Below are positions 1-64,000 of a stretch of 64,000 bases of DNA, piece by piece. Below the pieces are notes generated by a model. The model did no database searches and had not been told where the DNA came from. It was given only the letters and a program-made list of their open reading frames with translations. Position 1 is the first letter of the stretch. Every line of letters starts with the position of its first letter. The translations under genes and the position numbers were made by a program. Location of the stretch: assembly GCA_030429705.1 (NCBI GenBank), contig JAUIES010000001.1, forward strand, positions 1,302,001 through 1,366,000, given 5' to 3'. This stretch comes from Phycisphaerae bacterium (lineage in GTDB: Bacteria; Planctomycetota; Phycisphaerae; Phycisphaerales; UBA1924).

Positions 1-1
1 C

Positions 2-151
2 AATGGGTCGTCTATGCAAGCGGTGAACAAGTTGTTCTTGCTTGTTCAGCCGGGACACCTGCAGCACAGGGCGGGCCATGCGTTGACGCAGCACGAACGA
101 CGGGTCGAGCGAGCCGCGGTGTTACGCGAGTATTTGCGGGATGTCGGCTGA
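2..151 (+). CDS. mcsB: C-terminal end of a probable protein arginine kinase (McsB), 5' partial
   Basis: An open frame enters from the window edge and stops with TGA at 149-151, leaving 49 residues. The pattern L-x-x-L-x-x-x-QP-x-x-LQ-x-x-x-G-x-x-L, then an ER pair, an RA pair and a final LREYL, fits my memory of the C-terminal tail of McsB-type ATP:guanido phosphotransferases, which phosphorylate arginines on proteins to mark them for ClpCP. The catalytic domain lies outside the window, so the call rests on the tail alone. The downstream comF starts inside this gene (11-bp overlap), which suggests translational coupling. Confidence 0.55.
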   Translation, partial: NGSSMQAVNKLFLLVQPGHLQHRAGHALTQHERRVERAAVLREYLRDVG

Positions 152-1013
152 GCAGAAAACAACTCGCTTTGTGTGGCCGCCGCGTCCGATTGAAGACCAG
201 CCGGAGCGCGAAATCACAACCGTCAGCGGGCAGTCCGGGCTGCTCGATGTTTTTGAAACGCAACTGCTTGGGCGTACTGGGTTGTCATTTGAACGGCGTT
301 CACGACAACTTGGGTGGCAGCCGGACGCGATCGAAGACTACTGCGTTCGGTGCGGCGGGTCTGTCGGCCCGCACGAATCAGACGGCGAAGGGTGCCCGAC
401 TTGCCGAAGGAAGCGGTTGCCCTGGCAACGGGCGATTCGGCTCGGGGCATACGCGGGTCATCTTCAGGTTTCGATTCGAGATCTCAAGTTTCGCGCCTGG
501 CGGCAAACCGGCGTCGAGCTGGGGCGGTGCATGGGCGATCGTTTGGCGTGGCACCTCGAGCGGGCAAACACTGAGCCCTCCGACGCGGTGATCGTCCCGG
601 TGCCCTGTCATTGGACGCGTCGCGTGCGATTTGGCGTGGACCACACGCTGGTTCTTGCCCGGGCAGCTTCAGGGCAGTGCGGGGTGCCGGTGCGTCGGTT
701 GCTTACTCGCAGACCGGGCCCGAGGCAGTTGCAGGTGAGCGCGACCGAACGCTCGCGGAATGTCTCGCGTGCATTCCAAAAACGGCGTTTTGGCAGGTTG
801 CAGGCACCGAAACTCGTGATTGTGTTGGACGATGTCAGGACGACCGGTGCGACACTTCGTGCGTGCTGTCGAACGATTCGGTCGGGATACCCGGTGGAGA
901 GTGTGTGGGTGGTGACTGCGGGTGTGACACCGATGCGAAATCGTCGCGAACGAGCGAACCGGCTTGAGGGGGCTGAGAGGTCAATTCCGGTGATGGCGGT
1001 GCAAGAAAATTGA
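141..1013 (+). CDS. comF: ComF-family phosphoribosyltransferase-like protein
   Basis: 290 residues. A zinc ribbon is visible at Cys68, Cys71, Cys85 and Cys88, followed by a type I phosphoribosyltransferase core with the PRPP loop VLDDVRTTGATL near residues 228-239. This order (zinc ribbon, then PRTase) is that of ComF, which helps DNA uptake and fork restart in other bacteria. It is longer than typical ComF (about 230-240 residues) because of a roughly 50-residue N-terminal extension with no recognised motif. The ATG at 141 overlaps the preceding stop region, so the two genes are probably co-transcribed. The substrate cannot be told from sequence. Confidence 0.85.
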   Translation: MSAEQKTTRFVWPPRPIEDQPEREITTVSGQSGLLDVFETQLLGRTGLSFERRSRQLGWQPDAIEDYCVRCGGSVGPHESDGEGCPTCRRKRLPWQRAIRLGAYAGHLQVSIRDLKFRAWRQTGVELGRCMGDRLAWHLERANTEPSDAVIVPVPCHWTRRVRFGVDHTLVLARAASGQCGVPVRRLLTRRPGPRQLQVSATERSRNVSRAFQKRRFGRLQAPKLVIVLDDVRTTGATLRACCRTIRSGYPVESVWVVTAGVTPMRNRRERANRLEGAERSIPVMAVQEN

Positions 1014-1033
1014 AGATCCTTGCATTGAAGAGA

Positions 1034-1061
1034 TTGACTTGATTGTGTTGGGGGCTACACT
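1034..1061 (+). promoter_or_regulatory. Probable sigma-70-type promoter of the 16S rRNA gene
   Basis: TTGACT at 1034-1039 and TACACT at 1056-1061 are separated by 16 bases, close to the housekeeping consensus. It begins 20 bp after the comF stop and lies about 470 bp upstream of the mature 16S start, so the predicted transcript would include the whole 5' processing arm at 1151-1174. Confidence 0.6.
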
Positions 1062-1528
1062 CTCCCTCGCCACTCAGCACGGCATTGCCCGTGTCAGCAG
1101 TGGTCTGCGAAGTCGCCGGTCACTTGATGTGATACCACGATTTCACCTCTTTGGCAAGTGAACAGTTGGGTCCGCCGCGAGAATGTGCGGTGTCGATACC
1201 GGTACACGACCGGCCCTGCCTGAGGGGATTTCGACACCGACATATATTCAGGTCATCTGGGGTCACAACCAGATGTTTGGCATTCTCGTGTGGATCAGCC
1301 CTTGTCAGCCCGTACTTGTGCGGGTTGGCAAAGACGAAATTCTTTGAATGCCAAAGACAAAGCCCCGCACGCACACAGGTGTGTGTGGGCGATTCGAGGA
1401 GACGAAACCTCGAGTCGGACCGACTTCGGTACGCCCCGTGTCAACGGGCACGACCGAAGAAGTCGGACCAAATTCAACACTTGATACGAATCCGTTTCCG
1501 GGGGAACCCGGAGCGGTTCAACAAGCAT
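1062..1528 (+). other. Long 5' leader of the 16S rRNA precursor
   Basis: About 467 bases between the predicted promoter and mature 16S. No convincing gene is present; the short open frames here are not supported. It contains the 5' arm of the processing stem (1151-1174) and several short inverted repeats, such as the CACACAGGTGTGTG element near 1373-1386. CTCTTTGGCAA at 1148-1158 vaguely resembles an antitermination boxA but overlaps the stem, so I do not call it. Confidence 0.5.
1151..1174 (+). repeat. 5' arm of the 16S rRNA processing stem
   Basis: This 24-base segment pairs with 3203-3226 across the 16S gene: 22 of 24 positions are complementary, including an unbroken 17-base core, GTGAACAGTTGGGTCCG. 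A long duplex bringing both ends of a pre-16S together is the classical RNase III processing substrate; that role is inferred. Confidence 0.8.
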
Positions 1529-3025
<1,497 letters not shown>

Positions 3026-3202
3026 GATTTCCTTAGACTCGGAAATCAACCAACTCTGATGGGAACGAACACCCGGAAGATTGGCTATGCGGAGAAATCC
3101 GCACCGAGCAAGTGAGCGCACTCTCGCCCGCCACAGAGGTTCGCTGTCTACTCATGAGAGACAGCAGCCGGCGGATAGATGTTGAGTAATCAATATTGAA
3201 GA

Positions 3203-3226
3203 CGGACCCAACTGTTCACAGGCCAA
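3203..3226 (+). repeat. 3' arm of the 16S rRNA processing stem
   Basis: Complement of 1151-1174 (22 of 24 positions). It lies 182 bases after the mature 3' end. The trailer between 3021 and 3202 has a small hairpin (GCTGTCT...AGACAGC, about 3149-3171) but no tRNA fold or gene that I can see. Confidence 0.8.
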
Positions 3227-3262
3227 TGAGGCAGTGAGTACCGACATATTTGTGTCACGCTC

Positions 3263-3296
3263 AACGCCCGGTACTGCCGGGCGTTGTTATTTTTGT
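3263..3296 (+). terminator. Intrinsic terminator of the 16S transcription unit
   Basis: A 9-bp GC-rich stem (AACGCCCGG / CCGGGCGTT, 5-base loop) is followed by GTTATTTTTGTT. It sits between the processing stem and the convergent gene ending at 3327, so the rRNA unit ends here. Confidence 0.85.
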
Positions 3297-3326
3297 TCGG
3301 TGTTACTCGCACTTATATTTGGATGA

Positions 3327-4682
3327 TCATTCGGCCCATTGAATCGTGACCTCAAATGAGATCGTGTTGCTGAGTATGCGATCGAAGCCCAGCATTTGCT
3401 CAGCCAACTCGGGATCTGGACGTAGTTCAAGCGTGGCATTGTGGGATTCGAAACCCGTGAGTATCGATGAAAGTGTGACTCGCTCTCGGTCATACGCTGG
3501 CCTCATAGCGAAGGAACCAAGAACCCATTCCTGACTACCGTCGATGAGAACTGCCTGCATAGATATCGGGATTTTGCGGTTACCCGATGAAACGAGCTCC
3601 AAGTCAAACTCGACTCGATCATCGCCAAGATGACGGGCTTGGGCCGACTCCACCCAACCGGATCTCATGAAAACTTCTGCCAGGTTTTCATTAAACACAG
3701 GCAGAATGATCGGAATACCCGTGGGAACAACTTCAATCGGCGTCGAGGCTTCGAGTTCTCGTGTCAAAAGCAATTCGGCATCGTCTTCGATCGAGTTGAA
3801 TGCACGCATCGTCCAGCTCGTCCGAATCGTGTGTGCACCAACTGGAACTGGAAGTGTCCAGTTGGTGATTTCAAGATCGCGCCATTTGTCATCACTGAAG
3901 TCGAACCATGAGAGTTGAGGCAATTGGTATCGCGTTCGTTCGGACTGAAACTCCGGTCGGGCAACGGCAATGTCGTCAATCATAAGCGAATTGAGCGTGT
4001 ATTCGTAGAAAAAATCACCAAATCCCGTCCGATCAAGCGTGACTGCTACGGCGATGGGTATGGTGGCGTCGGTGCGGGCTTTAGAAACTGTTTGAACAAC
4101 AATCTCGACTTGAATTTGCTCAAAGTAAGTACTTGCGTCAGTTGGAGAAATGTCATTGAACGCAATCAATCGCTCCATCAACGCGCCTGATCTCCTGTGC
4201 CAGTCGAGCGATAGGTCTGCTTGCCGCTTCAGCGTAATGGCTGCGATCTCATCCATCTGAGTTTGCGTGAGTGTCCCGAATTCGTGACGGTTATATAGCT
4301 CACCAATGATCCTGCCGTCCGTGCCGGACTCGTCATCACCAATGCGGGCTATGAGCCAAGATGTTGGGACGAAGTAAGCCCAGTCGTATTCTCGATTGTC
4401 GATCACGATGAGAGAACCTCCGGCCAAGAGGCTTGTGACGGCGAGCATCGCGCCCGAAATTGCCAACCAAGGTCGGCGTTTTCTTTTGCCAACGCGAATC
4501 GCACTCCCATCCAGTTCCTTCCCGCACTCCGGGCAGCGGCTGCTGCCGGGGTAGATCCCCACGAGATCGAACCGGCAGCCTCGGCAGATGGGGTGGTCGT
4601 TGACCTTTCGCCCGCGCATCCCGGTGATGAACAAGATGAGGCCGAGGGCGAGCAGGATGCCGGGGACGATCAGCCACAGCAT
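3327..4682 (-). CDS. Membrane-anchored zinc-ribbon protein of unknown function
   Basis: 451 residues. A hydrophobic segment at residues 1-20 is followed by a rubredoxin-like zinc ribbon (CRGC near 34, CPEC near 50) and a second hydrophobic segment near residues 72-95; the remaining 350 residues look extracytoplasmic. The two-membrane-segment arrangement around a zinc ribbon, with '[10 protein letters not shown]' as signature, is common in planctomycete proteins of no known role. AAAGGA lies 8 bases before the ATG. It is divergent from asnS with 97 bp between starts, and convergent with the rRNA unit. Confidence 0.75.
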
Positions 4683-4779
4683 GGGCGTGGTCCTTTCGGT
4701 TTGCAGCCCGATTCGTCGGGCCGACGGGCGATCCGGTGCGGTTCACCATACCATTCGTCCCAGATTACAGGAGAGTTCG

Positions 4780-6213
4780 ATGACTTGGAAGACCGTTGCT
4801 GACACATTGACCGCTACACCCGGCGAAACGCTGACACTCAAGGGCTGGGTTCGCACGCGGCGCGACTCGAAAGCCGACGGGGGGCTGTGCTTTATTGCGC
4901 TCCACGATGGCACCTCGCACGACGCGATCCAGGTTGTCGCCAAGGCTGCGGGCGATGACGCGCTGGCGAACTATGACGAGGTCAACAAGTTGACGACGGG
5001 GTGCTCGATCGAGGCTGACGGGTTGCTTGTTGAGTCGCAGGGCAAGGGGCAGTCGGTCGAACTGGTGGCCAGCGAAATCCGCATCATCGGGCTGGTCGAT
5101 GACCCCGATACCTACCCCGTGCCACAGAAGCGGCACACTTTCGAGTATCTCCGCGAGCAGGCCCACCTGCGTGTGCGGACGAACACCTTTGGAGCGGTCG
5201 CTCGTGTTCGGCATGCTTTGGCGATGAGCATTCACCGGTTCTTCGATGAGCAGGATTTTTACTGGGTGCATACGCCGATCATCACAGGGAGCGATTGCGA
5301 GGGAGCCGGGCAGATGTTCCGGGTGAGTACGCTCGATGCGATGAACGCACCATCAGCTGACGACGGTTCATGCGACTTTGACAAGGACTTCTTCGGCAAG
5401 GAAACGCACCTGACGGTGTCGGGTCAGTTGAATGTCGAGACCTATTGCAGTGCGCTCAGCCGCGTGTATACCTTCGGCCCGACCTTCCGGGCGGAGAACA
5501 GCAACACGAGTCGGCATTTGGCTGAGTTCTGGATGATCGAGCCGGAGATTGCGTTTGCCGATTTGGCAGCCAACGCGGACCTGGCTGAGGCGATGCTGAA
5601 GTTTGTGCTTGCGGATCTGCTTCAGCGCCGGGCTGACGACATGGCGTTCTTTGATCTGCGGATCGAGAAGGGGCTGATCGAACGCTTGAAGCATGTGATC
5701 GAGACGCCGTTCAAGAGGCTGCCGTATACCGAGGCGATTGCGATCCTCGAGAAGGCCCAGGGCAAGGCGAAGTTTGAATACCCGGTGAAGTGGGGGCTCG
5801 ATCTGCAAAGCGAGCATGAGCGATACCTGACCGAGAAGCATTTCAAGGCTCCAGTCATTCTGATCAACTACCCCAAGGACATCAAGGCATTTTACATGCG
5901 CGTGAATGACCCCGGCACCGACGGGGCGCCGGGCGACACGGTGGCCGCGATGGATGTGCTGGTGCCGGGTATCGGCGAGATCATCGGCGGTTCTCAGCGC
6001 GAAGAAAGGCTCGATGTCCTCGACCAACGCATCAATGAGATGGGGCTGAATATTGATGACTATTGGTGGTACCGCGATATGCGGAAGTATGGGACGGTGC
6101 CGCACGCGGGCTTCGGGCTCGGGTTCGAGCGGCTGATCCAGTTTGCGACCGGCATGGCGAATATCCGCGATGTGATCCCGTTCCCGAGAGCGCCGCGGCA
6201 GGCTGAGTTCTAA
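4780..6213 (+). CDS. asnS: Asparagine--tRNA ligase
   Basis: 477 residues, the usual size. It charges tRNA-Asn with asparagine in the cytoplasm. An N-terminal OB-fold (about residues 18-105) is followed by a class II catalytic core: motif 2 [20 protein letters not shown] around 237-256, whose NTSRH and WMIEPE are typical of AsnRS rather than AspRS, and motif 3 [15 protein letters not shown] near the C-terminus. The start is the ATG at 4780 because CAGGAGAG lies 4-11 bases before it; the frame is open upstream to 4588 but that stretch overlaps the divergent gene. Confidence 0.96.
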
Positions 6214-6219
6214 GCGTAG

Positions 6220-6238
6220 ATCGGCTCTCCGAGCCGAT
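6220..6238 (+). terminator. Hairpin after asnS, weak terminator candidate
   Basis: An 8-bp perfect stem, ATCGGCTC / GAGCCGAT with a 3-base loop, begins 7 bases after the stop. There is no U-run, so it may only stabilise the 3' end or act with another factor. The rest of 6239-6461 holds nothing I recognise. Confidence 0.35.
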
Positions 6239-6461
6239 GCCTCCCCCTCCGCTTTTCCAAAGAGCCGAGCGGCGCGAGCCCTAGGGTTTCGGCGGCCCGT
6301 CTGTGGTCGTCCAATCGCTTTGCCCGACCCGATGAGCCGAAAACGGCGGATCTGGGTACCGCGTGAGGGTGCTTTGCGCGGGTTGAATTTTGTGCCGGTG
6401 GGCTTGTCCCATACACTGCAGTGCGAGGCTGCGAATGTCATTCGGCGTGAATCTCAAAACC

Positions 6462-7199
6462 ATGAATTATGAACCCGAGCAATACAAGCGTTCTCGCGCG
6501 ACCACTCGGCTTTCCGGCTTCACGCTCATCGAACTGCTGGTCGTCATCGCCATCATTGCGCTTTTGATCGGCATCCTGCTGCCGGCGCTGGGCCGGGCGC
6601 GGTCGGCAGCCCAACGCACCGCGTGCCTCGCCAATGTCCGGTCGATCGCGCAAGGGCAGGCGATGTACGCCGACAACAGCCAATCGTGGTATCCGCATTG
6701 GTCGGGGTGGCAGGTCTATGGCGGCGCGGGTGACGGCGTCGGAGGCGACGAGCCGGGGCTTGGCTGGACGGAACTGCTTGATCCTTATATAGATGGCCGA
6801 GCGGTCTACCACGACCCGAGCCGACCGGACGAAGAATCGCCCGCGTCCTACTTCATCGCAGCCCGGTTTGCGTGGATGCAGTTCGGGCGGCAGTTTTCAT
6901 CGGTTCGAGAGACCCTGATCCACTTTCCGTCGCGGTTTGTGATGGGCGGCGACTGCAACTATCCCGGGCTGTATATCGAGCCCTATGGCACAGCGACCGG
7001 TCGGTTGCCCGATTGCGATCAAGACGATGCGAGCCAACCCTGTGTGTTTTTCGAGGGCGAACTCGAGCCCCACAACGGGGTGAGCAACATCTTCTTCTTT
7101 GACGGGCACGCTGCGGGGTTCAGTGAATACGACCCGTATGCGATGACCTGGCACGCGTCACAGATGCTGCCTTGGTCGATGGAACAGCCTGGTGGGTGA
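6462..7199 (+). CDS. Prepilin-like protein with H-X9-DG signature
   Basis: 245 residues from the ATG at 6462. A prepilin cleavage site G19/F20 is followed by [20 protein letters not shown], the standard type IV pilin-like hydrophobic helix with Glu at +5. The C-terminal part carries [12 protein letters not shown] (His, nine residues, Asp-Gly), the planctomycete/verrucomicrobial prepilin-associated motif. Such proteins are very numerous in these bacteria; whether they form a pseudopilus is unproven. No pilus assembly genes are adjacent. An in-frame ATG at 6435 would add nine residues; neither start has a good ribosome-binding site. Confidence 0.85.
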
Positions 7200-7569
7200 T
7201 TTTGATGGCGGTTGTGGGCTGTTTCGCACAGGAGGTGCGGAGGACGATCGCCCATTTTTTTGCTATTGCCTGCTCAAAAGACCGCTATCAAGGTCCACGC
7301 GTCCGTCGAAAGGGAGCGGAAACCGTGCCCAAAGGCAGCGAAGTGATCGCCTGCGCGCGGTGATATGTCAATCTGGGCGCTTTAGAACACCAAACAAAAC
7401 GGTACAATGTCAGAGTTCAACCATTTTTGCATATATTTCACCAATTTACTGATTTGACTCTTCCAATTGCCACCCATCTCGGGTATTCTCCTGCCTGACA
7501 GGAACTCACAAGAGGCGTGGGTTCAACAAGACATGTTTCGCATATGGGAATTCTTTTAGGAGAGACAAC
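7200..7569 (+). other. Intergenic region before the PEP-CTERM pair
   Basis: 370 bases with no supported gene; the short frames here lack coding features. It ends in TTTTAGGAGAGACAACATG, a strong ribosome-binding site for the gene at 7570. I could not place a convincing promoter: a TTGACT at 7454-7459 has no -10 at proper distance. Confidence 0.4.
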
Positions 7570-8064
7570 ATGAAGAAGACACTCGCAATCGCACTCGTCG
7601 CTGGCATCGGTGCTTCGGCTGCTGCTCAGCCCTCACAGTTCACAGATTTGGGCAAGATCGGCAACGAAGGCACCTATACATTTGATACCAATGGCTCGCT
7701 GTTTGATACGGAAATGGCCCTGTGGGATGCTGCTGGCATTCTCCTCGCAGCCGACGACGATGGCGGTGACGGCCTGAACAGCCTGATCGTTGCCACGCTG
7801 AGCGCTGGCACCTACTACCTCGGTGTTTCAGAGTTCAACTCATTCTTTGAGGACGGCTTTATCAACTCCGGCTCTGCGTTCGAGGGCGGCGATGATGCCG
7901 ATGTCATTCTGAACATCGATGGCCAAATGTGGGGCCAAGGCTTGGCTGGCGAATTCCTTGATCAAGAAACCCTGTTCTTCTGCTTTGATGTCAGCGTTCC
8001 CGCACCGGGTTCGATGGCTCTCCTCGGCCTCGGTGGTCTGGCTGCCATCCGTCGTCGTCGCTAA
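7570..8064 (+). CDS. Exported PEP-CTERM-type protein, copy 1
   Basis: 164 residues. A signal peptide (MKKTLAIALVAGIGASAAAQ) is followed by an acidic beta-rich domain that resembles the DVUA0089-type domain (LxDAxGxxLAxDDDGG, then LxAGTYYLGV) and by a C-terminal tail VPAPGS, hydrophobic stretch, IRRRR. This tripartite tail is the PEP-CTERM sorting signal cut by an exosortase, so the product should be surface bound or released. One of two tandem copies; the other begins 319 bp downstream and is identical at most positions. Each copy has its own terminator, so they look like separate units. Confidence 0.85.
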   Translation: MKKTLAIALVAGIGASAAAQPSQFTDLGKIGNEGTYTFDTNGSLFDTEMALWDAAGILLAADDDGGDGLNSLIVATLSAGTYYLGVSEFNSFFEDGFINSGSAFEGGDDADVILNIDGQMWGQGLAGEFLDQETLFFCFDVSVPAPGSMALLGLGGLAAIRRRR

Positions 8065-8100
8065 TCGACGCTGACAGTTTCCTTATTCTCGCATCTCAAA

Positions 8101-8136
8101 GCGCCCGGCTTTACATGCCGGGCGTTTTACTTTTTG
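8101..8136 (+). terminator. Intrinsic terminator of PEP-CTERM copy 1
   Basis: GCGCCCGGC / GCCGGGCG stem followed by TTTTACTTTTTG. The remaining 247 bases up to copy 2 hold no gene I can support. Confidence 0.85.
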
Positions 8137-8383
8137 TTGAGTGTTCTTGGTCTGAGTGAGTTCTCGGACCATCATGCGTGTTTCTGGGTCGATCAATCGA
8201 GTCGAGCGGTCCAGTTTGACCAACGGCGACCGAGTAGGTGTTCCATGAAAACGAAAAATTTTCGGATTGGTTTTCAACTCCACCAAATGAGGGTAGATTT
8301 GAAGGTGTCACGGAGTCCCCGGGAGGCGTGGGCTCGTGTTCACATCGTTGAATCGCGCTTCAGAAGAATACAGGAGAGATATC

Positions 8384-8881
8384 ATGAAGAAAACAATCGC
8401 ACTTGCAGTGATCGCTGGCATCGGTGCCTCGGCAGCTGCTCAGCCTGAAACATTTATGGACCTCGGCAAAATCGGCAACGAAGGCGATTATGTCTTTGAC
8501 ACCAACGGTTCACCCTTCGATACCGAGTTGGGTCTGTGGGATGCCGCTGGCACACTGCTCGCGTCGGACGACGATGGTGGTGATGGCCTGAACAGCCTGA
8601 TCGCAGCGAACCTGAGCGCCGGCACCTACTGGCTCGGTGTTTCAGAATTCAACTCAATCTTCGAAGATGGCTGGTTGAACACCGGCTCGGCGTTTGAAGG
8701 TGGCGACGACGCGACCGCGACCCTGAACATCAATGGAAACTTTGAAGCCGACATGCTCGTTGGTGATTTCCTTTCGCAGGAAACTGGTTTCTTCCGCTTT
8801 GAAGTCAGCGTTCCCGCACCGGGTTCGATGGCTCTGCTCGGCCTCGGCGGTCTCGCTGCCGTCCGTCGTCGTCGCGCGTGA
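8384..8881 (+). CDS. Exported PEP-CTERM-type protein, copy 2
   Basis: 165 residues. Same architecture as the protein at 7570: signal peptide ending ASAAAQ, shared blocks DLGKIGNEG, DDDGGDGLNSLI, AGTYWLGVSEFNSIFEDG and GSAFEGGDDA, and the tail VPAPGSMALLGLGGLAAVRR. Differences cluster in the segment before the tail (about residues 110-140). The ATG at 8384 is chosen because CAGGAGAG precedes it; an in-frame ATG at 8336 would place 16 residues before the signal peptide. A recent tandem duplication is the simplest explanation. Confidence 0.85.
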   Translation: MKKTIALAVIAGIGASAAAQPETFMDLGKIGNEGDYVFDTNGSPFDTELGLWDAAGTLLASDDDGGDGLNSLIAANLSAGTYWLGVSEFNSIFEDGWLNTGSAFEGGDDATATLNINGNFEADMLVGDFLSQETGFFRFEVSVPAPGSMALLGLGGLAAVRRRRA

Positions 8882-8950
8882 GAACAGTGATCACCATTGA
8901 GTCGTGAGATTCTCGCGATTCGATCATCGATCATTCATTTTGCATATCGG

Positions 8951-8986
8951 CAGACGCCCGGCCTAGGTGCCGGGCGTCTGTTTTTT
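8951..8986 (+). terminator. Intrinsic terminator of PEP-CTERM copy 2
   Basis: CAGACGCCCGGC pairs with GCCGGGCGTCTG around a 6-base loop, followed by TTTTTT. Confidence 0.9.
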
Positions 8987-9151
8987 CGAGGAATCAAACC
9001 GGTTCGACACCTCGTTAACTGCGGATCTGCTCAGATCGCACAGGTTTTGCTCAAGTCTCGCTTGGAGTGACCGAGAGGTGCCGTTAGAGTAGCGAGGACG
9101 GTGACAGAGGCACGGTTTAACCGCAGCACGCTGGATGGACGAGGGAATGAC

Positions 9152-10870
9152 ATGATGCATTTGCATTTCAAAGGTGGACGGCTGGGATTTGCTCTGATCG
9201 TGTGTTATCTGGCATGCCCAGCAGGTGCCGAGACAGAGGAGCCGTTCACTGAAGAGGCTGCTGCACGAGGGATTTTTTATACGCCCTGGATCAACAGCGA
9301 TCACTTTGGAACGGGCATCGCCTTTACGGACCTGGACGGCGACGGGGATGCCGATCTGATTGTGACTGGCGCGACTTCCGGGCTGGTGGCGTTACTTGAA
9401 AATGATGGGACGGGTCATTTTACGAATCGTTCGTTTGGGTCCGGGATCACACCTGCCATCTTTATCAGCGGCGTGTCATTGGCGGATTATGATGGCGATG
9501 GGGATGAAGACCTGCACCTGACGCGTGCGGCATCGCTTCCCGATCAGTTGTACCGCAACGATGGGAACTTCCAGTTTGTCGATGTGTCTGCGCAGGCCGG
9601 GATCAATGTGACCGGAATCGGCATGGGCGCGACCTGGGGTGACTACAACGGGGATGGATGGCTTGACCTGTATGTCACCAACCGAACCTCGCAGGATGGG
9701 AATCTTGTTGACAATTTTCTGTTCAAGAACAATGGCGATGGGACATTCGAGGATGTGTCGGTGGCGATGGGCGTTCATCGGACCGGTGATCCGAGTCTCC
9801 TGGCATCGTTTCTCGACTATGACAGCGACGGCGATATCGACTTGTACCTCGCCAACGACAAGGGGCTTCAGCCGAGCTGGCAAAACCATCTATTCCGCAA
9901 TGACGGCGGCGTATTGACGGATGTGACCGCGGCAACGGGAACGGCTGCGAATGTGGATGCAATGGGCATTGCCTATGGCGATATCGACCACAACGGCTAC
10001 CCGGATCTGTTCGTGACGGGGGGGAAAGGTCATGTGATGCTCATGGCCAACGACGACGGAACATTTACCGACGAATCGGCAGCTGCGGGTGTCCTCATCG
10101 CCGGCACCGGCTGGGCATGCCAGTTCTTTGATTACAACAACGACACTTTCGAAGACCTGTATCTGGTGAATGAAGGCGACCCGAATATCCTGTTCAAGAA
10201 TACAGGCTCGTTTCCGCTCGAATCGGTGGGTGTCGAGATGGGTGTCTCGTCGGGCAATGTGACCTATGTGTTTGCGACCGCTGATGTGGATGGGGACGGC
10301 GATCTTGATATCGCGGTTTCTTCAGGTGTGACACCGATCCGGCTGTTCATCAATCAGGAAGGTGATAACCGCGATTGGGTTCGTCTGAAGGTGCGTGGCC
10401 CGCTGCCGAACGGTCAGGCGATCGGAGCCCAGGCCCGGATTACTTCGCAAGGGCTCGAGCAGTTTCGTGAGGTGCGTGCGGGTGAAAACTACAAGTCTGA
10501 CAACGAGCGCGTGCTGCATGTCGGTCTTGGTGATGATGCGCCGGCGCAGATTGATTCGATCGAGGTGCGCTGGCCGAACAGCCGTGCTCGTCGGGTGCTG
10601 ACCAACTACAGCAAGAACCGGACCTGGCAGGTGTGGCATCCGTCACAACTTGGTGATCCGAATGGTGATGGGGTGACCGATTTGCTGGAGGTGCAGGAAG
10701 CGATCAGCATCATGATTGCGCGAGCGGGTGCGTTCATCGAGCCGGGTGAAGAGATCTATGACATGAATGGCGATTGCGTGATCGATTCAAAGGACATTCT
10801 CCGGATGGGTCTTTCATACACGCAGCCAAGCGGAAGCAAGTCGGCGGCTCCGGCACCAGTGTTGCCCTGA
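9152..10870 (+). CDS. Exported CRTAC1-type VCBS/FG-GAP protein with C-terminal EF-hand pair
   Basis: 572 residues. After a signal peptide (about residues 1-25) come repeated FG-GAP/VCBS blades with calcium loops of the form DxDGDGDxDL, predicting a beta-propeller. Residues around 420-510 match the ASPIC/UnbV domain (NRDWVRLKV, IGAQARI, REVRAGENYKSDN, IEVRWPN), the combination seen in CRTAC1-family proteins. The C-terminal 70 residues contain two EF-hand-like loops (DPNGDGVTDLLE, DMNGDCVIDSKD), resembling a type I dockerin but without the Gly-Cys-Pro end of the others here. Start ATG 9152 follows GAGGGA by 5 bases. Substrate unknown. Confidence 0.8.
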   Translation: MMHLHFKGGRLGFALIVCYLACPAGAETEEPFTEEAAARGIFYTPWINSDHFGTGIAFTDLDGDGDADLIVTGATSGLVALLENDGTGHFTNRSFGSGITPAIFISGVSLADYDGDGDEDLHLTRAASLPDQLYRNDGNFQFVDVSAQAGINVTGIGMGATWGDYNGDGWLDLYVTNRTSQDGNLVDNFLFKNNGDGTFEDVSVAMGVHRTGDPSLLASFLDYDSDGDIDLYLANDKGLQPSWQNHLFRNDGGVLTDVTAATGTAANVDAMGIAYGDIDHNGYPDLFVTGGKGHVMLMANDDGTFTDESAAAGVLIAGTGWACQFFDYNNDTFEDLYLVNEGDPNILFKNTGSFPLESVGVEMGVSSGNVTYVFATADVDGDGDLDIAVSSGVTPIRLFINQEGDNRDWVRLKVRGPLPNGQAIGAQARITSQGLEQFREVRAGENYKSDNERVLHVGLGDDAPAQIDSIEVRWPNSRARRVLTNYSKNRTWQVWHPSQLGDPNGDGVTDLLEVQEAISIMIARAGAFIEPGEEIYDMNGDCVIDSKDILRMGLSYTQPSGSKSAAPAPVLP

Positions 10871-11184
10871 TCGCGAAGTACTGAATCGTTTCGGGTGAAC
10901 AGCGTCTTGCGTGTGTGCCCGCAAAACAGTCCGGGATTGGCTCGCGGGTGTATCAAAGAAGAGCGTGTGTGCGGGTTCTGAGGGAGGCTTCGACATTGAT
11001 TGTCGCCCATCGTGACGCCGATTGACCGGTGTGGCATCAACTGCTCAGGGTTCGCTCATGCGGACGATTTTCGTTCCGAACTATCAAGGCACCCGGTCTC
11101 ATTGGCTGGGTGTTTTTGGTATACGCAAAATCAACCTTGACAGGATGTCAAAATATTGGAGACTCTATCTGGGGAGGTTGGGCC
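10871..11184 (+). other. Intergenic region before the first GC-dockerin gene
   Basis: 314 bases without a supported gene. It holds the terminator candidate at 11090-11117 and, at its end, the GGGGAGG ribosome-binding site (11171-11177) of the next gene. Confidence 0.4.
11090..11117 (+). terminator. Possible intrinsic terminator
   Basis: CACCCGG / CTGGGTG forms a 7-bp stem with one G-T pair and a 9-base loop, followed by TTTTTGG. It is 220 bases after the CRTAC1 gene, so it may end a longer 3' untranslated region. Confidence 0.5.
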
Positions 11185-12225
11185 ATGCGAAGGAAATCGT
11201 GTCTGACATTGCTCGCGATCGCGGGCACCGCTTCGGCGGAACCTGAGATGATCACGCTGACCGCTGAGTCGTTGCCCGCGGACACGCCGATCGGGCATAT
11301 CTACTACAACGCGGCGACGGGTGAGATGGTGCGGACGGCTGGGCCGATGACTCAAGGCTCCGGCCGGGGGTTGCAAACGGATCCGATTTGGATCAACACA
11401 GACACACGGCAATGTCTCGACGAGCCATCCGAGATTGAGTACTACAACATATTGGACAGCGCAGATCCGGCGAATGAGCGGTGGGTGCTCGACTGGGGCG
11501 ACCTCGAGCCAGATAGCCGACTGGACTCATTTTCATTGATGTTTGTCACGAGCGTGTTCGATCCTGAAGGTGATGGTGAGGATGGCTTCGATCTTCATAT
11601 CACGCTGTTCGATCGCTTTGACCATGTCCAAATAGGTTGCAATGTACCGTTGGCCACGCTCTTTGAGATTGATGGCTTGCCTGGATCAACCTCAACGGAC
11701 GGGGATGTGGCGGTCTGGATGCTCACGGTCGACCTTGCTGGAGGTGATGGGTCGTTCATGTTCGGCAACTATGACATGGATGGCGACCAACTCAACGAGT
11801 TTGGAGTGGGGTTCAATTTCAATCATCCCAAGGATTTGACCGTTGGTCGGTCGGGTTTGGTGCTTGTCGTGCCACCGGGTCGAGCTGAACCAAACATACT
11901 CGGCAATGAAGATAACTTTGGCTTATGCCTGACTACGAACTGGGATCAAACCAACCCGGCCTACTGGTTCGGCGGATACAACTGTGACCCGGCACAGGGC
12001 GAGATCAACCCATGGGCTGCGTTCTACTTCGCCATGTATGGTCGTACCGGTCCACCATGCCAAGCGGATCGCAACAGTGATCGCGTCCTCGATTTCTTCG
12101 ATGTACAGGATTTCCTCATTGACTTCGCAGCCGAAGATCCAAGTGCCGATTTCAACGACGATGGTCTTTTTGAGTTCTTCGATGTGCAGGGGTATTTCCA
12201 TTTGTTTGTGTCAGGTTGCCCTTAG
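11185..12225 (+). CDS. Exported GC-type dockerin protein, unknown N-terminal domain
   Basis: 346 residues. A signal peptide (MRRKSCLTLLAIAGTASA) is followed by about 260 residues with no family I recognise, rich in Asp/Gly and Trp and probably all-beta. The last 55 residues hold two dockerin-like calcium loops (DRNSDRVLDFFDVQDF and DFNDDGLFEFFDVQGY) and end in SGCP. Planctomycete proteins with this end are known as GC-type dockerin proteins; attachment to the cell surface is assumed from their resemblance to cellulosomal dockerins. ATG 11185 is chosen because GGGGAGG precedes it and a signal peptide starts there. Confidence 0.85.
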   Translation: MRRKSCLTLLAIAGTASAEPEMITLTAESLPADTPIGHIYYNAATGEMVRTAGPMTQGSGRGLQTDPIWINTDTRQCLDEPSEIEYYNILDSADPANERWVLDWGDLEPDSRLDSFSLMFVTSVFDPEGDGEDGFDLHITLFDRFDHVQIGCNVPLATLFEIDGLPGSTSTDGDVAVWMLTVDLAGGDGSFMFGNYDMDGDQLNEFGVGFNFNHPKDLTVGRSGLVLVVPPGRAEPNILGNEDNFGLCLTTNWDQTNPAYWFGGYNCDPAQGEINPWAAFYFAMYGRTGPPCQADRNSDRVLDFFDVQDFLIDFAAEDPSADFNDDGLFEFFDVQGYFHLFVSGCP

Positions 12226-12306
12226 ACGATCGAATCGGGGTCGGGCAAACCGTCAGATCAGGGCGATCAACTGGCGTGGATGGTCCCGTTCGCGTACCCT
12301 ACTGGC

Positions 12307-13026
12307 ATGACACAGAACCCGTACGCCGATGGCGGCTTTGACGATGCGATTTCCGAGCCGCCGCGCACCAGCGTGATGGCCATTCTTTCACTCGTGACCA
12401 GCCTCATTGGCTGTTGTTTGCCGATCGGCATCCTCGGGGTGTTGCTCGGGATTTTCAGCCTGATGGGGATCGGCAAGTCGCAGGGCCGCGTCACCGGCAA
12501 GGGGCTCGCGATCAGCGGGATCATTGTCGGGCTTGTGACGACCGCGTTGTGGGTTGGCGCGTATGTCGCGGTACAAAAGGGTATTGGGGTGTACGCCGAA
12601 TCAACCGGCGAGGTCATCACGGCGATCGAGACTGGCGACTACACAACCGCTCGTGCAGCGTTGGCACCGACCACCACGATTTCGGACGAGCAGTTCGACG
12701 CATTCCGCGCCAAGTATCAGGACGGCTTGGGGTCATTCGTTCGCACGCCTGAAGGATTCGTCGAGTTGATTCAGTCGTTTGTGGATCCGACCGTCGGGCC
12801 TCAGATGGAGAGCTACCAGGGTCAACAGAACATGATGCCGATCACCGGCTTCTTTGATTCCGGCAATGCGTTGATGTTGTTCTTCATCGACCCGAACACA
12901 CAAGGTCCCAGTGGCATGCCGGCGTACACCGACATTGTGATTGTGCTGCCTGATGGAACGGAAGTGCGCCTGACCAATGCTGTTGAAGTCGGATCGCCCG
13001 ATGAAGATCCGGATGTCGATGGCTGA
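12307..13026 (+). CDS. DUF4190-type membrane protein
   Basis: 239 residues. Two hydrophobic segments near residues 22-50 and 63-90, with the intervening GKSQGRVTGKGLAISGIIVG, fit the DUF4190 module. The C-terminal 150 residues are soluble and probably outside the membrane. Function unknown. It lies 12 bp before the MCE ATPase gene and may share its transcript. An in-frame ATG at 12280 would add nine residues. Confidence 0.7.
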   Translation: MTQNPYADGGFDDAISEPPRTSVMAILSLVTSLIGCCLPIGILGVLLGIFSLMGIGKSQGRVTGKGLAISGIIVGLVTTALWVGAYVAVQKGIGVYAESTGEVITAIETGDYTTARAALAPTTTISDEQFDAFRAKYQDGLGSFVRTPEGFVELIQSFVDPTVGPQMESYQGQQNMMPITGFFDSGNALMLFFIDPNTQGPSGMPAYTDIVIVLPDGTEVRLTNAVEVGSPDEDPDVDG

Positions 13027-13038
13027 TCCGGAGCACCC

Positions 13039-13938
13039 ATGCCCGCAACGCCCGACCAACCCGTCATCAGCATGCGCGATGTCGTGAAGCGGTTTGGCAG
13101 CCAGACCGTTCTTGATGGCATCAATCTCGATGTCTACAAGGGCGAAACCATGGTGATCATGGGCGGCTCGGGCTCGGGCAAGTCGACGACGCTGCGGCTG
13201 ATGATCGGGTCGTTTCTGCCGGAGGAGGGCGAGATATGGTTCTTCGGCGAGCCGACCTGCGGTATGGGCGAAGCCGAGTTTAATGGCATCCGGCGCCGGT
13301 TCGGGATTCTGTTTCAGTCGGGGGCGTTGTTTAACTCGATGACCGTGGCTGAGAATGTGGCGTTGCCACTGCGTGAGCATACGGATCTCGACCCGGCCAT
13401 TATTGACATCACGGTCAAGATCAAACTGGAGTTGGTCAGTCTGCGTGAGCACGCGGACAAGTACCCGTCTCAGATCTCGGGGGGGATGAAGAAACGAGCG
13501 GGGCTCGCGCGGGCCATGGCGCTCGATCCGGAGATATTGTTTTACGATGAACCGAGTGCGGGTCTTGACCCGGTGACAAGCGCTCAAATCGACAAGTTGA
13601 TGGTCAATCTGAGTCAGCAGCTCGGCGTGACGAGTGTGGTTGTGACGCACGAGATGGACTCGGCGTTTACCATTGCCGATCGCATGGCGATGCTCGACAA
13701 GGGGCGCATCCTGCGGGTCGAGAAGCGATCGTGGTTTGAGCAGCTGCGCGATACGCCCGAGGCGGAGGCTGCAACGCTGGATGATGACCATCGTTTGATT
13801 CGACAGTTCCTTCGCGGCGACCCCGATGGGCCGATCACGGACCGTTCGAGCGATGTCGGGTACGAACAGGATCTCTTTGGTGATTCGGCTTCATTCCCAA
13901 CGGCTGTCCCGAGCCTCGAACCCACACGCGGGGGCTGA
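13039..13938 (+). CDS. ABC transporter ATP-binding protein, MlaF-like
   Basis: 299 residues. Walker A GGSGSGKST near residue 40, Q-loop FQSGALFNSMTV, signature ISGGMKKRAGLARA, Walker B EILFYDEPSAGLDP and an H-loop THE are all intact. The FQSGALFxSxTV and GGMxKRxGLARA forms are typical of ATPases that power MCE-type lipid transport between inner and outer membranes. It ends 24 bp before an MCE-domain gene, which supports that role. The permease (MlaE) usually between them is missing here. Confidence 0.85.
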   Translation: MPATPDQPVISMRDVVKRFGSQTVLDGINLDVYKGETMVIMGGSGSGKSTTLRLMIGSFLPEEGEIWFFGEPTCGMGEAEFNGIRRRFGILFQSGALFNSMTVAENVALPLREHTDLDPAIIDITVKIKLELVSLREHADKYPSQISGGMKKRAGLARAMALDPEILFYDEPSAGLDPVTSAQIDKLMVNLSQQLGVTSVVVTHEMDSAFTIADRMAMLDKGRILRVEKRSWFEQLRDTPEAEAATLDDDHRLIRQFLRGDPDGPITDRSSDVGYEQDLFGDSASFPTAVPSLEPTRGG

Positions 13939-13962
13939 GCCAAGTTACGGAGTTTCGCAGAC

Positions 13963-15342
13963 ATGAGTGCACGCGGCCCTAAACGAAACAATGTCCTCGC
14001 CGGCTTGTTCCTCATCATGAGCCTGGTGATCGGGGTCATCCTGAGTTTCTGGGTGTCTGACATCGGGAGCCGATTTGGCAGTTTTGCGACCTATGGCGTC
14101 GATTTTTCGTTGCAGGATGGCGCGACCGGTATTGAACCGGGATCACCAGTCCGGCTTGGCGGTAAATCGGTCGGGCGCGTGGTGGATGTCGGATGGGCCC
14201 GCGGCACGGCATTGTCCGATGGCCGGGCAGCACCGGTTTCGATCCGGGTTCAGATCAAGATCCGAAGCGATATCCCGCTGTATTCCAATGCACTGACGCA
14301 AGTCGAGCGCCCGATCCTGGGCGGGTTGGCAGCGATCAACATCACGCACCCGGGCGGCCCGACCACCATCATTGGCGATGGACCCACACCAACCTTGCTC
14401 GCTGAAGGTGATGCGATGCAAGGCATTCTCGCGCCCGGGCTCTTGGCGCAAGCCGGTCTTGGGCCGGAGCAGGTTGATCTGATCAAACAGATCATTGTGC
14501 AGATCAATACGGCGTCTGCAGATATCGCGACGATCACCAGCGCGTTTGCACCCGCTGCCGAGCCGGCAGCGATGGATGTGGCGGAACTGCTTGCTGCAGC
14601 GCGGCGCATCATTGAAGCGGCGGAGACGGATTACAACGACGATTGGTCACCTCGCATCACGACTTCGCTTGCCAATTTTGAGACGGTGTCGGGCAAGGGC
14701 GTTGAGATTGCCGATGCTGTCAAGGACGGCGTCGCGGATGCGCAACTGGGGATCGCCGATGCGCGGGCGGGGATTGACGAAGCGCGTGGTGTGATTCGCA
14801 CCGGGCAGGAAATCGTCGATGAGGCTCGGCCGAACATCGAAGCGATGCTGCAGAATGTCGCCGACGCAACGGCGCATTTCAATGAGCAGACGACCGCTGA
14901 CATTGACGAGTTGATGGCAAAGAGTACGAGTGCGGTCGATCAGTTCGGCGACCTGGGTGCCAAGGCAAACTTGTTCTTTGACGAACAGAGTCCACAGATC
15001 GACGCAACCCTCGCCAACATTCGGCTTGCGAGTATGGACGGTCGCTTGTTCGTCAATGAACTGCGTGCTCAGCCTCAGCGGTTGCTGCGTCCGCCGAACA
15101 AGAAGGAACTCGAGCGCGAGTTGTTATACAGTTCGGCAAGGGCGTACGCGGCTGCGGCAAGTGACTTGCGGGCATCGAGTACAGCCCTCGACAATGTGCT
15201 GAATCGACTCGGCTCGGGTCAATCGCCGAACATCACGCCAGCCGACATTGCAGCACTGCAGGCGAAGTTGCACAAGGCGTTTGAACAGTATCAGGATGCG
15301 GAGTCTGATTTGTTGGATGCGATTATCAGTGAGGCTCCGTAA
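13963..15342 (+). CDS. MCE-domain (MlaD-like) lipid transport protein
   Basis: 459 residues. One N-terminal membrane helix (about residues 9-30) is followed by an MCE domain (about 42-130, with GIEPGSPVRLGGKSVGRVVDV) and a long alanine-rich, probably alpha-helical tail with many Asp and Glu residues and heptad-like spacing. MCE proteins bind lipids at the periplasmic side and pair with the ATPase encoded just upstream. The long helical tail suggests a bridge-forming type rather than a short MlaD, but this is inference. Confidence 0.85.
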   Translation: MSARGPKRNNVLAGLFLIMSLVIGVILSFWVSDIGSRFGSFATYGVDFSLQDGATGIEPGSPVRLGGKSVGRVVDVGWARGTALSDGRAAPVSIRVQIKIRSDIPLYSNALTQVERPILGGLAAINITHPGGPTTIIGDGPTPTLLAEGDAMQGILAPGLLAQAGLGPEQVDLIKQIIVQINTASADIATITSAFAPAAEPAAMDVAELLAAARRIIEAAETDYNDDWSPRITTSLANFETVSGKGVEIADAVKDGVADAQLGIADARAGIDEARGVIRTGQEIVDEARPNIEAMLQNVADATAHFNEQTTADIDELMAKSTSAVDQFGDLGAKANLFFDEQSPQIDATLANIRLASMDGRLFVNELRAQPQRLLRPPNKKELERELLYSSARAYAAAASDLRASSTALDNVLNRLGSGQSPNITPADIAALQAKLHKAFEQYQDAESDLLDAIISEAP

Positions 15343-15359
15343 GGGCGGGAAGGTGTCTA

Positions 15360-15998
15360 TTGGCTCAACGCCGACATCAATATGAGCGGGCTTTTGAGTC
15401 GTTTCTGAGGACGCGACGCATCCCCTATGTCGCTGTGAATGAGGCCCGCAAGACGCTGCTTCCAGATCGGGCGACGCTCAAGATTGCGGAGGGCGACGCA
15501 GCAGCGAAGACACTCAAATCGTTCGATTTTGTGATTTATGGCTCGACGACGAATCTCTTGATTGAGATCAAGGGACGAAAACTTGGTTCGACGCAGACCC
15601 GCCCCAATACCAAACCTCGGCTTGAATCTTGGGTGACACTCGACGATATCGAAAGCCTGCAGACCTGGCAACGGCTGTTTGGTGAAGGTTACGACCCGGT
15701 CTTTATCTTCGTGTACCAATGTGTAGCCCAGCCTCCTGACGGTCTTTTTCAGGAAGTGTTTGAGCATGCGGGGTCGTGGTACATGCTTCGAGCGGTGCGT
15801 TTGCAAGACTATCTGCAGCACATGAGAACCCGGAGCCCTCGCTGGCGTACCGTTCACCTGCCGACCGATGTCTTTGAACGCATCAGTCACCCTTTTGCCC
15901 CGAGTCTGGCTGGCGATCTTGTGGATCTCGGCCCGGAGTTGCCAGCGTTTGAGCCACTCTCTGATGAACCCCTTGAGCCAAGCCTCGCAACCGATTAG
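15360..15998 (+). CDS. HYExAFE-like protein with nuclease-fold signature
   Basis: 212 residues from a TTG start preceded by GGAAGG; no in-frame ATG is available. The N-terminal RHQYERAFESFL matches the planctomycete HYExAFE family signature except that the His is replaced by Gln at the aligned position. FDFVIYGSTTNLLIEIKGRK (residues about 59-78) has the Asp, then Glu-x-Lys spacing of the PD-(D/E)XK nuclease fold. Activity has not been shown for the family as far as I know. It begins 17 bp after the MCE gene. Confidence 0.7.
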   Translation: MAQRRHQYERAFESFLRTRRIPYVAVNEARKTLLPDRATLKIAEGDAAAKTLKSFDFVIYGSTTNLLIEIKGRKLGSTQTRPNTKPRLESWVTLDDIESLQTWQRLFGEGYDPVFIFVYQCVAQPPDGLFQEVFEHAGSWYMLRAVRLQDYLQHMRTRSPRWRTVHLPTDVFERISHPFAPSLAGDLVDLGPELPAFEPLSDEPLEPSLATD

Positions 15999-16008
15999 CA
16001 TCTTTGAT

Positions 16009-16263
16009 ATGAGAAACCACATGCTCAACCGAACTGCTCTGACCGCTGCTGTTGTTCTTTTTGCTGCCAGTGCTTCGACACCGGCGTTTGCTCAGCGATC
16101 TTCACCATCGAGCACACAGAACACACAGAATGTGGTTCGGGTGCCCAAGCCGACCGGTGAACCCAAAGCCACACCCATCACATCGATCATGACCGCGATG
16201 CTTCTGGCGGGCGGCTTGGTCGTGCTGACCTTGCTCCCTTCGAAGCGAGGACACCAGGATTGA
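16009..16263 (+). CDS. Small exported membrane protein, unknown
   Basis: 84 residues. A signal peptide (ending STPAFAQ) is followed by a Ser/Thr/Asn-rich spacer and a C-terminal hydrophobic helix (SIMTAMLLAGGLVVLTLL) ending PSKRGHQD. Signal peptide plus tail anchor predicts a tiny single-pass protein facing the periplasm. No family recognised. A second in-frame ATG at 16021 is equally possible. Confidence 0.55.
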   Translation: MRNHMLNRTALTAAVVLFAASASTPAFAQRSSPSSTQNTQNVVRVPKPTGEPKATPITSIMTAMLLAGGLVVLTLLPSKRGHQD

Positions 16264-16317
16264 GATGGATTCGCAGATTTACAGCTGTCTCACACTTTCA
16301 ATAAGAAGGGAACCCAT

Positions 16318-16605
16318 ATGAAACGACACAAGGGTCTCATCGCAATCAATCTCCTGCTTCTTGGCATTCTGACTGCAGTCACCTTTGCTCCGTCTGCGAT
16401 TGCGCAGAATGAGCGAACGCGTGGTCGAGGCGAATACACCATGGTGGGTGGCTCTCTCGAAAGTGGTGTTTCGGATGGTGTGTATGTCATCGATTCGGCG
16501 AATGCCGAGATGATCATGCTTCGTTGGGACAACGCTCGCAGTCAACTGTCGGGCATTGGCTTCCGTGACCTCGATGCTGACAGCAAGGCACCCATCCGCC
16601 GCTAA
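16318..16605 (+). CDS. Small exported protein with a short repeated module
   Basis: 95 residues. Signal peptide ends near SAIAQ (about residue 30). The rest, starting GEYTMVGG, has the core VYVIDSANAEMIMLRWD. A similar block occurs in the protein at 16622 (MLLVIDDRNEDLLVYN), so the two are probably distant paralogues. AGAAGGGA precedes the ATG by 6 bases. Function unknown. Confidence 0.6.
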   Translation: MKRHKGLIAINLLLLGILTAVTFAPSAIAQNERTRGRGEYTMVGGSLESGVSDGVYVIDSANAEMIMLRWDNARSQLSGIGFRDLDADSKAPIRR

Positions 16606-16621
16606 TCCAAGGAATGCACCA

Positions 16622-16984
16622 ATGAACAACCAACAGAATCAATCGAATGAGACCGTTTGCTCGACGAATCGGCAACAACGAGCCGCCCAGATTACGCTTT
16701 CTGTTTCAGCGATCATCATGCTTGCGTTGATTGCGATTCAGAGCATCGGGCTGCCCGTGTCCACCGCCACCGCGGGGATGGTCTCGAAGACGGGTAACTA
16801 CACAGCGTTGACCGCGATCGGTCGAACCAAGTCGGCGGAAATGCTGCTGGTGATCGACGATCGCAACGAGGACCTGCTGGTCTATAACGCCGAGCAAGGC
16901 CGCGATATTGAGTTGGTGGCTCGTGAGTCACTTCCGGATCTGTTCACCAATGCTCGGGCGCAGTCGCTCGGGCAACGCCCCTGA
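16622..16984 (+). CDS. Small membrane-anchored protein, paralogue of the preceding one
   Basis: 120 residues. A hydrophobic helix at about residues 24-47 is preceded by a 23-residue polar N-terminus, so it is probably an uncleaved anchor. The outer part (YTALTAIGRTKSAEMLLVID...) shares the spacing of the preceding small protein. CAAGGA lies 7 bases before ATG 16622. It is followed 17 bp later by the RicT gene. Confidence 0.6.
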   Translation: MNNQQNQSNETVCSTNRQQRAAQITLSVSAIIMLALIAIQSIGLPVSTATAGMVSKTGNYTALTAIGRTKSAEMLLVIDDRNEDLLVYNAEQGRDIELVARESLPDLFTNARAQSLGQRP

Positions 16985-17001
16985 TTGCGATTTGTTCCCA
17001 T

Positions 17002-18441
17002 ATGCCGATATACCCGCTGCCTCAGTTCGAGGATGATCTCAAGTCGCAAGAAGAAGAGCGCCGCGCGATCGAGGCGCTCAAGCCGCCGACGACGATTGTT
17101 GTGCGGTTTGGTTTGATGGGTCTCATCGGTGAATATCCGTACCGTGGCGATTCGACACCGGGGTGCGGCTCGAAGATTGTTGTGCAGTCGCACCGCGGGC
17201 TTGAGATCGGCGAGATGTTGACAGCGACCTGTCCCAACGCGGGCTGTTCGAAGAGCGTCTCGCGCGATCAGATGCTTGAGTACATCGAGAACTCGGGCGG
17301 TCGACAGTATCCGTTTTTCACCAATGGACGGGCGCTGCGCGTTGCGAGCATGGAGGACATGCAGCGGCAGGAAAAGTTGGATGCTCTGCGCAAGCCTCGC
17401 CGCGATGAAGCACGGCAACTTGCTCGCTCGCTCGGGCTGCCTGTCAAGATCGTCGAGGTCGAGCCGATTCTGTCGGGCGATCGTGTCACCATTTACTATT
17501 CATCCGAAGACCGTGTGGACACCCGTCCGCTGACGCAAGAACTGACGGTTCGTTGGAAATCGCGGATTGACCCGAAGCAGGTGGGGGCTCGTGACGAAGC
17601 ACGCCTGGTAGCCGACTACGAACGCTGCGGCGAGTATTGCTGTTGCAAGAACTTCCTGAAGGTGCTCAAGCCAATCAGCATGAAAGCCGCCAAAACGCAG
17701 AAGGCAACGCTTGATCCGTTGAAGATCAGCGGTCGGTGCGGCCGGTTGATGTGTTGCTTGCGGTATGAAGAGCAAACCTATGACGAGTTGAAGAAAAACT
17801 TGCCGCACCGCAAGACACCGGTTGGAACACCGGAAGGTGACGGAATCGTCATTGATTCACAGATCTTGACGCAGTTGGTTCTGGTTCGTCTTGATGATGG
17901 AACGCAGATCGCTGTTCCGGTTGAGCAACTGACCAAGCCGGGTATGCAGCCCAAGCCGAAGCCCAAAGCGCCAGAGCCGGTGCGTGAGTCGCGTCATGCA
18001 GACCGTTCGAGCGATCGTCGGTCGGAAGGCGATGAGACGGGCGAACGCAAGCCACGCCGCCGTCGTCGACGCAAGCCGCGCGGCGAAGGTGAAAAGCAGG
18101 GCAGCGAGCCCACGCCCACTGCCGAAGCAGGCGCTGACGCATCGACCGAATCCAAACCTGGTGAAACGGATCGGCCTCGCCGCAAGCGTCGTCGTCGCTC
18201 CGGACCGCCGCGCGACGCCTCCGCCGGTGGGGGGGACTCATCGGCACCGACAAGTGACGCGGCGGGCGATCAATCGTCAGCAAGCGGAGCCGGCGAAGCG
18301 GGCACGCCACGCAAACGCCGCCGTCGTCGTCGAAAGCGCCCGGGGTCATCCGGCCCGGATGGCGGCGGGCAAGGTGGAACCGATCAAGGCGGCGGCTCCG
18401 GTCGCGGTGATGCAGGGAGCGATCCAGGGCCAAACCAGTAG
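17002..18441 (+). CDS. RicT/PSP1-domain protein with long basic tail
   Basis: 479 residues. Residues about 30-310 match the PSP1/RicT (YaaT) family, including the cysteine groups GEYCCCKNF and GRCGRLMCCLRYE; related cysteines bind a 4Fe-4S cluster in Bacillus RicT. Residues from about 315 on are low complexity, with blocks of Arg and Lys separated by Gly/Ser/Asp/Pro, likely disordered and RNA- or membrane-binding. In Firmicutes RicT acts with RicA and RicF on RNA processing; neither partner is in the window, so the role here is open. Confidence 0.8.
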   Translation: MPIYPLPQFEDDLKSQEEERRAIEALKPPTTIVVRFGLMGLIGEYPYRGDSTPGCGSKIVVQSHRGLEIGEMLTATCPNAGCSKSVSRDQMLEYIENSGGRQYPFFTNGRALRVASMEDMQRQEKLDALRKPRRDEARQLARSLGLPVKIVEVEPILSGDRVTIYYSSEDRVDTRPLTQELTVRWKSRIDPKQVGARDEARLVADYERCGEYCCCKNFLKVLKPISMKAAKTQKATLDPLKISGRCGRLMCCLRYEEQTYDELKKNLPHRKTPVGTPEGDGIVIDSQILTQLVLVRLDDGTQIAVPVEQLTKPGMQPKPKPKAPEPVRESRHADRSSDRRSEGDETGERKPRRRRRRKPRGEGEKQGSEPTPTAEAGADASTESKPGETDRPRRKRRRRSGPPRDASAGGGDSSAPTSDAAGDQSSASGAGEAGTPRKRRRRRRKRPGSSGPDGGGQGGTDQGGGSGRGDAGSDPGPNQ

Positions 18442-18452
18442 TTGCGAGAAGC

Positions 18453-20093
18453 ATGACTGACCAAGTTCAAAAACACGAAACCTCCGTGAAGGAGACGCTG
18501 ACTTCGATCATGATTTCGTTCATCGTGGCGTTGGTGTTTCGAGGGTTTGTGGTTGAGGGTTTTCAGATCCCGACCGGGTCGATGGGGCCGACGCTGCTTG
18601 GGGCGCATGTCGATGTGCACAGCGAGATCACGGGCTACGACTGGCCGCTCGAACCATGGCAGAACTTCCCGGGCACGACCGCGCCCGTCAAGGACCAAGT
18701 CGGTATTGACCCGACCGACCCGATCGCGTCGATTGCGCTGCCCGCAAAGAACTACACGAGGCGGTCGGGCGATCGTGTGTTCGTGTTCAAATACCTTGAG
18801 CCTTTCTTTGGCCCGAGCCGATGGGATGTCACGGTTTTCAAGGTGCCCGTCAAGACGGCTGAGAATTACATCAAGCGCATGATCGGGGTCGCGAACGAAC
18901 AACTCGCGCTCGTCGATGGCGATGTTTTTACGCGCGCGTTGGAGGAGAAGCCCTCCGGCTGGTCGGAACCGGGCTGGTTGATTGAACGCAAGCCTGAACG
19001 CGTTCAGCGCGCGGTCTGGCAGACCGTCTTTGATTCGAGTTATGCGCCAACCGGGACGGTGTCGTATCGGTCGCCCTGGCAGGCGGACACGGGCGGCTGG
19101 GCGGGTTTGGATGCAGGCCCGTCGTATGCCTTTACCGGCTCGACACCAACGAGCCTGACCTGGACGAACCGAGCACACCGGCTCGATGATTATCTTCCGT
19201 TCAATGAGATTCCCGGCATCGGCCAGAGTTGGGATCGCCGGGGGGGCATGCCGACATACCCGGTGTCAGATGTAGCGTTCGCCTTCGGTTTTGAACCGGA
19301 TGCCGACGCGACGACATCGACTGTGTCCGTTGCGCTGGGCGCTCGTGGGCATGAATTTCGAGCCACGATCATTCGAGACACCTCGACAACCACAGCGATC
19401 GTCGATATGCGTGAAGCCGGGGATGAAGGCGCGTGGCAGCAACTTGAGTTGGTGCAACTGACCGGGCTCGCGCTCAAGCCGGGCCGCGTGACGAATATCG
19501 AGTTCTGGCATGTCGATCAAGCGGTGTGGCTCTTCGCTGATGGTGAACTCGTTGCGGGCGGTCCTGACAAGGGTGCTTATGACTGGGACATTGCTCAGCG
19601 GATCGCGGCTTCGACCGGGCGTGATCTTGCAGAAGCCCTCGATGCTGATACGGATGGCCGTATCAAACTGACCCCGCCCGATCTGTACATTGCTCCGACG
19701 CTACAGGTTTCGTTCGCAGGCTCTGCGTTTGACCTGCATCGTGTCCGCGTGAAGCGAGACTTGTTCTATCGACCCAATACCTATGGCCGAACCGAATGGG
19801 ACGGAGATCCACGGACAGCCATGGGTCGTCCGGCGCTGGCCACACATCCAGCGAGCCCGCTGGTGCTCGGGCCGGATGAGTTTTTCCTCTGCGGCGACAA
19901 CAGCGCCCGGTCGCTCGATGGCCGGCTGTGGGGTGTCGCTCACCCGACGATTCTCGATCGATTTGATTCGCGGCCGGGCACGGTGCCACGCGATCTGCTC
20001 ATCGGTAAGGCGTTCATCGTGTACTTCCCCAGCCCGCACCGCAGGTTCGGCTTGCCGATTCTGGACTTCGGGAAGAACCGTTGGATCTGGTAA
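18453..20093 (+). CDS. lepB: Signal peptidase I with large inserted domain
   Basis: 546 residues, versus roughly 180-330 in most bacteria. It removes signal peptides from exported proteins at the membrane. One N-terminal membrane helix (17-34) precedes the catalytic Ser43 in PTGSMGPTL; Lys141 in YIKRMIG is the general base; the GDNSARSLDGRLWG box is near residue 484. Between the Lys and GDN boxes lies an extra stretch of about 270 residues, Trp/Gly/Asp rich and apparently beta-sandwich-like (ITGLALKPGRVTNIEFW-type spacing). The gene is 11 bp after the RicT gene. Confidence 0.9.
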   Translation: MTDQVQKHETSVKETLTSIMISFIVALVFRGFVVEGFQIPTGSMGPTLLGAHVDVHSEITGYDWPLEPWQNFPGTTAPVKDQVGIDPTDPIASIALPAKNYTRRSGDRVFVFKYLEPFFGPSRWDVTVFKVPVKTAENYIKRMIGVANEQLALVDGDVFTRALEEKPSGWSEPGWLIERKPERVQRAVWQTVFDSSYAPTGTVSYRSPWQADTGGWAGLDAGPSYAFTGSTPTSLTWTNRAHRLDDYLPFNEIPGIGQSWDRRGGMPTYPVSDVAFAFGFEPDADATTSTVSVALGARGHEFRATIIRDTSTTTAIVDMREAGDEGAWQQLELVQLTGLALKPGRVTNIEFWHVDQAVWLFADGELVAGGPDKGAYDWDIAQRIAASTGRDLAEALDADTDGRIKLTPPDLYIAPTLQVSFAGSAFDLHRVRVKRDLFYRPNTYGRTEWDGDPRTAMGRPALATHPASPLVLGPDEFFLCGDNSARSLDGRLWGVAHPTILDRFDSRPGTVPRDLLIGKAFIVYFPSPHRRFGLPILDFGKNRWIW

Positions 20094-20181
20094 GCAGGCG
20101 GAGAATCTCGCCTCAACCGGGCGAACTTGAGTTCATTCTAATCGGGTCAATCAGACCGCTCGCCGCGAGCGAGTGCCGGGT

Positions 20182-21285
20182 TTATCCGGGGTTGGCCAGT
20201 CGCGCCCGCCATGCCTGATCGATGTCGCTCCATGAATCGCCGAGGGTGCCCATTGAGGCCTCGTCCAGCGTTGCCCCCCCAGCCAGCATGCGGAGCCAGG
20301 CGCGCATCTTGTCGAGGCTGTAGGTGTCAACGATGTAGCGAATCATGCTGTGTCCCTGGTTGTAGACATGGCCCATATGGTTCATGGCTTCACCGCGGAA
20401 GTCGGCGAGTTGGTCCCATGAGCGCAGGTTGTCGTTGCTTGCCCAGCGAGCAACCTGGCGCTCCATGCGGCGCGGGCCAACGACGAGTTCAGCCGAACAG
20501 TATTCAGCAACACCCTCAAGCACCCACCACGGCATCAGGGTTGACTTGTCGCCGAGTGCGAAGGTCGCGCAGTGGCCGTACTCATGGGCGAGCAGCGACC
20601 GCAGCGCCCTGCCCGACTGTCCTTCATTGCCCATGACTTTTATCGCTTCACCGGGTTCGTTCCAGCCGCCGAGCGGTTGCGTGTAGGACAGATAGATGGA
20701 CTGTTGCAGATGTCGCATCGCTGCGTACACCTTTACCTGTTGATCTTCTTCGACAACGATGCCGAGAATGTCATGCACGCCTTCGCGCACGGCGGGCAGC
20801 ACGGCTGCGATGTGCACCGCTTCGGTTTTGAACTGTGGATCGCTCAGGACCACGACACCGGGTGCGTTGACGCGCAGCCAGGTTTCGCCGGCGTAGCGCC
20901 AGGTACCGTCGCGTTCGATGAATCGAGCGGTGAAGTTGACTTCTCGCGTGCGGGCCTTGTCGGTTGGCTTCCACGACATCTGCAGCGGCACGGTGATGGT
21001 GCCATCGGCTTGCTGTTTGAGTTCGTCGGCGCTCAGTTCAATGTCAAAGTCGATGGGTGTGTGATCTTTGAGGTCTTTGGCCCACATCTTCTGTTCTTGC
21101 AGGAAGACCGCATCGGCGGTGTCGACCTCGGCGAGAAACGCCGGGCCATTACCAGCGTTCGCGGCGGCTTCCATGCGTTCGATGACTGGCGTGATGTCTG
21201 CGATTGTGGGCGGTGCCGAACGGGCGAGCGTCAGTGGCGCAACGAGCAGTGTCAGCGACGCAACGGCGATGTGGAGTCTGTTCAT
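20182..21285 (-). CDS. Exported zinc metalloprotease, HEYGH type
   Basis: 367 residues. After a signal peptide (1-23) and a domain of about 130 residues comes the zinc site HEYGH at 234-238 and, 20 residues on, WWVLEGVAEY at 253-262, the third-ligand helix of the gluzincin peptidase MA group. Likely a periplasmic or surface protease; the substrate is unknown. It is encoded 63 bp downstream of the symporter gene on the same strand and converges with lepB. Confidence 0.8.
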   Translation of the reverse strand: MNRLHIAVASLTLLVAPLTLARSAPPTIADITPVIERMEAAANAGNGPAFLAEVDTADAVFLQEQKMWAKDLKDHTPIDFDIELSADELKQQADGTITVPLQMSWKPTDKARTREVNFTARFIERDGTWRYAGETWLRVNAPGVVVLSDPQFKTEAVHIAAVLPAVREGVHDILGIVVEEDQQVKVYAAMRHLQQSIYLSYTQPLGGWNEPGEAIKVMGNEGQSGRALRSLLAHEYGHCATFALGDKSTLMPWWVLEGVAEYCSAELVVGPRRMERQVARWASNDNLRSWDQLADFRGEAMNHMGHVYNQGHSMIRYIVDTYSLDKMRAWLRMLAGGATLDEASMGTLGDSWSDIDQAWRARLANPG

Positions 21286-21348
21286 GCCGTCAGCGTACCG
21301 CCGATCGGCTACGGCTCCAAATTCGTTGAAGCAGACAAAGGGCTGGGC

Positions 21349-22848
21349 TCATCCTGCCGCTTCTTCGCGTTCTTTTTCGACTGGCGGGTATTCATCGAGC
21401 CGGGCCCGTTCGGCCTGCTTGCGGCGAACGGTCTCGGCATCGTCGATGGCGTTCTCAGAGCTCGCGACCACGGCGCAGACCATGCAGTCGCCGGTGACAT
21501 TGCAGGTCGTTCGGCACATATCGAGGATGCGATCGACGCCGAGGATGACCGCGATCCCTTCGAGCGGGATACCGACGCTCTGGAGGACGATCACGAGCAT
21601 GACGATGCCGACACCGGGGACAGCCGCGGTGCCGATCGAGGCGAGGGTCGCGGTGAGGACGATGGTGAGTTGGTCCATGATCGTCAGGTCGAGGCCGTAC
21701 ATCTGGGCGATGAAGACCGCAGCGACGCCTTGGTAGAGGGCGGTGCCGTCCATGTTGATGGTCGCGCCGAGCGGGATGACGAACGAGTTGACTTCTTCGT
21801 GGACCCCGAGTCGTTCTTCGCAACTTTCCATGGTGACCGGCAGGGTCGCGCCGCTGCTGGCTGAAGAGAACGCGAGGAGTTGGGCCGGCGCGATGGCGGA
21901 GAAGAAGCGCGTGTAGCCGACCTTCGTAAAGAGCATGAGCACCAGCGGGTAGACACCAAAGACCATGATGCCCAGTCCGACGACGACTGTGATCGAGTAG
22001 ACCGCGAGGCTCTGGAGGACATCGATCCCCAGGTCGGCGATGACCTTGACGATGAGCGCGAAGACCGCGTAGGGCGCGAGGATGAGTGCGATGTGCACGA
22101 TCTTGATGACGACCTCGGTCATCGTTTCGCAGAAGTCCACCACGGGTTTGGCGGTGGCGCGCGGCAGCATGGTCAGGCCGATCCCGATGAGCATCGACGC
22201 GAAGACCACCTGCAGCATCTTGCCCTCGGCGATCGCGGTGAACGGGTTGGCGGGCACGATGTCGAGGAGGACGCTCCACGGCGATGGGCGTTCGCTGGCA
22301 CCGGCGATCTTGGCTTCGGCGGTCGATTGCTGGGCGGCCTGGAGCGATTCGCGGATCTCCGTGGGGAAGCCGTTGCCCGGCCCGACGATGTTCGCCAACA
22401 AAAGCCCGACCGTGATCGCGACGGCGGTGGTGACGAGATAGATGCCGATGGTTTTCGAGCCGATGCGTCCGAGTTTGGCGGTGTCGTTGAGGGATGCCAC
22501 CCCGCCGATGAGACTGAAGAGGACGATGGGGACAGCGATGAACTTGAGCATCCGCATGAACAGGTCGCCGATGAACGAGTTCGCGTTGCGGATGAAGCGG
22601 GCGGCCTTGGCGATGCTATTGGCTGCAGCATTGGGGTACTGGGCGGCCCGGTCTTCGTCGGGGATCGAATCGAGATCGAGACCCTCGGGCACCGGCGGCG
22701 ACGCGATGCCGTCGAGGTACATGGACGGGACATCGACACCCATCGATTTCCAGGTGCTGTCGGTCCAGGCGGTGTTGATGATGATGCCGACCACAACGCC
22801 GAGGGCGAGGCCGATGAGGATCTTCCAGTGCAGGGCAATCTTGGGCAT
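21349..22848 (-). CDS. Sodium:dicarboxylate/glutamate symporter family protein
   Basis: 499 residues. Multi-span membrane protein with the SDF/DAACS signatures: serine-rich HP1 loop SSASSGATLPVT, NMDGTALYQG in TM7, and DRILDMCRTTCNVTGD in TM8. Couples sodium or proton entry to uptake of glutamate, aspartate or C4-dicarboxylates. There is an extra acidic loop (about residues 45-75) after TM1. Start ATG 22848: the frame stays open for another 189 codons upstream, but that stretch is low-complexity repeat and would precede the first membrane helix, so it is rejected. Confidence 0.9.
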   Translation of the reverse strand: MPKIALHWKILIGLALGVVVGIIINTAWTDSTWKSMGVDVPSMYLDGIASPPVPEGLDLDSIPDEDRAAQYPNAAANSIAKAARFIRNANSFIGDLFMRMLKFIAVPIVLFSLIGGVASLNDTAKLGRIGSKTIGIYLVTTAVAITVGLLLANIVGPGNGFPTEIRESLQAAQQSTAEAKIAGASERPSPWSVLLDIVPANPFTAIAEGKMLQVVFASMLIGIGLTMLPRATAKPVVDFCETMTEVVIKIVHIALILAPYAVFALIVKVIADLGIDVLQSLAVYSITVVVGLGIMVFGVYPLVLMLFTKVGYTRFFSAIAPAQLLAFSSASSGATLPVTMESCEERLGVHEEVNSFVIPLGATINMDGTALYQGVAAVFIAQMYGLDLTIMDQLTIVLTATLASIGTAAVPGVGIVMLVIVLQSVGIPLEGIAVILGVDRILDMCRTTCNVTGDCMVCAVVASSENAIDDAETVRRKQAERARLDEYPPVEKEREEAAG

Positions 22849-23457
22849 GGCGGCCAGTGTAGCGGCTGCCGTGGTCGGTGCTCGGTGCCACGACCGGCGG
22901 TCTTCCGCCAGTCGTGCTGTCTCGCGGACCGACCTCAGGACACCACGCGCCGCAGACGGCGGGTGGTGGCACCGGGCCGCCGGTCCGTTTGCCCGCCGAT
23001 TGTGGGGGTGGCGGTCGGCTCGCACTTCTGGATCTGTGGCCACCGAACCACCATGCAGGACCAATGAACACCCAATCGCCCCGCACGGCCCGCAATCGCT
23101 GTTCACTGGTCCAATATGGGCCGCATGTGCTCTGCGCGTCGCCGCGCGCGGTGTGCGCGGCGTCGCATCTGCTCTGCGCGACGCGTCATGTGCTCTGCGC
23201 ATCGCCGCATCTACTCCGCATGACGCGTCATGTGCTCTGCGCGTCACGCCTTTTGCTCTGCGCGTCGCGTCATGTGCTCTGCGCGCGGCCGCATCTGCTC
23301 TGGATCGAGCGTCATCTGCTCCAGATTCGGCGGTGTCTGGACCGCCCTTGGCCGCCCGAAACCCCGGTTCGAGGCCCGATCCACCACCGAACACGGCCCA
23401 TGACCCATCCCCCAAGCCGGGGAGGAACCGGACTTTGTGATTGATTGCTTCGAACCC
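22849..23457. other. Long intergenic region with tandem repeat
   Basis: 609 bases between the symporter start and the desulfurase stop, both on the minus strand. Apart from the 21-bp repeat (23120-23329) I see no gene. Several frames are open through it in both directions, as expected of a GC-rich repeat whose unit length is a multiple of three. Confidence 0.5.
23120..23329. repeat. Tandem array of ten 21-bp units
   Basis: Ten consecutive units of exactly 21 bases, with approximate consensus GCGTCATGTGCTCTGCGCGTC. Units 1, 4, 6 and 8 are nearest to it; unit 2 and the last two are the most diverged. There are no spacers. Translated on the minus strand it gives a seven-residue repeat like RRAHDAS, but the array lies upstream of the start of the symporter and I consider it non-coding. 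Confidence 0.85.
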
Positions 23458-24663
23458 TTACCGCGTCGTCCCCGCCAGCCGTTCAACCACTTCCGGAATG
23501 ATCGCGAGGGCCTCGTCGATCTCGTCGTCTGTGGTCAGCCGCGAGAGACTGAAGCGGATCGAGCCGTGGGCCAGGTGGGGGGGCACGCTCATCGCCAGCA
23601 GCACCGGCGATGGATCGAGTGAGCCCGATGAACACGCCGCCCCGGCGGAGGCTTCGACGCCGCGCTGGGCGAGCAGGATGAGCAGGGCCTCGGCTTCGAG
23701 ATATGGGAAGGCGATGTTGGTGGTTGTCCACAGGCGGGGGGCAGCGGGGGGGACCCCCTCCGGCCTCGCGGACTCGGCCACCTCCCCCGCGAGGCGCGGG
23801 GGAAGGAGCACTGGCGGACCGTTCACAACAGCACCGGGGCAGGCGGCGAGAACGCCCACTTCCAGCCGGTCGCGGCGAGCGGTCAGTGTTTCGATGGCGG
23901 ATGGATCTTCGAGCCACGCGATGGCTTCCTTGGCAGCGGCGGCGGCTCCGAGGATGCCGGCCGTGTTCTCTGTCCCGGCCCGGCGACCGAGTTCCTGTGA
24001 GCCGGGCAGCAAGGGCCGAAGCCCGATGCCGGGGCGGGCGTATAGCACACCGACCCCTTTGGGTCCGTGAAACTTGTGGGCTGAGCACGAGAGCAGATCA
24101 GCCGGGGGGGAACCAGGCATCGGGGCCCGGCCCACCAGTTGCGTTGCGTCGGTATGGAATGGCACACCCGCCGCCTGACACGCTTCGTAGACCGCCTCGA
24201 TCGGCTGAATCACGCCGGTTTCGTTGTTGACCCACTGCACCGACGCGAGATGGGCCCCATCAAGCAACGCGGGCAGGGCAGCAAGATCAATCACGCCGCC
24301 CGGCAAGAGCGGGATCAGCCGAATCTCGGCCTCCTCGAAGCGAGCCATCTGGTCGCCGAGTTCACGGATCGCGCTGTGCTCGATCGCCGTCGTCACCAGC
24401 ACCGGTTTCGCCTGACGCGCCAGCGTGCCGCGGATGGCGAGGTGGATGGATTCTGTACCCGACGCAGTGAAGGTGATGGTCTTGGCCTTCACCGAAAGTA
24501 GAGCCGCCACATCTGCCCGGGCGACCTCGATCGCGTTGCGCACCGCCTGCCCAGATCGATGAATACTCGACGGATTGGCCCAGCGCTGCCGACTCGCCGC
24601 ATCCATCGCGGCACACACCGCTTCGGTCGGCTGGGTCGTCGCGTTGTTGTCGAGGTAGGGCAC
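23458..24663 (-). CDS. Cysteine desulfurase (NifS/IscS family)
   Basis: 401 residues. PLP enzyme that takes sulfur from cysteine for Fe-S cluster or thio-cofactor assembly. YLDNNATT at residues 3-10, the PLP lysine Lys197 in SAHKFHG and the persulfide cysteine Cys344 in GAACSSGSLDPS are intact. About 24 residues at 285-308 (LPPRLAGEVAESARPEG region) do not belong to the family and are encoded by a palindromic insert. Start: GTG at 24663, which gives the usual N-terminus; no ATG fits and no clear ribosome-binding site is visible. Other Fe-S assembly genes are absent nearby. Confidence 0.88.
   Translation of the reverse strand: MPYLDNNATTQPTEAVCAAMDAASRQRWANPSSIHRSGQAVRNAIEVARADVAALLSVKAKTITFTASGTESIHLAIRGTLARQAKPVLVTTAIEHSAIRELGDQMARFEEAEIRLIPLLPGGVIDLAALPALLDGAHLASVQWVNNETGVIQPIEAVYEACQAAGVPFHTDATQLVGRAPMPGSPPADLLSCSAHKFHGPKGVGVLYARPGIGLRPLLPGSQELGRRAGTENTAGILGAAAAAKEAIAWLEDPSAIETLTARRDRLEVGVLAACPGAVVNGPPVLLPPRLAGEVAESARPEGVPPAAPRLWTTTNIAFPYLEAEALLILLAQRGVEASAGAACSSGSLDPSPVLLAMSVPPHLAHGSIRFSLSRLTTDDEIDEALAIIPEVVERLAGTTR
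23735..23811. repeat. Palindromic in-frame insert within the cysteine desulfurase gene
   Basis: About 77 GC-rich bases with nested palindromes: CCCCCGCG/CGCGGGGG around a 3-base loop (23784-23802) and GGGGGACCCCC (23748-23758). They correspond to an in-frame stretch of extra residues compared with the NifS pattern (V-N-G ... P-R-L-x-x-T-x-N-I-x-F). Ends are approximate. Similar gene-embedded palindromic elements are known from Rickettsia and others; no second copy was noticed in the window. Confidence 0.6.
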
Positions 24664-24769
24664 GATGGAGGTTAGGCATTGGGGACTCGGGATTGGGGAT
24701 TGGACAAGGGGGGCCGGCGTTTGGAAACCAATCGACCGGAACCGTTGTCCGGCGACGGGCGATGGGCGA
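24664..24769. repeat. G-rich short direct repeats between desulfurase and regulator genes
   Basis: The gap contains variants of TTGGGGA(C/T) such as ATTGGGGACTCGGGATTGGGG (20 bases quoted at most: ATTGGGGACTCGGGATTGGG), followed by a second dispersed set around CCGGAACCG and GGCGACGGGCGATGGGCG. No gene is visible. It may be a dispersed intergenic repeat. Confidence 0.35.
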
Positions 24770-25387
24770 TCAGGAGCCGGCGCTCTCGGGCGGGGGCTTG
24801 CCGACGAGGACGCGGGCGAGCACTTCCTGAACATGGGTGCCGTCGGCGTCGATGCCGTGCCCGGCAATCTTGAACGCCGACATCATGCCATAGCCCATCC
24901 CGATGTTGATGAGAAGCCACGCGAGGACCTCGGCGCTGAACTTGTTGGTGACGCGATGGGCTTTTTGAGCCCGTTCGAGTTCAACCATGAGGAAGGCGTG
25001 GACGCGGGCGATGTGGTTGTTGATCGCTTCCTGGATCTTCTCATCTTCAACCTCGGAGATCGCCTGCAGAAAGACGCGGTAGGCATCGCGCCCGGCGGCC
25101 GAGACCATGGGGTTGTCGCCGATGAGACGGCGGAGACGCTCGGCGGGGTCGTCCGCTCCGACGAGATCCTGCTTCCACTGGTCGAGGGTCTGCTTGCCGG
25201 TGCGTTTGATGAGCGCGACGAAGAGGTCGCGTTTGGACTTGAAGTGACGGTAGATGATCGGCTCGGTCACGCCAGCGGCGCGCGACAGTTGGGCGGTCGT
25301 CGCGCGGGCATAGCCATGCTCAGCGAAGAGTTTGGCGGCGCAGTCGAGCAGTTGCTCGCGGCGCTGGGCTGCGGGCAGGCGGCTCAT
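24770..25387 (-). CDS. TetR/AcrR-family transcriptional regulator
   Basis: 205 residues. The N-terminal 60 residues hold the TetR helix-turn-helix (LLDCAAKLFAEHGYARATTA, then VTEPIIYRHFKSKRDLF). The C-terminal ligand domain has no recognisable specificity. Its ATG overlaps the yidD stop by four bases (ATGA), so it is translated from the rnpA-yidD transcript. Target genes are unknown; it is not next to an efflux pump. Confidence 0.88.
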   Translation of the reverse strand: MSRLPAAQRREQLLDCAAKLFAEHGYARATTAQLSRAAGVTEPIIYRHFKSKRDLFVALIKRTGKQTLDQWKQDLVGADDPAERLRRLIGDNPMVSAAGRDAYRVFLQAISEVEDEKIQEAINNHIARVHAFLMVELERAQKAHRVTNKFSAEVLAWLLINIGMGYGMMSAFKIAGHGIDADGTHVQEVLARVLVGKPPPESAGS

Positions 25388-25764
25388 GGGTTGGTTGGCC
25401 CGGTTGGCATAGAGGGTTGATCGGTCCGAAGGGTGGGTGCGGCTTGAGCCGGGCGATCGCGGTCAGCGCGGCTGGGCGGCGGCTCATTGAGCGGGACGGG
25501 GTCGTAACCGCCCCCGGCGAATGGGTTACACCGAATGATTCGGCTGACCGTGTACGCGGTTCCGCGGATCGGTCCGTGCACGCGGTAGGCTTCGAGAGCG
25601 TACCGCGAACAGGAAGGCGAGTGCTTGCACTGGCCACCCACAAAGGGCGAGAGCGTGACGCGGTAGAGCCAGATGGATCCGACAAACGGCAGGTTGAAGA
25701 GCCGGGCAATCGGCCCTGGAGGCTTGTGGTGGGTGATGCGCGGGATGGACTCAGTCGTTGGCAT
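25384..25764 (-). CDS. yidD: Membrane protein insertion efficiency factor YidD
   Basis: 126 residues. The YidD core is clear: YRVTLSPFVGGQCKHSPSCSRYALEAY and IIRCNPFAGGGYDPVP (both quoted in part), with the conserved cysteines. Helps insertion of inner-membrane proteins at the membrane face. A Pro-rich tail of about 35 residues follows the core. It overlaps the end of rnpA by 14 bases and the start of the TetR gene by 4, consistent with one operon. Confidence 0.9.
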   Translation of the reverse strand: MPTTESIPRITHHKPPGPIARLFNLPFVGSIWLYRVTLSPFVGGQCKHSPSCSRYALEAYRVHGPIRGTAYTVSRIIRCNPFAGGGYDPVPLNEPPPSRADRDRPAQAAPTLRTDQPSMPTGPTNP

Positions 25765-26155
25765 GGCCTTTTTGTCGCACCACCCGTTTGGTCACAGTGT
25801 TGTGCAGGGCGGCTGCGCCCTGAGCGAACAGCGTTTGATAGTCTGCCGTGTTGAGCAGGCTATGAGCACGGGCGGTAATGACGAAATCGTACGCGCCGCC
25901 GCCCTCGGGGCGTGGCAGGTCATGCTGGAGCAGGCGGAAGGCATCGCGGATGCGGCGTTTGAACGCTCCGCGGGCGTGAGCGGGGCCGAAGCGTCGGCCG
26001 ATTGACAGCCCCAGTCGCGGTTCGGCGTGGTCAGTGACGCGTGCATGCAAGGTGATCGGGCCGACCGGTTTGGTCAGTTTGGCTGCAAAGACCGCCTGGA
26101 AATCGCGGGCGTGGCTGATACGGTGGCGTGCTCGGAATGTGAATCGACGGGTCAA
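25751..26155 (-). CDS. rnpA: Ribonuclease P protein component
   Basis: 134 residues. Protein subunit of RNase P, which matures the 5' ends of tRNAs with the M1 RNA. The family signature RGAFKRRIRDAFR is present near residue 62, with the basic N-terminus RFTFRARHRI and central RLGLSIGRRFG. Start is TTG at 26155, with AGGAGG 7 bases upstream on the minus strand. The usual upstream neighbour rpmH is not there; instead a membrane-protein gene ends 21 bp before. Confidence 0.88.
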   Translation of the reverse strand: MTRRFTFRARHRISHARDFQAVFAAKLTKPVGPITLHARVTDHAEPRLGLSIGRRFGPAHARGAFKRRIRDAFRLLQHDLPRPEGGGAYDFVITARAHSLLNTADYQTLFAQGAAALHNTVTKRVVRQKGHAND

Positions 26156-26176
26156 ACGGGCCTCCTGCGACCAGCG

Positions 26177-26674
26177 TCAAGCGGGGCGATGTCCGCGCGG
26201 CAGGACGCTGTAGAGGACGCAGATCGCGGCAAACGCAACCACCCACAAGCGCGAGTCACGGTCGGCGACGAGGCTTGCCAGAGCGGACTGCTGCACCGTG
26301 CGTTCGGGCAGGACTGGCGGCGGCGGCTCGAGATGCCGAAAGATGGACGCGGTGCGAATGTCGGTCGTGGGGTAGTACCCGATCGGCTGGGCGCCTTCAG
26401 GGAGCACATTGAGTTGCGAGAGGTTGAGACTCTCGATGACGGGTCGCTCTGCGTTGTCGAGGGCCTGCAAGTAGCGCTCGTATCGCTTGAATCGTTCGTG
26501 GTGATTGTGTTCGTGAGCGATGGCAGCATCGCGGCGCCAACGGGCATCGACGAGATCCTGCTGAGCGGGAATGAGCACGGTGGCAGCAAGCAAGGCGAGT
26601 CCAGGCAGAAGGAAGAGGTATCCCGGATCGAAGAAGCCGAGCAGCGGGCGGGATGGTCGTTCTGAAGAGGGCAT
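26177..26674 (-). CDS. Small two-span membrane protein, unknown
   Basis: 165 residues. Two hydrophobic segments, GYLFLLPGLALLAATVLIPA near residues 18-37 and LWVVAFAAICVLYSVL near the C-terminus, flank a charged, probably periplasmic region with many His, Glu and Arg (AHEHNHHERFKRYERYLQAL). No family recognised. First gene of the rnpA-yidD-tetR group; divergent from the ketoacyl synthase gene at 26768 with a 93-bp gap. An upstream in-frame extension was rejected because it would overlap that gene. Confidence 0.6.
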   Translation of the reverse strand: MPSSERPSRPLLGFFDPGYLFLLPGLALLAATVLIPAQQDLVDARWRRDAAIAHEHNHHERFKRYERYLQALDNAERPVIESLNLSQLNVLPEGAQPIGYYPTTDIRTASIFRHLEPPPPVLPERTVQQSALASLVADRDSRLWVVAFAAICVLYSVLPRGHRPA

Positions 26675-26767
26675 GGTCGTATTCAGTATCGGCAAAGCAT
26701 GCAGTTCGTCTCGACTCTGGGCGAGAATCGGGCGTGCGGCGGTCGAGGCCGGTAAACTTGTGGCTGC

Positions 26768-28132
26768 ATGGGTCGAAGCAATGTTGTCATCACTGGATTG
26801 GGAGTCGTCAGCGCACTGGGTATTGGTGCCGACGAACTCTGGAAAGGCCTCGTCGAAGGGGTCTCGGGTCTGCGTCCGCTGAAGCATATGGATGCCAACG
26901 GCTTCCCATGCGGTGTCGGGGGCGAAGTGCCTGATCTTGCGGTACGCGACTACTTGCCAAAGTCATATCGAAAAGCGACCAAGGTGATGGCGCGAGACAT
27001 CGAACTGGCCGTGGTGGCAGCTGCCTTGGCGGTCAAGGATGCCGGGCTAACGACACGCGCTGACGAAGGCGAGCCGACGCTGCCTGCGGGTCGGCTCGGG
27101 TGTCAGATTGGTGCCGGGTTGATCGCAGCCGAGACCGCCGAGTTGAGTCGGGCGCTCGCAGCCTCGGTCAATGACGACGGCGTTTTTGACCTCGGGCTGT
27201 GGGGAACCGTTGATAGTGAGAACGGTCGCAAAGCGGGCGGCGGGATGAATCACCTGCCGCCGCTGTGGCTGCTCAAGTACCTGCCGAACATGCTCGCGTG
27301 CCATGTGACGATTGTCCATGGTGCCGAAGGACCGAGCAACACGATCACCTGCGCCGAGGCGAGCGCACTCTTGAGTCTCGGCGAGTCGATGCGTGTGATC
27401 GCACGCGGCGATGCGGATGCCTGCTTCAGTGGCGGCGCCGAGTCGAAACTGAACTACATGGGTGTGCAGCGGCTCGACTTTGCGGGACGCGTGGCCCATA
27501 CGGATGAACGCGAGGACGGGTCGAAAGTGACCATGCCCTTCGCAACCGATTCACGAGGGGGCGTGCAGGGTGAAGCCGGCGCTGTGTTGATGGTTGAGTC
27601 CGAATCAAGTGCGACTGATCGTGGTGCAGCGGTGTACGCCAAGGTTTCTGGATTTGGTGCCGCGCAGTCGTGCCAGGGACCGATTGGCACGGGCGTGTGG
27701 GAGCCGAGCGAAGCAGAACTGACCTGTGATGAAGCACTTGCCGATGCCATTGCGGGGGCGCTGCGCGATGGCGGCCTGCAGTCCGACGCGATTGACGCGA
27801 TCGTGCCGCTCGGCTTGGGTGTGCCCGATCTTGACGCGCGCGAGGCGGGGGCTTTGAAGTCGGTGTTTGGCGATCGGCTCGGTGATTTACCGACGATTAC
27901 GCTTGCTCCGAATGTGGGCAATTGCTCAGCGGGACAAGGGGGGCTGATGGTGGCGGTGGCTGCGATGGCGATCAAGAGGCAAGTATTGCCCGGGCGCATC
28001 AATCACGGCGCTGCTGATATGGGGCTCGACGCTGGCCGGACGAAAGCGAGCGAACGACTGATGAAACACATCCTGGTCTGTGCGAGCGGACTGGGCGGCC
28101 AGAGCGCGGCTTTGATTCTTTCGGCTCCGTGA
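26768..28132 (+). CDS. Ketoacyl synthase-like protein lacking both catalytic histidines
   Basis: 454 residues, FabF-like thiolase fold throughout. The active-site cysteine is kept (Cys195 in NTITCAEASA), but the first histidine motif (normally HGT) reads PLGLG around 348-351 and the second (normally GH) reads GN at 384-385. Without these the decarboxylation half reaction should fail, as in chain-length-factor subunits of type II polyketide synthases, which however usually lose the cysteine. A complete ketoacyl synthase is encoded 667 bp downstream, so a heterodimer is plausible. No ribosome-binding site is obvious at the ATG. Confidence 0.8.
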   Translation: MGRSNVVITGLGVVSALGIGADELWKGLVEGVSGLRPLKHMDANGFPCGVGGEVPDLAVRDYLPKSYRKATKVMARDIELAVVAAALAVKDAGLTTRADEGEPTLPAGRLGCQIGAGLIAAETAELSRALAASVNDDGVFDLGLWGTVDSENGRKAGGGMNHLPPLWLLKYLPNMLACHVTIVHGAEGPSNTITCAEASALLSLGESMRVIARGDADACFSGGAESKLNYMGVQRLDFAGRVAHTDEREDGSKVTMPFATDSRGGVQGEAGAVLMVESESSATDRGAAVYAKVSGFGAAQSCQGPIGTGVWEPSEAELTCDEALADAIAGALRDGGLQSDAIDAIVPLGLGVPDLDAREAGALKSVFGDRLGDLPTITLAPNVGNCSAGQGGLMVAVAAMAIKRQVLPGRINHGAADMGLDAGRTKASERLMKHILVCASGLGGQSAALILSAP

Positions 28133-28175
28133 GTTGCGGGGCAAGGTTTGATGCATCGACTACAAGGAGACTTCT

Positions 28176-28793
28176 ATGGGCAGAGACTACGACAATCGCT
28201 CAAACTACAACCGACGCAATGACCGCGGCGACCGGAACGACCGAGGTGGTCGTCGCGACGGCGGACCTCGTCATCGCGGGACCCCGCTTTCGGAACTGGA
28301 CCCCAAGTTGACCGAGTTAAGCCGCCGACTCATCGGTGCGGCGATTGAGGTTCATAAAGAACTCGGTCCTGGATATTCTCGAGAAATCTATCTCAAGGCC
28401 CTCGAACTTGAAATGGGCGATGAAGAAATTGGCTTCACCAAAGATCACACATTCGATGTGTATTTTGGTGATGATGTCATCGGTCAGGTGTCGTGCGATT
28501 TGTTCGTCTCTGATCGGTTCCTCGTAAAAGTGATGGCTGAACAACGCGAGGTGCGTCCGCACGAACGGACCGCTTTGCGTGCTGAGTTGCGAGCCGCCGA
28601 CCTTGAGTTGGGATTGGTTATTAATTTTGGAGAACGCCGACTCAAGGATGGTTTGGTGCGTGTGCTCAATCCTGACAAGTTGAATGAGTTGCACAGCAGC
28701 CGCGACGATGACGCAGATGACGAGTATGAAGACGCTGAAGAAGGCGAAGACTACGACGATGATGGTGACGACGACGATGAAGGCGAAGAGTGA
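28176..28793 (+). CDS. GxxExxY-family protein with acidic tail
   Basis: 205 residues. The N-terminal 38 residues are basic and low complexity (repeated Arg, Asn, Asp, Gly). Residues 45-165 form the GxxExxY domain (IGAAIEVHKELGPGYSREIY, then VIGQVSCDLFV and LINFG-like VINFGERRLKDGL), with the motif shifted to G-x-x-R-E-I-Y. The last 30 residues are almost all Asp and Glu. Function of the family is unknown; it may be related to nuclease folds. AAGGAGA lies 6 bases before the ATG. It sits between two ketoacyl synthase genes, 6 bp before the second. Confidence 0.8.
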   Translation: MGRDYDNRSNYNRRNDRGDRNDRGGRRDGGPRHRGTPLSELDPKLTELSRRLIGAAIEVHKELGPGYSREIYLKALELEMGDEEIGFTKDHTFDVYFGDDVIGQVSCDLFVSDRFLVKVMAEQREVRPHERTALRAELRAADLELGLVINFGERRLKDGLVRVLNPDKLNELHSSRDDDADDEYEDAEEGEDYDDDGDDDDEGEE

Positions 28794-28799
28794 TCTGCG

Positions 28800-30137
28800 A
28801 TGAGTGAACGGCGCGTTGTCATTTCGGGTGCAGGATGGGTAACGCCACTCGGGTATGAGGGTGATCGCGTGTGGTCTCGACTGATGGCGGGCGAAAGCGC
28901 GATCGCGCCGATTCGTGGCTATGACGCCGAGACACTCGCGACGAATTTCGCTGCCGAGGTGACAGACTTTGCGCTCGATCGCGTGCTCGGTGAAGCCGCC
29001 AAACCGTACGCCGACTCAGGTGTCGGGATTCAGTTTGCACTCGCTGCGGCATGTCAGGCGATGTGCATGGCACAACTGGGCGAACCCGGTCAAGGGCTCA
29101 CGGGCGGTGTCGATCCGCGTCGATTTGGCGTGTATCTTGGCGCTGGGGAAGGGCGTGCCGATCTTGCAAATCTCGCAGCGACCTGCCTTGCAGGTTGGGA
29201 TGGACGCGAGGTGAATGGTGCAGCGTGGTCCAGCGAAGCGAACAAGCGACTCTCAGCCAAGCGCGAGATCGAGCAAGAGCCCCATGTCGTGATTTCATAT
29301 GTGGCGCATGCGTTCGGCTTGCGCGGGCCTGCTTTTAACTGTATGACAGCGTGTGCAGCCAGCACCCAGGCGGTGGGGGAAGCATTTGAGTTGATTCGAT
29401 ACGGCGATGCGGACCTGATGCTCGCTGGTGGTTCGCATTCGATGATTCACCCGCTCGGCATGACGGGCTTCATTCGTTTGACCGCGATGAGTACGCGGCG
29501 GGACGATCCGTCGACCGCTTCACGCCCGTTTGATTCGTCGCGCGACGGTTTCGTCATGGGTGAGGGCGCGGGCATGGTCGTGCTGGAAGAACTCGAACAC
29601 GCCAAAGCGCGTGGAGCGAACATCCTGGCGGAGGTCGCCGGGTTCGGCTCGACCGCCGATGCTTTCCGTATCACTGACATTCAGCCGGACGGACTCGGTG
29701 CGCAGGCTGCGATTCGCCGAGCGCTGGCGCAGGCGGGGATTGATCCGCACGCACGCGACAAGCAAGGGCGTGCACCGGTGCAATACATCAGCGCTCACGG
29801 CACTGGTACACAAGAGAATGATGGCATCGAGTCGAAAGCCGTCCGAGGTGTCTTTGGTGACCTCGCGCCCGAAGTCCCGTTCAGTTCGGTCAAGAGCATG
29901 ATGGGGCATCTGATTCAGGCTGCGGGTGCGGTCGAGTTGATCACATGCCTCAAAGCGATTGAGACGGGTCGAATCCCCCCGACCATCAACCTGAACAACC
30001 TCGACCCGGAATGCGGTCTTGACCATGTGCCGAATCAATCGCGCGAGGTCAATGGGGGGGTGGATGTGTGTTTGTCCAACTCGTTCGGGTTTGGCGGGCA
30101 AAACGACACCATTTGTGTACGCAAGTTCACCGGATGA
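28800..30137 (+). CDS. Beta-ketoacyl-ACP synthase (KAS II-like)
   Basis: 445 residues. Condenses acyl groups with malonyl-ACP. The full catalytic triad is present: Cys185 in TACAAS, His333 in SAHGTGT and His370 in MMGHLIQAAG, plus the C-terminal SNSFGFGGQNDT. It differs from housekeeping FabF by an insert around residues 105-160 (after GLTGGVDP and around WDGREVNGAAW). Together with the histidine-less paralogue it could form a KS/CLF-like pair for a specialised lipid or polyketide; no acyl carrier protein, ketoreductase or dehydratase gene is nearby. Confidence 0.88.
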   Translation: MSERRVVISGAGWVTPLGYEGDRVWSRLMAGESAIAPIRGYDAETLATNFAAEVTDFALDRVLGEAAKPYADSGVGIQFALAAACQAMCMAQLGEPGQGLTGGVDPRRFGVYLGAGEGRADLANLAATCLAGWDGREVNGAAWSSEANKRLSAKREIEQEPHVVISYVAHAFGLRGPAFNCMTACAASTQAVGEAFELIRYGDADLMLAGGSHSMIHPLGMTGFIRLTAMSTRRDDPSTASRPFDSSRDGFVMGEGAGMVVLEELEHAKARGANILAEVAGFGSTADAFRITDIQPDGLGAQAAIRRALAQAGIDPHARDKQGRAPVQYISAHGTGTQENDGIESKAVRGVFGDLAPEVPFSSVKSMMGHLIQAAGAVELITCLKAIETGRIPPTINLNNLDPECGLDHVPNQSREVNGGVDVCLSNSFGFGGQNDTICVRKFTG

Positions 30138-30160
30138 GGCACGACAAGATTGGCGACGAG

Positions 30161-30193
30161 AAAAGGGCCGCGAGCACCATGCTCACGGCCCTT
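30161..30193 (-). terminator. Bidirectional intrinsic terminator
   Basis: GGGCCG(C)GAGCA / TGCTC(A)CGGCCC stem between two convergent genes. Reading the minus strand it is followed by CTTTTC, serving the GC-dockerin gene at 30219; the plus side has only CTTGTTG. Confidence 0.75.
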
Positions 30194-30218
30194 GTTGATG
30201 TTCAAATCAGCGTTTCGA

Positions 30219-31793
30219 TTATGGGCAACCGATCGCAAACGCCTGCAGGAACAGTTGGACATCAAAGAAGTCCCAAACGCCGTCATTGTTCAGGTCCGCG
30301 TTCGGATTGCTCGCGGTGAAGTCGGCAAGGAAATCAAGAACATCGAAGAAGTCGAGCACACCATCACCGTTCCAGTCTGGCAGGCACGGCTCGCACTGGT
30401 CGTCAAAGCAGAGTGCCGCCTGTTCATCGAACGGTTCGAACGGGTCGACTGGGAACTCTTCCATGTGAGGCGCGTCGGCGCGTTCAACCGGGAAAAGGAA
30501 GGGCCGAGGATCAAGTTCCTGGAACAGGTAGTCGTTTTCTCTGTTGCATCCGGTTTCACCAAGATCATTGGTTTTGATATGGAAGATATCGTCGAGTCCG
30601 CCGGTGAGGAACCCGCCGATTCGACCGGCCGCAAGATAGCCGCAGGAAGGGGCAGGCACGAGCCCGTCGAGTTGGGCCTGGTCCGCCGAGTGCCAGCGCC
30701 AGAGCGGGATGCCGCCAGCATCGAAGCCGTGAATAGTTGCTTCACCGCCGGGGGGGCCGAACGCACCGACGACAGCGAACTCACGCATGTCGTTGTTGTA
30801 GCGAACGGACGAGTACCCGGTGGTGCTGTCGACAAATGCGTTGCCACCGGCAAAATTTGATGCCACCATCGGGCTCAGATCAGGAGCGACCAGGACCCAG
30901 TGTTGCGCAAGGGCGGCTGTCGTTGACATCGGTCGATCCGTCCGACCTGCGACAACGAGTTCGCCATTTTGAGCGTTGACATCAAGCCCGTCGCCGGTCT
31001 CGATGGCATCGCGGTCAGCGCCCGGGTGCAGGTTGTAGTGAGCAGCCATGATGGGCGCACCGTCGCGCTCGATACGCAGAATCATCGGGTCTTGCAGGTC
31101 GACGAACGGGAGACCCAGGTTGGGATCTGACATGCGGATGGTGCCCGAGATGGCAAGCGTACCATCAGACTCGGCTTTGATGTCGGTAAATGCAAAGACA
31201 TTCTGGCGTTCCGCACCAATATTGGCGGACGGGTCGAAGTAGATCCACGACCATACGACTGCACCGCTCGGGCGTAAACAGAACGCTGTCGGCGCACCCT
31301 GAAAGTTGGTGACGACATAGATGCGTTCATCTTCGGTCTCGATGAGTGCGGGCCCTGGTTGCGGGGTGTGAATGGGATCGGTGCCAACCGTTCCGGCATA
31401 GCGACCTGACCAGACGACATCGCCGTTCGGGCGCAGACGCATGACGATCGTGCTCATACCCCCACCTGAGGTTGTGTCGGTCAGTCCAGCGATGAGGATG
31501 TCGCCGTTTCGAGCGGTTTCGACTGAGAAGCCAGTTGTGGCAGCATCCGACGCATACACACGGTTCCAAAGTCGATTGCCGAGCGGGCCATAGCGGACAA
31601 CCTGGATAAAGTCAGCCCCGCCGGTGACGAAATCGCCTACGGTGACATACCCGCCATCATCGGTGGTGATATCAACATCGAACGCCTGTTCAAATGCGTT
31701 CGGGCCGCCCAGCGCTCGTTCATAACGCTGTGCCTGTGCTGTGCCGGCAACAACAGCCAGAGTCAAAGTGATCGCGCTCATTTTTCCGTACAT
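30219..31793 (-). CDS. Exported GC-type dockerin protein, repeat-containing
   Basis: 524 residues from the ATG at 31793, which has AAAGGAG 7 bases upstream and begins a signal peptide ending TAQA. Residues about 25-430 contain repeated segments of the type GGYVTVGDFVTGG, GDILIAGLTD and GELVVAGRTD, suggesting an extracellular SBBP/beta-propeller-like fold of the kind that reads 'd-g-g-y-v-v-G'. The C-terminal dockerin loops are DWNGDGVLDFFDVLDF and DLNNDGVWDFFDVQLF, ending IGCP. Role unknown. Confidence 0.82.
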   Translation of the reverse strand: MYGKMSAITLTLAVVAGTAQAQRYERALGGPNAFEQAFDVDITTDDGGYVTVGDFVTGGADFIQVVRYGPLGNRLWNRVYASDAATTGFSVETARNGDILIAGLTDTTSGGGMSTIVMRLRPNGDVVWSGRYAGTVGTDPIHTPQPGPALIETEDERIYVVTNFQGAPTAFCLRPSGAVVWSWIYFDPSANIGAERQNVFAFTDIKAESDGTLAISGTIRMSDPNLGLPFVDLQDPMILRIERDGAPIMAAHYNLHPGADRDAIETGDGLDVNAQNGELVVAGRTDRPMSTTAALAQHWVLVAPDLSPMVASNFAGGNAFVDSTTGYSSVRYNNDMREFAVVGAFGPPGGEATIHGFDAGGIPLWRWHSADQAQLDGLVPAPSCGYLAAGRIGGFLTGGLDDIFHIKTNDLGETGCNRENDYLFQELDPRPFLFPVERADAPHMEEFPVDPFEPFDEQAALCFDDQCEPCLPDWNGDGVLDFFDVLDFLADFTASNPNADLNNDGVWDFFDVQLFLQAFAIGCP

Positions 31794-31920
31794 TGTGCTT
31801 CTCCTTTTGAAGACATCTGAAGTGATTGCACGAGCGTCGTGCAATTCTGCAAGTTAAGCGGTGCAGGAACAGGACAATCACGCATCATGGGCGTTCAAGC
31901 CAAGAAATTATTCAAAAAGT

Positions 31921-31950
31921 AAAAAACAGACCCCGCAATGCGGGGTCTGT
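31921..31950 (-). terminator. Intrinsic terminator of the cytochrome gene
   Basis: CAGACCCCGC / GCGGGGTCTG stem with a 2-3 base loop, followed on the minus strand by TTTTTTAC. It is 30 bp beyond the stop of the gene at 31981. Confidence 0.9.
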
Positions 31951-31980
31951 GAGTGCATCGATCATTGAATCAGGGGGGGT

Positions 31981-33816
31981 CTAGGGGCAGCCCGTTGCAA
32001 AGTCCTGCAGGAACGCCTGCACATCAAAGAAGTTGTACAGCGTATCGTTGTTATAGTCGCCGCTCGGATCCTGCGTGGCAAAAGCCTGCAGGAAGAGTTG
32101 CACATCGAAGAAGTCGAGCATCGTGTCGTTGTTGAAATCGGGCGGGCACGATGAGCCGAAGACGATGGTTTCGAAATCCATCTCAACCGGGGCGCTCTTG
32201 CCCGTCGCGACCCATTGGTTGTAGAGCACAATGCCTGCGTCGTTCGTGGTATTTTCGTCGCGAAGGAATTCGATGTATTCCTTGGACGCCGTCTGATAGA
32301 ACAACCGAACTTCAGCACGGGCAGCGCCTGCCGGGATGGCGAAGTCAGTATCATCCCAGTGCTGACCGTCGGCGTAGGTCGCACCGACGGGCGCTGCCTG
32401 CACAGCTTCAAAATTGGTATTGGTGAAACCGCGCGGCGGAATACGGTTGTCCTTGACCACCGTGTTGTTAATCGCAAAATGGAACCCCGGGCCAGCGGGG
32501 GCACCGATCGCTGCCGCTACATCCGGCGTGATGCCGAGTTCGGCTTCATACACCTTGGTGTCGCCGGTCGTCAGATCGGCGGTGGCTGCGTCGTAGTGAC
32601 CGCGTTCAGCGATCAACGCATCGGTCGCGTCGTAGAACTGGACATTGAGCCACATGCGGCGACCTTCGGGGTACCCTGTCGGCAGTTTGTGACCTGACTC
32701 ATTCGTGATTCGCACCGACAATGTCGAACCATCGCTCGTCAGGTCCATGTCCGATGCATTTTCAAGCATCTGGACCGCACGCGCGATCGAGGCGTTGACC
32801 GATTCTTCTGTGAGGAAAGTCTCTGAATCCGGGTACAGATTGCGGATTGCCCTGAGGACCCAGGTGTTGCCGCCGTTGAAATGGTGCTGGGGCAAGTCGT
32901 CGCGGACCGGGCGATCCTCGAACGCACAGCCGCGACCTGTTGCATCTGGCATATGACAGTCCTGGCAGGACGAAACCAGTGGGTTGTTGCCGCCAAAGCG
33001 TCCGGTCATGTCGATCGGGCCATCGGCAAAGTCACTCATGAGCCACTCTGAGTAGGTTCGTTCGACCGGGAATTGATCGTATTTGTCGAAACTTGCAGCG
33101 GGTGTGTCCCATGCGCCCGGGGCATAGGTGCCATCTGGTTGACGCTCGTAGACGGGATTCGACACGTCGTGGCAAGTGGCGCACATCGCTGAGTCTTGTG
33201 TGAACGGCGACTGCAACCAGTCGTGATAGAAAAACTCTTTACCCAGGTCAAAGGGACCACGACGGCGGTCGAGCGGATCGACCACATAATGACCGGAGTG
33301 TGGATTCACTGGTTGGTCTTCAAGGTTGTCAAGAATGTCGAAGTCGACAGCCGGATCGACACCAACCGTGTAGTCCGGATCAACCATGCGGTGACAGAAG
33401 TTGCAGGTCACGCCCTCGAAATCGGCACCCGTGAGCGCCGAGCCGTCTGTCGGTGTGCTTCGACCGGCGAGCCAACCACCGGGGGTATGACACCGGATAC
33501 ACAGATCGCCTGAACCAGGAGCGTCCTGATTTGCGATCGCCAGACACGCATGGAAGAGCGGGTCACGAGCAGCCTGACCCATCATGCTGGCGGCCCATGG
33601 GCGGAAGGGCTCGTGCGTTTCGTCATAATTGCCGTGACAGAACGAGCACGCCTGAGCGGTCAAGATGGGGTCGGTCAGCGTGTTCGGTTGTGTACCAGGA
33701 CCAAAAAAGTCGTTGAGTGTTGATGGCGCCGGCAAAGCGAAAGTCAGCGTGGCAACAGCACCGCCGACCAGCGAGACCCACAGCACCTCACGACGCAAAA
33801 AACGGATCGATTTCAC
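31981..33816 (-). CDS. Five-heme c-type cytochrome with GC-type dockerin tail
   Basis: 611 residues. Start is GTG 33816, preceded by GAGAGGGG; residues 1-30 are a signal peptide or anchor. Five CxxCH heme sites are visible: CSFCH 57-61, CIRCH 106-110, CNFCH 138-142, CATCH 212-216 and CQDCH 284-288. The heme region resembles the multiheme cytochrome c552/c554-like proteins; further His residues (68, 89, 173, 176, 198) could be axial ligands. A beta-rich domain (about 330-550) follows, then dockerin loops DFNNDTMLDFFDV and DYNNDTLYNFFDV ending TGCP. An outer-surface electron carrier is the natural inference. Confidence 0.88.
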   Translation of the reverse strand: MKSIRFLRREVLWVSLVGGAVATLTFALPAPSTLNDFFGPGTQPNTLTDPILTAQACSFCHGNYDETHEPFRPWAASMMGQAARDPLFHACLAIANQDAPGSGDLCIRCHTPGGWLAGRSTPTDGSALTGADFEGVTCNFCHRMVDPDYTVGVDPAVDFDILDNLEDQPVNPHSGHYVVDPLDRRRGPFDLGKEFFYHDWLQSPFTQDSAMCATCHDVSNPVYERQPDGTYAPGAWDTPAASFDKYDQFPVERTYSEWLMSDFADGPIDMTGRFGGNNPLVSSCQDCHMPDATGRGCAFEDRPVRDDLPQHHFNGGNTWVLRAIRNLYPDSETFLTEESVNASIARAVQMLENASDMDLTSDGSTLSVRITNESGHKLPTGYPEGRRMWLNVQFYDATDALIAERGHYDAATADLTTGDTKVYEAELGITPDVAAAIGAPAGPGFHFAINNTVVKDNRIPPRGFTNTNFEAVQAAPVGATYADGQHWDDTDFAIPAGAARAEVRLFYQTASKEYIEFLRDENTTNDAGIVLYNQWVATGKSAPVEMDFETIVFGSSCPPDFNNDTMLDFFDVQLFLQAFATQDPSGDYNNDTLYNFFDVQAFLQDFATGCP

Positions 33817-33900
33817 CTGATACCCCTCTCTCGCCCCACATTGGCTCCAAACACCTGCAAGGCAACCAGTTGTACGGTACCTTGACATATTCGACTACAC

Positions 33901-33933
33901 AAGGGGGTTGGATCATCCAACCCCCTTTTTTTT
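33901..33933 (+). terminator. Strong hairpin with U-run on the plus strand
   Basis: AAGGGGGTTGG pairs with CCAACCCCCTT, followed on the plus strand by eight T. Both flanking genes read on the minus strand; there the hairpin is followed only by TTGTGT, so it is a poor terminator for the gene ending at 33977. It may stop antisense transcripts or act both ways. Confidence 0.7.
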
Positions 33934-33976
33934 CGTCGAGGTCTCGCAATATCGGGAGTATTAAAGGTCCGGATAA

Positions 33977-35422
33977 TTACGGGCAGCCCGCAGCGAACAG
34001 ATTCAGGTACATCTGGACATCAAAGAAATCAATGACAAGGTCGTTGTTGAAATCGGCAGCAAGGTCATTGGATGCGAACAGGTTGAGGAAAATCTGAACA
34101 TCAAAGAAGTCCAGATCACCATCGCTATTCAGATCTGGAGCACACGGCGCGTCATATTCATAGGCATAGGTTCGGCCGCCACTACCAAACTGATTCGCAT
34201 GCACGGCTTTTGAGCCGACGAGCACATAACGCCCGTCGGGACTCATATCCAATTCAAACGGCGAGCCCTCGGTATCAATGGACCCGATGAGATTCATATC
34301 GCGGTCATACACGCGAACCTCCGGTTCGGTGTTGCCTGCGTCGCCCCAGGAGGCGCACACGAATCGCGTACCGTCGGCATTGGCCTCGGCCTTGACAACG
34401 GAGTTCTGTTGTGATCCGGTGCCGGTATAGGTGCTGGACGCGACCACAGTTCCGGTGAGGAGATCAACGACTCGGTGTTCATTTGGAAGGTAGCCCTGTG
34501 CGTAGTTGTGGCTCAGCGAGAACAGGGTCATGCCATCGCCACTGAGTGCGACCGCCCCGAACCAAGACTGCGATCCTGTGCCGTTATAGACGACCTGCCA
34601 TTTGCCACTAACTTCGCGTGCGGCTCGCACATTGAACCCACCGTCTGCGATGGCGGTGCCGTCGGCCGAGATACGCGCATATCCGCCTGACCCAGAGACG
34701 GGCAGGTTGAACTGCTCGGTCAGTGTGGCGGTATCGAACAGACGAGCGACCGGGCCATTGGTAACCACGAGGCGTGAGCCGTCGGCGCTGAGTTCGACAC
34801 CCGGTGTGAAGCCATCAAACAGCGTTGAGTTGAGTTCGGTGCCTGACGCATCGAAGACGACAAGTTTTGTCTTGGTGCCGTCGTATGCACACGCAGCAAC
34901 GCGTGAGCCATCTGCAGAAACCGCGATGGCGCGCTTGCCAGAGTTGGTGTATTCGCTTTCGAAGGTATAGGTCCAGACCGGAGTGCCGCCGCCAGCGGCT
35001 GTGAATGCTCGAACGGTGATGGTTGAGCCCGTCGCCCATGAAATTGCTGCACAGAGTGATGCGTTGGCAGCAGCATCGATGCCGATCACGCTCGGGTTCT
35101 CAGCGAGGAGCGAGTAGAAGAAATCCGGTGTCCCCGGGCCTGTTGTTTCAAACTTGCTGATTCGTTCATCATTCAAGGCGTGCGCAACCCACGATTCGCT
35201 TGCATTTCCTCCGAGCGCGACTGACTCTGTGATTGACGCCCCGTCGACAAATGTCCAGAGCAGCGTGCTGCGTGACTCGAGATCCAGTATGGAAGTTGGT
35301 TCGGGCGTGCCAGAGATCTCCTCAATGTGAATGCCCCGGTCATCTGTGACGGCGATATGTCGAACAGCCTGAGCGGAAGCTGATGCGGTCAGCGCAACGA
35401 GGGTCGTGATAGTCAGTTTCAC
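33977..35422 (-). CDS. Exported beta-propeller protein with GC-type dockerin tail
   Basis: 481 residues. GTG 35422 is chosen: AAGGAGAG lies 6 bases before it and a signal peptide (ending SASAQA) starts there. The body shows repeats of the form ISADGTAIA, VSADGSRVA, LSADGSRLV, MSPDGRYVL, as in WD40-like/YVTN propellers. The two dockerin loops are DLNSDGDLDFFDVQIF and DFNNDLVIDFFDVQMY; the protein ends AAGCP. No enzymatic residues recognised. Confidence 0.82.
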   Translation of the reverse strand: MKLTITTLVALTASASAQAVRHIAVTDDRGIHIEEISGTPEPTSILDLESRSTLLWTFVDGASITESVALGGNASESWVAHALNDERISKFETTGPGTPDFFYSLLAENPSVIGIDAAANASLCAAISWATGSTITVRAFTAAGGGTPVWTYTFESEYTNSGKRAIAVSADGSRVAACAYDGTKTKLVVFDASGTELNSTLFDGFTPGVELSADGSRLVVTNGPVARLFDTATLTEQFNLPVSGSGGYARISADGTAIADGGFNVRAAREVSGKWQVVYNGTGSQSWFGAVALSGDGMTLFSLSHNYAQGYLPNEHRVVDLLTGTVVASSTYTGTGSQQNSVVKAEANADGTRFVCASWGDAGNTEPEVRVYDRDMNLIGSIDTEGSPFELDMSPDGRYVLVGSKAVHANQFGSGGRTYAYEYDAPCAPDLNSDGDLDFFDVQIFLNLFASNDLAADFNNDLVIDFFDVQMYLNLFAAGCP

Positions 35423-35674
35423 TGGTCTCTCCTTCATCATGGTGTAAACAGCCGGTTTGCGGGTTCGCGGGCCCGCACAATCAGCCTACCGCAAAATCGA
35501 GCAATCTCCAAGAGTCGGATTATCCTGAACCGACGAATCGCATCGGTCTGCTCTGGTAGGCGCGAGAGATTGAGGCACTGCACTCGTGTGGGCGAAACGA
35601 AGATGGGGTGCCCCTATAGTGCGTTCCTCGTCTGCCGAATGACGATGACCAAGGCCTTGAAAGGGATACACACA

Positions 35675-37222
35675 GTGGCAAACAAGAACTACGACATGGT
35701 TGTAATCGGTGGCGGCCCGGCAGGGTATGTCGGCGCGATTCGTGCTGCTCAACTCGGGTACAAGGTCGCGTGTATCGAACGGGCCAAACTCGGGGGCGTG
35801 TGCCTGAACTGGGGTTGCATCCCTTCCAAAGCGCTGCTTTCAAACGCGGAACTCATGGAGAAACTCAACAAGCGTGAGTTCTGGGGCCTCAAGATCGAGG
35901 GCGAGATCGGGTTCGAGTGGGACAAGGTCATCGGGCGCAGCCGCGATGTCGCTGGCAAACTCAACAAGGGGATCGAGTTCCTGCTCAAGAAGAACAAGAT
36001 CGACCACATTGTGGGTTCTGCGAAGTTGGTCGCAGGGCGCAAGGGTAAAGACCCTTGCAAGGTCGAGATCTATGACTGCGAGGTGCAGGAGGAGCGGACG
36101 GATTCACCAGCCAAACCGGCTGCCAAGCCTCGTGAGACGATCACCGCGACCAATGTTTTGATCGCAACCGGTTCGATCGCACGTGATCTTCCATTCGCCA
36201 AGTTTGGGAGTGACCCAAAGATCTGGGGTGCGCGCGAAGCGATGTTCAACGAGGAGAAGCCGGAGAGCCTGATCGTGATCGGCTCGGGCGCGATCGGCAT
36301 GGAGTTCGGATACTTCTACCACTCATTTGGTACCAAGGTGACCGTGGTCGAAATGCTCGATCGCATTCTGCCGGTCGAAGACGAGGAAGTGTCGGCTGCA
36401 ATGCTCAGGCACTACAAGAAAGCCGGGTTCGATCTGAAACTGGGTCAGACCGCGGTTTCAGTTGATCCCAAGGGCAAAAAGGTCAAAGTGACCATCGCGC
36501 CATTCAAAGATGGCAAGGCTGACGAAAGCAAGAAAGAAACCATCGAAGCGGACCGTCTGCTGATGGCGATCGGCGTGACCGGTCGTTTTGACGGGTTGTT
36601 CGACGACAAGTTGGGACTCGAGATTGTCAAGGGACACATCAAGACCGACTACACACCGGGCGAACTGGGCGACCCCAAGCATTACGACTACAAGACCAAT
36701 CTTGAGGGCGTGTATGCGGTTGGCGATGTGATTGGCCCCCCCTGGCTCGCACATGTAGCCAGTGACGAGGCGATTGTGTGTGTCGAACGCATTGCGTGGC
36801 GTGATGGCAAAGAGAAACACGAACCGATCCCGATTGATTACTCGGTTATTCCGGGGTGTACCTATTGCCAGCCGCAGGTGGCGAGCGTTGGATACACCGA
36901 GCAGGCGCTCAAAGCCAAGGGTCTCAAGAAGGGGACCGACTATGAGGTTGGCAAGTTCCCGCTGACGGCACTGGGTAAAGCCATCGCGGCGGCCCACACC
37001 GAAGGGTTCGTCAAAATCATCCGAGGGCTGCCTCGCGGCGAGATCCTGGGAGCGCACATCATGGGCGATCAGGCGACCGAGTTGATTGCGGAGATGAGCC
37101 TCGCGCGTCGACTCGAGGCGACGACCGAAGAAATCATCTGCACCGTTCACGCTCACCCGACCATGCACGAAGCGGTTCGAGAAGCGGCGCTCGCAGCAGA
37201 GGGACGGGCGATACATTCCTGA
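35675..37222 (+). CDS. lpdA: Dihydrolipoyl dehydrogenase (E3)
   Basis: 515 residues. Flavoprotein that reoxidises dihydrolipoamide of 2-oxoacid dehydrogenase or glycine cleavage complexes with NAD+. FAD-binding VIGGGPAG (10-17), redox pair Cys43/Cys48 in [16 protein letters not shown]-binding [10 protein letters not shown], and the C-terminal HAHPTMHE active-site dyad are intact. Slightly long because of a Lys/Pro-rich insert ([17 protein letters not shown]) near residue 150 in the FAD domain. Start GTG 35675 follows GAAAGGGA. E1 and E2 genes are not nearby. Confidence 0.93.
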
Positions 37223-37245
37223 CAATACTGCTGAATGGAAATGAA

Positions 37246-37283
37246 ACAAGCCCAAAGACGCTCGTCTTTGGGCTTGTTTTTTA
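37246..37283 (+). terminator. Intrinsic terminator of lpdA, bidirectional
   Basis: A 15-bp perfect stem, ACAAGCCCAAAGACG / CGTCTTTGGGCTTGT, followed by TTTTTTATTA on the plus strand. On the minus strand it is 29 bp beyond the stop of the gene at 37306 and may serve both. Confidence 0.92.
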
Positions 37284-37305
37284 TTAGGGCGAATCATGAC
37301 GGCGC

Positions 37306-39024
37306 CTACGGACAGCCTGCGGTAAACGCGTCCAGGAATCCGAGGACATCAAAGAAGTCCCACACGGTGTCTCTGTTCCAATCTGCAAGGAAAGTCTGGT
37401 TGGCAAATTGGCTCAGGAATGACTGCACATCGAAGAAATCGAGTTGGTGGTCGTTGTTGATGTCCGGCCGGCACGATTCGATTGGGACCAGCAGCAGATC
37501 ATCATAGTAAACGGGCGATGACCCTTGGGCATACAGATCCATGGCTGCGATATCAAGTTGCCCGCCGCCGTCACCCAGGACACCACCGGTCCACGCATAT
37601 TCCGTGATCAGTTCATCGTCGTAGTAGACGCGCGTCCAGTCTTCTTCGAGGTCGATGATGGTTTGAATCTCAACCCATCGATCGGTTTCGTATGGGATGG
37701 AAACGCGATCGGTTCCATCGCCGTGGAAGACACGACAGAGTCCGTTGTTCGCATTGAATTGGATCTGGACTGACCAGTGATACGGGCCACCTGGTTCATA
37801 GGTGTTGAGCAGATTGAGGTAGGTGCCGGCAAAATTGCCACCGCCGCCAGACACAAAGTCTGATGGGATGTACTGCCATGCGCTGAACCGCCAGGCACCC
37901 TCATCTGCACCTTGAAACGGATGAACGAGATCCGCATCGTCTGCGATACGAACAGCGTTGGGGGGGCTTTGGTGAACACTCTGTTGAACCGGCGCATCAA
38001 ATGCCGGGTCGTCGTCCCAGCCGCTCCAGCCTCGTAGATCGTGCAGCACATCACCCGCGTGGTGATTGTCAAACGAGTCGTACCATGGGGGGTCGCGCAG
38101 GTCGATTTCGAAATCGTACCACAGACCGCTGATGGCATCGAATGCGAACATGGCGTACAACGCGTCGGCATGCCCGTGCATGGCGAACTGCAGGGAATAC
38201 CGGTCAAATTCGCTCAGACCCTGGCCATCGCTCTGAAACAGGAACCCGCCCTGAGGCATCGGGTCGCCAAGCGGGCTTTGTGTGACGAACTGAGACAACC
38301 ACTGACCGGTGAATGGTTCGGCATCCAAAAGCGGCGGAACGCCGGGGTTTGTCTCCAAGTGCATCGGAAAAACGGCGAGTTGCGTCAACTGAATCGGGTC
38401 GGTCAGTTCAGAAGGGATTGTCAACTGCACATCGTTCAATGCGAGTGTGTCCAAGGTGTCGCCGAGTGAACCTGAGGATTCTCGTGTGGGTTCGGCGCAA
38501 AAAGCAGGCGTGGTGGGTGAGCCTGAAACTGTTGTCGAGATCGTGACGCTTTGCGGCTGATTCGAGGCATTGGCGAGTGTGATGTACTCCCACGCTGGGC
38601 ACTCTTTCCAATGGGCGCTGATTGATGTTTTTGAACCGACCGAACTGACATACCCGGCCACCGGGCCGGACGAAGTGTGACCAACCGCTTTGGGGTTTTT
38701 AAACTTGCCGGGTGTTCCGTTGATCCAGTTGAGTTTGAGCTGGACGGTCTTTTTCTCTTCGGGGTTTTCGTTGTTCATGAAGCCGAAGTAGATCGCGCCC
38801 CCCACGGGCACAGTGTGCGGGGATGTATTGCCTCCGGCCAGATCGCGCCATCCGGTTGGATTGGTGTCTGCATCGTACACATCGCTGTGTGGATCTTGCG
38901 CGGCTGTCGGCGCGTTGTCACGGAAGTAAGTTTTCTGATCAGCGCACGCAGGGGCGACCCAGCATGTGGTGAGAGCGGCAGCGATGACTGCAGAATGAGC
39001 AAAAAAGTGAATACGAAGAGACAT
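37306..39024 (-). CDS. Exported GC-type dockerin protein with LamG-like domain
   Basis: 572 residues. A signal peptide ends near ACADQ (about residue 29). Residues about 40-180 are Asn/Thr/Ser rich; residues about 320-500 (YDSFDNHHAGDVLHDLRGW ... YDDELITEYAWTGG ... PVYYDDLLLVP) have the spacing of a LamG/concanavalin-like jelly roll. The tail has DINNDHQLDFFDVQSF and DWNRDTVWDFFDVLGF and ends AGCP. ATG 39024 is preceded by GGGAGGT. Possibly a carbohydrate-binding surface protein. Confidence 0.8.
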   Translation of the reverse strand: MSLRIHFFAHSAVIAAALTTCWVAPACADQKTYFRDNAPTAAQDPHSDVYDADTNPTGWRDLAGGNTSPHTVPVGGAIYFGFMNNENPEEKKTVQLKLNWINGTPGKFKNPKAVGHTSSGPVAGYVSSVGSKTSISAHWKECPAWEYITLANASNQPQSVTISTTVSGSPTTPAFCAEPTRESSGSLGDTLDTLALNDVQLTIPSELTDPIQLTQLAVFPMHLETNPGVPPLLDAEPFTGQWLSQFVTQSPLGDPMPQGGFLFQSDGQGLSEFDRYSLQFAMHGHADALYAMFAFDAISGLWYDFEIDLRDPPWYDSFDNHHAGDVLHDLRGWSGWDDDPAFDAPVQQSVHQSPPNAVRIADDADLVHPFQGADEGAWRFSAWQYIPSDFVSGGGGNFAGTYLNLLNTYEPGGPYHWSVQIQFNANNGLCRVFHGDGTDRVSIPYETDRWVEIQTIIDLEEDWTRVYYDDELITEYAWTGGVLGDGGGQLDIAAMDLYAQGSSPVYYDDLLLVPIESCRPDINNDHQLDFFDVQSFLSQFANQTFLADWNRDTVWDFFDVLGFLDAFTAGCP

Positions 39025-39212
39025 AGAGCACCTCCCAAAGGTGTAGGCATCACGAGGTGTGATGCGATTGGGTTGGCCGATCGAAGCAACCGCTGCCCGA
39101 TCGGGCCAACGCGGATCGATGTGTGCTTCTCGTCTCTATCGCCATGACAAGCGTGAACCATGAGATTCGCTCACGGCAAGCATGGTCGATTCGTTGAAGA
39201 TACCATGGGAGC

Positions 39213-42200
39213 ATGCAAATTCGAAACATTTTTTGTGCTGTTCTGGGGTTGGGGGCGATTGTTGGTGCCGGCGTTGTCCCGCCGACTTCCGATCAGCCAG
39301 GAGCCGCTCCACCCAATGGTCCGCGGGTTGCTGAACCGACGCGGTGGGCCCTTGTCGGCGCGACTGTGCATGTCAGTCCATCGTCAACCATCGAGCAAGC
39401 GACCGTTTTCATTGAAGACGGCGTGATTGTCTCGGTGACTGATCGGCCGGGTGATGATCTTGCTGGCGACGGGTGGCGCGTGCGTGATCTGTCCGGACAA
39501 CATGTCTATGCCGGTTTGATTGATGCGTTTGTGCCGGTCGAAACACCAGTACTGCAGAGCGCTCGAACGGGTGGACATTGGAGTTCTGTGATCACGCCGG
39601 AGAATCGCGCACTCGCAGGGAACGGATTGACCAGCGCACAGCGTGGGCAATTGCGTAAGAGTGGGTTCGTTGCAGCGGCTATCAGCCCCGCTGGCGGTGT
39701 GATGCGCGGACATGCAGCGGTTGTCAGTACCGCTGATGTATCGAGCGACGCGAGTGAATCGCGACCGACGGTGTATGCCGAAGATGTGTACCAGGTTTGT
39801 GCGATTGAATCGGCGGGTGCAGGGCGGGTCTATCCGACCTCGCACATGGGAGCGATGGCGCTCTTGAGGCAGACGATGAGCGACGCAGCGTGGTGGCGCG
39901 AGTCGGGCGAACCAAGCCCGAGTTACCTGGAAGCTGTTGATCCGACCTCTACACCGATGTGGTTTGATACGCGGCACGAACTCGAAGGGCTCCTCGCGGG
40001 CAAGTTGGCACTTGAGTTTGCGATCGCGCCCGCACAGATCGTACTGATCGGGAGTGGCACGGAGTTTCGTCGACTCGACGCGCTGGCTGCGCAAGGGAAC
40101 GCTGTTGTTGTACCCTTGCGTTTTCCTGCGACACCTGATGTGAAGACGATCGCTGGGAACCAACGAACCACACTCAACGATCTGATGCTGTGGGAGCAAG
40201 CCCCAACGAATCCGCGTCGGCTCGATGACGCAGGAGTGACCGTGGCTGTGACCACAAGTAAATTGCCTCGCGGACAGCATTTTTGGGGCAACTATAGAAA
40301 AGCGGTTGATGCCGGCCTGAGTCCTGATCGTGCGCTCGCGATGGTCACGACCATCCCCGCAGCGTTGCTCGGTGTGGAGGATCGACTGGGCACCATCGAG
40401 GGGGGAAAGGCTGCGAGTCTCGTGGTCACGGATGGGCCGATCTTCGAAGACGAGGCCAAAATCCTTGATGTGTGGATCGAGGGCCTGCGATATGAGCTCG
40501 CCCAACCCGAAGACGATTCGCTCGATGGCGGCTGGACCGTCGGGGTCGTTGGCACTGCATTTAAAATGGGCTTGATCGTCAAGGGAAGCGAAATCACCTG
40601 CATCGAAGGTGATGCACGAAACAAGGCACGCAAAATCCAGATTGATCTGCCCAACATCAGTTTCCTGGTTGATGACGAAGATGATGGCACAGGAACATAT
40701 GTGATGTCCGGTGCCTTGGTCGGTGAACGCATGCGCGGGACAGGGCTTGCTGCCGACGGGACCGCGTTTGAGTGGATCGCATCGCGCGACGAGCAATGGC
40801 TGGGTGATGAAGACGACGATGCAGAGAAGGGTTCCAAAGAAAACGATAAAGCGGAGATCGCCAACCGTGCGTCAGCGCAACTGGGCGGGCAGCCGTTCGG
40901 TGCGTACGCGATGGAGCAGGCGCCTGATCAGGAATCGGTGCTGTTCGTGAACGCGACGGTCTGGACGCAGGGCGAAGCGGGCGTCATCGAAAACGGATTC
41001 GTGTGGATCGCCGGTGGCACCGTTCGAGCCGTTGGTGCGATGGCGGATGCGCCGGATCTGGGCCGCATGCGCCTGGTTGACCTGAAGGGCAAGCACATCA
41101 CGCCCGGGCTCATCGATGCGCACAGCCATACGGGGCTATTCCGGTTCGGCGTGAACGAATCCGGGCAGGCGGTGACAGCCGAATGTCAAATCGGTGACTC
41201 GCTCGACCCGGCACATATCAACTGGTATCGACAACTTGCTGGGGGGGTGACGACCGCCAACTTGTTACATGGATCTGCGAACCCCATCGGAGGGCAAAGT
41301 CAGATTGTCAAAGTGCGGTGGGGGGCGCATCGACCCGAAGACATGTTCTTTGAGGGCGCGATGCCGGGTATCAAGTTTGCTCTCGGTGAAAATGTCAAGC
41401 AGAGCAACTGGGGCGATGACTACACCTCGCGGTATCCGCAGACGCGCATGGGTGTCGAGACACTGATGCGCGATCGATTCATGGCCGCACGCGAATATGC
41501 AAGTGGTCATGATCGTCGCGACTTTGAACTTGAGGCGCTCGCGCAGATTCTTGCTGGCGAGCGTCTGGTGCACAGCCACAGTTATCGTCAGGATGAGATT
41601 CTCATGCTGTGCCGCATCGCCGAAGAGTTTGGCTTTGAGATCGGGACTTTTCAGCACGGGCTCGAGGTGTACAAGGTGGCCGAGACTGTCCGCGAACATG
41701 CCCGCGGTGCGAGCATTTTCAGCGACTGGTGGCAATACAAAGTCGAGGTGCAGGATGCGATCCCATCTGCCGGGCCGTTGCAAACCGAAGCCGGGGTTTT
41801 GACGAGTTACAACAGCGACTCTGACGAACTGGCGCGGCGCATGTCATGGGAGGCAGCCAAGGCTGTGAAGTATTCTGACGGAGAACTCCAGGGCGCCGAA
41901 GCGCTCGCATTCGTGACGATGAACCCAGCGATTCAACTCGGTATCGACCAGCGAGTCGGTTCGATCGAAGTTGGCAAAGATGCCGACCTGGCCATTTGGA
42001 CGGGTGACCCGTTGTCGAGTCTTTCGCGCTGTGTGGCGACCTGGGTCGATGGGCGTGAGTATTTCTCGATTGAACGCGATGCCGCCCATCGGGCACGGAT
42101 TGCATCAGAACGCGAGAGGCTGATCCAGAAGGCGCTCGGCTCACCCGCTATTGATGACTCGGACAGTGCCGGAGAAGCTGGCGAAGGCGACGACGAGGAC

Positions 42201-42326
42201 GATCTCGTTGACCCCGAACAACGGCGACAGGATTGGCTACTCATCGAACGACTTCGTGCTGGCGAACTCGATGGGTGTGACCTTTTTGACCATGAAGCAC
42301 GCGTTCTTCGACGCATCGGTGAATGA
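39213..42326 (+). CDS. Tandem amidohydrolase, first half degenerate
   Basis: 1,037 residues, exported (hydrophobic N-terminus, residues 7-22). Two amidohydrolase-like halves: in the first (about 40-430) the metal motif reads GLIDAFVPV, without histidines; in the second (about 575-985) it reads GLIDAHSHTG, with later VHSHSYRQDE and GTFQHG metal-binding histidines. Both end in the usual LGIxxRxGSIExGKxADL block (LGVEDRLGTIEGGKAASLV and its counterpart). Only the second half should be active. An acidic linker lies near 530-560. Substrate is unknown, though exported members often act on peptides or imidazolone-like rings. Confidence 0.85.
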   Translation: MQIRNIFCAVLGLGAIVGAGVVPPTSDQPGAAPPNGPRVAEPTRWALVGATVHVSPSSTIEQATVFIEDGVIVSVTDRPGDDLAGDGWRVRDLSGQHVYAGLIDAFVPVETPVLQSARTGGHWSSVITPENRALAGNGLTSAQRGQLRKSGFVAAAISPAGGVMRGHAAVVSTADVSSDASESRPTVYAEDVYQVCAIESAGAGRVYPTSHMGAMALLRQTMSDAAWWRESGEPSPSYLEAVDPTSTPMWFDTRHELEGLLAGKLALEFAIAPAQIVLIGSGTEFRRLDALAAQGNAVVVPLRFPATPDVKTIAGNQRTTLNDLMLWEQAPTNPRRLDDAGVTVAVTTSKLPRGQHFWGNYRKAVDAGLSPDRALAMVTTIPAALLGVEDRLGTIEGGKAASLVVTDGPIFEDEAKILDVWIEGLRYELAQPEDDSLDGGWTVGVVGTAFKMGLIVKGSEITCIEGDARNKARKIQIDLPNISFLVDDEDDGTGTYVMSGALVGERMRGTGLAADGTAFEWIASRDEQWLGDEDDDAEKGSKENDKAEIANRASAQLGGQPFGAYAMEQAPDQESVLFVNATVWTQGEAGVIENGFVWIAGGTVRAVGAMADAPDLGRMRLVDLKGKHITPGLIDAHSHTGLFRFGVNESGQAVTAECQIGDSLDPAHINWYRQLAGGVTTANLLHGSANPIGGQSQIVKVRWGAHRPEDMFFEGAMPGIKFALGENVKQSNWGDDYTSRYPQTRMGVETLMRDRFMAAREYASGHDRRDFELEALAQILAGERLVHSHSYRQDEILMLCRIAEEFGFEIGTFQHGLEVYKVAETVREHARGASIFSDWWQYKVEVQDAIPSAGPLQTEAGVLTSYNSDSDELARRMSWEAAKAVKYSDGELQGAEALAFVTMNPAIQLGIDQRVGSIEVGKDADLAIWTGDPLSSLSRCVATWVDGREYFSIERDAAHRARIASERERLIQKALGSPAIDDSDSAGEAGEGDDEDDLVDPEQRRQDWLLIERLRAGELDGCDLFDHEARVLRRIGE

Positions 42327-42382
42327 CATTGGACAGGATTAATCGTGTTCGAGAAGATCGAGGGGGTTGGTCTGAGGTTCAT

Positions 42383-42418
42383 AAAAAAGCCCGGCCGAGT
42401 TTGGATCGGCGCGGGCTT
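42383..42418 (-). terminator. Intrinsic terminator of the beta-helix gene
   Basis: AAGCCCG and CGCCGA pair with TCGGC and CGGGCTT, followed on the minus strand by TTTTTTAT, 33 bp beyond the stop at 42451. On the plus strand it also follows the amidohydrolase gene. Confidence 0.85.
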
Positions 42419-42450
42419 GAGGCTGGGCGTTTTATGAGACCGCGTGTGAC

Positions 42451-44325
42451 TTATGGGCAGCCGGTTGAGAACGCGTTGAGGTAACTCGACACATCAAAGA
42501 AGTCGAGCACGCCGTCGTTGTTCCAGTCGGCTGCGAGGTCGCCACTGCTGAACAGGTTGAGGTACGCGCTGACATCGAAGAAATCGAGGACACCATCGTC
42601 GTTGAGATCGGGGCTGCAGGTGGTATCGACTATGAACGGCAGCGCAAGCCCGAACTCGGATGTTTCTCCGAGGAGCAGGTCAGTCGCGGTCGCGGTCGCG
42701 ACCCATCCGTCTGGCACGGGCATGGCAAAGGTGATGCTGAAGTCAGCATTGCCAAGCGCATCGGTGGTGACATCGGTGTATCCCAGGAAAACCTCGCCCT
42801 CACCAAAGCCGGTCGGGTTCGCGGCTGGCGAAGCAAAGACTTCGACGCGGTACGGGGCATCGCTGTGCGAGTTGAGCGAACCAGTCACGGTCGCAGATGA
42901 AGAATCAACTAGGGCTGTCGTCAGCACTGGATAGTTTTGCAGGTTGTTTCCCCCGCGCGTGTCGGCGTCCAGGTTGTCGTTTGGCGTTGGTCCGTCCCAA
43001 CCTGGGTTCCATACCGCGAGGTCGATTCCAACATACCCGTTGCTGTGGATGCTGTTTCCGGAAATGGTTGTTTCACCGCTGACCGCACCGACACCGATAC
43101 CATCGACGACACTGTGGGCGATGAGATTTCCTTGTCCGGGCAAGAGACCGCCGATGAGTGTGTTGCGCGGGAAGTAGATGCCGGTCGCTTGCGAAACCAC
43201 GATCCCGTTGAGCGTTTGGATGGGGTTCTGCCCGGTGATGTCCGTCCCGATGATGTTCCCTTGAATGACAGTTCCCGGCGTGTCTGCGTTGAATGCGGTG
43301 ACAGCAATTCCGGCACCGAAACGAACCCCGGCGTGGTGGTTGACACCGACAACATAGATGCCTGCAATCAGATTGTCTTTGATGACAGTGTCGACACCGT
43401 CGCGGACTTCGATCCCCGCGGGTCCGCGTTGCGACACGCCGCTCATGCCGTCCGGGGTGGTGCCGATGTAGTTTCCTTCAATGATCGTATCTTCAGCCCA
43501 TTCGACGAGGACACCTTGCCCGATCGGGTAGCCTTCATTGCTGAATCGACCGAAGCCTGAGATGACATTTCGCTCGGCTTCGGTTGGTCCGCCGATGCGA
43601 TTGCGAAGCGGGTAGACGCAATAGCGTGAGCCGCGAACTGCGACTGTGCGCAGTGTGTTGCCGATCACGACATTGTCGTGTGACCAGCAGGTGATATCGA
43701 CGCTGCCGATGATGTTGGCATCTTCGGGTGTGGTACCACCGATGATGTTGTTTGTCGTTGCCGGCCCGTCGTTGGGGCCGTCAATTTCGATGGCATCGGT
43801 GACGCATCCGACGATGCGGTTACGGTGCCCGTGCCAGATGGCGATCCCGGCATCGCGTTGCATGACATCGCCAAGACCTCGGATGGTGCAGTCGCTGGCT
43901 GCAATGATGATGGCGGGCGTGCCCCAGCCGTTGACTTCGAAGCCATAGATACCGACTTCTGTTCCATCGGGATTGGTGTCACCGGTGAAGTCAGTCTGGG
44001 TGGAGAAGTCGACGGTGGTTTCGTCGCCGGTGATGTAGAACGGCCCATCTTCAAGCGCGAGAATGGCAGCATCATCGACGAGATTCCACCAGTCGCTTTG
44101 CGGGATGGCGAAGTGGATGGCTTGTGGACCCGTGGTGTTGTTGGCTGCGATAACAGCTTCACGGAAAGAAACGCGACCGTCAGGTCCGGGCAGGTCACCG
44201 ACTTGGCGTGCGCCACCAAAGTCTGTGACATCATTGATGGTGTCGACGGTGATGACCGTTTGTGCTGTCGCAGCGGTCACGAGGACCGAAGCGGCTGACA
44301 CAGCGATGACTCGTGATTGCACCAT
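42451..44325 (-). CDS. Exported beta-helix protein with GC-type dockerin tail
   Basis: 624 residues. Signal peptide to TAATAQ, then DLPGPDGRVSFREAVIAANN, a CSLREA-like opening of adhesin-type beta-helix proteins. The body repeats short N-x-I-x-G turns (GNTLRTVAV, GNYIGTTPDGMSG, GNIIGTDITGQNP, GNSIHSNGYVGID), a right-handed parallel beta-helix. A small Ig-like piece (about 470-550) precedes dockerin loops DLNDDGVLDFFDVSAY and DWNNDGVLDFFDVSSY ending TGCP. ATG 44325 has AAGGAGAT 5 bases upstream. Polysaccharide binding or adhesion is likely; no lyase residues seen. Confidence 0.85.
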   Translation of the reverse strand: MVQSRVIAVSAASVLVTAATAQTVITVDTINDVTDFGGARQVGDLPGPDGRVSFREAVIAANNTTGPQAIHFAIPQSDWWNLVDDAAILALEDGPFYITGDETTVDFSTQTDFTGDTNPDGTEVGIYGFEVNGWGTPAIIIAASDCTIRGLGDVMQRDAGIAIWHGHRNRIVGCVTDAIEIDGPNDGPATTNNIIGGTTPEDANIIGSVDITCWSHDNVVIGNTLRTVAVRGSRYCVYPLRNRIGGPTEAERNVISGFGRFSNEGYPIGQGVLVEWAEDTIIEGNYIGTTPDGMSGVSQRGPAGIEVRDGVDTVIKDNLIAGIYVVGVNHHAGVRFGAGIAVTAFNADTPGTVIQGNIIGTDITGQNPIQTLNGIVVSQATGIYFPRNTLIGGLLPGQGNLIAHSVVDGIGVGAVSGETTISGNSIHSNGYVGIDLAVWNPGWDGPTPNDNLDADTRGGNNLQNYPVLTTALVDSSSATVTGSLNSHSDAPYRVEVFASPAANPTGFGEGEVFLGYTDVTTDALGNADFSITFAMPVPDGWVATATATDLLLGETSEFGLALPFIVDTTCSPDLNDDGVLDFFDVSAYLNLFSSGDLAADWNNDGVLDFFDVSSYLNAFSTGCP

Positions 44326-44373
44326 GTTGATCTCCTTCCAATGCCTTCCCGCCGAGATGAGACAGTTTTTTTG

Positions 44374-44405
44374 AAAAGGTCGGGTCGGCATGTTTCAGCC
44401 GACCC
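44374..44405 (-). terminator. Intrinsic terminator of the VCBS gene
   Basis: GGGTCGGC / GCCGACCC stem with an 8-base loop, followed on the minus strand by GACCTTTTC. It separates the gene at 44464 from the one starting at 44325. Confidence 0.75.
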
Positions 44406-44463
44406 TGACCGGTATATGACGGGCGGATGCGTCCGACGCCCGTGATGGGAAAGAGCGAACGGA

Positions 44464-45723
44464 TTATGGGCAGCCCGCTGAGAAAGCGTTGAGGTAACTT
44501 GAGACATCAAAGAAGTCGAGCATGCCATCGTTGTTCCAGTCGGCTGCGAGGTCGCCGCCGCTGAACAGGTTGAGGAAGGTGCTGACATCGAAGAAGTCGA
44601 GGACACCGTCGTCGTTGAGATCGGGGTCACACGGGGTTGTGCCACTCATGGCGTTCATGAACACGCTGGTGGTGTTGGAGTCGCGGTTGGACACTGCGAG
44701 ATCGGGGCTGTTGTTGCCATCGAAGTCCGCGACGACGGGGGAAGACGGGTTGGCACCAGCTGCGAGGAGCGTTGGCGCGCCGAAAGTTCCTGCGCCGGTT
44801 CCTGCCAGGACAGCGACGGAGCTGCTGTCTTCGTTGACCGCGACGATATCGATTGCACCGTCCATATCGAAGTCAGCAACCGCGAGGTCATCTGGGTTGA
44901 GACCACCGGTTGAGTATGCGGCTGCCGCTCCGAATGCGCCGCCGTTGTTAAGCCACACAGAAACGAAGTTACCCGCGGATGCAGCCAGATCGATTGTGCC
45001 ATTGCCATCGAAATCACCTGAGATGACACCACTGGGTCGGTTGTTGAAGTTTGGGGTGAGTGTGAAGGCCGGGGTGAAGGTACCGCCGCCATTGCGATAG
45101 ACACCGACGGTGCGATCATCGTGGGCAGAGATGGCAAGGTCCATATCGCTATCGCCATCGTAATCACCGACCGCGACTGAACGCGGTTCCTGTCCTGTTG
45201 AGAGGGTGGTCGCGGTGAGCGTGCCGCCGGTATTCATGAGGATGGTGGCGCTGTTTCCATCGCGGTTTGCGGTGACGAAGTCAGGTCGGCCGTCGCCATT
45301 GAGGTCGCCGGTCGCCAGGTCGACAGGTTCGGCACCTGTGGAGGCCGACGCACCTGCTGTGAACACGCCTCCGGTGTTGGTGTAGACACGCACTTGATTG
45401 ATGTTCTTGAGGACGACGACAAGGTCGGCATCGCCGTCGCCATCGACATCGGCAGCGATCAGGTCATCCGGTCCGGTGTTGGCGCCGGTGAGGACATTGA
45501 CCGGGCCGCCGAAGGTACCTGCATTGTTGGTAAAGATACTGATCTTGTCGAGGTTGTCGGTCGCGACCGCGAGATCCACATCGCCGTCACCGTCAAAGTC
45601 GGCAGCCGCCACGCCGGAAGGACGCTGTGCACTGGCGATGGTGATCGGTGCGAGGAAGGTGGGGGCGGCGATGGCGCTGCCAGCGGTGACGAGCAGTGCG
45701 ACGATTGAGACTTTGCGTTCCAT
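44464..45723 (-). CDS. Exported VCBS beta-propeller with GC-type dockerin tail
   Basis: 419 residues. Signal peptide ends AIAAP (about residue 21). About seven VCBS/FG-GAP blades follow, each with a calcium loop such as DFDGDGDVDLAVA, DVDGDGDADLVVV, DLNGDGRPDFVTA and DYDGDSDMDLAIS, a closed propeller. The tail has DLNDDGVLDFFDVSTF and DWNNDGMLDFFDVSSY and ends AGCP; it is nearly the same as the tail of the beta-helix protein at 42451. ATG 45723 has AAAGGAGA 6 bases before it. Confidence 0.87.
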   Translation of the reverse strand: MERKVSIVALLVTAGSAIAAPTFLAPITIASAQRPSGVAAADFDGDGDVDLAVATDNLDKISIFTNNAGTFGGPVNVLTGANTGPDDLIAADVDGDGDADLVVVLKNINQVRVYTNTGGVFTAGASASTGAEPVDLATGDLNGDGRPDFVTANRDGNSATILMNTGGTLTATTLSTGQEPRSVAVGDYDGDSDMDLAISAHDDRTVGVYRNGGGTFTPAFTLTPNFNNRPSGVISGDFDGNGTIDLAASAGNFVSVWLNNGGAFGAAAAYSTGGLNPDDLAVADFDMDGAIDIVAVNEDSSSVAVLAGTGAGTFGAPTLLAAGANPSSPVVADFDGNNSPDLAVSNRDSNTTSVFMNAMSGTTPCDPDLNDDGVLDFFDVSTFLNLFSGGDLAADWNNDGMLDFFDVSSYLNAFSAGCP

Positions 45724-46168
45724 GAGATTCTCCTTTGCTGTGTGCCAAGTTGGCATTGTGGTTGAAACAACTTTCAGATTCGCACGCCGATGTGCGACGA
45801 GTTGAGTCATGCACATGGCGTGCCAAACGCGAGGCGATGCTCAAACACATGTTGTGACACTTGAAAACAGGTGTCGAAACAACTGCGTTGGCTTGTGATT
45901 GGCCAATGCTGTACGGATTGGCGACCGGGGTTGGCCTGTAGCTACCAATTGCGATCGAATCGCAATGGCATGGGCGCGATCCGAACGCGATGATTGGTCT
46001 TCCGTCGGATGGCCAGGCGGAGCCATGGGAAGGTGGACTCTGGCCATATCACGCCGAATACGCGGCATCGTCTCCTGTCTTGTCAGAAAATTGTCTCTGG
46101 AACTCCACAATCGGCCTTGCAGACGACATCCATTTGTGGATACACTGTCTTCAGGAGAATGCTCAAGA
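45724..46168. other. Divergent intergenic region
   Basis: 445 bases between the VCBS gene (minus) and the prepilin operon (plus). No gene is supported, although one frame is open on the plus strand. Candidates noted are TTGCAG-18-TACACT at 46117-46146, too close to the ribosome-binding site CAGGAGA (46152-46158) to be convincing, and an imperfect sigma-54-like TTGGCAT...TTGAA at about 45752-45768. Confidence 0.35.
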
Positions 46169-46930
46169 ATGTCAGGCGTGAATCGGCGTGGGCCAGGATT
46201 TACATTGATCGAACTGTTGGTGACGATTTCCGTCATCGCATTGCTCATTGCGCTTGTTGTGCCGGGGCTGCGAACAGCCATGGGCTCAGCTCGTTCGTTC
46301 AAATGCCAGATGGGGCAGCGCGCCACGGCGTTTGATTTTTCGATCTTTGCTGACGGTGATCTCCATGGCGATCGCGGTGATGATTCGTCGCGTGTCGATT
46401 TTGCCCTTGAGACCTTTCAAGAGAACCAGTACGGCGTTGATGAGTTCTGGCGCTGGGGCGATGTTGATCAAGTGGCGCTCCCCGACACCGAAGGCAACGA
46501 CCCGATGCGGTGTCCGGAGGTCGTTGAGCCGTTGGTGCTCGCTCGCAATGTGCCTTGCAGTAACGGCGCGGTGGGCCCGGCTGAAAGTGTTTCGTACGCT
46601 TTCAATATGCGTTTGCATCGCGCTCAAATCATCGACTCGCGCGGTCGCCCGCGGGCTCAGGCCGTACGACTGCGCGAATCTGTCCTTGATTCGGGGAGTG
46701 TCCCCCTGCTCTTTGATGCCGATGGGCATCGGGCTTCGCAGCAGGGTGTGAGCGCTGTCTATTCAGGTCCGTCGCTTGATGATGTGATTTTCGGCTTGGA
46801 CCAGTTCTGGTTCCCTGCCAAGCGTCACAACGGCGGCGGCAACTACGCATTCATCGATGGGCATGTGAGTTCATCTCGTTCGCCGCTCGAAGAATCAGAT
46901 TGGCGTTGGGATTTTTCTCCAATACGCTAG
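46169..46930 (+). CDS. Prepilin-like protein with H-X9-DG signature, in two-component operon
   Basis: 253 residues. Cleavage site G10/F11 is followed by TLIELLVTISVIALLIALVV. The C-terminal H-N-G-G-G-N-Y-A-F-I-DG is the H-X9-DG motif. ATG 46169 puts the leader peptide at the right length; CAGGAGA is 10 bases upstream. It is the first of four closely packed genes: the histidine kinase starts 6 bp after its stop. Confidence 0.87.
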   Translation: MSGVNRRGPGFTLIELLVTISVIALLIALVVPGLRTAMGSARSFKCQMGQRATAFDFSIFADGDLHGDRGDDSSRVDFALETFQENQYGVDEFWRWGDVDQVALPDTEGNDPMRCPEVVEPLVLARNVPCSNGAVGPAESVSYAFNMRLHRAQIIDSRGRPRAQAVRLRESVLDSGSVPLLFDADGHRASQQGVSAVYSGPSLDDVIFGLDQFWFPAKRHNGGGNYAFIDGHVSSSRSPLEESDWRWDFSPIR

Positions 46931-46936
46931 AGGCTT

Positions 46937-48442
46937 ATGCGCCTTCAACAAAAGTTTGCATTGCTGTTTGCTGTTCTCGGCCTGACCGCCGCGATCAATG
47001 TTGGCGTGGCGGTGTGGGCGATCCGATTCCTCGAACGCGAACTCGCCTGGCCGCTTGAAAGCATCAGCGAAGTCATGTCCGGCTTGTACGAAATGAAGCG
47101 TGCAGTCGAAGACGAATCGGCAGCGATCGGCTTTCTACGCGGATCAGGGGCGTTGATTTCAGGTGAGGCGAGCGAACGGACGGATCAGTCACGGGCGCGA
47201 TTTCAGGCCGCAGAACTGCGCATCGAACAATCCGTTCGTCGACTCGAGGGAAGCCCTTCATATCTCATGCGATCGGGTGTTGGTACCACGCGCAACCTGC
47301 GTGATCGAGCAGAACGCCTGCGCGCGCTCGGTGCGTCATGGTTCGATGAGGGCGATGATGCCGTACGAAGCAGTCTTGGGCATGAACTCGGTTCAACGCA
47401 TGAACTGATTGAAAGGCTTGAAGGTCGAATCCTGCGCGATACATCACTTGCGGTCGAACATAGCGAACGCCTGCGGACGCTCGTGCTCGGTTTGGTTGTG
47501 GTCACCATTGTCGTTGTTCTGCTGGTTGGGGTTCTCGCGGTCAGTCTGGTTCGCCGGTGGGTTGTGACACCCGTGGAAGCACTTCGAGTCGCGGCGGCTC
47601 GAATCGGCTCAGGTGACCTGGAGCACAGGTTGACCGTTGTCGGTTCTGACGAACTTGCAGAACTCTCGAGCGAAGTCAATCACATGGCGTTCATGCTGGC
47701 GCAGCTGCATGATGAACGAATCGAACGCGAACGGTTGGCAGCGGTCGGTGAGATGACCAGGCGGATCGTCCACAATCTTCGCCGACCGTTGTCCGGCATT
47801 CGAGCACTTGCGGAGACGACGCGGACAGAACTTCCCGCTGACAGCGACCTCGTCGGTGTTCAAGATCGAATCATGCGAGCGGTCGACCGGTTCGAGGAAT
47901 GGCTGCGCGATGTTCTGCGAGCGGCATCACCTCTCGACCTGCAGGTGTCTGAAGTCGAGATTCGTCCTTGGATCAAGGCGCAACTCGAAGCCCATGAGCC
48001 GGAAGCCGAAACGAAGCGGGTGACGATTGAGCTGGATGATGCCGATGCTCCAGATCGCGCTGTGTTCGATTCGCATCATCTTGGGCATGCTCTGAGTGCT
48101 GTACTCACCAACGCGATCGACTTTTCTCCCGAGGGCCGAACAGTTGGTGTGGAGATTGGGTCCGAGAACAGCATGTGGTGGATTCGTGTGTCTGATTCTG
48201 GGCCCGGTATACCGGCTGAAGACATCGAGGAGGTGTTTCGGCCGTACATGACGACGCGGGCAACAGGGACTGGCATCGGACTTGCAATAGCAAAGCGGGT
48301 CTTGGAACAACACGGAGGAACAATTCGTGTTCTAGAACCCCAGAATGGCGATTCGGGTACGGTTTTCGAGATGAGGTTAGGCGTAGAGTTGGCCAATGAT
48401 GGCCATGTTGGAGGCAGTATTGGCCAAGATTCTGGTCATTGA
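46937..48442 (+). CDS. Membrane sensor histidine kinase with HAMP domain
   Basis: 501 residues. Two membrane helices (about 7-30 and 181-205) enclose a periplasmic helical sensor of about 150 residues; a HAMP domain follows (206-258). The phosphoacceptor is His279 in VHNLRRPLSGIRAL, an unusual H-box (N-L-R-R-P-L instead of E-[IL]-R-N-P-L). Catalytic boxes are complete: N392 in TNAIDFSP, DSGPGIP at 420-426 and TGTGIGLAIA at 443-452. Cytoplasmic partner is the response regulator whose gene overlaps its end. Confidence 0.9.
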   Translation: MRLQQKFALLFAVLGLTAAINVGVAVWAIRFLERELAWPLESISEVMSGLYEMKRAVEDESAAIGFLRGSGALISGEASERTDQSRARFQAAELRIEQSVRRLEGSPSYLMRSGVGTTRNLRDRAERLRALGASWFDEGDDAVRSSLGHELGSTHELIERLEGRILRDTSLAVEHSERLRTLVLGLVVVTIVVVLLVGVLAVSLVRRWVVTPVEALRVAAARIGSGDLEHRLTVVGSDELAELSSEVNHMAFMLAQLHDERIERERLAAVGEMTRRIVHNLRRPLSGIRALAETTRTELPADSDLVGVQDRIMRAVDRFEEWLRDVLRAASPLDLQVSEVEIRPWIKAQLEAHEPEAETKRVTIELDDADAPDRAVFDSHHLGHALSAVLTNAIDFSPEGRTVGVEIGSENSMWWIRVSDSGPGIPAEDIEEVFRPYMTTRATGTGIGLAIAKRVLEQHGGTIRVLEPQNGDSGTVFEMRLGVELANDGHVGGSIGQDSGH

Positions 48443-49856
48443 AGATGACGACGACCTGCGTTTCGGGGTTTCCCGGTCATTACGCAGCGACGGTCATGAT
48501 GTGCACGAAGCCGCCACTTTGGAGGCTGCTCGTCTTGCGCTGTCATCGCAGGTCTTCGATATTGTTCTGACGGATTTCAATCTTGGTGCTGATGATGGCG
48601 TGACTCTGGTTGAAGAGTTGCGTGAAGAAGGGTTCACCGGTGGTTTGGTGGTGATGACCGGTTTCGGTTCTATTGACCTCGCGGTTCGAGCCATGAAGGG
48701 TGGAGCCGACGATTTCATCCAGAAACCGATCAAGTTGGATGAGTTGAAGAAACTTATGGGCAGGCTGCTCGAAGACGGTGCTGCCAAACGCCGGCTTCGA
48801 CTATTTGAACGAATGGACGAGCGACGGAACGAAGAAAATCGTCCGCTCGGCGAGAGCGAATCGTGGCTGAACATGCTCGCTCTTGCAGAACGACTTGCAC
48901 AGATACCCATTTCACGACAAGAGAACAGCGAAGGCGGATCGCTTCCGACCATCCTGTTGTTGGGTGAGACTGGCTCAGGCAAGGGTGTTGTTGCTCGGCA
49001 TATGCACGAATCCGGGTCGCCGAGCGGCGCGAAACGACCATTTGTGCACATCAACTGCTCGGCGCTCCCGCCACAGCTCGTTGAGGGTGAGCTCTTTGGG
49101 CACGAGAAGGGTGCATTCACCGATGCCCGCGATGCCAAAGAGGGACTCTTTGAAATGGGCGATGGCGGCACGATCTTTCTTGACGAGATCGGTGATTTGC
49201 CGATGGAGATGCAGACGAAACTTTTGATTGTTCTGGAGCGTGGTGTTTTCCGCCGGGTGGGTGGGACACGCGAGCGGACGGTTCGTGCTCGCGTGATTGC
49301 CGCCACGAATCGAGATCTTGACCAGGCGGTTGAGGACGGGCAGTTCAGGCGCGATCTGCTCTATCGACTCAACGGTTTCACCGTCAAGATTCCGCCGCTT
49401 CGGACCCGTACGGGTGATGCGAAACTCATTGCCCGTGCATTTCTCAATCGCTTCCGCAGCGAATTCGGTCGTGAGCCCGCTGTATTTTCTGATGCCTGTT
49501 TGTCTCTCGTAGGTGGCCATGAATGGGTCGGGAATGTGCGCGAACTGCAGAATGCAGTTCAGCGGGCAGCGATGCTAGCCGATGGCAAAGTGATTGAGCC
49601 GCACGATTTGGGGCTCATGTCGAGTGGTGCGAGTCTCGGGCAACACGCAGCGAATGGCGAACCGGTCTTTGACTTCGAACACGGGATTTGTCGTGCTGAA
49701 GAAGTTGAAAAGGCGCTCATGACGCAAGCTCTGAACTATACCAAAGGCAATGTTTCCAAAGCCGCCCGGTTGATCGGGATGCAACGGTCAAGTTTTCGAT
49801 ATCGAATCGAGCGTTACGACCTCGGCGAGTTGATTCAGGAGTTTGCCGGACGATGA
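48420..49856 (+). CDS. NtrC-family sigma-54-dependent response regulator
   Basis: 478 residues from TTG 48420 (GGAGG 5 bases upstream, N-terminus MAKILVIEDDDD); ATG 48396 is an in-frame alternative. Receiver domain with phospho-acceptor Asp52 in VLTDFNLG, AAA+ domain with Walker A GETGSGKG and Walker B-region GGTIFLDEIGDLP, and a C-terminal Fis-type helix-turn-helix (GNVSKAARLIGMQRSSFRYR). The sigma-54 contact loop reads GAFTDA instead of GAFTGA. It overlaps the kinase gene by 23 bases and the next gene by 4, so the four genes are one operon. Confidence 0.9.
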   Translation: MAKILVIEDDDDLRFGVSRSLRSDGHDVHEAATLEAARLALSSQVFDIVLTDFNLGADDGVTLVEELREEGFTGGLVVMTGFGSIDLAVRAMKGGADDFIQKPIKLDELKKLMGRLLEDGAAKRRLRLFERMDERRNEENRPLGESESWLNMLALAERLAQIPISRQENSEGGSLPTILLLGETGSGKGVVARHMHESGSPSGAKRPFVHINCSALPPQLVEGELFGHEKGAFTDARDAKEGLFEMGDGGTIFLDEIGDLPMEMQTKLLIVLERGVFRRVGGTRERTVRARVIAATNRDLDQAVEDGQFRRDLLYRLNGFTVKIPPLRTRTGDAKLIARAFLNRFRSEFGREPAVFSDACLSLVGGHEWVGNVRELQNAVQRAAMLADGKVIEPHDLGLMSSGASLGQHAANGEPVFDFEHGICRAEEVEKALMTQALNYTKGNVSKAARLIGMQRSSFRYRIERYDLGELIQEFAGR

Positions 49857-51331
49857 GAACGCGGTGGAAATCCATCCTGGTCGTGGTCGGGTTCGCGCTG
49901 TGCGATCGAGCAATGGCGATGTCGGATAACAATGGCCTCTGGATCGATCCCGCACACGATGCTCGAATTCGTCACACTGACAGCGGTTCAAACGGTGTTT
50001 TACCCCCCTCGTTTGAGCCGATCGATCTCTTACGGGTGGAATGCACAGGCTGGTCAACACCCACGCCGCAGACTGATCCATACAACGGATATGAGGATGA
50101 GAACGCAGACCTGATGCGGATCAAGATCGTGTTTGCCGGTGTTGTTTCGCCCCCCGGGCCGCTCGGCATCGGTGAAGCGGGAGGTCAGTTTGACCCGCTT
50201 CGTTACGGCAATCGGCCTGTGTACGGTGCTATAGAGCTAGACATCGACGATCAAAAAAACTCGGGTGGCGAGCTCGGCGATCTTGCTCGTCTTCGGTATC
50301 TTGCCAATGTCGGCAGGTTCGGTAAAACGCCCCCTGGCTCCATCGCAGAACGCGTCGCGATCGGGGGGGATGACTTTGATGGCAATTTCTGGGCGGGCCG
50401 CCAGTTTGAACGGTCCGGGGCTGAGTTTGCATTCGTCATGTGCGGGTGTTGGGTGCCGACGATCATGAGCGAAGGGGTCGGCGCGAACGGGGTGTTCGAC
50501 AGCGGCGAAACCTGGATCGTGCATGGCCGATTTTTCGAACGCGTGCAGTCGTTCGCATCGCTCAGTGGACTTTTCGGCGGATCGCAATTCGGTCTGTTTG
50601 ACAAAACGGTCGATGTGCGATGGTCGCATGATGAAGATAAGGATGAAACGGCGATTGAACTGGTTTATCCCTTAACGATGGCTGGTGCAGCCATGCTGAC
50701 CGGTGAACCTGAACAACAGATCAACCTCAGCTTGTTTGACCACACGAGCATCGCGGAAGCGGTGTGTGATATTATTGAGTCTGCGGAGTTTGCAAGTGGC
50801 CCGGTGGAAGAGCTCATCGACCAGTGGCGCAACGAAGACTTTGAAGACTTTCTAGAACCAGTTGCATGGCGTGTCACCGCACTTGTTGGAACCGCCTACA
50901 CCGTGCAAGAGCCCGACGCTCGTTTCGTGTGGACCGATACCGGGTTTGATGAGCAACTTGGAGATATCGGCGGCGATGGCGCAGCAAATGAGTTCGATAC
51001 GACCGAAGTGCTTGCTTTCATCACGGCCGAAGATGGCGGCTTGAATGACTGTGATGGCACGACCGATGGTGCTGTGGCGATCTGTGATGTCGCCGAGAAT
51101 TTCAGCATATTCGACTTTAACAATGATGGCGTGGTCGATTCGTGCGATGCATCAACACTTGGGCGCGGTGCAAATCTCAATCAGGATCACGCGCTCGATT
51201 TCTTTGATGTGGCGCTGTTTCTGACTTGGTTCAGCGCTCAAGATCCGCGAGCCGATTTCACTGGTGAAGGGCAGCTGACCTTCTTTGATGTGCTCGCGTT
51301 TCTACAGACATTTAGCACGGGTTGTCATTGA
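49853..51331 (+). CDS. Exported GC-type dockerin protein in the two-component operon
   Basis: 492 residues. Signal peptide ends near AMAM (about residue 23). The middle 380 residues have no family that I recognise; they are rich in Asp/Gly, with conserved-looking segments GAIELDIDDQKNSGGEL and SFASLSGLFGGSQFG. An EF-hand-like loop DFNNDGVVDSCDAST lies near 415, then the tail with NQDHALDFFDVALF and DFTGEGQLTFFDVLAF, ending TGCH, not GCP. ATG overlaps the regulator stop (ATGA), so it is coupled to it. Possibly the surface output of this signalling operon. Confidence 0.8.
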   Translation: MRTRWKSILVVVGFALCDRAMAMSDNNGLWIDPAHDARIRHTDSGSNGVLPPSFEPIDLLRVECTGWSTPTPQTDPYNGYEDENADLMRIKIVFAGVVSPPGPLGIGEAGGQFDPLRYGNRPVYGAIELDIDDQKNSGGELGDLARLRYLANVGRFGKTPPGSIAERVAIGGDDFDGNFWAGRQFERSGAEFAFVMCGCWVPTIMSEGVGANGVFDSGETWIVHGRFFERVQSFASLSGLFGGSQFGLFDKTVDVRWSHDEDKDETAIELVYPLTMAGAAMLTGEPEQQINLSLFDHTSIAEAVCDIIESAEFASGPVEELIDQWRNEDFEDFLEPVAWRVTALVGTAYTVQEPDARFVWTDTGFDEQLGDIGGDGAANEFDTTEVLAFITAEDGGLNDCDGTTDGAVAICDVAENFSIFDFNNDGVVDSCDASTLGRGANLNQDHALDFFDVALFLTWFSAQDPRADFTGEGQLTFFDVLAFLQTFSTGCH

Positions 51332-51390
51332 TACCTAATCGATGGCGCGCAACGCGGGACGCATGATTCCTGCAGACACACGCTTCGCAA

Positions 51391-51429
51391 CAAAATTAGA
51401 AGGGCACACGGAGGTTGATCCGTGTGCCC
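51391..51429 (-). terminator. Intrinsic terminator of the PEP-CTERM gene
   Basis: GGGCACACGG / CCGTGTGCCC stem with 8-base loop, followed on the minus strand by TTCTAATTTT, 27 bp after the stop at 51456. It may also end the plus-strand operon. Confidence 0.75.
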
Positions 51430-51455
51430 GAGTTTGAAGTTTTCACTGATTGAGA

Positions 51456-52187
51456 TTAGCGACGACGGCGTGTCCCGACGAGGCCTCCGATGCTGAGCAC
51501 CGCGAGGGCGCCGGGCACCGGAATCGTGGTGATCGTGACATTGTCGATGGTCATGTCGTAGTCATCGTTGGTGAAGAAGAAATCAGGCAAGAGCGTCGAG
51601 AAGGCGATCTCGTCAACATTGGCGAGGATGTCCGAAAAGTTCACGCCGTCGGGAAGGATTGACTCGAATGTGTTGGGGTCGAAAGACCCGTATCCACCCC
51701 ATCCCACGGGCAGATCACTCGCACTTGTGTCAATGGTCGCTGAGAAGGTCTGGTACCCGGTGAACGAATCGGCTCCGACCCAGTCAAAGAGGAAAAAAGC
51801 GCTGGCCCACGGGTATCCATCGTCGCCGAGATCGTGGCTACGGAGTTCAAGCATGAACGGTCGCGTGATGCCGAGGCCTTCGAACCCGATCTGATCGATT
51901 CGCAAGTCGACCGAAATGGTGACTTCGTCGAATTGCGTGTAGTCGCCGGTGAAGTTTGCGTTGGTGCTGTTGGTGAATGCGATTCCGAAGTCATTGAACT
52001 GAGTTCGGAACCCGGCACCGCCGCCGACGCCATAGGTGTTGTCGATCATTGTGGCGCCACCGAATCCCTGCGGGCCTTCCCATCCATGGGTGAGTCCGTC
52101 TTCGAAGTCAACAACAGTGGTTGAGCCTCCAGCGAGTGCGATGGCCGCGGAAGCGCTGACACCGATAAGAGCCGTGATAAGTTTCAT
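51456..52187 (-). CDS. Exported PEP-CTERM-type protein
   Basis: 243 residues. Signal peptide (MKLITALIGVSASAAIALAG), then a beta-sandwich-like domain opening TTVVDFEDGLTHGWEGPQG, as in PEP-CTERM proteins with carbohydrate-binding-like folds, and the tail TIPVPGALAVLSIGGLVGTR plus four Arg in total. ATG 52187 is preferred: AAAGGGA lies 8 bases before it, within a longer frame that is open further upstream. Confidence 0.8.
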   Translation of the reverse strand: MKLITALIGVSASAAIALAGGSTTVVDFEDGLTHGWEGPQGFGGATMIDNTYGVGGGAGFRTQFNDFGIAFTNSTNANFTGDYTQFDEVTISVDLRIDQIGFEGLGITRPFMLELRSHDLGDDGYPWASAFFLFDWVGADSFTGYQTFSATIDTSASDLPVGWGGYGSFDPNTFESILPDGVNFSDILANVDEIAFSTLLPDFFFTNDDYDMTIDNVTITTIPVPGALAVLSIGGLVGTRRRR

Positions 52188-52353
52188 GTGAATCCCTTTC
52201 ATCCGTATGTGTTGTTCTGGCGGCGACTCGATCGCAGCCAATCCTCTCTTCTTTCTGGCCTGGTGCTCCACCACACCGGCACCTTGGGTGATGCCATACT
52301 GGCCCACGATTTGTGTGTTCTCAGACTGTACTTCCGATGGTAAAAGTTGCAAG

Positions 52354-52372
52354 GAAGTTTCACGGAAACTTC
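52354..52372. promoter_or_regulatory. Palindromic site upstream of the HTH gene, operator candidate
   Basis: GAAGTTT-CACGG-AAACTTC: perfect 7-bp arms around 5 bases, 80 bp before the ATG at 52453 and 166 bp from the PEP-CTERM start. A TATACT at 52406-52411 could be the -10 of the plus-strand gene. Size and symmetry suit a dimeric repressor, perhaps the HTH protein itself; that is inference. Confidence 0.35.
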
Positions 52373-52452
52373 TACCCGAATCATGGGGACTGATCAAAAG
52401 TCATGTATACTCGACGCATTCCATGCCTCTTTAGCAGCCAGTCTCAGACAAT

Positions 52453-53724
52453 ATGCCAACAAAAAATGATCAAAACTCGAATAGATCTGGATCTACAACG
52501 ACCGAACGCTCCATGGGGAGCCTCGAGATCATGATCAATGCGGCCGGAAAGGACTTGCTTGAAGGGCTCGTTCGTGTCCTGGGGCAGATTCCGGGCGGGG
52601 ACGCGGGGCCGCAACAACTCGCGCGTCAACTGGGTATCGACAAAGTCCTGGCATCGCGCATCCTCAAAGCCGTCCGGGCGCCAGATCCGATGTCTGTCGT
52701 TCATCGGGTTCCCGGACCTGAGCCGATGCGGCGGGTTTTGACAGCGTCATCAAAATTCGGTGTCAATCAGTCGGACCTGAAGCATGCTCGGCTGGCGGTT
52801 GACAAGTTTGAGTCGCTCATTCGCTCGGAAGTGGGGGATCGAAGCGCTCTTGACGCGATTCTCAGTTCATGGGTTCCCGAAGCTCGCCGAGAGTTTGAGT
52901 TGCGTCGCAAACAGGCAGCCTTTCGAGCGATGTCGCAACTCAAGGGTGCGCAGGCGGATGTTTATTCTGAGGCTGCGATTTTTTACCCGAGCGACGACGG
53001 GGAACATATCGATATCGTGTGGATCAAAGCCGTGATCGGGATGCACCGACTCAGGCCTGGTGTCAGCGTCAAGTTTACATCAAGGCGGCAGATTGAAGAT
53101 CAGTCCGGCAGAAAGACATACACGCTGGGCGGCGAACCGGTGGATGGCGTATCGAATGCGACACTCGAGCAATACTGCTCCTCGCCGACACCAAACCTCG
53201 TAGCCCATCGGGCGGGCGAATACATGCACTACCTGCTCCAGGATGACACGATTGGAGCGATGAGTTCGATCGATCTTGTGACCTGCGAGGTCAATCGGGC
53301 TGAGATTCCTCGCTACATCCCCGATGAGCGCAATCGCAGAGCCTGGGCCTCGAGTGACATCAATATCCCGTCAAAGCGAATGCAGTTTGACATACTCGTT
53401 CATGAGGACTTGTACAACCGGTCATTTCCTGAGCTTCGCATCTACGACACGGCAATCAACGGTCTCGCCGACATCAACGATCCCTCCCGAGACATGGATC
53501 AACTGGATCTGCTCGAATCCATTGAGAACCTGGGTGAAGGACTCAATCGATTTGGATCCTCACTCGTGCCGAAGTACCGCACGATGATTGGTGATGTGTG
53601 CAGCCGATTGGGATTCAACCCCGAAGTCCTGCGCGGATATCGATGCGTCGCTGAGTATCCAATCTATGGATCACAAACCGCGATGGTGTTTCGCACGCAG
53701 GATCGCCCGGCACCCACCGCATGA
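52453..53724 (+). CDS. Helix-turn-helix protein of unknown function
   Basis: 423 residues. After a Ser/Thr-rich start of about 25 residues, residues 30-75 look like a winged helix-turn-helix (LLEGLVRVLGQIP, GPQQLARQLGIDKVLASRIL). The remaining 340 residues contain Arg/Lys-rich helices and a mixed alpha/beta part without a recognised ligand or catalytic motif. The size and a DNA-binding start suggest a regulator with an effector domain. Free-standing: divergent from the PEP-CTERM gene, convergent with the potassium channel gene. Confidence 0.6.
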   Translation: MPTKNDQNSNRSGSTTTERSMGSLEIMINAAGKDLLEGLVRVLGQIPGGDAGPQQLARQLGIDKVLASRILKAVRAPDPMSVVHRVPGPEPMRRVLTASSKFGVNQSDLKHARLAVDKFESLIRSEVGDRSALDAILSSWVPEARREFELRRKQAAFRAMSQLKGAQADVYSEAAIFYPSDDGEHIDIVWIKAVIGMHRLRPGVSVKFTSRRQIEDQSGRKTYTLGGEPVDGVSNATLEQYCSSPTPNLVAHRAGEYMHYLLQDDTIGAMSSIDLVTCEVNRAEIPRYIPDERNRRAWASSDINIPSKRMQFDILVHEDLYNRSFPELRIYDTAINGLADINDPSRDMDQLDLLESIENLGEGLNRFGSSLVPKYRTMIGDVCSRLGFNPEVLRGYRCVAEYPIYGSQTAMVFRTQDRPAPTA

Positions 53725-53785
53725 AGTCAAAGCTGAGATTTGTACATCAGTTTTGCACCGATTTTGCAGTGACAAATGACGATCG

Positions 53786-54808
53786 CTAGGCTGCGAATCG
53801 CTGTGACGAAAGTTGTGCCACATTCGCAGAACAGCCTGCGATCACGAGAATGTCACCATCGCACAAGATGCGTTTCACATTTGGTCGCATGGTCAAAGTG
53901 CCGTCGCATCCCTTGATTCCAACAATGACCGTCTCCGGATTGGCGAGGCCAAACTCGAGGATCTCGTGACCGATCCAACCGTTCTGCGGGCTGACGACAA
54001 GTTCGGCGAATTGGAGTGTTTTTTGTTCGCCGTCACTGCTTCCGAAGAGCAGGCTGGCGACTTCAGGGCGAATCATGCTTTGCACGACGCCGTCACCACC
54101 ATAACGCGTGGGGTTGATGACCGTGTTTGCGCCAGCGCGATGCAGTTTTTGAACGGAGTCATCGCCTTCTGCCCGAGCTGAAATGGTGATGGTGGGGGAA
54201 AGTGCCCGAGCCGTGAGGCAGATCATGGCATTGACAGCATCATGCGATGTGACTGCAGCGACAGACGCTGCTTTTTGAATGCCAGCCTGCATCAACAACC
54301 TGTCAAGTGTGGCATCGCCGCACAATGCGATGGAACCATCCGCGCGAGCCTGCTCGACCAGTGTTTCGCTGGGATCAATGACGACAAACTCGAGCCCTTC
54401 TTCGCGGAGCAACTTCATCACACGCTGACCGGTTCGTCCGATGCCACAGACGATGTGGTGACCGTTGAGTTGACTTGCTTGCTTGATCATCTTTCGCTCC
54501 GGTTGCATTGCACACGATGTGAAGTACTGGATGAACTGGCTGACCGCGTACGACACGCTTGCGATACCGCCGACCATGAGAACAGCGGTGAATCGTTCTC
54601 CCGCGTCAGTCAGGCCGTAGTCGCCGTAGCCAACTGTGGTGAGGGTCACCAGTGTGAAGAACAGTGACTGCCAGGGTGACCAACCCTCGATCCAGGTGTA
54701 GCCAGCTGTTCCAAAGAGCACGACCAGACAGCAAACCAGAAATGATCGGGTCACCATTGGGTCGACCTTGTAGGTCAACAGCCTCAGAATCCCTGCTGGC
54801 GAGCGCAT
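53786..54808 (-). CDS. Potassium channel with RCK (TrkA-N) domain
   Basis: 340 residues. Two membrane helices (about 18-40 and 72-92) flank the pore loop with selectivity filter TTVGYGD near residues 58-64. The cytoplasmic part is an RCK module: TrkA-N Rossmann fold (HHIVCGIGRTGQRVMKLL, then acidic VVIDPSE) and TrkA-C (about 255-338). This is the MthK-like arrangement for gated K+ flux. ATG 54808 is used; a GTG directly before it would add one residue. Confidence 0.9.
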   Translation of the reverse strand: MRSPAGILRLLTYKVDPMVTRSFLVCCLVVLFGTAGYTWIEGWSPWQSLFFTLVTLTTVGYGDYGLTDAGERFTAVLMVGGIASVSYAVSQFIQYFTSCAMQPERKMIKQASQLNGHHIVCGIGRTGQRVMKLLREEGLEFVVIDPSETLVEQARADGSIALCGDATLDRLLMQAGIQKAASVAAVTSHDAVNAMICLTARALSPTITISARAEGDDSVQKLHRAGANTVINPTRYGGDGVVQSMIRPEVASLLFGSSDGEQKTLQFAELVVSPQNGWIGHEILEFGLANPETVIVGIKGCDGTLTMRPNVKRILCDGDILVIAGCSANVAQLSSQRFAA

Positions 54809-54930
54809 CACCGAGATATCGGATGAAAAACTCTGCGAATTGAGGAATCGACTTCATTCGGTGGCCGCGAGTCATTCACAAAGCGAAAGACGAGAACACG
54901 CTTTTATGCATCAAACGGCGCAACAAGCCC

Positions 54931-54968
54931 CCAAAAAGAACAATGCCCCAGGCTCAAAGCCCGGGGCA
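54931..54968 (-). terminator. Intrinsic terminator of the tRNA-Ala gene
   Basis: TGCCCC(G)GGCT / AGCC(T)GGGGCA stem, followed on the minus strand by TTGTTCTTTTT, 12 bp beyond the tRNA 3' end. Confidence 0.85.
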
Positions 54969-54979
54969 AATTCTTGAAG

Positions 54980-55052
<73 letters not shown>

Positions 55053-55164
55053 CTGCAATGTTCACCCACACTATCGACCCCTGAGGGCTTCGGCGTGAGG
55101 CGAGTCAATCGTAGAGTGTGTGGCCCGCTGGTCAAGCGAGCATGTTGCACTGTCGGTGTCTCGG

Positions 55165-56289
55165 CTATCGGGCGTTCAACAGGCGCGCGACCGCCTGACC
55201 GACCGATTCGAACGAGATTCGCTCGATGCGAGACCCTTCGGGATCCTGATTGCTGGTCGCAGCGGGATCGATCTCTGCGTTGGCGATCAAAATGACTTCA
55301 CTCGGTAAACCACCAGACATGGTGCGAACGGGGATGGTTGTCCAGCGTGGATCCGTTGGTCCGAACAGCGTGACGAGAGGCACACCGAAGGCTGCAGCGA
55401 TGTGTCTGGGTCCGGTGTCGTTGGTGACCATGAGTTCGGCACCTCTGATGATGCCTTTGACCGAGCCGAGAGTCGGTTCGAGCGCTGGCAGGGCGATGGG
55501 GTTGGTGCGTGCATCGCGTGCGATCTGTTCGCACAGGGCGCGTTCACCGGGCGAGCCGTTGATAAGCACGCGGAGGCTGTGCGTTCGGTCGAGTTCGTCA
55601 GCCAGCGCGCTAAACCTTTCGGCGGGCCAGCGTTTGGCGGGGTTGTTGCCGCCGGGGTTGAGAATCGCGTAGGGCCCGACAATCTCGGCGCGGGTCAGCA
55701 GTTCGTCGGCCTCGGCCTGCTGCGATGGCGTGATGCCGAGTTCGAGTTGGCTGCTGTCCGCATCAGCGAGCGAGGCGTGTGTCAGATTGGTACAGGCGAT
55801 TGATGTGAGGGGGGGACAATCTGGGTCGAGGAGGGCAGCGGCGGCGTGGTGGTAATATCGCACCGCCGGGATGAGCGACCAACCCGTATCATCGCGTGGG
55901 GCTGTAAGTTGCTCGGTGAGGAGCCACCCTCGGGAATCGCGGTCGTAGCCCACCCGGCGAGGGATGCCTGCCAGGCGAACGCCGAGCGCTGTCGAGAATG
56001 AGTTGGTGAGAAGGAGGGCGGTCTCGAACACTGGTTGAGAGCCGGGGCCGACGGCGCGAATAGACCGTGCGAGGGAAATCGGGCCAAACAGCCCGCGACT
56101 GTCAGCTCTGTGCAGGTGGTTGACGAGTTTGGCGCCGTCGAGGATTTGATCCAGACCCGGGCGGAGTATGGCGTGAATTTCGGCGTTTGGCTTTTCGTCG
56201 CGCAACATCCGAAGGGCAGGGGTCGCCATCACTACATCGCCGACCCAACTGGGCATGATGATCACGATCCGTTCGCGGGCGGTCGGCAT
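55165..56289 (-). CDS. waaF: Glycosyltransferase family 9, heptosyltransferase-like
   Basis: 374 residues. GT9 pattern: IIMPSWVGDVVMATPALRML at the N-terminus, ILNPGGNNPAKRWPAERFSA in the middle, and TNDTGPRHIAAAFGVPLVTLFGPTDP in the donor-binding domain. This is the ADP-heptose:LPS heptosyltransferase family, here closest to WaaF by motif. Its start is 4 bp after the gmhB stop, and together they indicate heptose-containing lipopolysaccharide on an outer membrane. The acceptor sugar cannot be told. Confidence 0.85.
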   Translation of the reverse strand: MPTARERIVIIMPSWVGDVVMATPALRMLRDEKPNAEIHAILRPGLDQILDGAKLVNHLHRADSRGLFGPISLARSIRAVGPGSQPVFETALLLTNSFSTALGVRLAGIPRRVGYDRDSRGWLLTEQLTAPRDDTGWSLIPAVRYYHHAAAALLDPDCPPLTSIACTNLTHASLADADSSQLELGITPSQQAEADELLTRAEIVGPYAILNPGGNNPAKRWPAERFSALADELDRTHSLRVLINGSPGERALCEQIARDARTNPIALPALEPTLGSVKGIIRGAELMVTNDTGPRHIAAAFGVPLVTLFGPTDPRWTTIPVRTMSGGLPSEVILIANAEIDPAATSNQDPEGSRIERISFESVGQAVARLLNAR

Positions 56290-56292
56290 GGG

Positions 56293-57168
56293 TCAGCGCT
56301 CGTCCTGTGCGTCAGAGTCTGGGCGTGGTCCGTCCGGCCAGATCGGGCGACCCTTGTGCGACCGGGCCCAGTCATTGGTGGTGCGGCGTACCTCGCTCAT
56401 GAATCCGACAGCCGCCAGTCGGCTCGTCACCAGCCGCGCGTCGAGTTGCCCATCGCGGATCCCGATGGAGACAAGCCGAGTGCCGTGCCGTTCAGCCAGA
56501 GCGCGGGCGGTCGAAATGACGGTGTCGGCGACTTCATTCAGCAGGTTTGGGTCGTCGGCTCGCATGGAAACGGTGTTCGTTGAGACTGGCGATGCCCCTT
56601 CGCGAGGCGTGCGATCGAGGATGTATCGCGTGGCATCGGGCAGGTCGTGAAACGGGCAGCCAGGACCGACCATCAGCGCCCGATCTGATGGCACACCCGC
56701 GCCGGTGGCTGCATCGATATCGCGTTGCTTGTCACCGACCATCCAACTGCGTTCGAGGTCGAGCCCGTGCTCGAGGGCGGCTGCCCGCACCATGCCCGGT
56801 CCGGGCTTGCGCCAGGGGTGGTCGATGGCAAATCGCGGGTCGAGCCCATCAGGATGGGTGGGGGCGGAATAGAAGCACTCGATGAGCCGCTTGCCCTCGA
56901 TTGTCAACAGTTCGTCGAGTTTGGCATTGGTCGCGTCGATATCGCGGAGCGTGCCGCCTCTGTGGGCCACGCCGCTCTGGTTGGTAATGACGATGACCGC
57001 ATAGCCGGCTGCTTTCAGTTCGCGGCACGATTCAAGCGAGCCGGGTAAGAGCCACATGAAGTCGGGTTTGAGCAGGTCGCCGGGGCGTGTGCCGACCCAG
57101 GCTGCATCGGGAAGGTCAGCGTTGACATTGATCGTGTCGTCGCGGTCAAGAAAGACGGCTGGTCGCAT
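56293..57168 (-). CDS. gmhB: D-glycero-D-manno-heptose bisphosphate 7-phosphatase-like HAD protein
   Basis: 291 residues. HAD phosphatase with nucleophile motif FLDRDDTIN (Asp8, Asp10), VITNQSGV, KPGPGMVRAA and VGDKQRDIDAA; the GmhB zinc-loop cysteines are not obvious (ECFYSAPTHPDG has one Cys). It would remove the 7-phosphate in ADP-heptose synthesis. Residues from about 200 to the end are an extra domain (VSMRADDPNLLNEVADTVIS onward), resembling nothing I recognise. ATG 57168 gives the standard N-terminus; the frame is open further upstream. Confidence 0.8.
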   Translation of the reverse strand: MRPAVFLDRDDTINVNADLPDAAWVGTRPGDLLKPDFMWLLPGSLESCRELKAAGYAVIVITNQSGVAHRGGTLRDIDATNAKLDELLTIEGKRLIECFYSAPTHPDGLDPRFAIDHPWRKPGPGMVRAAALEHGLDLERSWMVGDKQRDIDAATGAGVPSDRALMVGPGCPFHDLPDATRYILDRTPREGASPVSTNTVSMRADDPNLLNEVADTVISTARALAERHGTRLVSIGIRDGQLDARLVTSRLAAVGFMSEVRRTTNDWARSHKGRPIWPDGPRPDSDAQDER

Positions 57169-57208
57169 GACGGGAGGGTAGGAGACAAAGTTAACGCGAC
57201 ATGTTTTG

Positions 57209-58975
57209 TTAGAGCTGCACCAACGGCATATCCGTCCGGCTTTCCTGCTCGACCATCGGGGTCGCCACATCGATGACGAAGACACCGAGTGCATCGCTCG
57301 TGTCGGCCATCTGTGTGCGCACGCTGGCAGCGTTATACAGCACGCTCCGCGGGAGCGCGACCGAACTCGTGGCCGAGGGCACCTGCCCGGGGCCTTCATC
57401 GACGATCAACTCGTCGTAACCAGCGCGCGGCTGGTTGAGTCGCTCACCGTCAAGCAGCGCGAGCGCATCAAGCGCGATCTGGGCTTCGGCCTTGGCGCTA
57501 CCGACCACGGGGATCGCCTGTTCGAAGGACTGGAGCATGCCTTTGACATTTTCGAAAGTGCCTGCCTTCTCGGTCCAGGTGGCTGCTGGCAACACGATGT
57601 CGGCCTGCTCGAAAAGGTTGTTCTCCAAGGTGTCGATCAGCACGAGGAATGGCTTGGTCAGGGCGGCGGCGACATCGCCGGTGGCCCATTCGCTCGGGTA
57701 GTTGCCGGTGACAATCGTCGCGCCGATCGCACCACTCTTGACCTGCCCGACCCAGTCGTTGAAGTCGGTGACCGGGCCGAACGATTCGAGGACGCGTCTA
57801 ATACCGCGCGCGTTGGGCGCTTTTTCTGCGTACATCGTGAAGGCTTTGGGGTCAGCGGGATCGATGCCGGGGGGGAAGGACTTGTCTTGCCCATCAACGG
57901 GCACCGGCCCGACGGCGAGGACCGCGTCTCGGTCGATCCGCTTGGCGAGTGTCGCGAGCATGAACGCGTCTTCACACGAGAGCATCGGGCTGACCACCAG
58001 GCCGAGCCGCTTGCCCGCTTCGGTGCTATTGGTTTTCAGTCCATCGAGCGCCTGTTCGAGCGTGCGCTGCCAGCCGCTGATCGCGAGCGAGCCGTGCTGC
58101 TGACGGTGTGGTTCGGTCAGGCGGTTTTCAGCGTGGACAAACTTCCACCCATACCGCACTTCATCGGTGATCCACCATTTGTTGACCGCGAGGTTGGTGC
58201 GCGGTTTGACGCGGTAGATCTTGCCTTGGTTGTGTTCGATTGAGATATTGTCGCCCGAAGCCGTGATGCCGTCGATCGACGGTGTTTTCTTGAGGAACCA
58301 GACGCGCTGGGTGAACAGGAAGTCCTTGTCGAGGAGAGCGCCGACCGGGCAAAGGTCGATGACATTGCCCGAAAGTTCGTTGTCGATCCCCTCACCAGGG
58401 AAGACATCGATCTGGCTCTGGTTGCCGCGGCCGTCGATCATGAGTTCGCCCGTGCCGGGCACCTCGCGTGCGAAGCGCACACACCGCGTACACATGATGC
58501 AGCGGTCCGAATAGATGTAGACATTCGGCCCGAGGTTTTTCTTGGGCTGTTTGACCTTTTGTTCTTCGAATCGGCTTGCGCTACGGCCGTACTTGTAACT
58601 GAAGTCCTGCAGCGTGCATTCACCCGCTTGATCGCAAACCGGGCAGTCGAGTGGGTGATTGATGAGCAGGTATTCCATCACCGCCTTTTGATTGGCGACG
58701 GACTTGGGGCTGTCCGCGTGAATGACCATGCCATCCGATGCGTCCGTTGAGCAGGTCGGCAGCAACTTGCCACCCATCATCGGTTCGAGCTTGTTGTCGT
58801 TGCGCGGGTTTGGCGCCCAGATCTCAGCGAGGCAGATGCGACACTGGGCCGGGATCGAGAGCCCTTCGTGGTAGCAATACTGCGGGATCTCGACCGCTTC
58901 GCGGTTGGCGATCTCGAGGATCTTCTCCCCAGGTGTGAACTCGCAGGATTTCCCGTTGATGATGATGGTCGGCAT
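57209..58975 (-). CDS. nuoG: NADH-quinone oxidoreductase subunit G
   Basis: 588 residues. Complex I Fe-S subunit of the peripheral arm. A plant-type 2Fe-2S domain (1-80: YCYHEGLSIPAQCRIC, LPTCST), the His-Cys3 site HPLDCPVCDQAGEC, the 4Fe-4S cysteines CIMCTRC with the later LCPVGAL, and a molybdopterin-like domain without cofactor residues (about 230-560) follow in the usual order. Shorter than E. coli NuoG (about 900). No other nuo gene is present within 18 kb on either side that can be seen. ATG 58975 gives the normal N-terminus MPTIIINGK. Confidence 0.88.
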   Translation of the reverse strand: MPTIIINGKSCEFTPGEKILEIANREAVEIPQYCYHEGLSIPAQCRICLAEIWAPNPRNDNKLEPMMGGKLLPTCSTDASDGMVIHADSPKSVANQKAVMEYLLINHPLDCPVCDQAGECTLQDFSYKYGRSASRFEEQKVKQPKKNLGPNVYIYSDRCIMCTRCVRFAREVPGTGELMIDGRGNQSQIDVFPGEGIDNELSGNVIDLCPVGALLDKDFLFTQRVWFLKKTPSIDGITASGDNISIEHNQGKIYRVKPRTNLAVNKWWITDEVRYGWKFVHAENRLTEPHRQQHGSLAISGWQRTLEQALDGLKTNSTEAGKRLGLVVSPMLSCEDAFMLATLAKRIDRDAVLAVGPVPVDGQDKSFPPGIDPADPKAFTMYAEKAPNARGIRRVLESFGPVTDFNDWVGQVKSGAIGATIVTGNYPSEWATGDVAAALTKPFLVLIDTLENNLFEQADIVLPAATWTEKAGTFENVKGMLQSFEQAIPVVGSAKAEAQIALDALALLDGERLNQPRAGYDELIVDEGPGQVPSATSSVALPRSVLYNAASVRTQMADTSDALGVFVIDVATPMVEQESRTDMPLVQL

Positions 58976-59188
58976 GACACCTCGGCGTGGGCTGATGGCT
59001 TTAGCGTTGGGGCATGGCACCCCGAGATGGACATGATAGGAGCACGAGCCCGGCGGTCTCGACCGGTGTGCGATAACACCGCCCGCGATTTGGACCGTGT
59101 TGGTCGAATTGTGCTTTCTGGTTGAGTCAAAAACTTGCTTCTCTTGATGAGTGTGTCATACTCAATCCTCGCATTGGAGGAGAGCGTC

Positions 59189-59701
59189 GTGGTCAAGGTA
59201 TCGACACAGTTTGGATGGTTGATGGTTGGTATGTGGTTGCAGTTGGCTACTCCCGCACTCGCAGATGTCACGACATCAACCGTCGTTCCGGTCAAGAGCA
59301 GCTCTGACAACCGTCTGTATACCCCGCTCACGATCTTTGAGCCCATCGCCCCATCAAAGGATGCTTCTGATTTTCAAGAGCAGAACGCGTTCTTGTACTT
59401 CGATCCAGAATCTAAAGCAGGACTGATAACTGCGCTCGATTCGGCCATCTTGGATGGCGAGTCCAGCAACCGCACAGACCACCAAGCTCAAGCGTCAGGT
59501 CTCGAGTCTGCGGCGCGATCGTTCGATTGGACGGCGCTTCATTTGAGTGCAGCGAGCGTCGTGCTCGATTTGTCAGCGTTGATGGATTTGTTGCCTCAGA
59601 AACCGGCGAGGCTTCGCGTTCCGCTCGATCGGACCATCCCGGCAGACAAAGCGTTGGATCACACCCCGATCTCCGCATTCGATGCCCTCGATCTCGGTTA
59701 A
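59189..59701 (+). CDS. Small exported protein of unknown function
   Basis: 170 residues. GTG 59189 follows GGAGGAGAG; the N-terminus (FGWLMVGMWLQLATPALA) is a signal peptide. The mature part has no Cys and no recognised motif, with moderate Asp/Ser/Ala content. Lies 213 bp from the nuoG start (divergent) and 65 bp before hisS. Only a weak candidate by similarity, but the strong ribosome-binding site and signal peptide support it. Confidence 0.55.
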   Translation: MVKVSTQFGWLMVGMWLQLATPALADVTTSTVVPVKSSSDNRLYTPLTIFEPIAPSKDASDFQEQNAFLYFDPESKAGLITALDSAILDGESSNRTDHQAQASGLESAARSFDWTALHLSAASVVLDLSALMDLLPQKPARLRVPLDRTIPADKALDHTPISAFDALDLG

Positions 59702-59766
59702 ATGAGTCGTTGAGGTGAGGTCTCTGAGTCGGCTTCTCACAGAACGCTGCGCTATCCTTGTCATTC

Positions 59767-61287
59767 ATGGCGAAATCCGGCCAAAAATACCAAGGACCGA
59801 AAGGCACCCGGGATCTCTTTCCGGACGATGTCTTGCGCCAACGCTATGTGACAAATGCGTGGCGGAATGTTTCGATTCGTCACGGATTTGAGGAGATTGC
59901 CGGCCCGACTTTTGAGTCGAGCGACCTTTACGCCGTCAAGAGCGGCGAGGGGATCCTCGGCGAGTTGTTTCAAGCGTTCAGTGGTAAAAGCCCGGATGAA
60001 GTGGCAGCGGTCCAGGAAACCGGTCGTGCGCCATATGCGTTGCGTCCTGAGTTCACACCGACATTGGCGCGCATGTATGCAGCCCACGCGCAGCAGCAGC
60101 CGAAACCTTGCAAGTGGTTTACAGCCGGTCCGTACTTTCGAGCCGAAAGGCCGCAGCGCGGACGCCTGCGCGAGTTTCTGCAGTGGAACATCGACATGCT
60201 CGCGGACGACGGCACCGAGCAAGGCCGGGCCGAAGCCGAGGCAGAGGTGTTGGGAACTGCTATCGACCTTTGCCGGTCACTGGGTTTGCAGGGTGACGAC
60301 TACGCCGCCAAAGTCAGCCACCGTGGCGCGGTCGCCGGGTGGTTGACGGAACGCGGGATTGAGGAATCCAAACACGAAGGTGTGATGGGACTCCTCGATG
60401 CTGCGAGCAAACTTCCGGTGGAGACGATTGAGAAGCGGTTGGTCCAACTGGGTATTGATCCCAAGTTTGCCGGGTATATGCAGGCGGGCATGCCGCCGAT
60501 CGTGAAAGTGGGTCCGGAAGGTGCCGAGAAGATCGCGGTGTTCAAGCAGGTGACGCCGCTGTGGAAAACACTGATCGTGCAAGGGCTCATCGGGCAGATT
60601 GAGTTTGATCTGTCTGTGGTGCGCGGGCTTGCGTACTACACCGGGACTGTTTTTGAACTTGTCGCTGAGGGTGAACGGGCGATCTGTGGCGGGGGTCGTT
60701 ACGACTCGCTTGTCGAGTTGTTTGGTGGCCCGGAGACACCCGCTGTCGGGTTTGGAATGGGCGATGTTGTGCTCAGTCTGTTGCTCGAGGAAAAAGGTTT
60801 AATGCCCGAAGGCCCTGTGCTGGCCGACCTCGTCAGCCAGGCACCAGCCTCGATTCGACCTGAAGTATTCTGTGTTTCGGCGGATGATGAGAAGACGGAT
60901 CCACTCGTCGCGCAACTGGTTGCTCGTCTGCGTCGGGGGTTGCACAGTCAGCCGTATCACGAACGCAGCGACACCAGGCCTTGGGACGAAGATCGATTCG
61001 CCGACGATGCTGGCGGCGTTCGACCACTGCACACGCGGCGCAGTTACAAGAGCACACGCAATTTGAAGAAACTACTCGCCGATGCGCAACGGCAACACGC
61101 GCGACTGGTCGCGGTTGTTCACGGCGTTGATCGCGTCGAGTTGCGCGACCTTGACCGTCGCGAGCAGTTGACGCCCGAGGATGTGCCCGGCATGCCGAGT
61201 GATGTCGCCGAGTTCAGCGTGAACCCGAAAAGCCCGGTGTTTATTGGTCGGGCGGCGATGCGTGTGCTCGGGTGTGCTCATGCGTGA
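59767..61287 (+). CDS. hisS: Histidine--tRNA ligase
   Basis: 506 residues, longer than the usual 420-430. Charges tRNA-His. Class II motifs: PKGTRDLFPDD at the start, motif 2 AGPYFRAERPQRGRLREFLQ (residues about 120-139), the HisA-type LAYYTGTVFELVAEG and the motif 3 region GGGRYDSLVELFGG. The anticodon-binding domain carries extra residues after about 385 (SQPYHERSDTRPWDED region). ATG 59767 is used; an in-frame ATG at 59758 is possible. It overlaps the next gene by 8 bases. Confidence 0.95.
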   Translation: MAKSGQKYQGPKGTRDLFPDDVLRQRYVTNAWRNVSIRHGFEEIAGPTFESSDLYAVKSGEGILGELFQAFSGKSPDEVAAVQETGRAPYALRPEFTPTLARMYAAHAQQQPKPCKWFTAGPYFRAERPQRGRLREFLQWNIDMLADDGTEQGRAEAEAEVLGTAIDLCRSLGLQGDDYAAKVSHRGAVAGWLTERGIEESKHEGVMGLLDAASKLPVETIEKRLVQLGIDPKFAGYMQAGMPPIVKVGPEGAEKIAVFKQVTPLWKTLIVQGLIGQIEFDLSVVRGLAYYTGTVFELVAEGERAICGGGRYDSLVELFGGPETPAVGFGMGDVVLSLLLEEKGLMPEGPVLADLVSQAPASIRPEVFCVSADDEKTDPLVAQLVARLRRGLHSQPYHERSDTRPWDEDRFADDAGGVRPLHTRRSYKSTRNLKKLLADAQRQHARLVAVVHGVDRVELRDLDRREQLTPEDVPGMPSDVAEFSVNPKSPVFIGRAAMRVLGCAHA

Positions 61288-63232
61288 GTTGCACGATTCC
61301 AGCCGAATTCGATTCGAGCGGTATCAATCCAAGCGAGCCGACCAATCCGTGGCGGATCGTCTGGCGGGCGATACCAAAGCCCGCGAGAAAGCGCATCGGC
61401 GTCGGCGATCGTTTTTTGGGCTCGCACAGGCATTCTTCAGATTACTCGGCGGCTATCGCTGGATGGTTGCGATGGCGCTGCTCACGCTGAGCGTGTCAAC
61501 CGGGCTCGGGCTCCTTGTGCCGGCTTCGACCAAGATTGCGATCGATTACATCCTCACCGATAAACCCGGACCGATGGGCCTGCCAGAGTGGGTGCCTTAC
61601 CGCGGCGAAACGCCTGATGATCGCGTGGCGCTGCTCTGGCTGGTGGCGGGGGGGCTATTGATCGTCACCGGGCTCGCGGTCAGTATCGGGCTTTGGGGAC
61701 GCTGGCAAACAACGCGCCTGACCAAACGCGTGCAGGTCGCGCTGCGTCGTCGCGTGTTCGAGCACGCGGTTCGCTTGCCCATGCATCGTGTCCATGAACT
61801 CAAGAGCGGCGGGATTGCCAGTCTCTTGCGCGAAGACGCGGGCGGCGCGGGTGAACTGCTCTTCAGCATGATCTATAACCCGTGGCGAGCAATCACCCAA
61901 CTGATCGGTACGCTCGTCGTACTTGCGATTGTTGACTGGCGTCTGCTGATTGGCAGCCTCATGATCGTGCCGATCATCTGGATCACACACCGCACCTGGA
62001 TCGGCCGAATCCGCCCGATGTACCGCGATATCCGTACGACGCGACAGGAAATTGACGGGCAGGCGACCGAATCGTTCGGCGGGATGCGCGTGGTGCGCGG
62101 ATTCAATCGCGGAGCGGCAGAGACCGCACGATTCACACGCGACAACCATTTCATGGCGCGGCAGGAACTCAACACCTGGTGGTGGGCGAGGCTACTTGAA
62201 GTTGTATGGCAGATCATCATCCCCGCCGGTTCGGCTGGGGTGTTGCTCTACGGCGGCTCGCGGGTCGTCGACCCGAATGACACCATGACCATCGGCGATG
62301 TCATGATGTTCAGCGCATATCTGCTGATGCTGCTCGGGCCGCTCGAAGCGCTCGTGGCGAGCGCGACCAATATTCAGAACAGTCTCGCCGGTCTCGACCG
62401 GGCGCTCGACCTGCTCGAAGAACCCCGCGAGTTTGCCGGCGATGAAGCTGGGCCGCTCGACACCAGCCGTGTTGAGGGACGCATCACCTTCGATGGTGTG
62501 TGGTTTGCCTATCCATCGGCTGAAGATGAATCGAAGTATGTCCTCGAGGACATCAACCTGGATGTCGCGCCGGGCGAGATGATCGCGCTCGTTGGGTTGA
62601 GTGGCGCGGGCAAGACCACGCTGTGCAATCTGGTTGCCCGGTTCTATGACCCGACGCGCGGTGCGGTGCAGATTGACGGCCGCGACCTGCGTGAGTTCGA
62701 AGTCGATCACTATCGCTCGCTGCTCGGGATCGTCGAGCAGGATGTGTTCCTGTTCGATGGTTCAGTTGCCAAGAACATTGCCTATGCCAAACGCGGCGCG
62801 ACGATGGACGACATTCGTATTGCGGCGCAGGTTGCCAATGCTGCAGGGTTCATCGACGAGTTGCCTCATGGGTATGACACGCTGATAGGCGAGCGCGGGG
62901 TGCGCCTGTCGGGCGGGCAAAAGCAACGCATCGCGATTGCACGCGCGGTCCTTGCCGATCCCAAGATCCTGATCCTTGATGAAGCGACCAGTAACCTCGA
63001 TTCAGAATCGGAGCGGCTGATTCAGGCAGCACTCGGCGATCTCATGCGCAAACGCACCAGTTTCGTGATTGCTCATCGCCTGAGCACGATTCGCCACGCC
63101 AATAGAATCGTGGTCATTGAAGACGGCCGTATCCGCGAGGTCGGATCTCACGAGCACCTCATGGAGATCGATGGGCGGTATGCCGAGTTAGTGCGCCTCC
63201 AGACCGCGGAGCCCGAGGCTGTGGACGATTAG
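61280..63232 (+). CDS. ABC transporter with fused membrane and ATPase domains, MsbA-like
   Basis: 650 residues. Basic N-terminus, then six membrane helices (about 50-350) and a nucleotide-binding domain (about 390-640): Walker A GLSGAGKTT, Q-loop IVEQDVFLFDG, signature LSGGQKQRIAIARA, Walker B ILILDEATS and H-loop AHRLS. Fits lipid or multidrug exporters such as MsbA. The gene overlaps hisS and probably depends on its transcript. ATG 61280 fits best; an upstream ATG at 61244 lies within hisS. Confidence 0.88.
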   Translation: MRELHDSSRIRFERYQSKRADQSVADRLAGDTKAREKAHRRRRSFFGLAQAFFRLLGGYRWMVAMALLTLSVSTGLGLLVPASTKIAIDYILTDKPGPMGLPEWVPYRGETPDDRVALLWLVAGGLLIVTGLAVSIGLWGRWQTTRLTKRVQVALRRRVFEHAVRLPMHRVHELKSGGIASLLREDAGGAGELLFSMIYNPWRAITQLIGTLVVLAIVDWRLLIGSLMIVPIIWITHRTWIGRIRPMYRDIRTTRQEIDGQATESFGGMRVVRGFNRGAAETARFTRDNHFMARQELNTWWWARLLEVVWQIIIPAGSAGVLLYGGSRVVDPNDTMTIGDVMMFSAYLLMLLGPLEALVASATNIQNSLAGLDRALDLLEEPREFAGDEAGPLDTSRVEGRITFDGVWFAYPSAEDESKYVLEDINLDVAPGEMIALVGLSGAGKTTLCNLVARFYDPTRGAVQIDGRDLREFEVDHYRSLLGIVEQDVFLFDGSVAKNIAYAKRGATMDDIRIAAQVANAAGFIDELPHGYDTLIGERGVRLSGGQKQRIAIARAVLADPKILILDEATSNLDSESERLIQAALGDLMRKRTSFVIAHRLSTIRHANRIVVIEDGRIREVGSHEHLMEIDGRYAELVRLQTAEPEAVDD

Positions 63233-63402
63233 GCGAGTTGTTAAAAATGTGACCAACCCATGGCAGTCACGACCTCCAGCCTGCGCCTTGGGTGTTGGGC
63301 GGGCTTGTTTATCGAACAAGTCTCCGCTCGGCCGCCTCAGCCTTGGGTCACACCCTTGGACCGCCTGTGGCGTCATAGGTCAGCAATCAACCGGAGATTC
63401 AC

Positions 63403-64000
63403 ATGAGTACGCAACGCAAGAATCGAATAGCCATTTCCATGCTCGCACTGTCTGCTTGCGCCGTTTCATCGAACGCCGAGATCGCCATATCATTTGATGA
63501 TCCGCGCTATCACGGATTTGAAGGTAGTTTCGTCGTCGCTTGGGCGTTTACCACGACGCACGACATCGTTGCCACCGAACTGGGGTACTACGACGCAGAT
63601 GGCGACGGCCTCAGCGCCGATCACGCGGTCGGACTGTTTCGGGCCTCTGATGGATCAATGGTGATCTCGACAACCGTCAGCACCGACGACGCACTTGATG
63701 GTCACTTTCGGTACGCCGATAGTCGAGATGTTTTGTTGAATCAGGGTGAAACCTATTTCGTGGCTGGGTTTGATCCGCTCGGGAGCGCCGATCACATTGG
63801 TATTCCTGCTGTCAGCGCACTCTCCTTTGGGCAAGGGATTGTTTTTGAAGGCTGGCAAGATTGGTCTGAATCGGATTTGAGTGTGCCGGGTAATCCGCAG
63901 TTTGGATCGGATTTCTGGGCTTCGACCGACGGGTACATGGTCAATGCCAACTTCCGGTATACCGTGCCAGCACCAGGGTCCGTTGCTTTGCTCATGCTGG
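63403..64000 (+). CDS. Exported PEP-CTERM-type protein, 3' partial
   Basis: 199 residues to the window edge. Signal peptide ends SSNA (about residue 25); the domain SFDDPRYHGFEGSFVVAWAF, then ELGYYDADGDGLSADHAVGL, resembles the DUF4082-like domain of PEP-CTERM proteins. The last residues visible, TVPAPGSVALLML, are the start of the PEP-CTERM tail, so only about 10-15 residues are missing. CCGGAG lies 7 bases before the ATG. The 170 bp before it (63233-63402) contain no gene; a TTGTTTATCGAACAA palindrome is at about 63305-63319. Confidence 0.75.
   Translation, partial: MSTQRKNRIAISMLALSACAVSSNAEIAISFDDPRYHGFEGSFVVAWAFTTTHDIVATELGYYDADGDGLSADHAVGLFRASDGSMVISTTVSTDDALDGHFRYADSRDVLLNQGETYFVAGFDPLGSADHIGIPAVSALSFGQGIVFEGWQDWSESDLSVPGNPQFGSDFWASTDGYMVNANFRYTVPAPGSVALLML

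Follow-up and report, generated by a model that had tools for sequence, protein, structure and literature searches.

A pentahaem cytochrome of the c552/ExtKL kind with a GC-type dockerin house tail in Phycisphaerae

Among planctomycetes, anammox bacteria are known to carry out extracellular electron transfer. The nearest described relatives of the protein analysed here are pentahaem cytochromes. Penta-heme c552 of Thermochromatium tepidum (PDB 5ze8) is a chain of 435 residues with five CxxCH sites, which stops at an Ig-like domain with an H..PTG..R motif. In the parts drawn on here, a 2025 paper on cable bacteria (PMC11976967) groups the pentahaem cytochromes (PHC) of these organisms with ExtKL of Geobacter, describes a pentahaem domain plus an Ig-like domain for both, and finds the PHC structurally similar to c552; it also refers to a proposed link between c552 and AvECN, a nanowire protein of archaea. 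Going by the cited portions of PMC11976967 and PMC5877670, extKL consists of two genes, and these are adjoined by the extI porin and the extM/extN cytochromes. Dockerin-type modules have likewise been described in planctomycetes; according to the sections of PMC6461901 used here, a cohesin-dockerin 'planctosome' with peptidases as cargo has been proposed for the freshwater family Nemodlikiaceae. In the open-licence literature on dockerin and planctomycetes, Phycisphaerae or sorting, no title or listing describes a dockerin-tailed cytochrome, none joins type IX secretion (T9SS), multiheme and extracellular electron transfer, and the term 'GC-type dockerin' was not found.

Here we describe a gene in a 64,000-nucleotide stretch of a Phycisphaerae genome, referred to as the window. 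Its product belongs to a known kind of pentahaem cytochrome, and what is new is the fusion of this core to a putative surface label, a GC-type dockerin.

The five-haem core

The gene occupies 31981..33816 on the minus strand, as do all features of the protein given below. Read from a GTG at 33816, which was assumed as the start, it encodes an exported pentahaem cytochrome with a GC-type dockerin tail, 611 residues in length. As a purine-rich stretch, GAGAGAGGGG, lies 6 bases ahead of this GTG, the sequence favours it over the alternative start at an upstream in-frame ATG (33888). The starts of the orthologues were chosen by script close to the position of the window GTG and have no say on the true start. 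Judged by eye, the N-terminus (approximately residues 1-29, 33730..33816) looks like an export signal, with a helix at residues 6-22 in a low-confidence part of the predicted model. It has no lipobox, and the lipobox pattern matched none of the 39 orthologues.

Five CxxCH motifs mark the haem sites: CSFCH (residues 57-61, 33634..33648), CIRCH (106-110, 33487..33501), CNFCH (138-142, 33391..33405), CATCH (212-216, 33169..33183) and CQDCH (284-288, 32953..32967). Sites 1 to 3 align to 5ze8, site 1 to its haem 1, and site 5 aligns through CQ.CHMP in a weak segment, while site 4 is supported by conservation and by a shuffle test. In 20000 shuffles of the protein CxxCH occurred 0.0085 times on average and twice at most, compared to five times in the real protein. 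All five motifs are kept across an alignment of 118 rows (including the window protein; 110 rows are different), the sole exception being C57 in row L060, which starts late. Six instead of five CxxCH motifs were observed in the open frames of L113, L117, L118, L121, L122, L124 and L125, all of which fall in a branch of 13 rows that do not carry a dockerin.

Met, His and Lys are all able to bind haem iron. From conservation and the alignment with 5ze8, in which haem 4 is not covered, we infer four candidate distal haem ligands: M79 (33580..33582), H198 (33223..33225), H311 (32884..32886) and H376 within NESGHKLPTG (32689..32691). H311 and H376 are found in all 118 rows and H198 in 117, with an alanine in L025. 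The column of M79 is more variable, with Met in 105, His in 10 and Lys in 3 of the 118 rows; it aligns with a histidine of 5ze8, whereas Met prevails here. The fifth haem may be open or ligated by some other residue. C297, a cysteine that follows haem 5, is present in 105 of the 118 rows and replaced by A, S or T in the other 13.

The structure of the window protein was predicted with a mean pLDDT of 90.1 and contains no haems. A Foldseek search of this model returned one strong match to a solved structure, 5ze8, with an E-value of 5.5e-16. Over model residues 48-553, 336 residues could be aligned (Z 24.4, rmsd 2.8, 24% identity). The model and the structural alignment rows also delimit a predicted Ig-like beta-sandwich domain at residues 349-555 (32152..32772). 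In agreement with the fold match, a sequence profile built from 50 cores retrieves 5ze8 (E 3.6e-5); its main alignment takes in haem sites 1-3, and weaker segments bring in haem 5 and, from the Ig-like domain, the GH..PTG..R motif. By predicted fold and by sequence, the core belongs with the pentahaem cytochromes of the Thermochromatium c552/ExtKL kind, in which a five-haem domain is followed by an Ig-like domain. The T. tepidum chain bears neither a dockerin nor a T9SS tail.

The likeness to ExtKL does not extend to equivalog status, which we rejected, the window protein scoring 27.7 bits against NF040886 (the ExtKL equivalog model), far under the cut-off of 250. The same model weakly matches 13 of the 39 orthologues at E <= 0.001. 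A search of the own genome returned no ExtKL at E <= 1e-5; since the window gene itself, a weak match in hmmscan, escaped this search, it excludes only a strong ExtKL. In contrast to extKL, the window gene encodes a single polypeptide with a sorting tail, and the extI porin and extM/extN cytochromes have no counterpart among ten window ORFs. The OmcA/MtrC family model TIGR03507 gave 13.5 bits, compared to a cut-off of 209.3.

The tail and its relatives

The C-terminal residues 557-611 (31984..32148) form a two-repeat GC-type dockerin tail with predicted helices at 569-580 and 596-608. Residues 557-610 score 32.0 bits against NF041540, 'GC-type dockerin', over the curated cut-off of 29. With this score and the conserved haem motifs, the combination that the sequence-only reading had picked out, five CxxCH sites and a GC-type dockerin tail in one exported protein, is confirmed. 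As the window tail has no match to Pfam Dockerin_1 (PF00404) up to E 0.1, 'dockerin' is used here for the GC-type relative and not for the classical cellulosomal module. From other GC-type dockerin proteins, the present one differs in that the tail is fused to a multihaem cytochrome and that the tails of its orthologues are split into genome-specific dialects.

With the whole protein as query, 114 places were found in the own genome, namely the protein itself and 113 that match its tail end only. Eight of the 114 lie within the window, at 12049, 30222, 31984, 33980, 37309, 42454, 44467 and 51173. Both neighbouring genes are among these, with the same tail type at 30222..30389 in the downstream ORF (30219-31844) and at 33980..34156 in the upstream ORF (33977-35440), again on the minus strand. 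The tail is a house address label common to about a hundred proteins of this genome. As 113 other places match it, both neighbours included, it is not specific to electron transfer; a special pairing of dockerin and cytochrome was rejected, none of the 113 matches being to the cytochrome core.

To follow the tails across genomes, one set of 20 genomes was searched at E <= 1e-6 with three cytochrome tails of different dialects; one of these genomes, G024, has no cytochrome match, and in several genomes the counts are lower bounds as 150 candidates were scored. Each tail found matches chiefly in its own genome and in some whose dialect is similar. The first tail was found at at least 147 and at least 151 places in G028 and G020, and at none in the 18 other genomes. 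For the second, there were at least 109 places in the own genome (G000), 1 to 74 in ten others and none in 9, while the third gave at least 148, 87 and 51 places in G029, G049 and G046, 3 and 1 in two more, and none in 15. Among the 39 orthologues the median identity is 51% for the core and 29% for the tail, and of 741 orthologue pairs, 13 are more similar in the tail than in the core. Another ORF with a similar tail was present at the same locus in 16 of the 39 loci, the remaining 23 being uninformative. In 13 of these 16 the tail of the same-locus ORF is closer to the cytochrome tail than is the tail of the nearest orthologue, which suggests that the tails within one genome tend to evolve as a group, separately from their host proteins. 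Among the three exceptions is the window locus, where the neighbour's tail is 52% identical to that of the cytochrome, compared to 60% for that of the nearest orthologue.

The orthologue set was derived from 41 genes (the window gene and 40 loci). Two were omitted: L044, which is cut by a contig end and has a dockerin-like tail, and L032, with a frame broken in the assembly whose second part reaches query residue 610. The broken frame of L032 (L032:4007-5569, G023) is either a real mutation or an assembly error. Matches in G060 and G016 and a fragment in G025 are not part of the set. Overall, 36 of 61 genomes of the family, counting the own genome, contain a cytochrome match at E <= 1e-20. The sequence-only reading had considered that the tail might be absent from all orthologues; instead, a dockerin-like tail ends all 39 aligned family orthologues, as judged by NF041540 at E <= 0.001 for 26 and by visual inspection for the others, with L040 the weakest of these. 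A second, well separated cytochrome branch was observed in the same genome family (L031, L037, L040, L041 and L042), with divergent tails of its own; G032, G029, G003 and G007 carry such a cytochrome beside a copy of the other type.

Beyond the family, tails were surveyed in 79 named loci, which stem from the best 80 of 469 relatives and so lean to close relatives; 56 of 294 phylum-wide matches entered the survey only where they were also seen elsewhere, and a second, contig-end copy of L092 was omitted. Eight core pairs are identical between the sets of 39 and 79, so that the two are not independent. A profile built from the 39 tails recognises the tail in 56 of the 79 loci (E <= 0.01), L088 being borderline. 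The other 23 comprise seven T9SS tails, nine tails of about 135 residues, two verrucomicrobial ones, L077 and four others. A sorting tail is not universal on this core, since L117 has only 27 residues past the core and no recognised sorting tail was seen in L124 and L127. The tail of L126 is unreadable because of a run of N.

The tail of about 135 residues replaces the dockerin in one branch (L071, L074, L076, L079, L080, L084, L091, L094 and L123). The one example searched, L079, had no match in Pfam or NCBIfam; this tail is possibly another house sorting tail.

All seven T9SS tails score over the cut-off of the type A domain TIGR04183. They belong to Flavobacteriaceae (including Aestuariivivens sediminis S-DT1-15), Zixiibacteriota and three other MAGs. 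SprA, the T9SS translocon, was found over cut-off in all seven of these genomes, compared to none of six without the tail, one of which shows a weak match below cut-off. The window protein, in contrast, does not match TIGR04183 up to E 1, and no SprA match was found in its genome. Mapped onto a tree of the cores, the distribution of tail types requires six changes. The T9SS rows lie in one separate branch, along with verrucomicrobial and other rows, and the T9SS tail may have a single origin on this core.

Genomic surroundings

A Pfam search of ten window ORFs between 26768 and 45816 revealed no porin or multihaem family, and the sole electron-transfer-like gene among them encodes a flavin-type oxidoreductase. 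Likewise, clustering of the ORFs of 120 loci (the window, L009-L048 and L049-L127) gave no family-wide neighbour, the real neighbour clusters spanning at most 13 loci. This is a weak test: the largest cluster unites the cytochrome with ORFs joined, it seems, mainly via their tails (92 of 107 members overlie the cytochrome), cluster 4 is also made up of genes grouped by their tails, and the second cluster consists of antisense frames over the cytochrome (28 of 32), favoured by a longest-ORF filter through which real neighbours may be lost. In one subclade (L021, L024, L027, L028, L029, L030, L046 and L086) a neighbour gene near the cytochrome is shared, which we tentatively take to encode a menaquinone-pathway MqnD-like protein. 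Between two beta-ketoacyl synthase genes, the window also encodes a protein of the PDDEXK_3 nuclease superfamily (28176-28790, plus strand) that has no PADLOC match at E <= 0.001.

The sequence-only reading had brought up porin-cytochrome genes elsewhere in the genome. The MtrB/PioB porin (PF11854) is absent from the own genome at E <= 0.001, in a search in which only one of the controls rang, and that below cut-off; an MtrB-type porin-cytochrome conduit was rejected on this ground. Outside the window, the genome does contain an electron-transfer locus (L128:5739-16096, G000:C4). It encodes a tetrahaem cytochrome, a 4Fe-4S protein, a DsrP-like membrane protein (420 bits, cut-off 350), an octahaem cytochrome, ResB and a CcsB-like protein for haem attachment, which passes the Pfam cut-off and falls short of the NCBIfam one, with an Alginate_exp beta-barrel nearby. 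The presence of these genes suggests that the organism makes c-type haem and implies no link to the window cytochrome. In a survey for multihaem genes, the CxxCH pattern was found at 486 places, compared to 166 in a reversed control, and the first of these places were covered individually.

Location and possible role

The explanation that we favour, with a probability of about 0.6, is an exported cytochrome of the c552/ExtKL kind that carries the surface tail of its house and transfers electrons or reduces a small substrate at the cell surface. The pentahaem cytochrome would be exported through the inner membrane, fitted with the general-purpose surface-sorting or anchoring tail of the genome. 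What recognises this GC-type dockerin would probably be a receptor or translocon of the envelope particular to the lineage, rather than a classical cohesin. At the surface, the cytochrome would use its five haems to relay electrons between a donor in the envelope and an acceptor outside the cell, or to reduce a small substrate. Proteins sorted by T9SS pass across the outer membrane. Delivery of the same core by T9SS in some phyla, together with a house tail in planctomycetes, points to a surface or secreted cytochrome in both, and by this analogy the window cytochrome is probably located on the outside of the cell. The T9SS-tailed proteins branch apart from the others, so that planctomycetes need not share their location. 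Further points weigh against this explanation: no conserved electron-transfer neighbours were found in the weak test described above, the neighbour's tail at the window locus breaks the dialect trend, a sorting tail is not universal on this core (L117, L124 and L127), and the nearest solved relative, 5ze8, stops at the Ig-like domain and has no assigned function in the parts of the literature consulted here.

The tails might also be taken further. Genome-specific dialects would call for a co-evolving receptor or translocon, and we tentatively consider an undescribed outer-surface sorting system in Phycisphaerae, with the five-haem cytochrome as conserved cargo, in which surface display of this core, delivered by T9SS elsewhere, would be conserved and the tail replaceable; this reading is speculative and less likely than not.

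A periplasmic cytochrome that shuttles electrons between periplasmic enzymes, with a tail that tethers it to a scaffold of the envelope on the inner side of the outer membrane or serves for stability only, appears rather unlikely. It would accord with the lack of an MtrB-type outer-membrane conduit in the own genome, and the L128 locus, with its tetrahaem, 4Fe-4S, DsrP-like and octahaem proteins, could be served by such a carrier; the T9SS-tailed orthologues in SprA-containing genomes, however, point outside the outer membrane there. About equally doubtful is a surface enzyme that reduces a small molecule, perhaps selenite or another oxyanion, in place of a conduit to solid acceptors. The weak ExtKL-model matches among the orthologues would fit, since ExtKL is, according to the cited part of PMC5877670, a candidate for selenite reduction in Geobacter, and so would the largely conserved C297. 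Yet the window protein itself falls far short of the ExtKL cut-off, C297 is replaced by A, S or T in 13 of the 118 rows, and this reading names no known substrate.

Docking to a scaffold protein in a cohesin-dockerin complex, as in the proposed 'planctosome', is the least credible of these alternatives and, in our view, very improbable. In its favour, such modules are described for Nemodlikiaceae, in the sections of PMC6461901 used here, and the genomes of two relatives contain a cohesin match. Although the tail is widespread, cohesin (PF00963) was not found at E <= 0.001 in the own genome, which is 96% complete, and just 2 of the 21 genomes searched gave a match, as did one control. In addition, a simple pattern for the canonical calcium loop is absent from 10 of the 39 orthologue tails, and Pfam Dockerin_1 matches only 5 of the 39 at E <= 0.001. 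Cohesin docking was rejected on the results for PF00963. Of the two placements offered by the sequence-only reading, the cell surface gains indirect support from the T9SS-tailed orthologues and SprA, whereas a dockerin-bound complex is not borne out.

For proteins of uncultured planctomycetes, a surface location is usually guessed. One cytochrome core that bears two unrelated sorting tails in different phyla constitutes a natural experiment, which supports a multihaem carrier at the surface and singles out the GC-type dockerin as a probable label for the cell surface, with a receptor yet to be found. If the surface reading is true, Phycisphaerae would gain a conserved candidate protein for electron exchange with the cell exterior.
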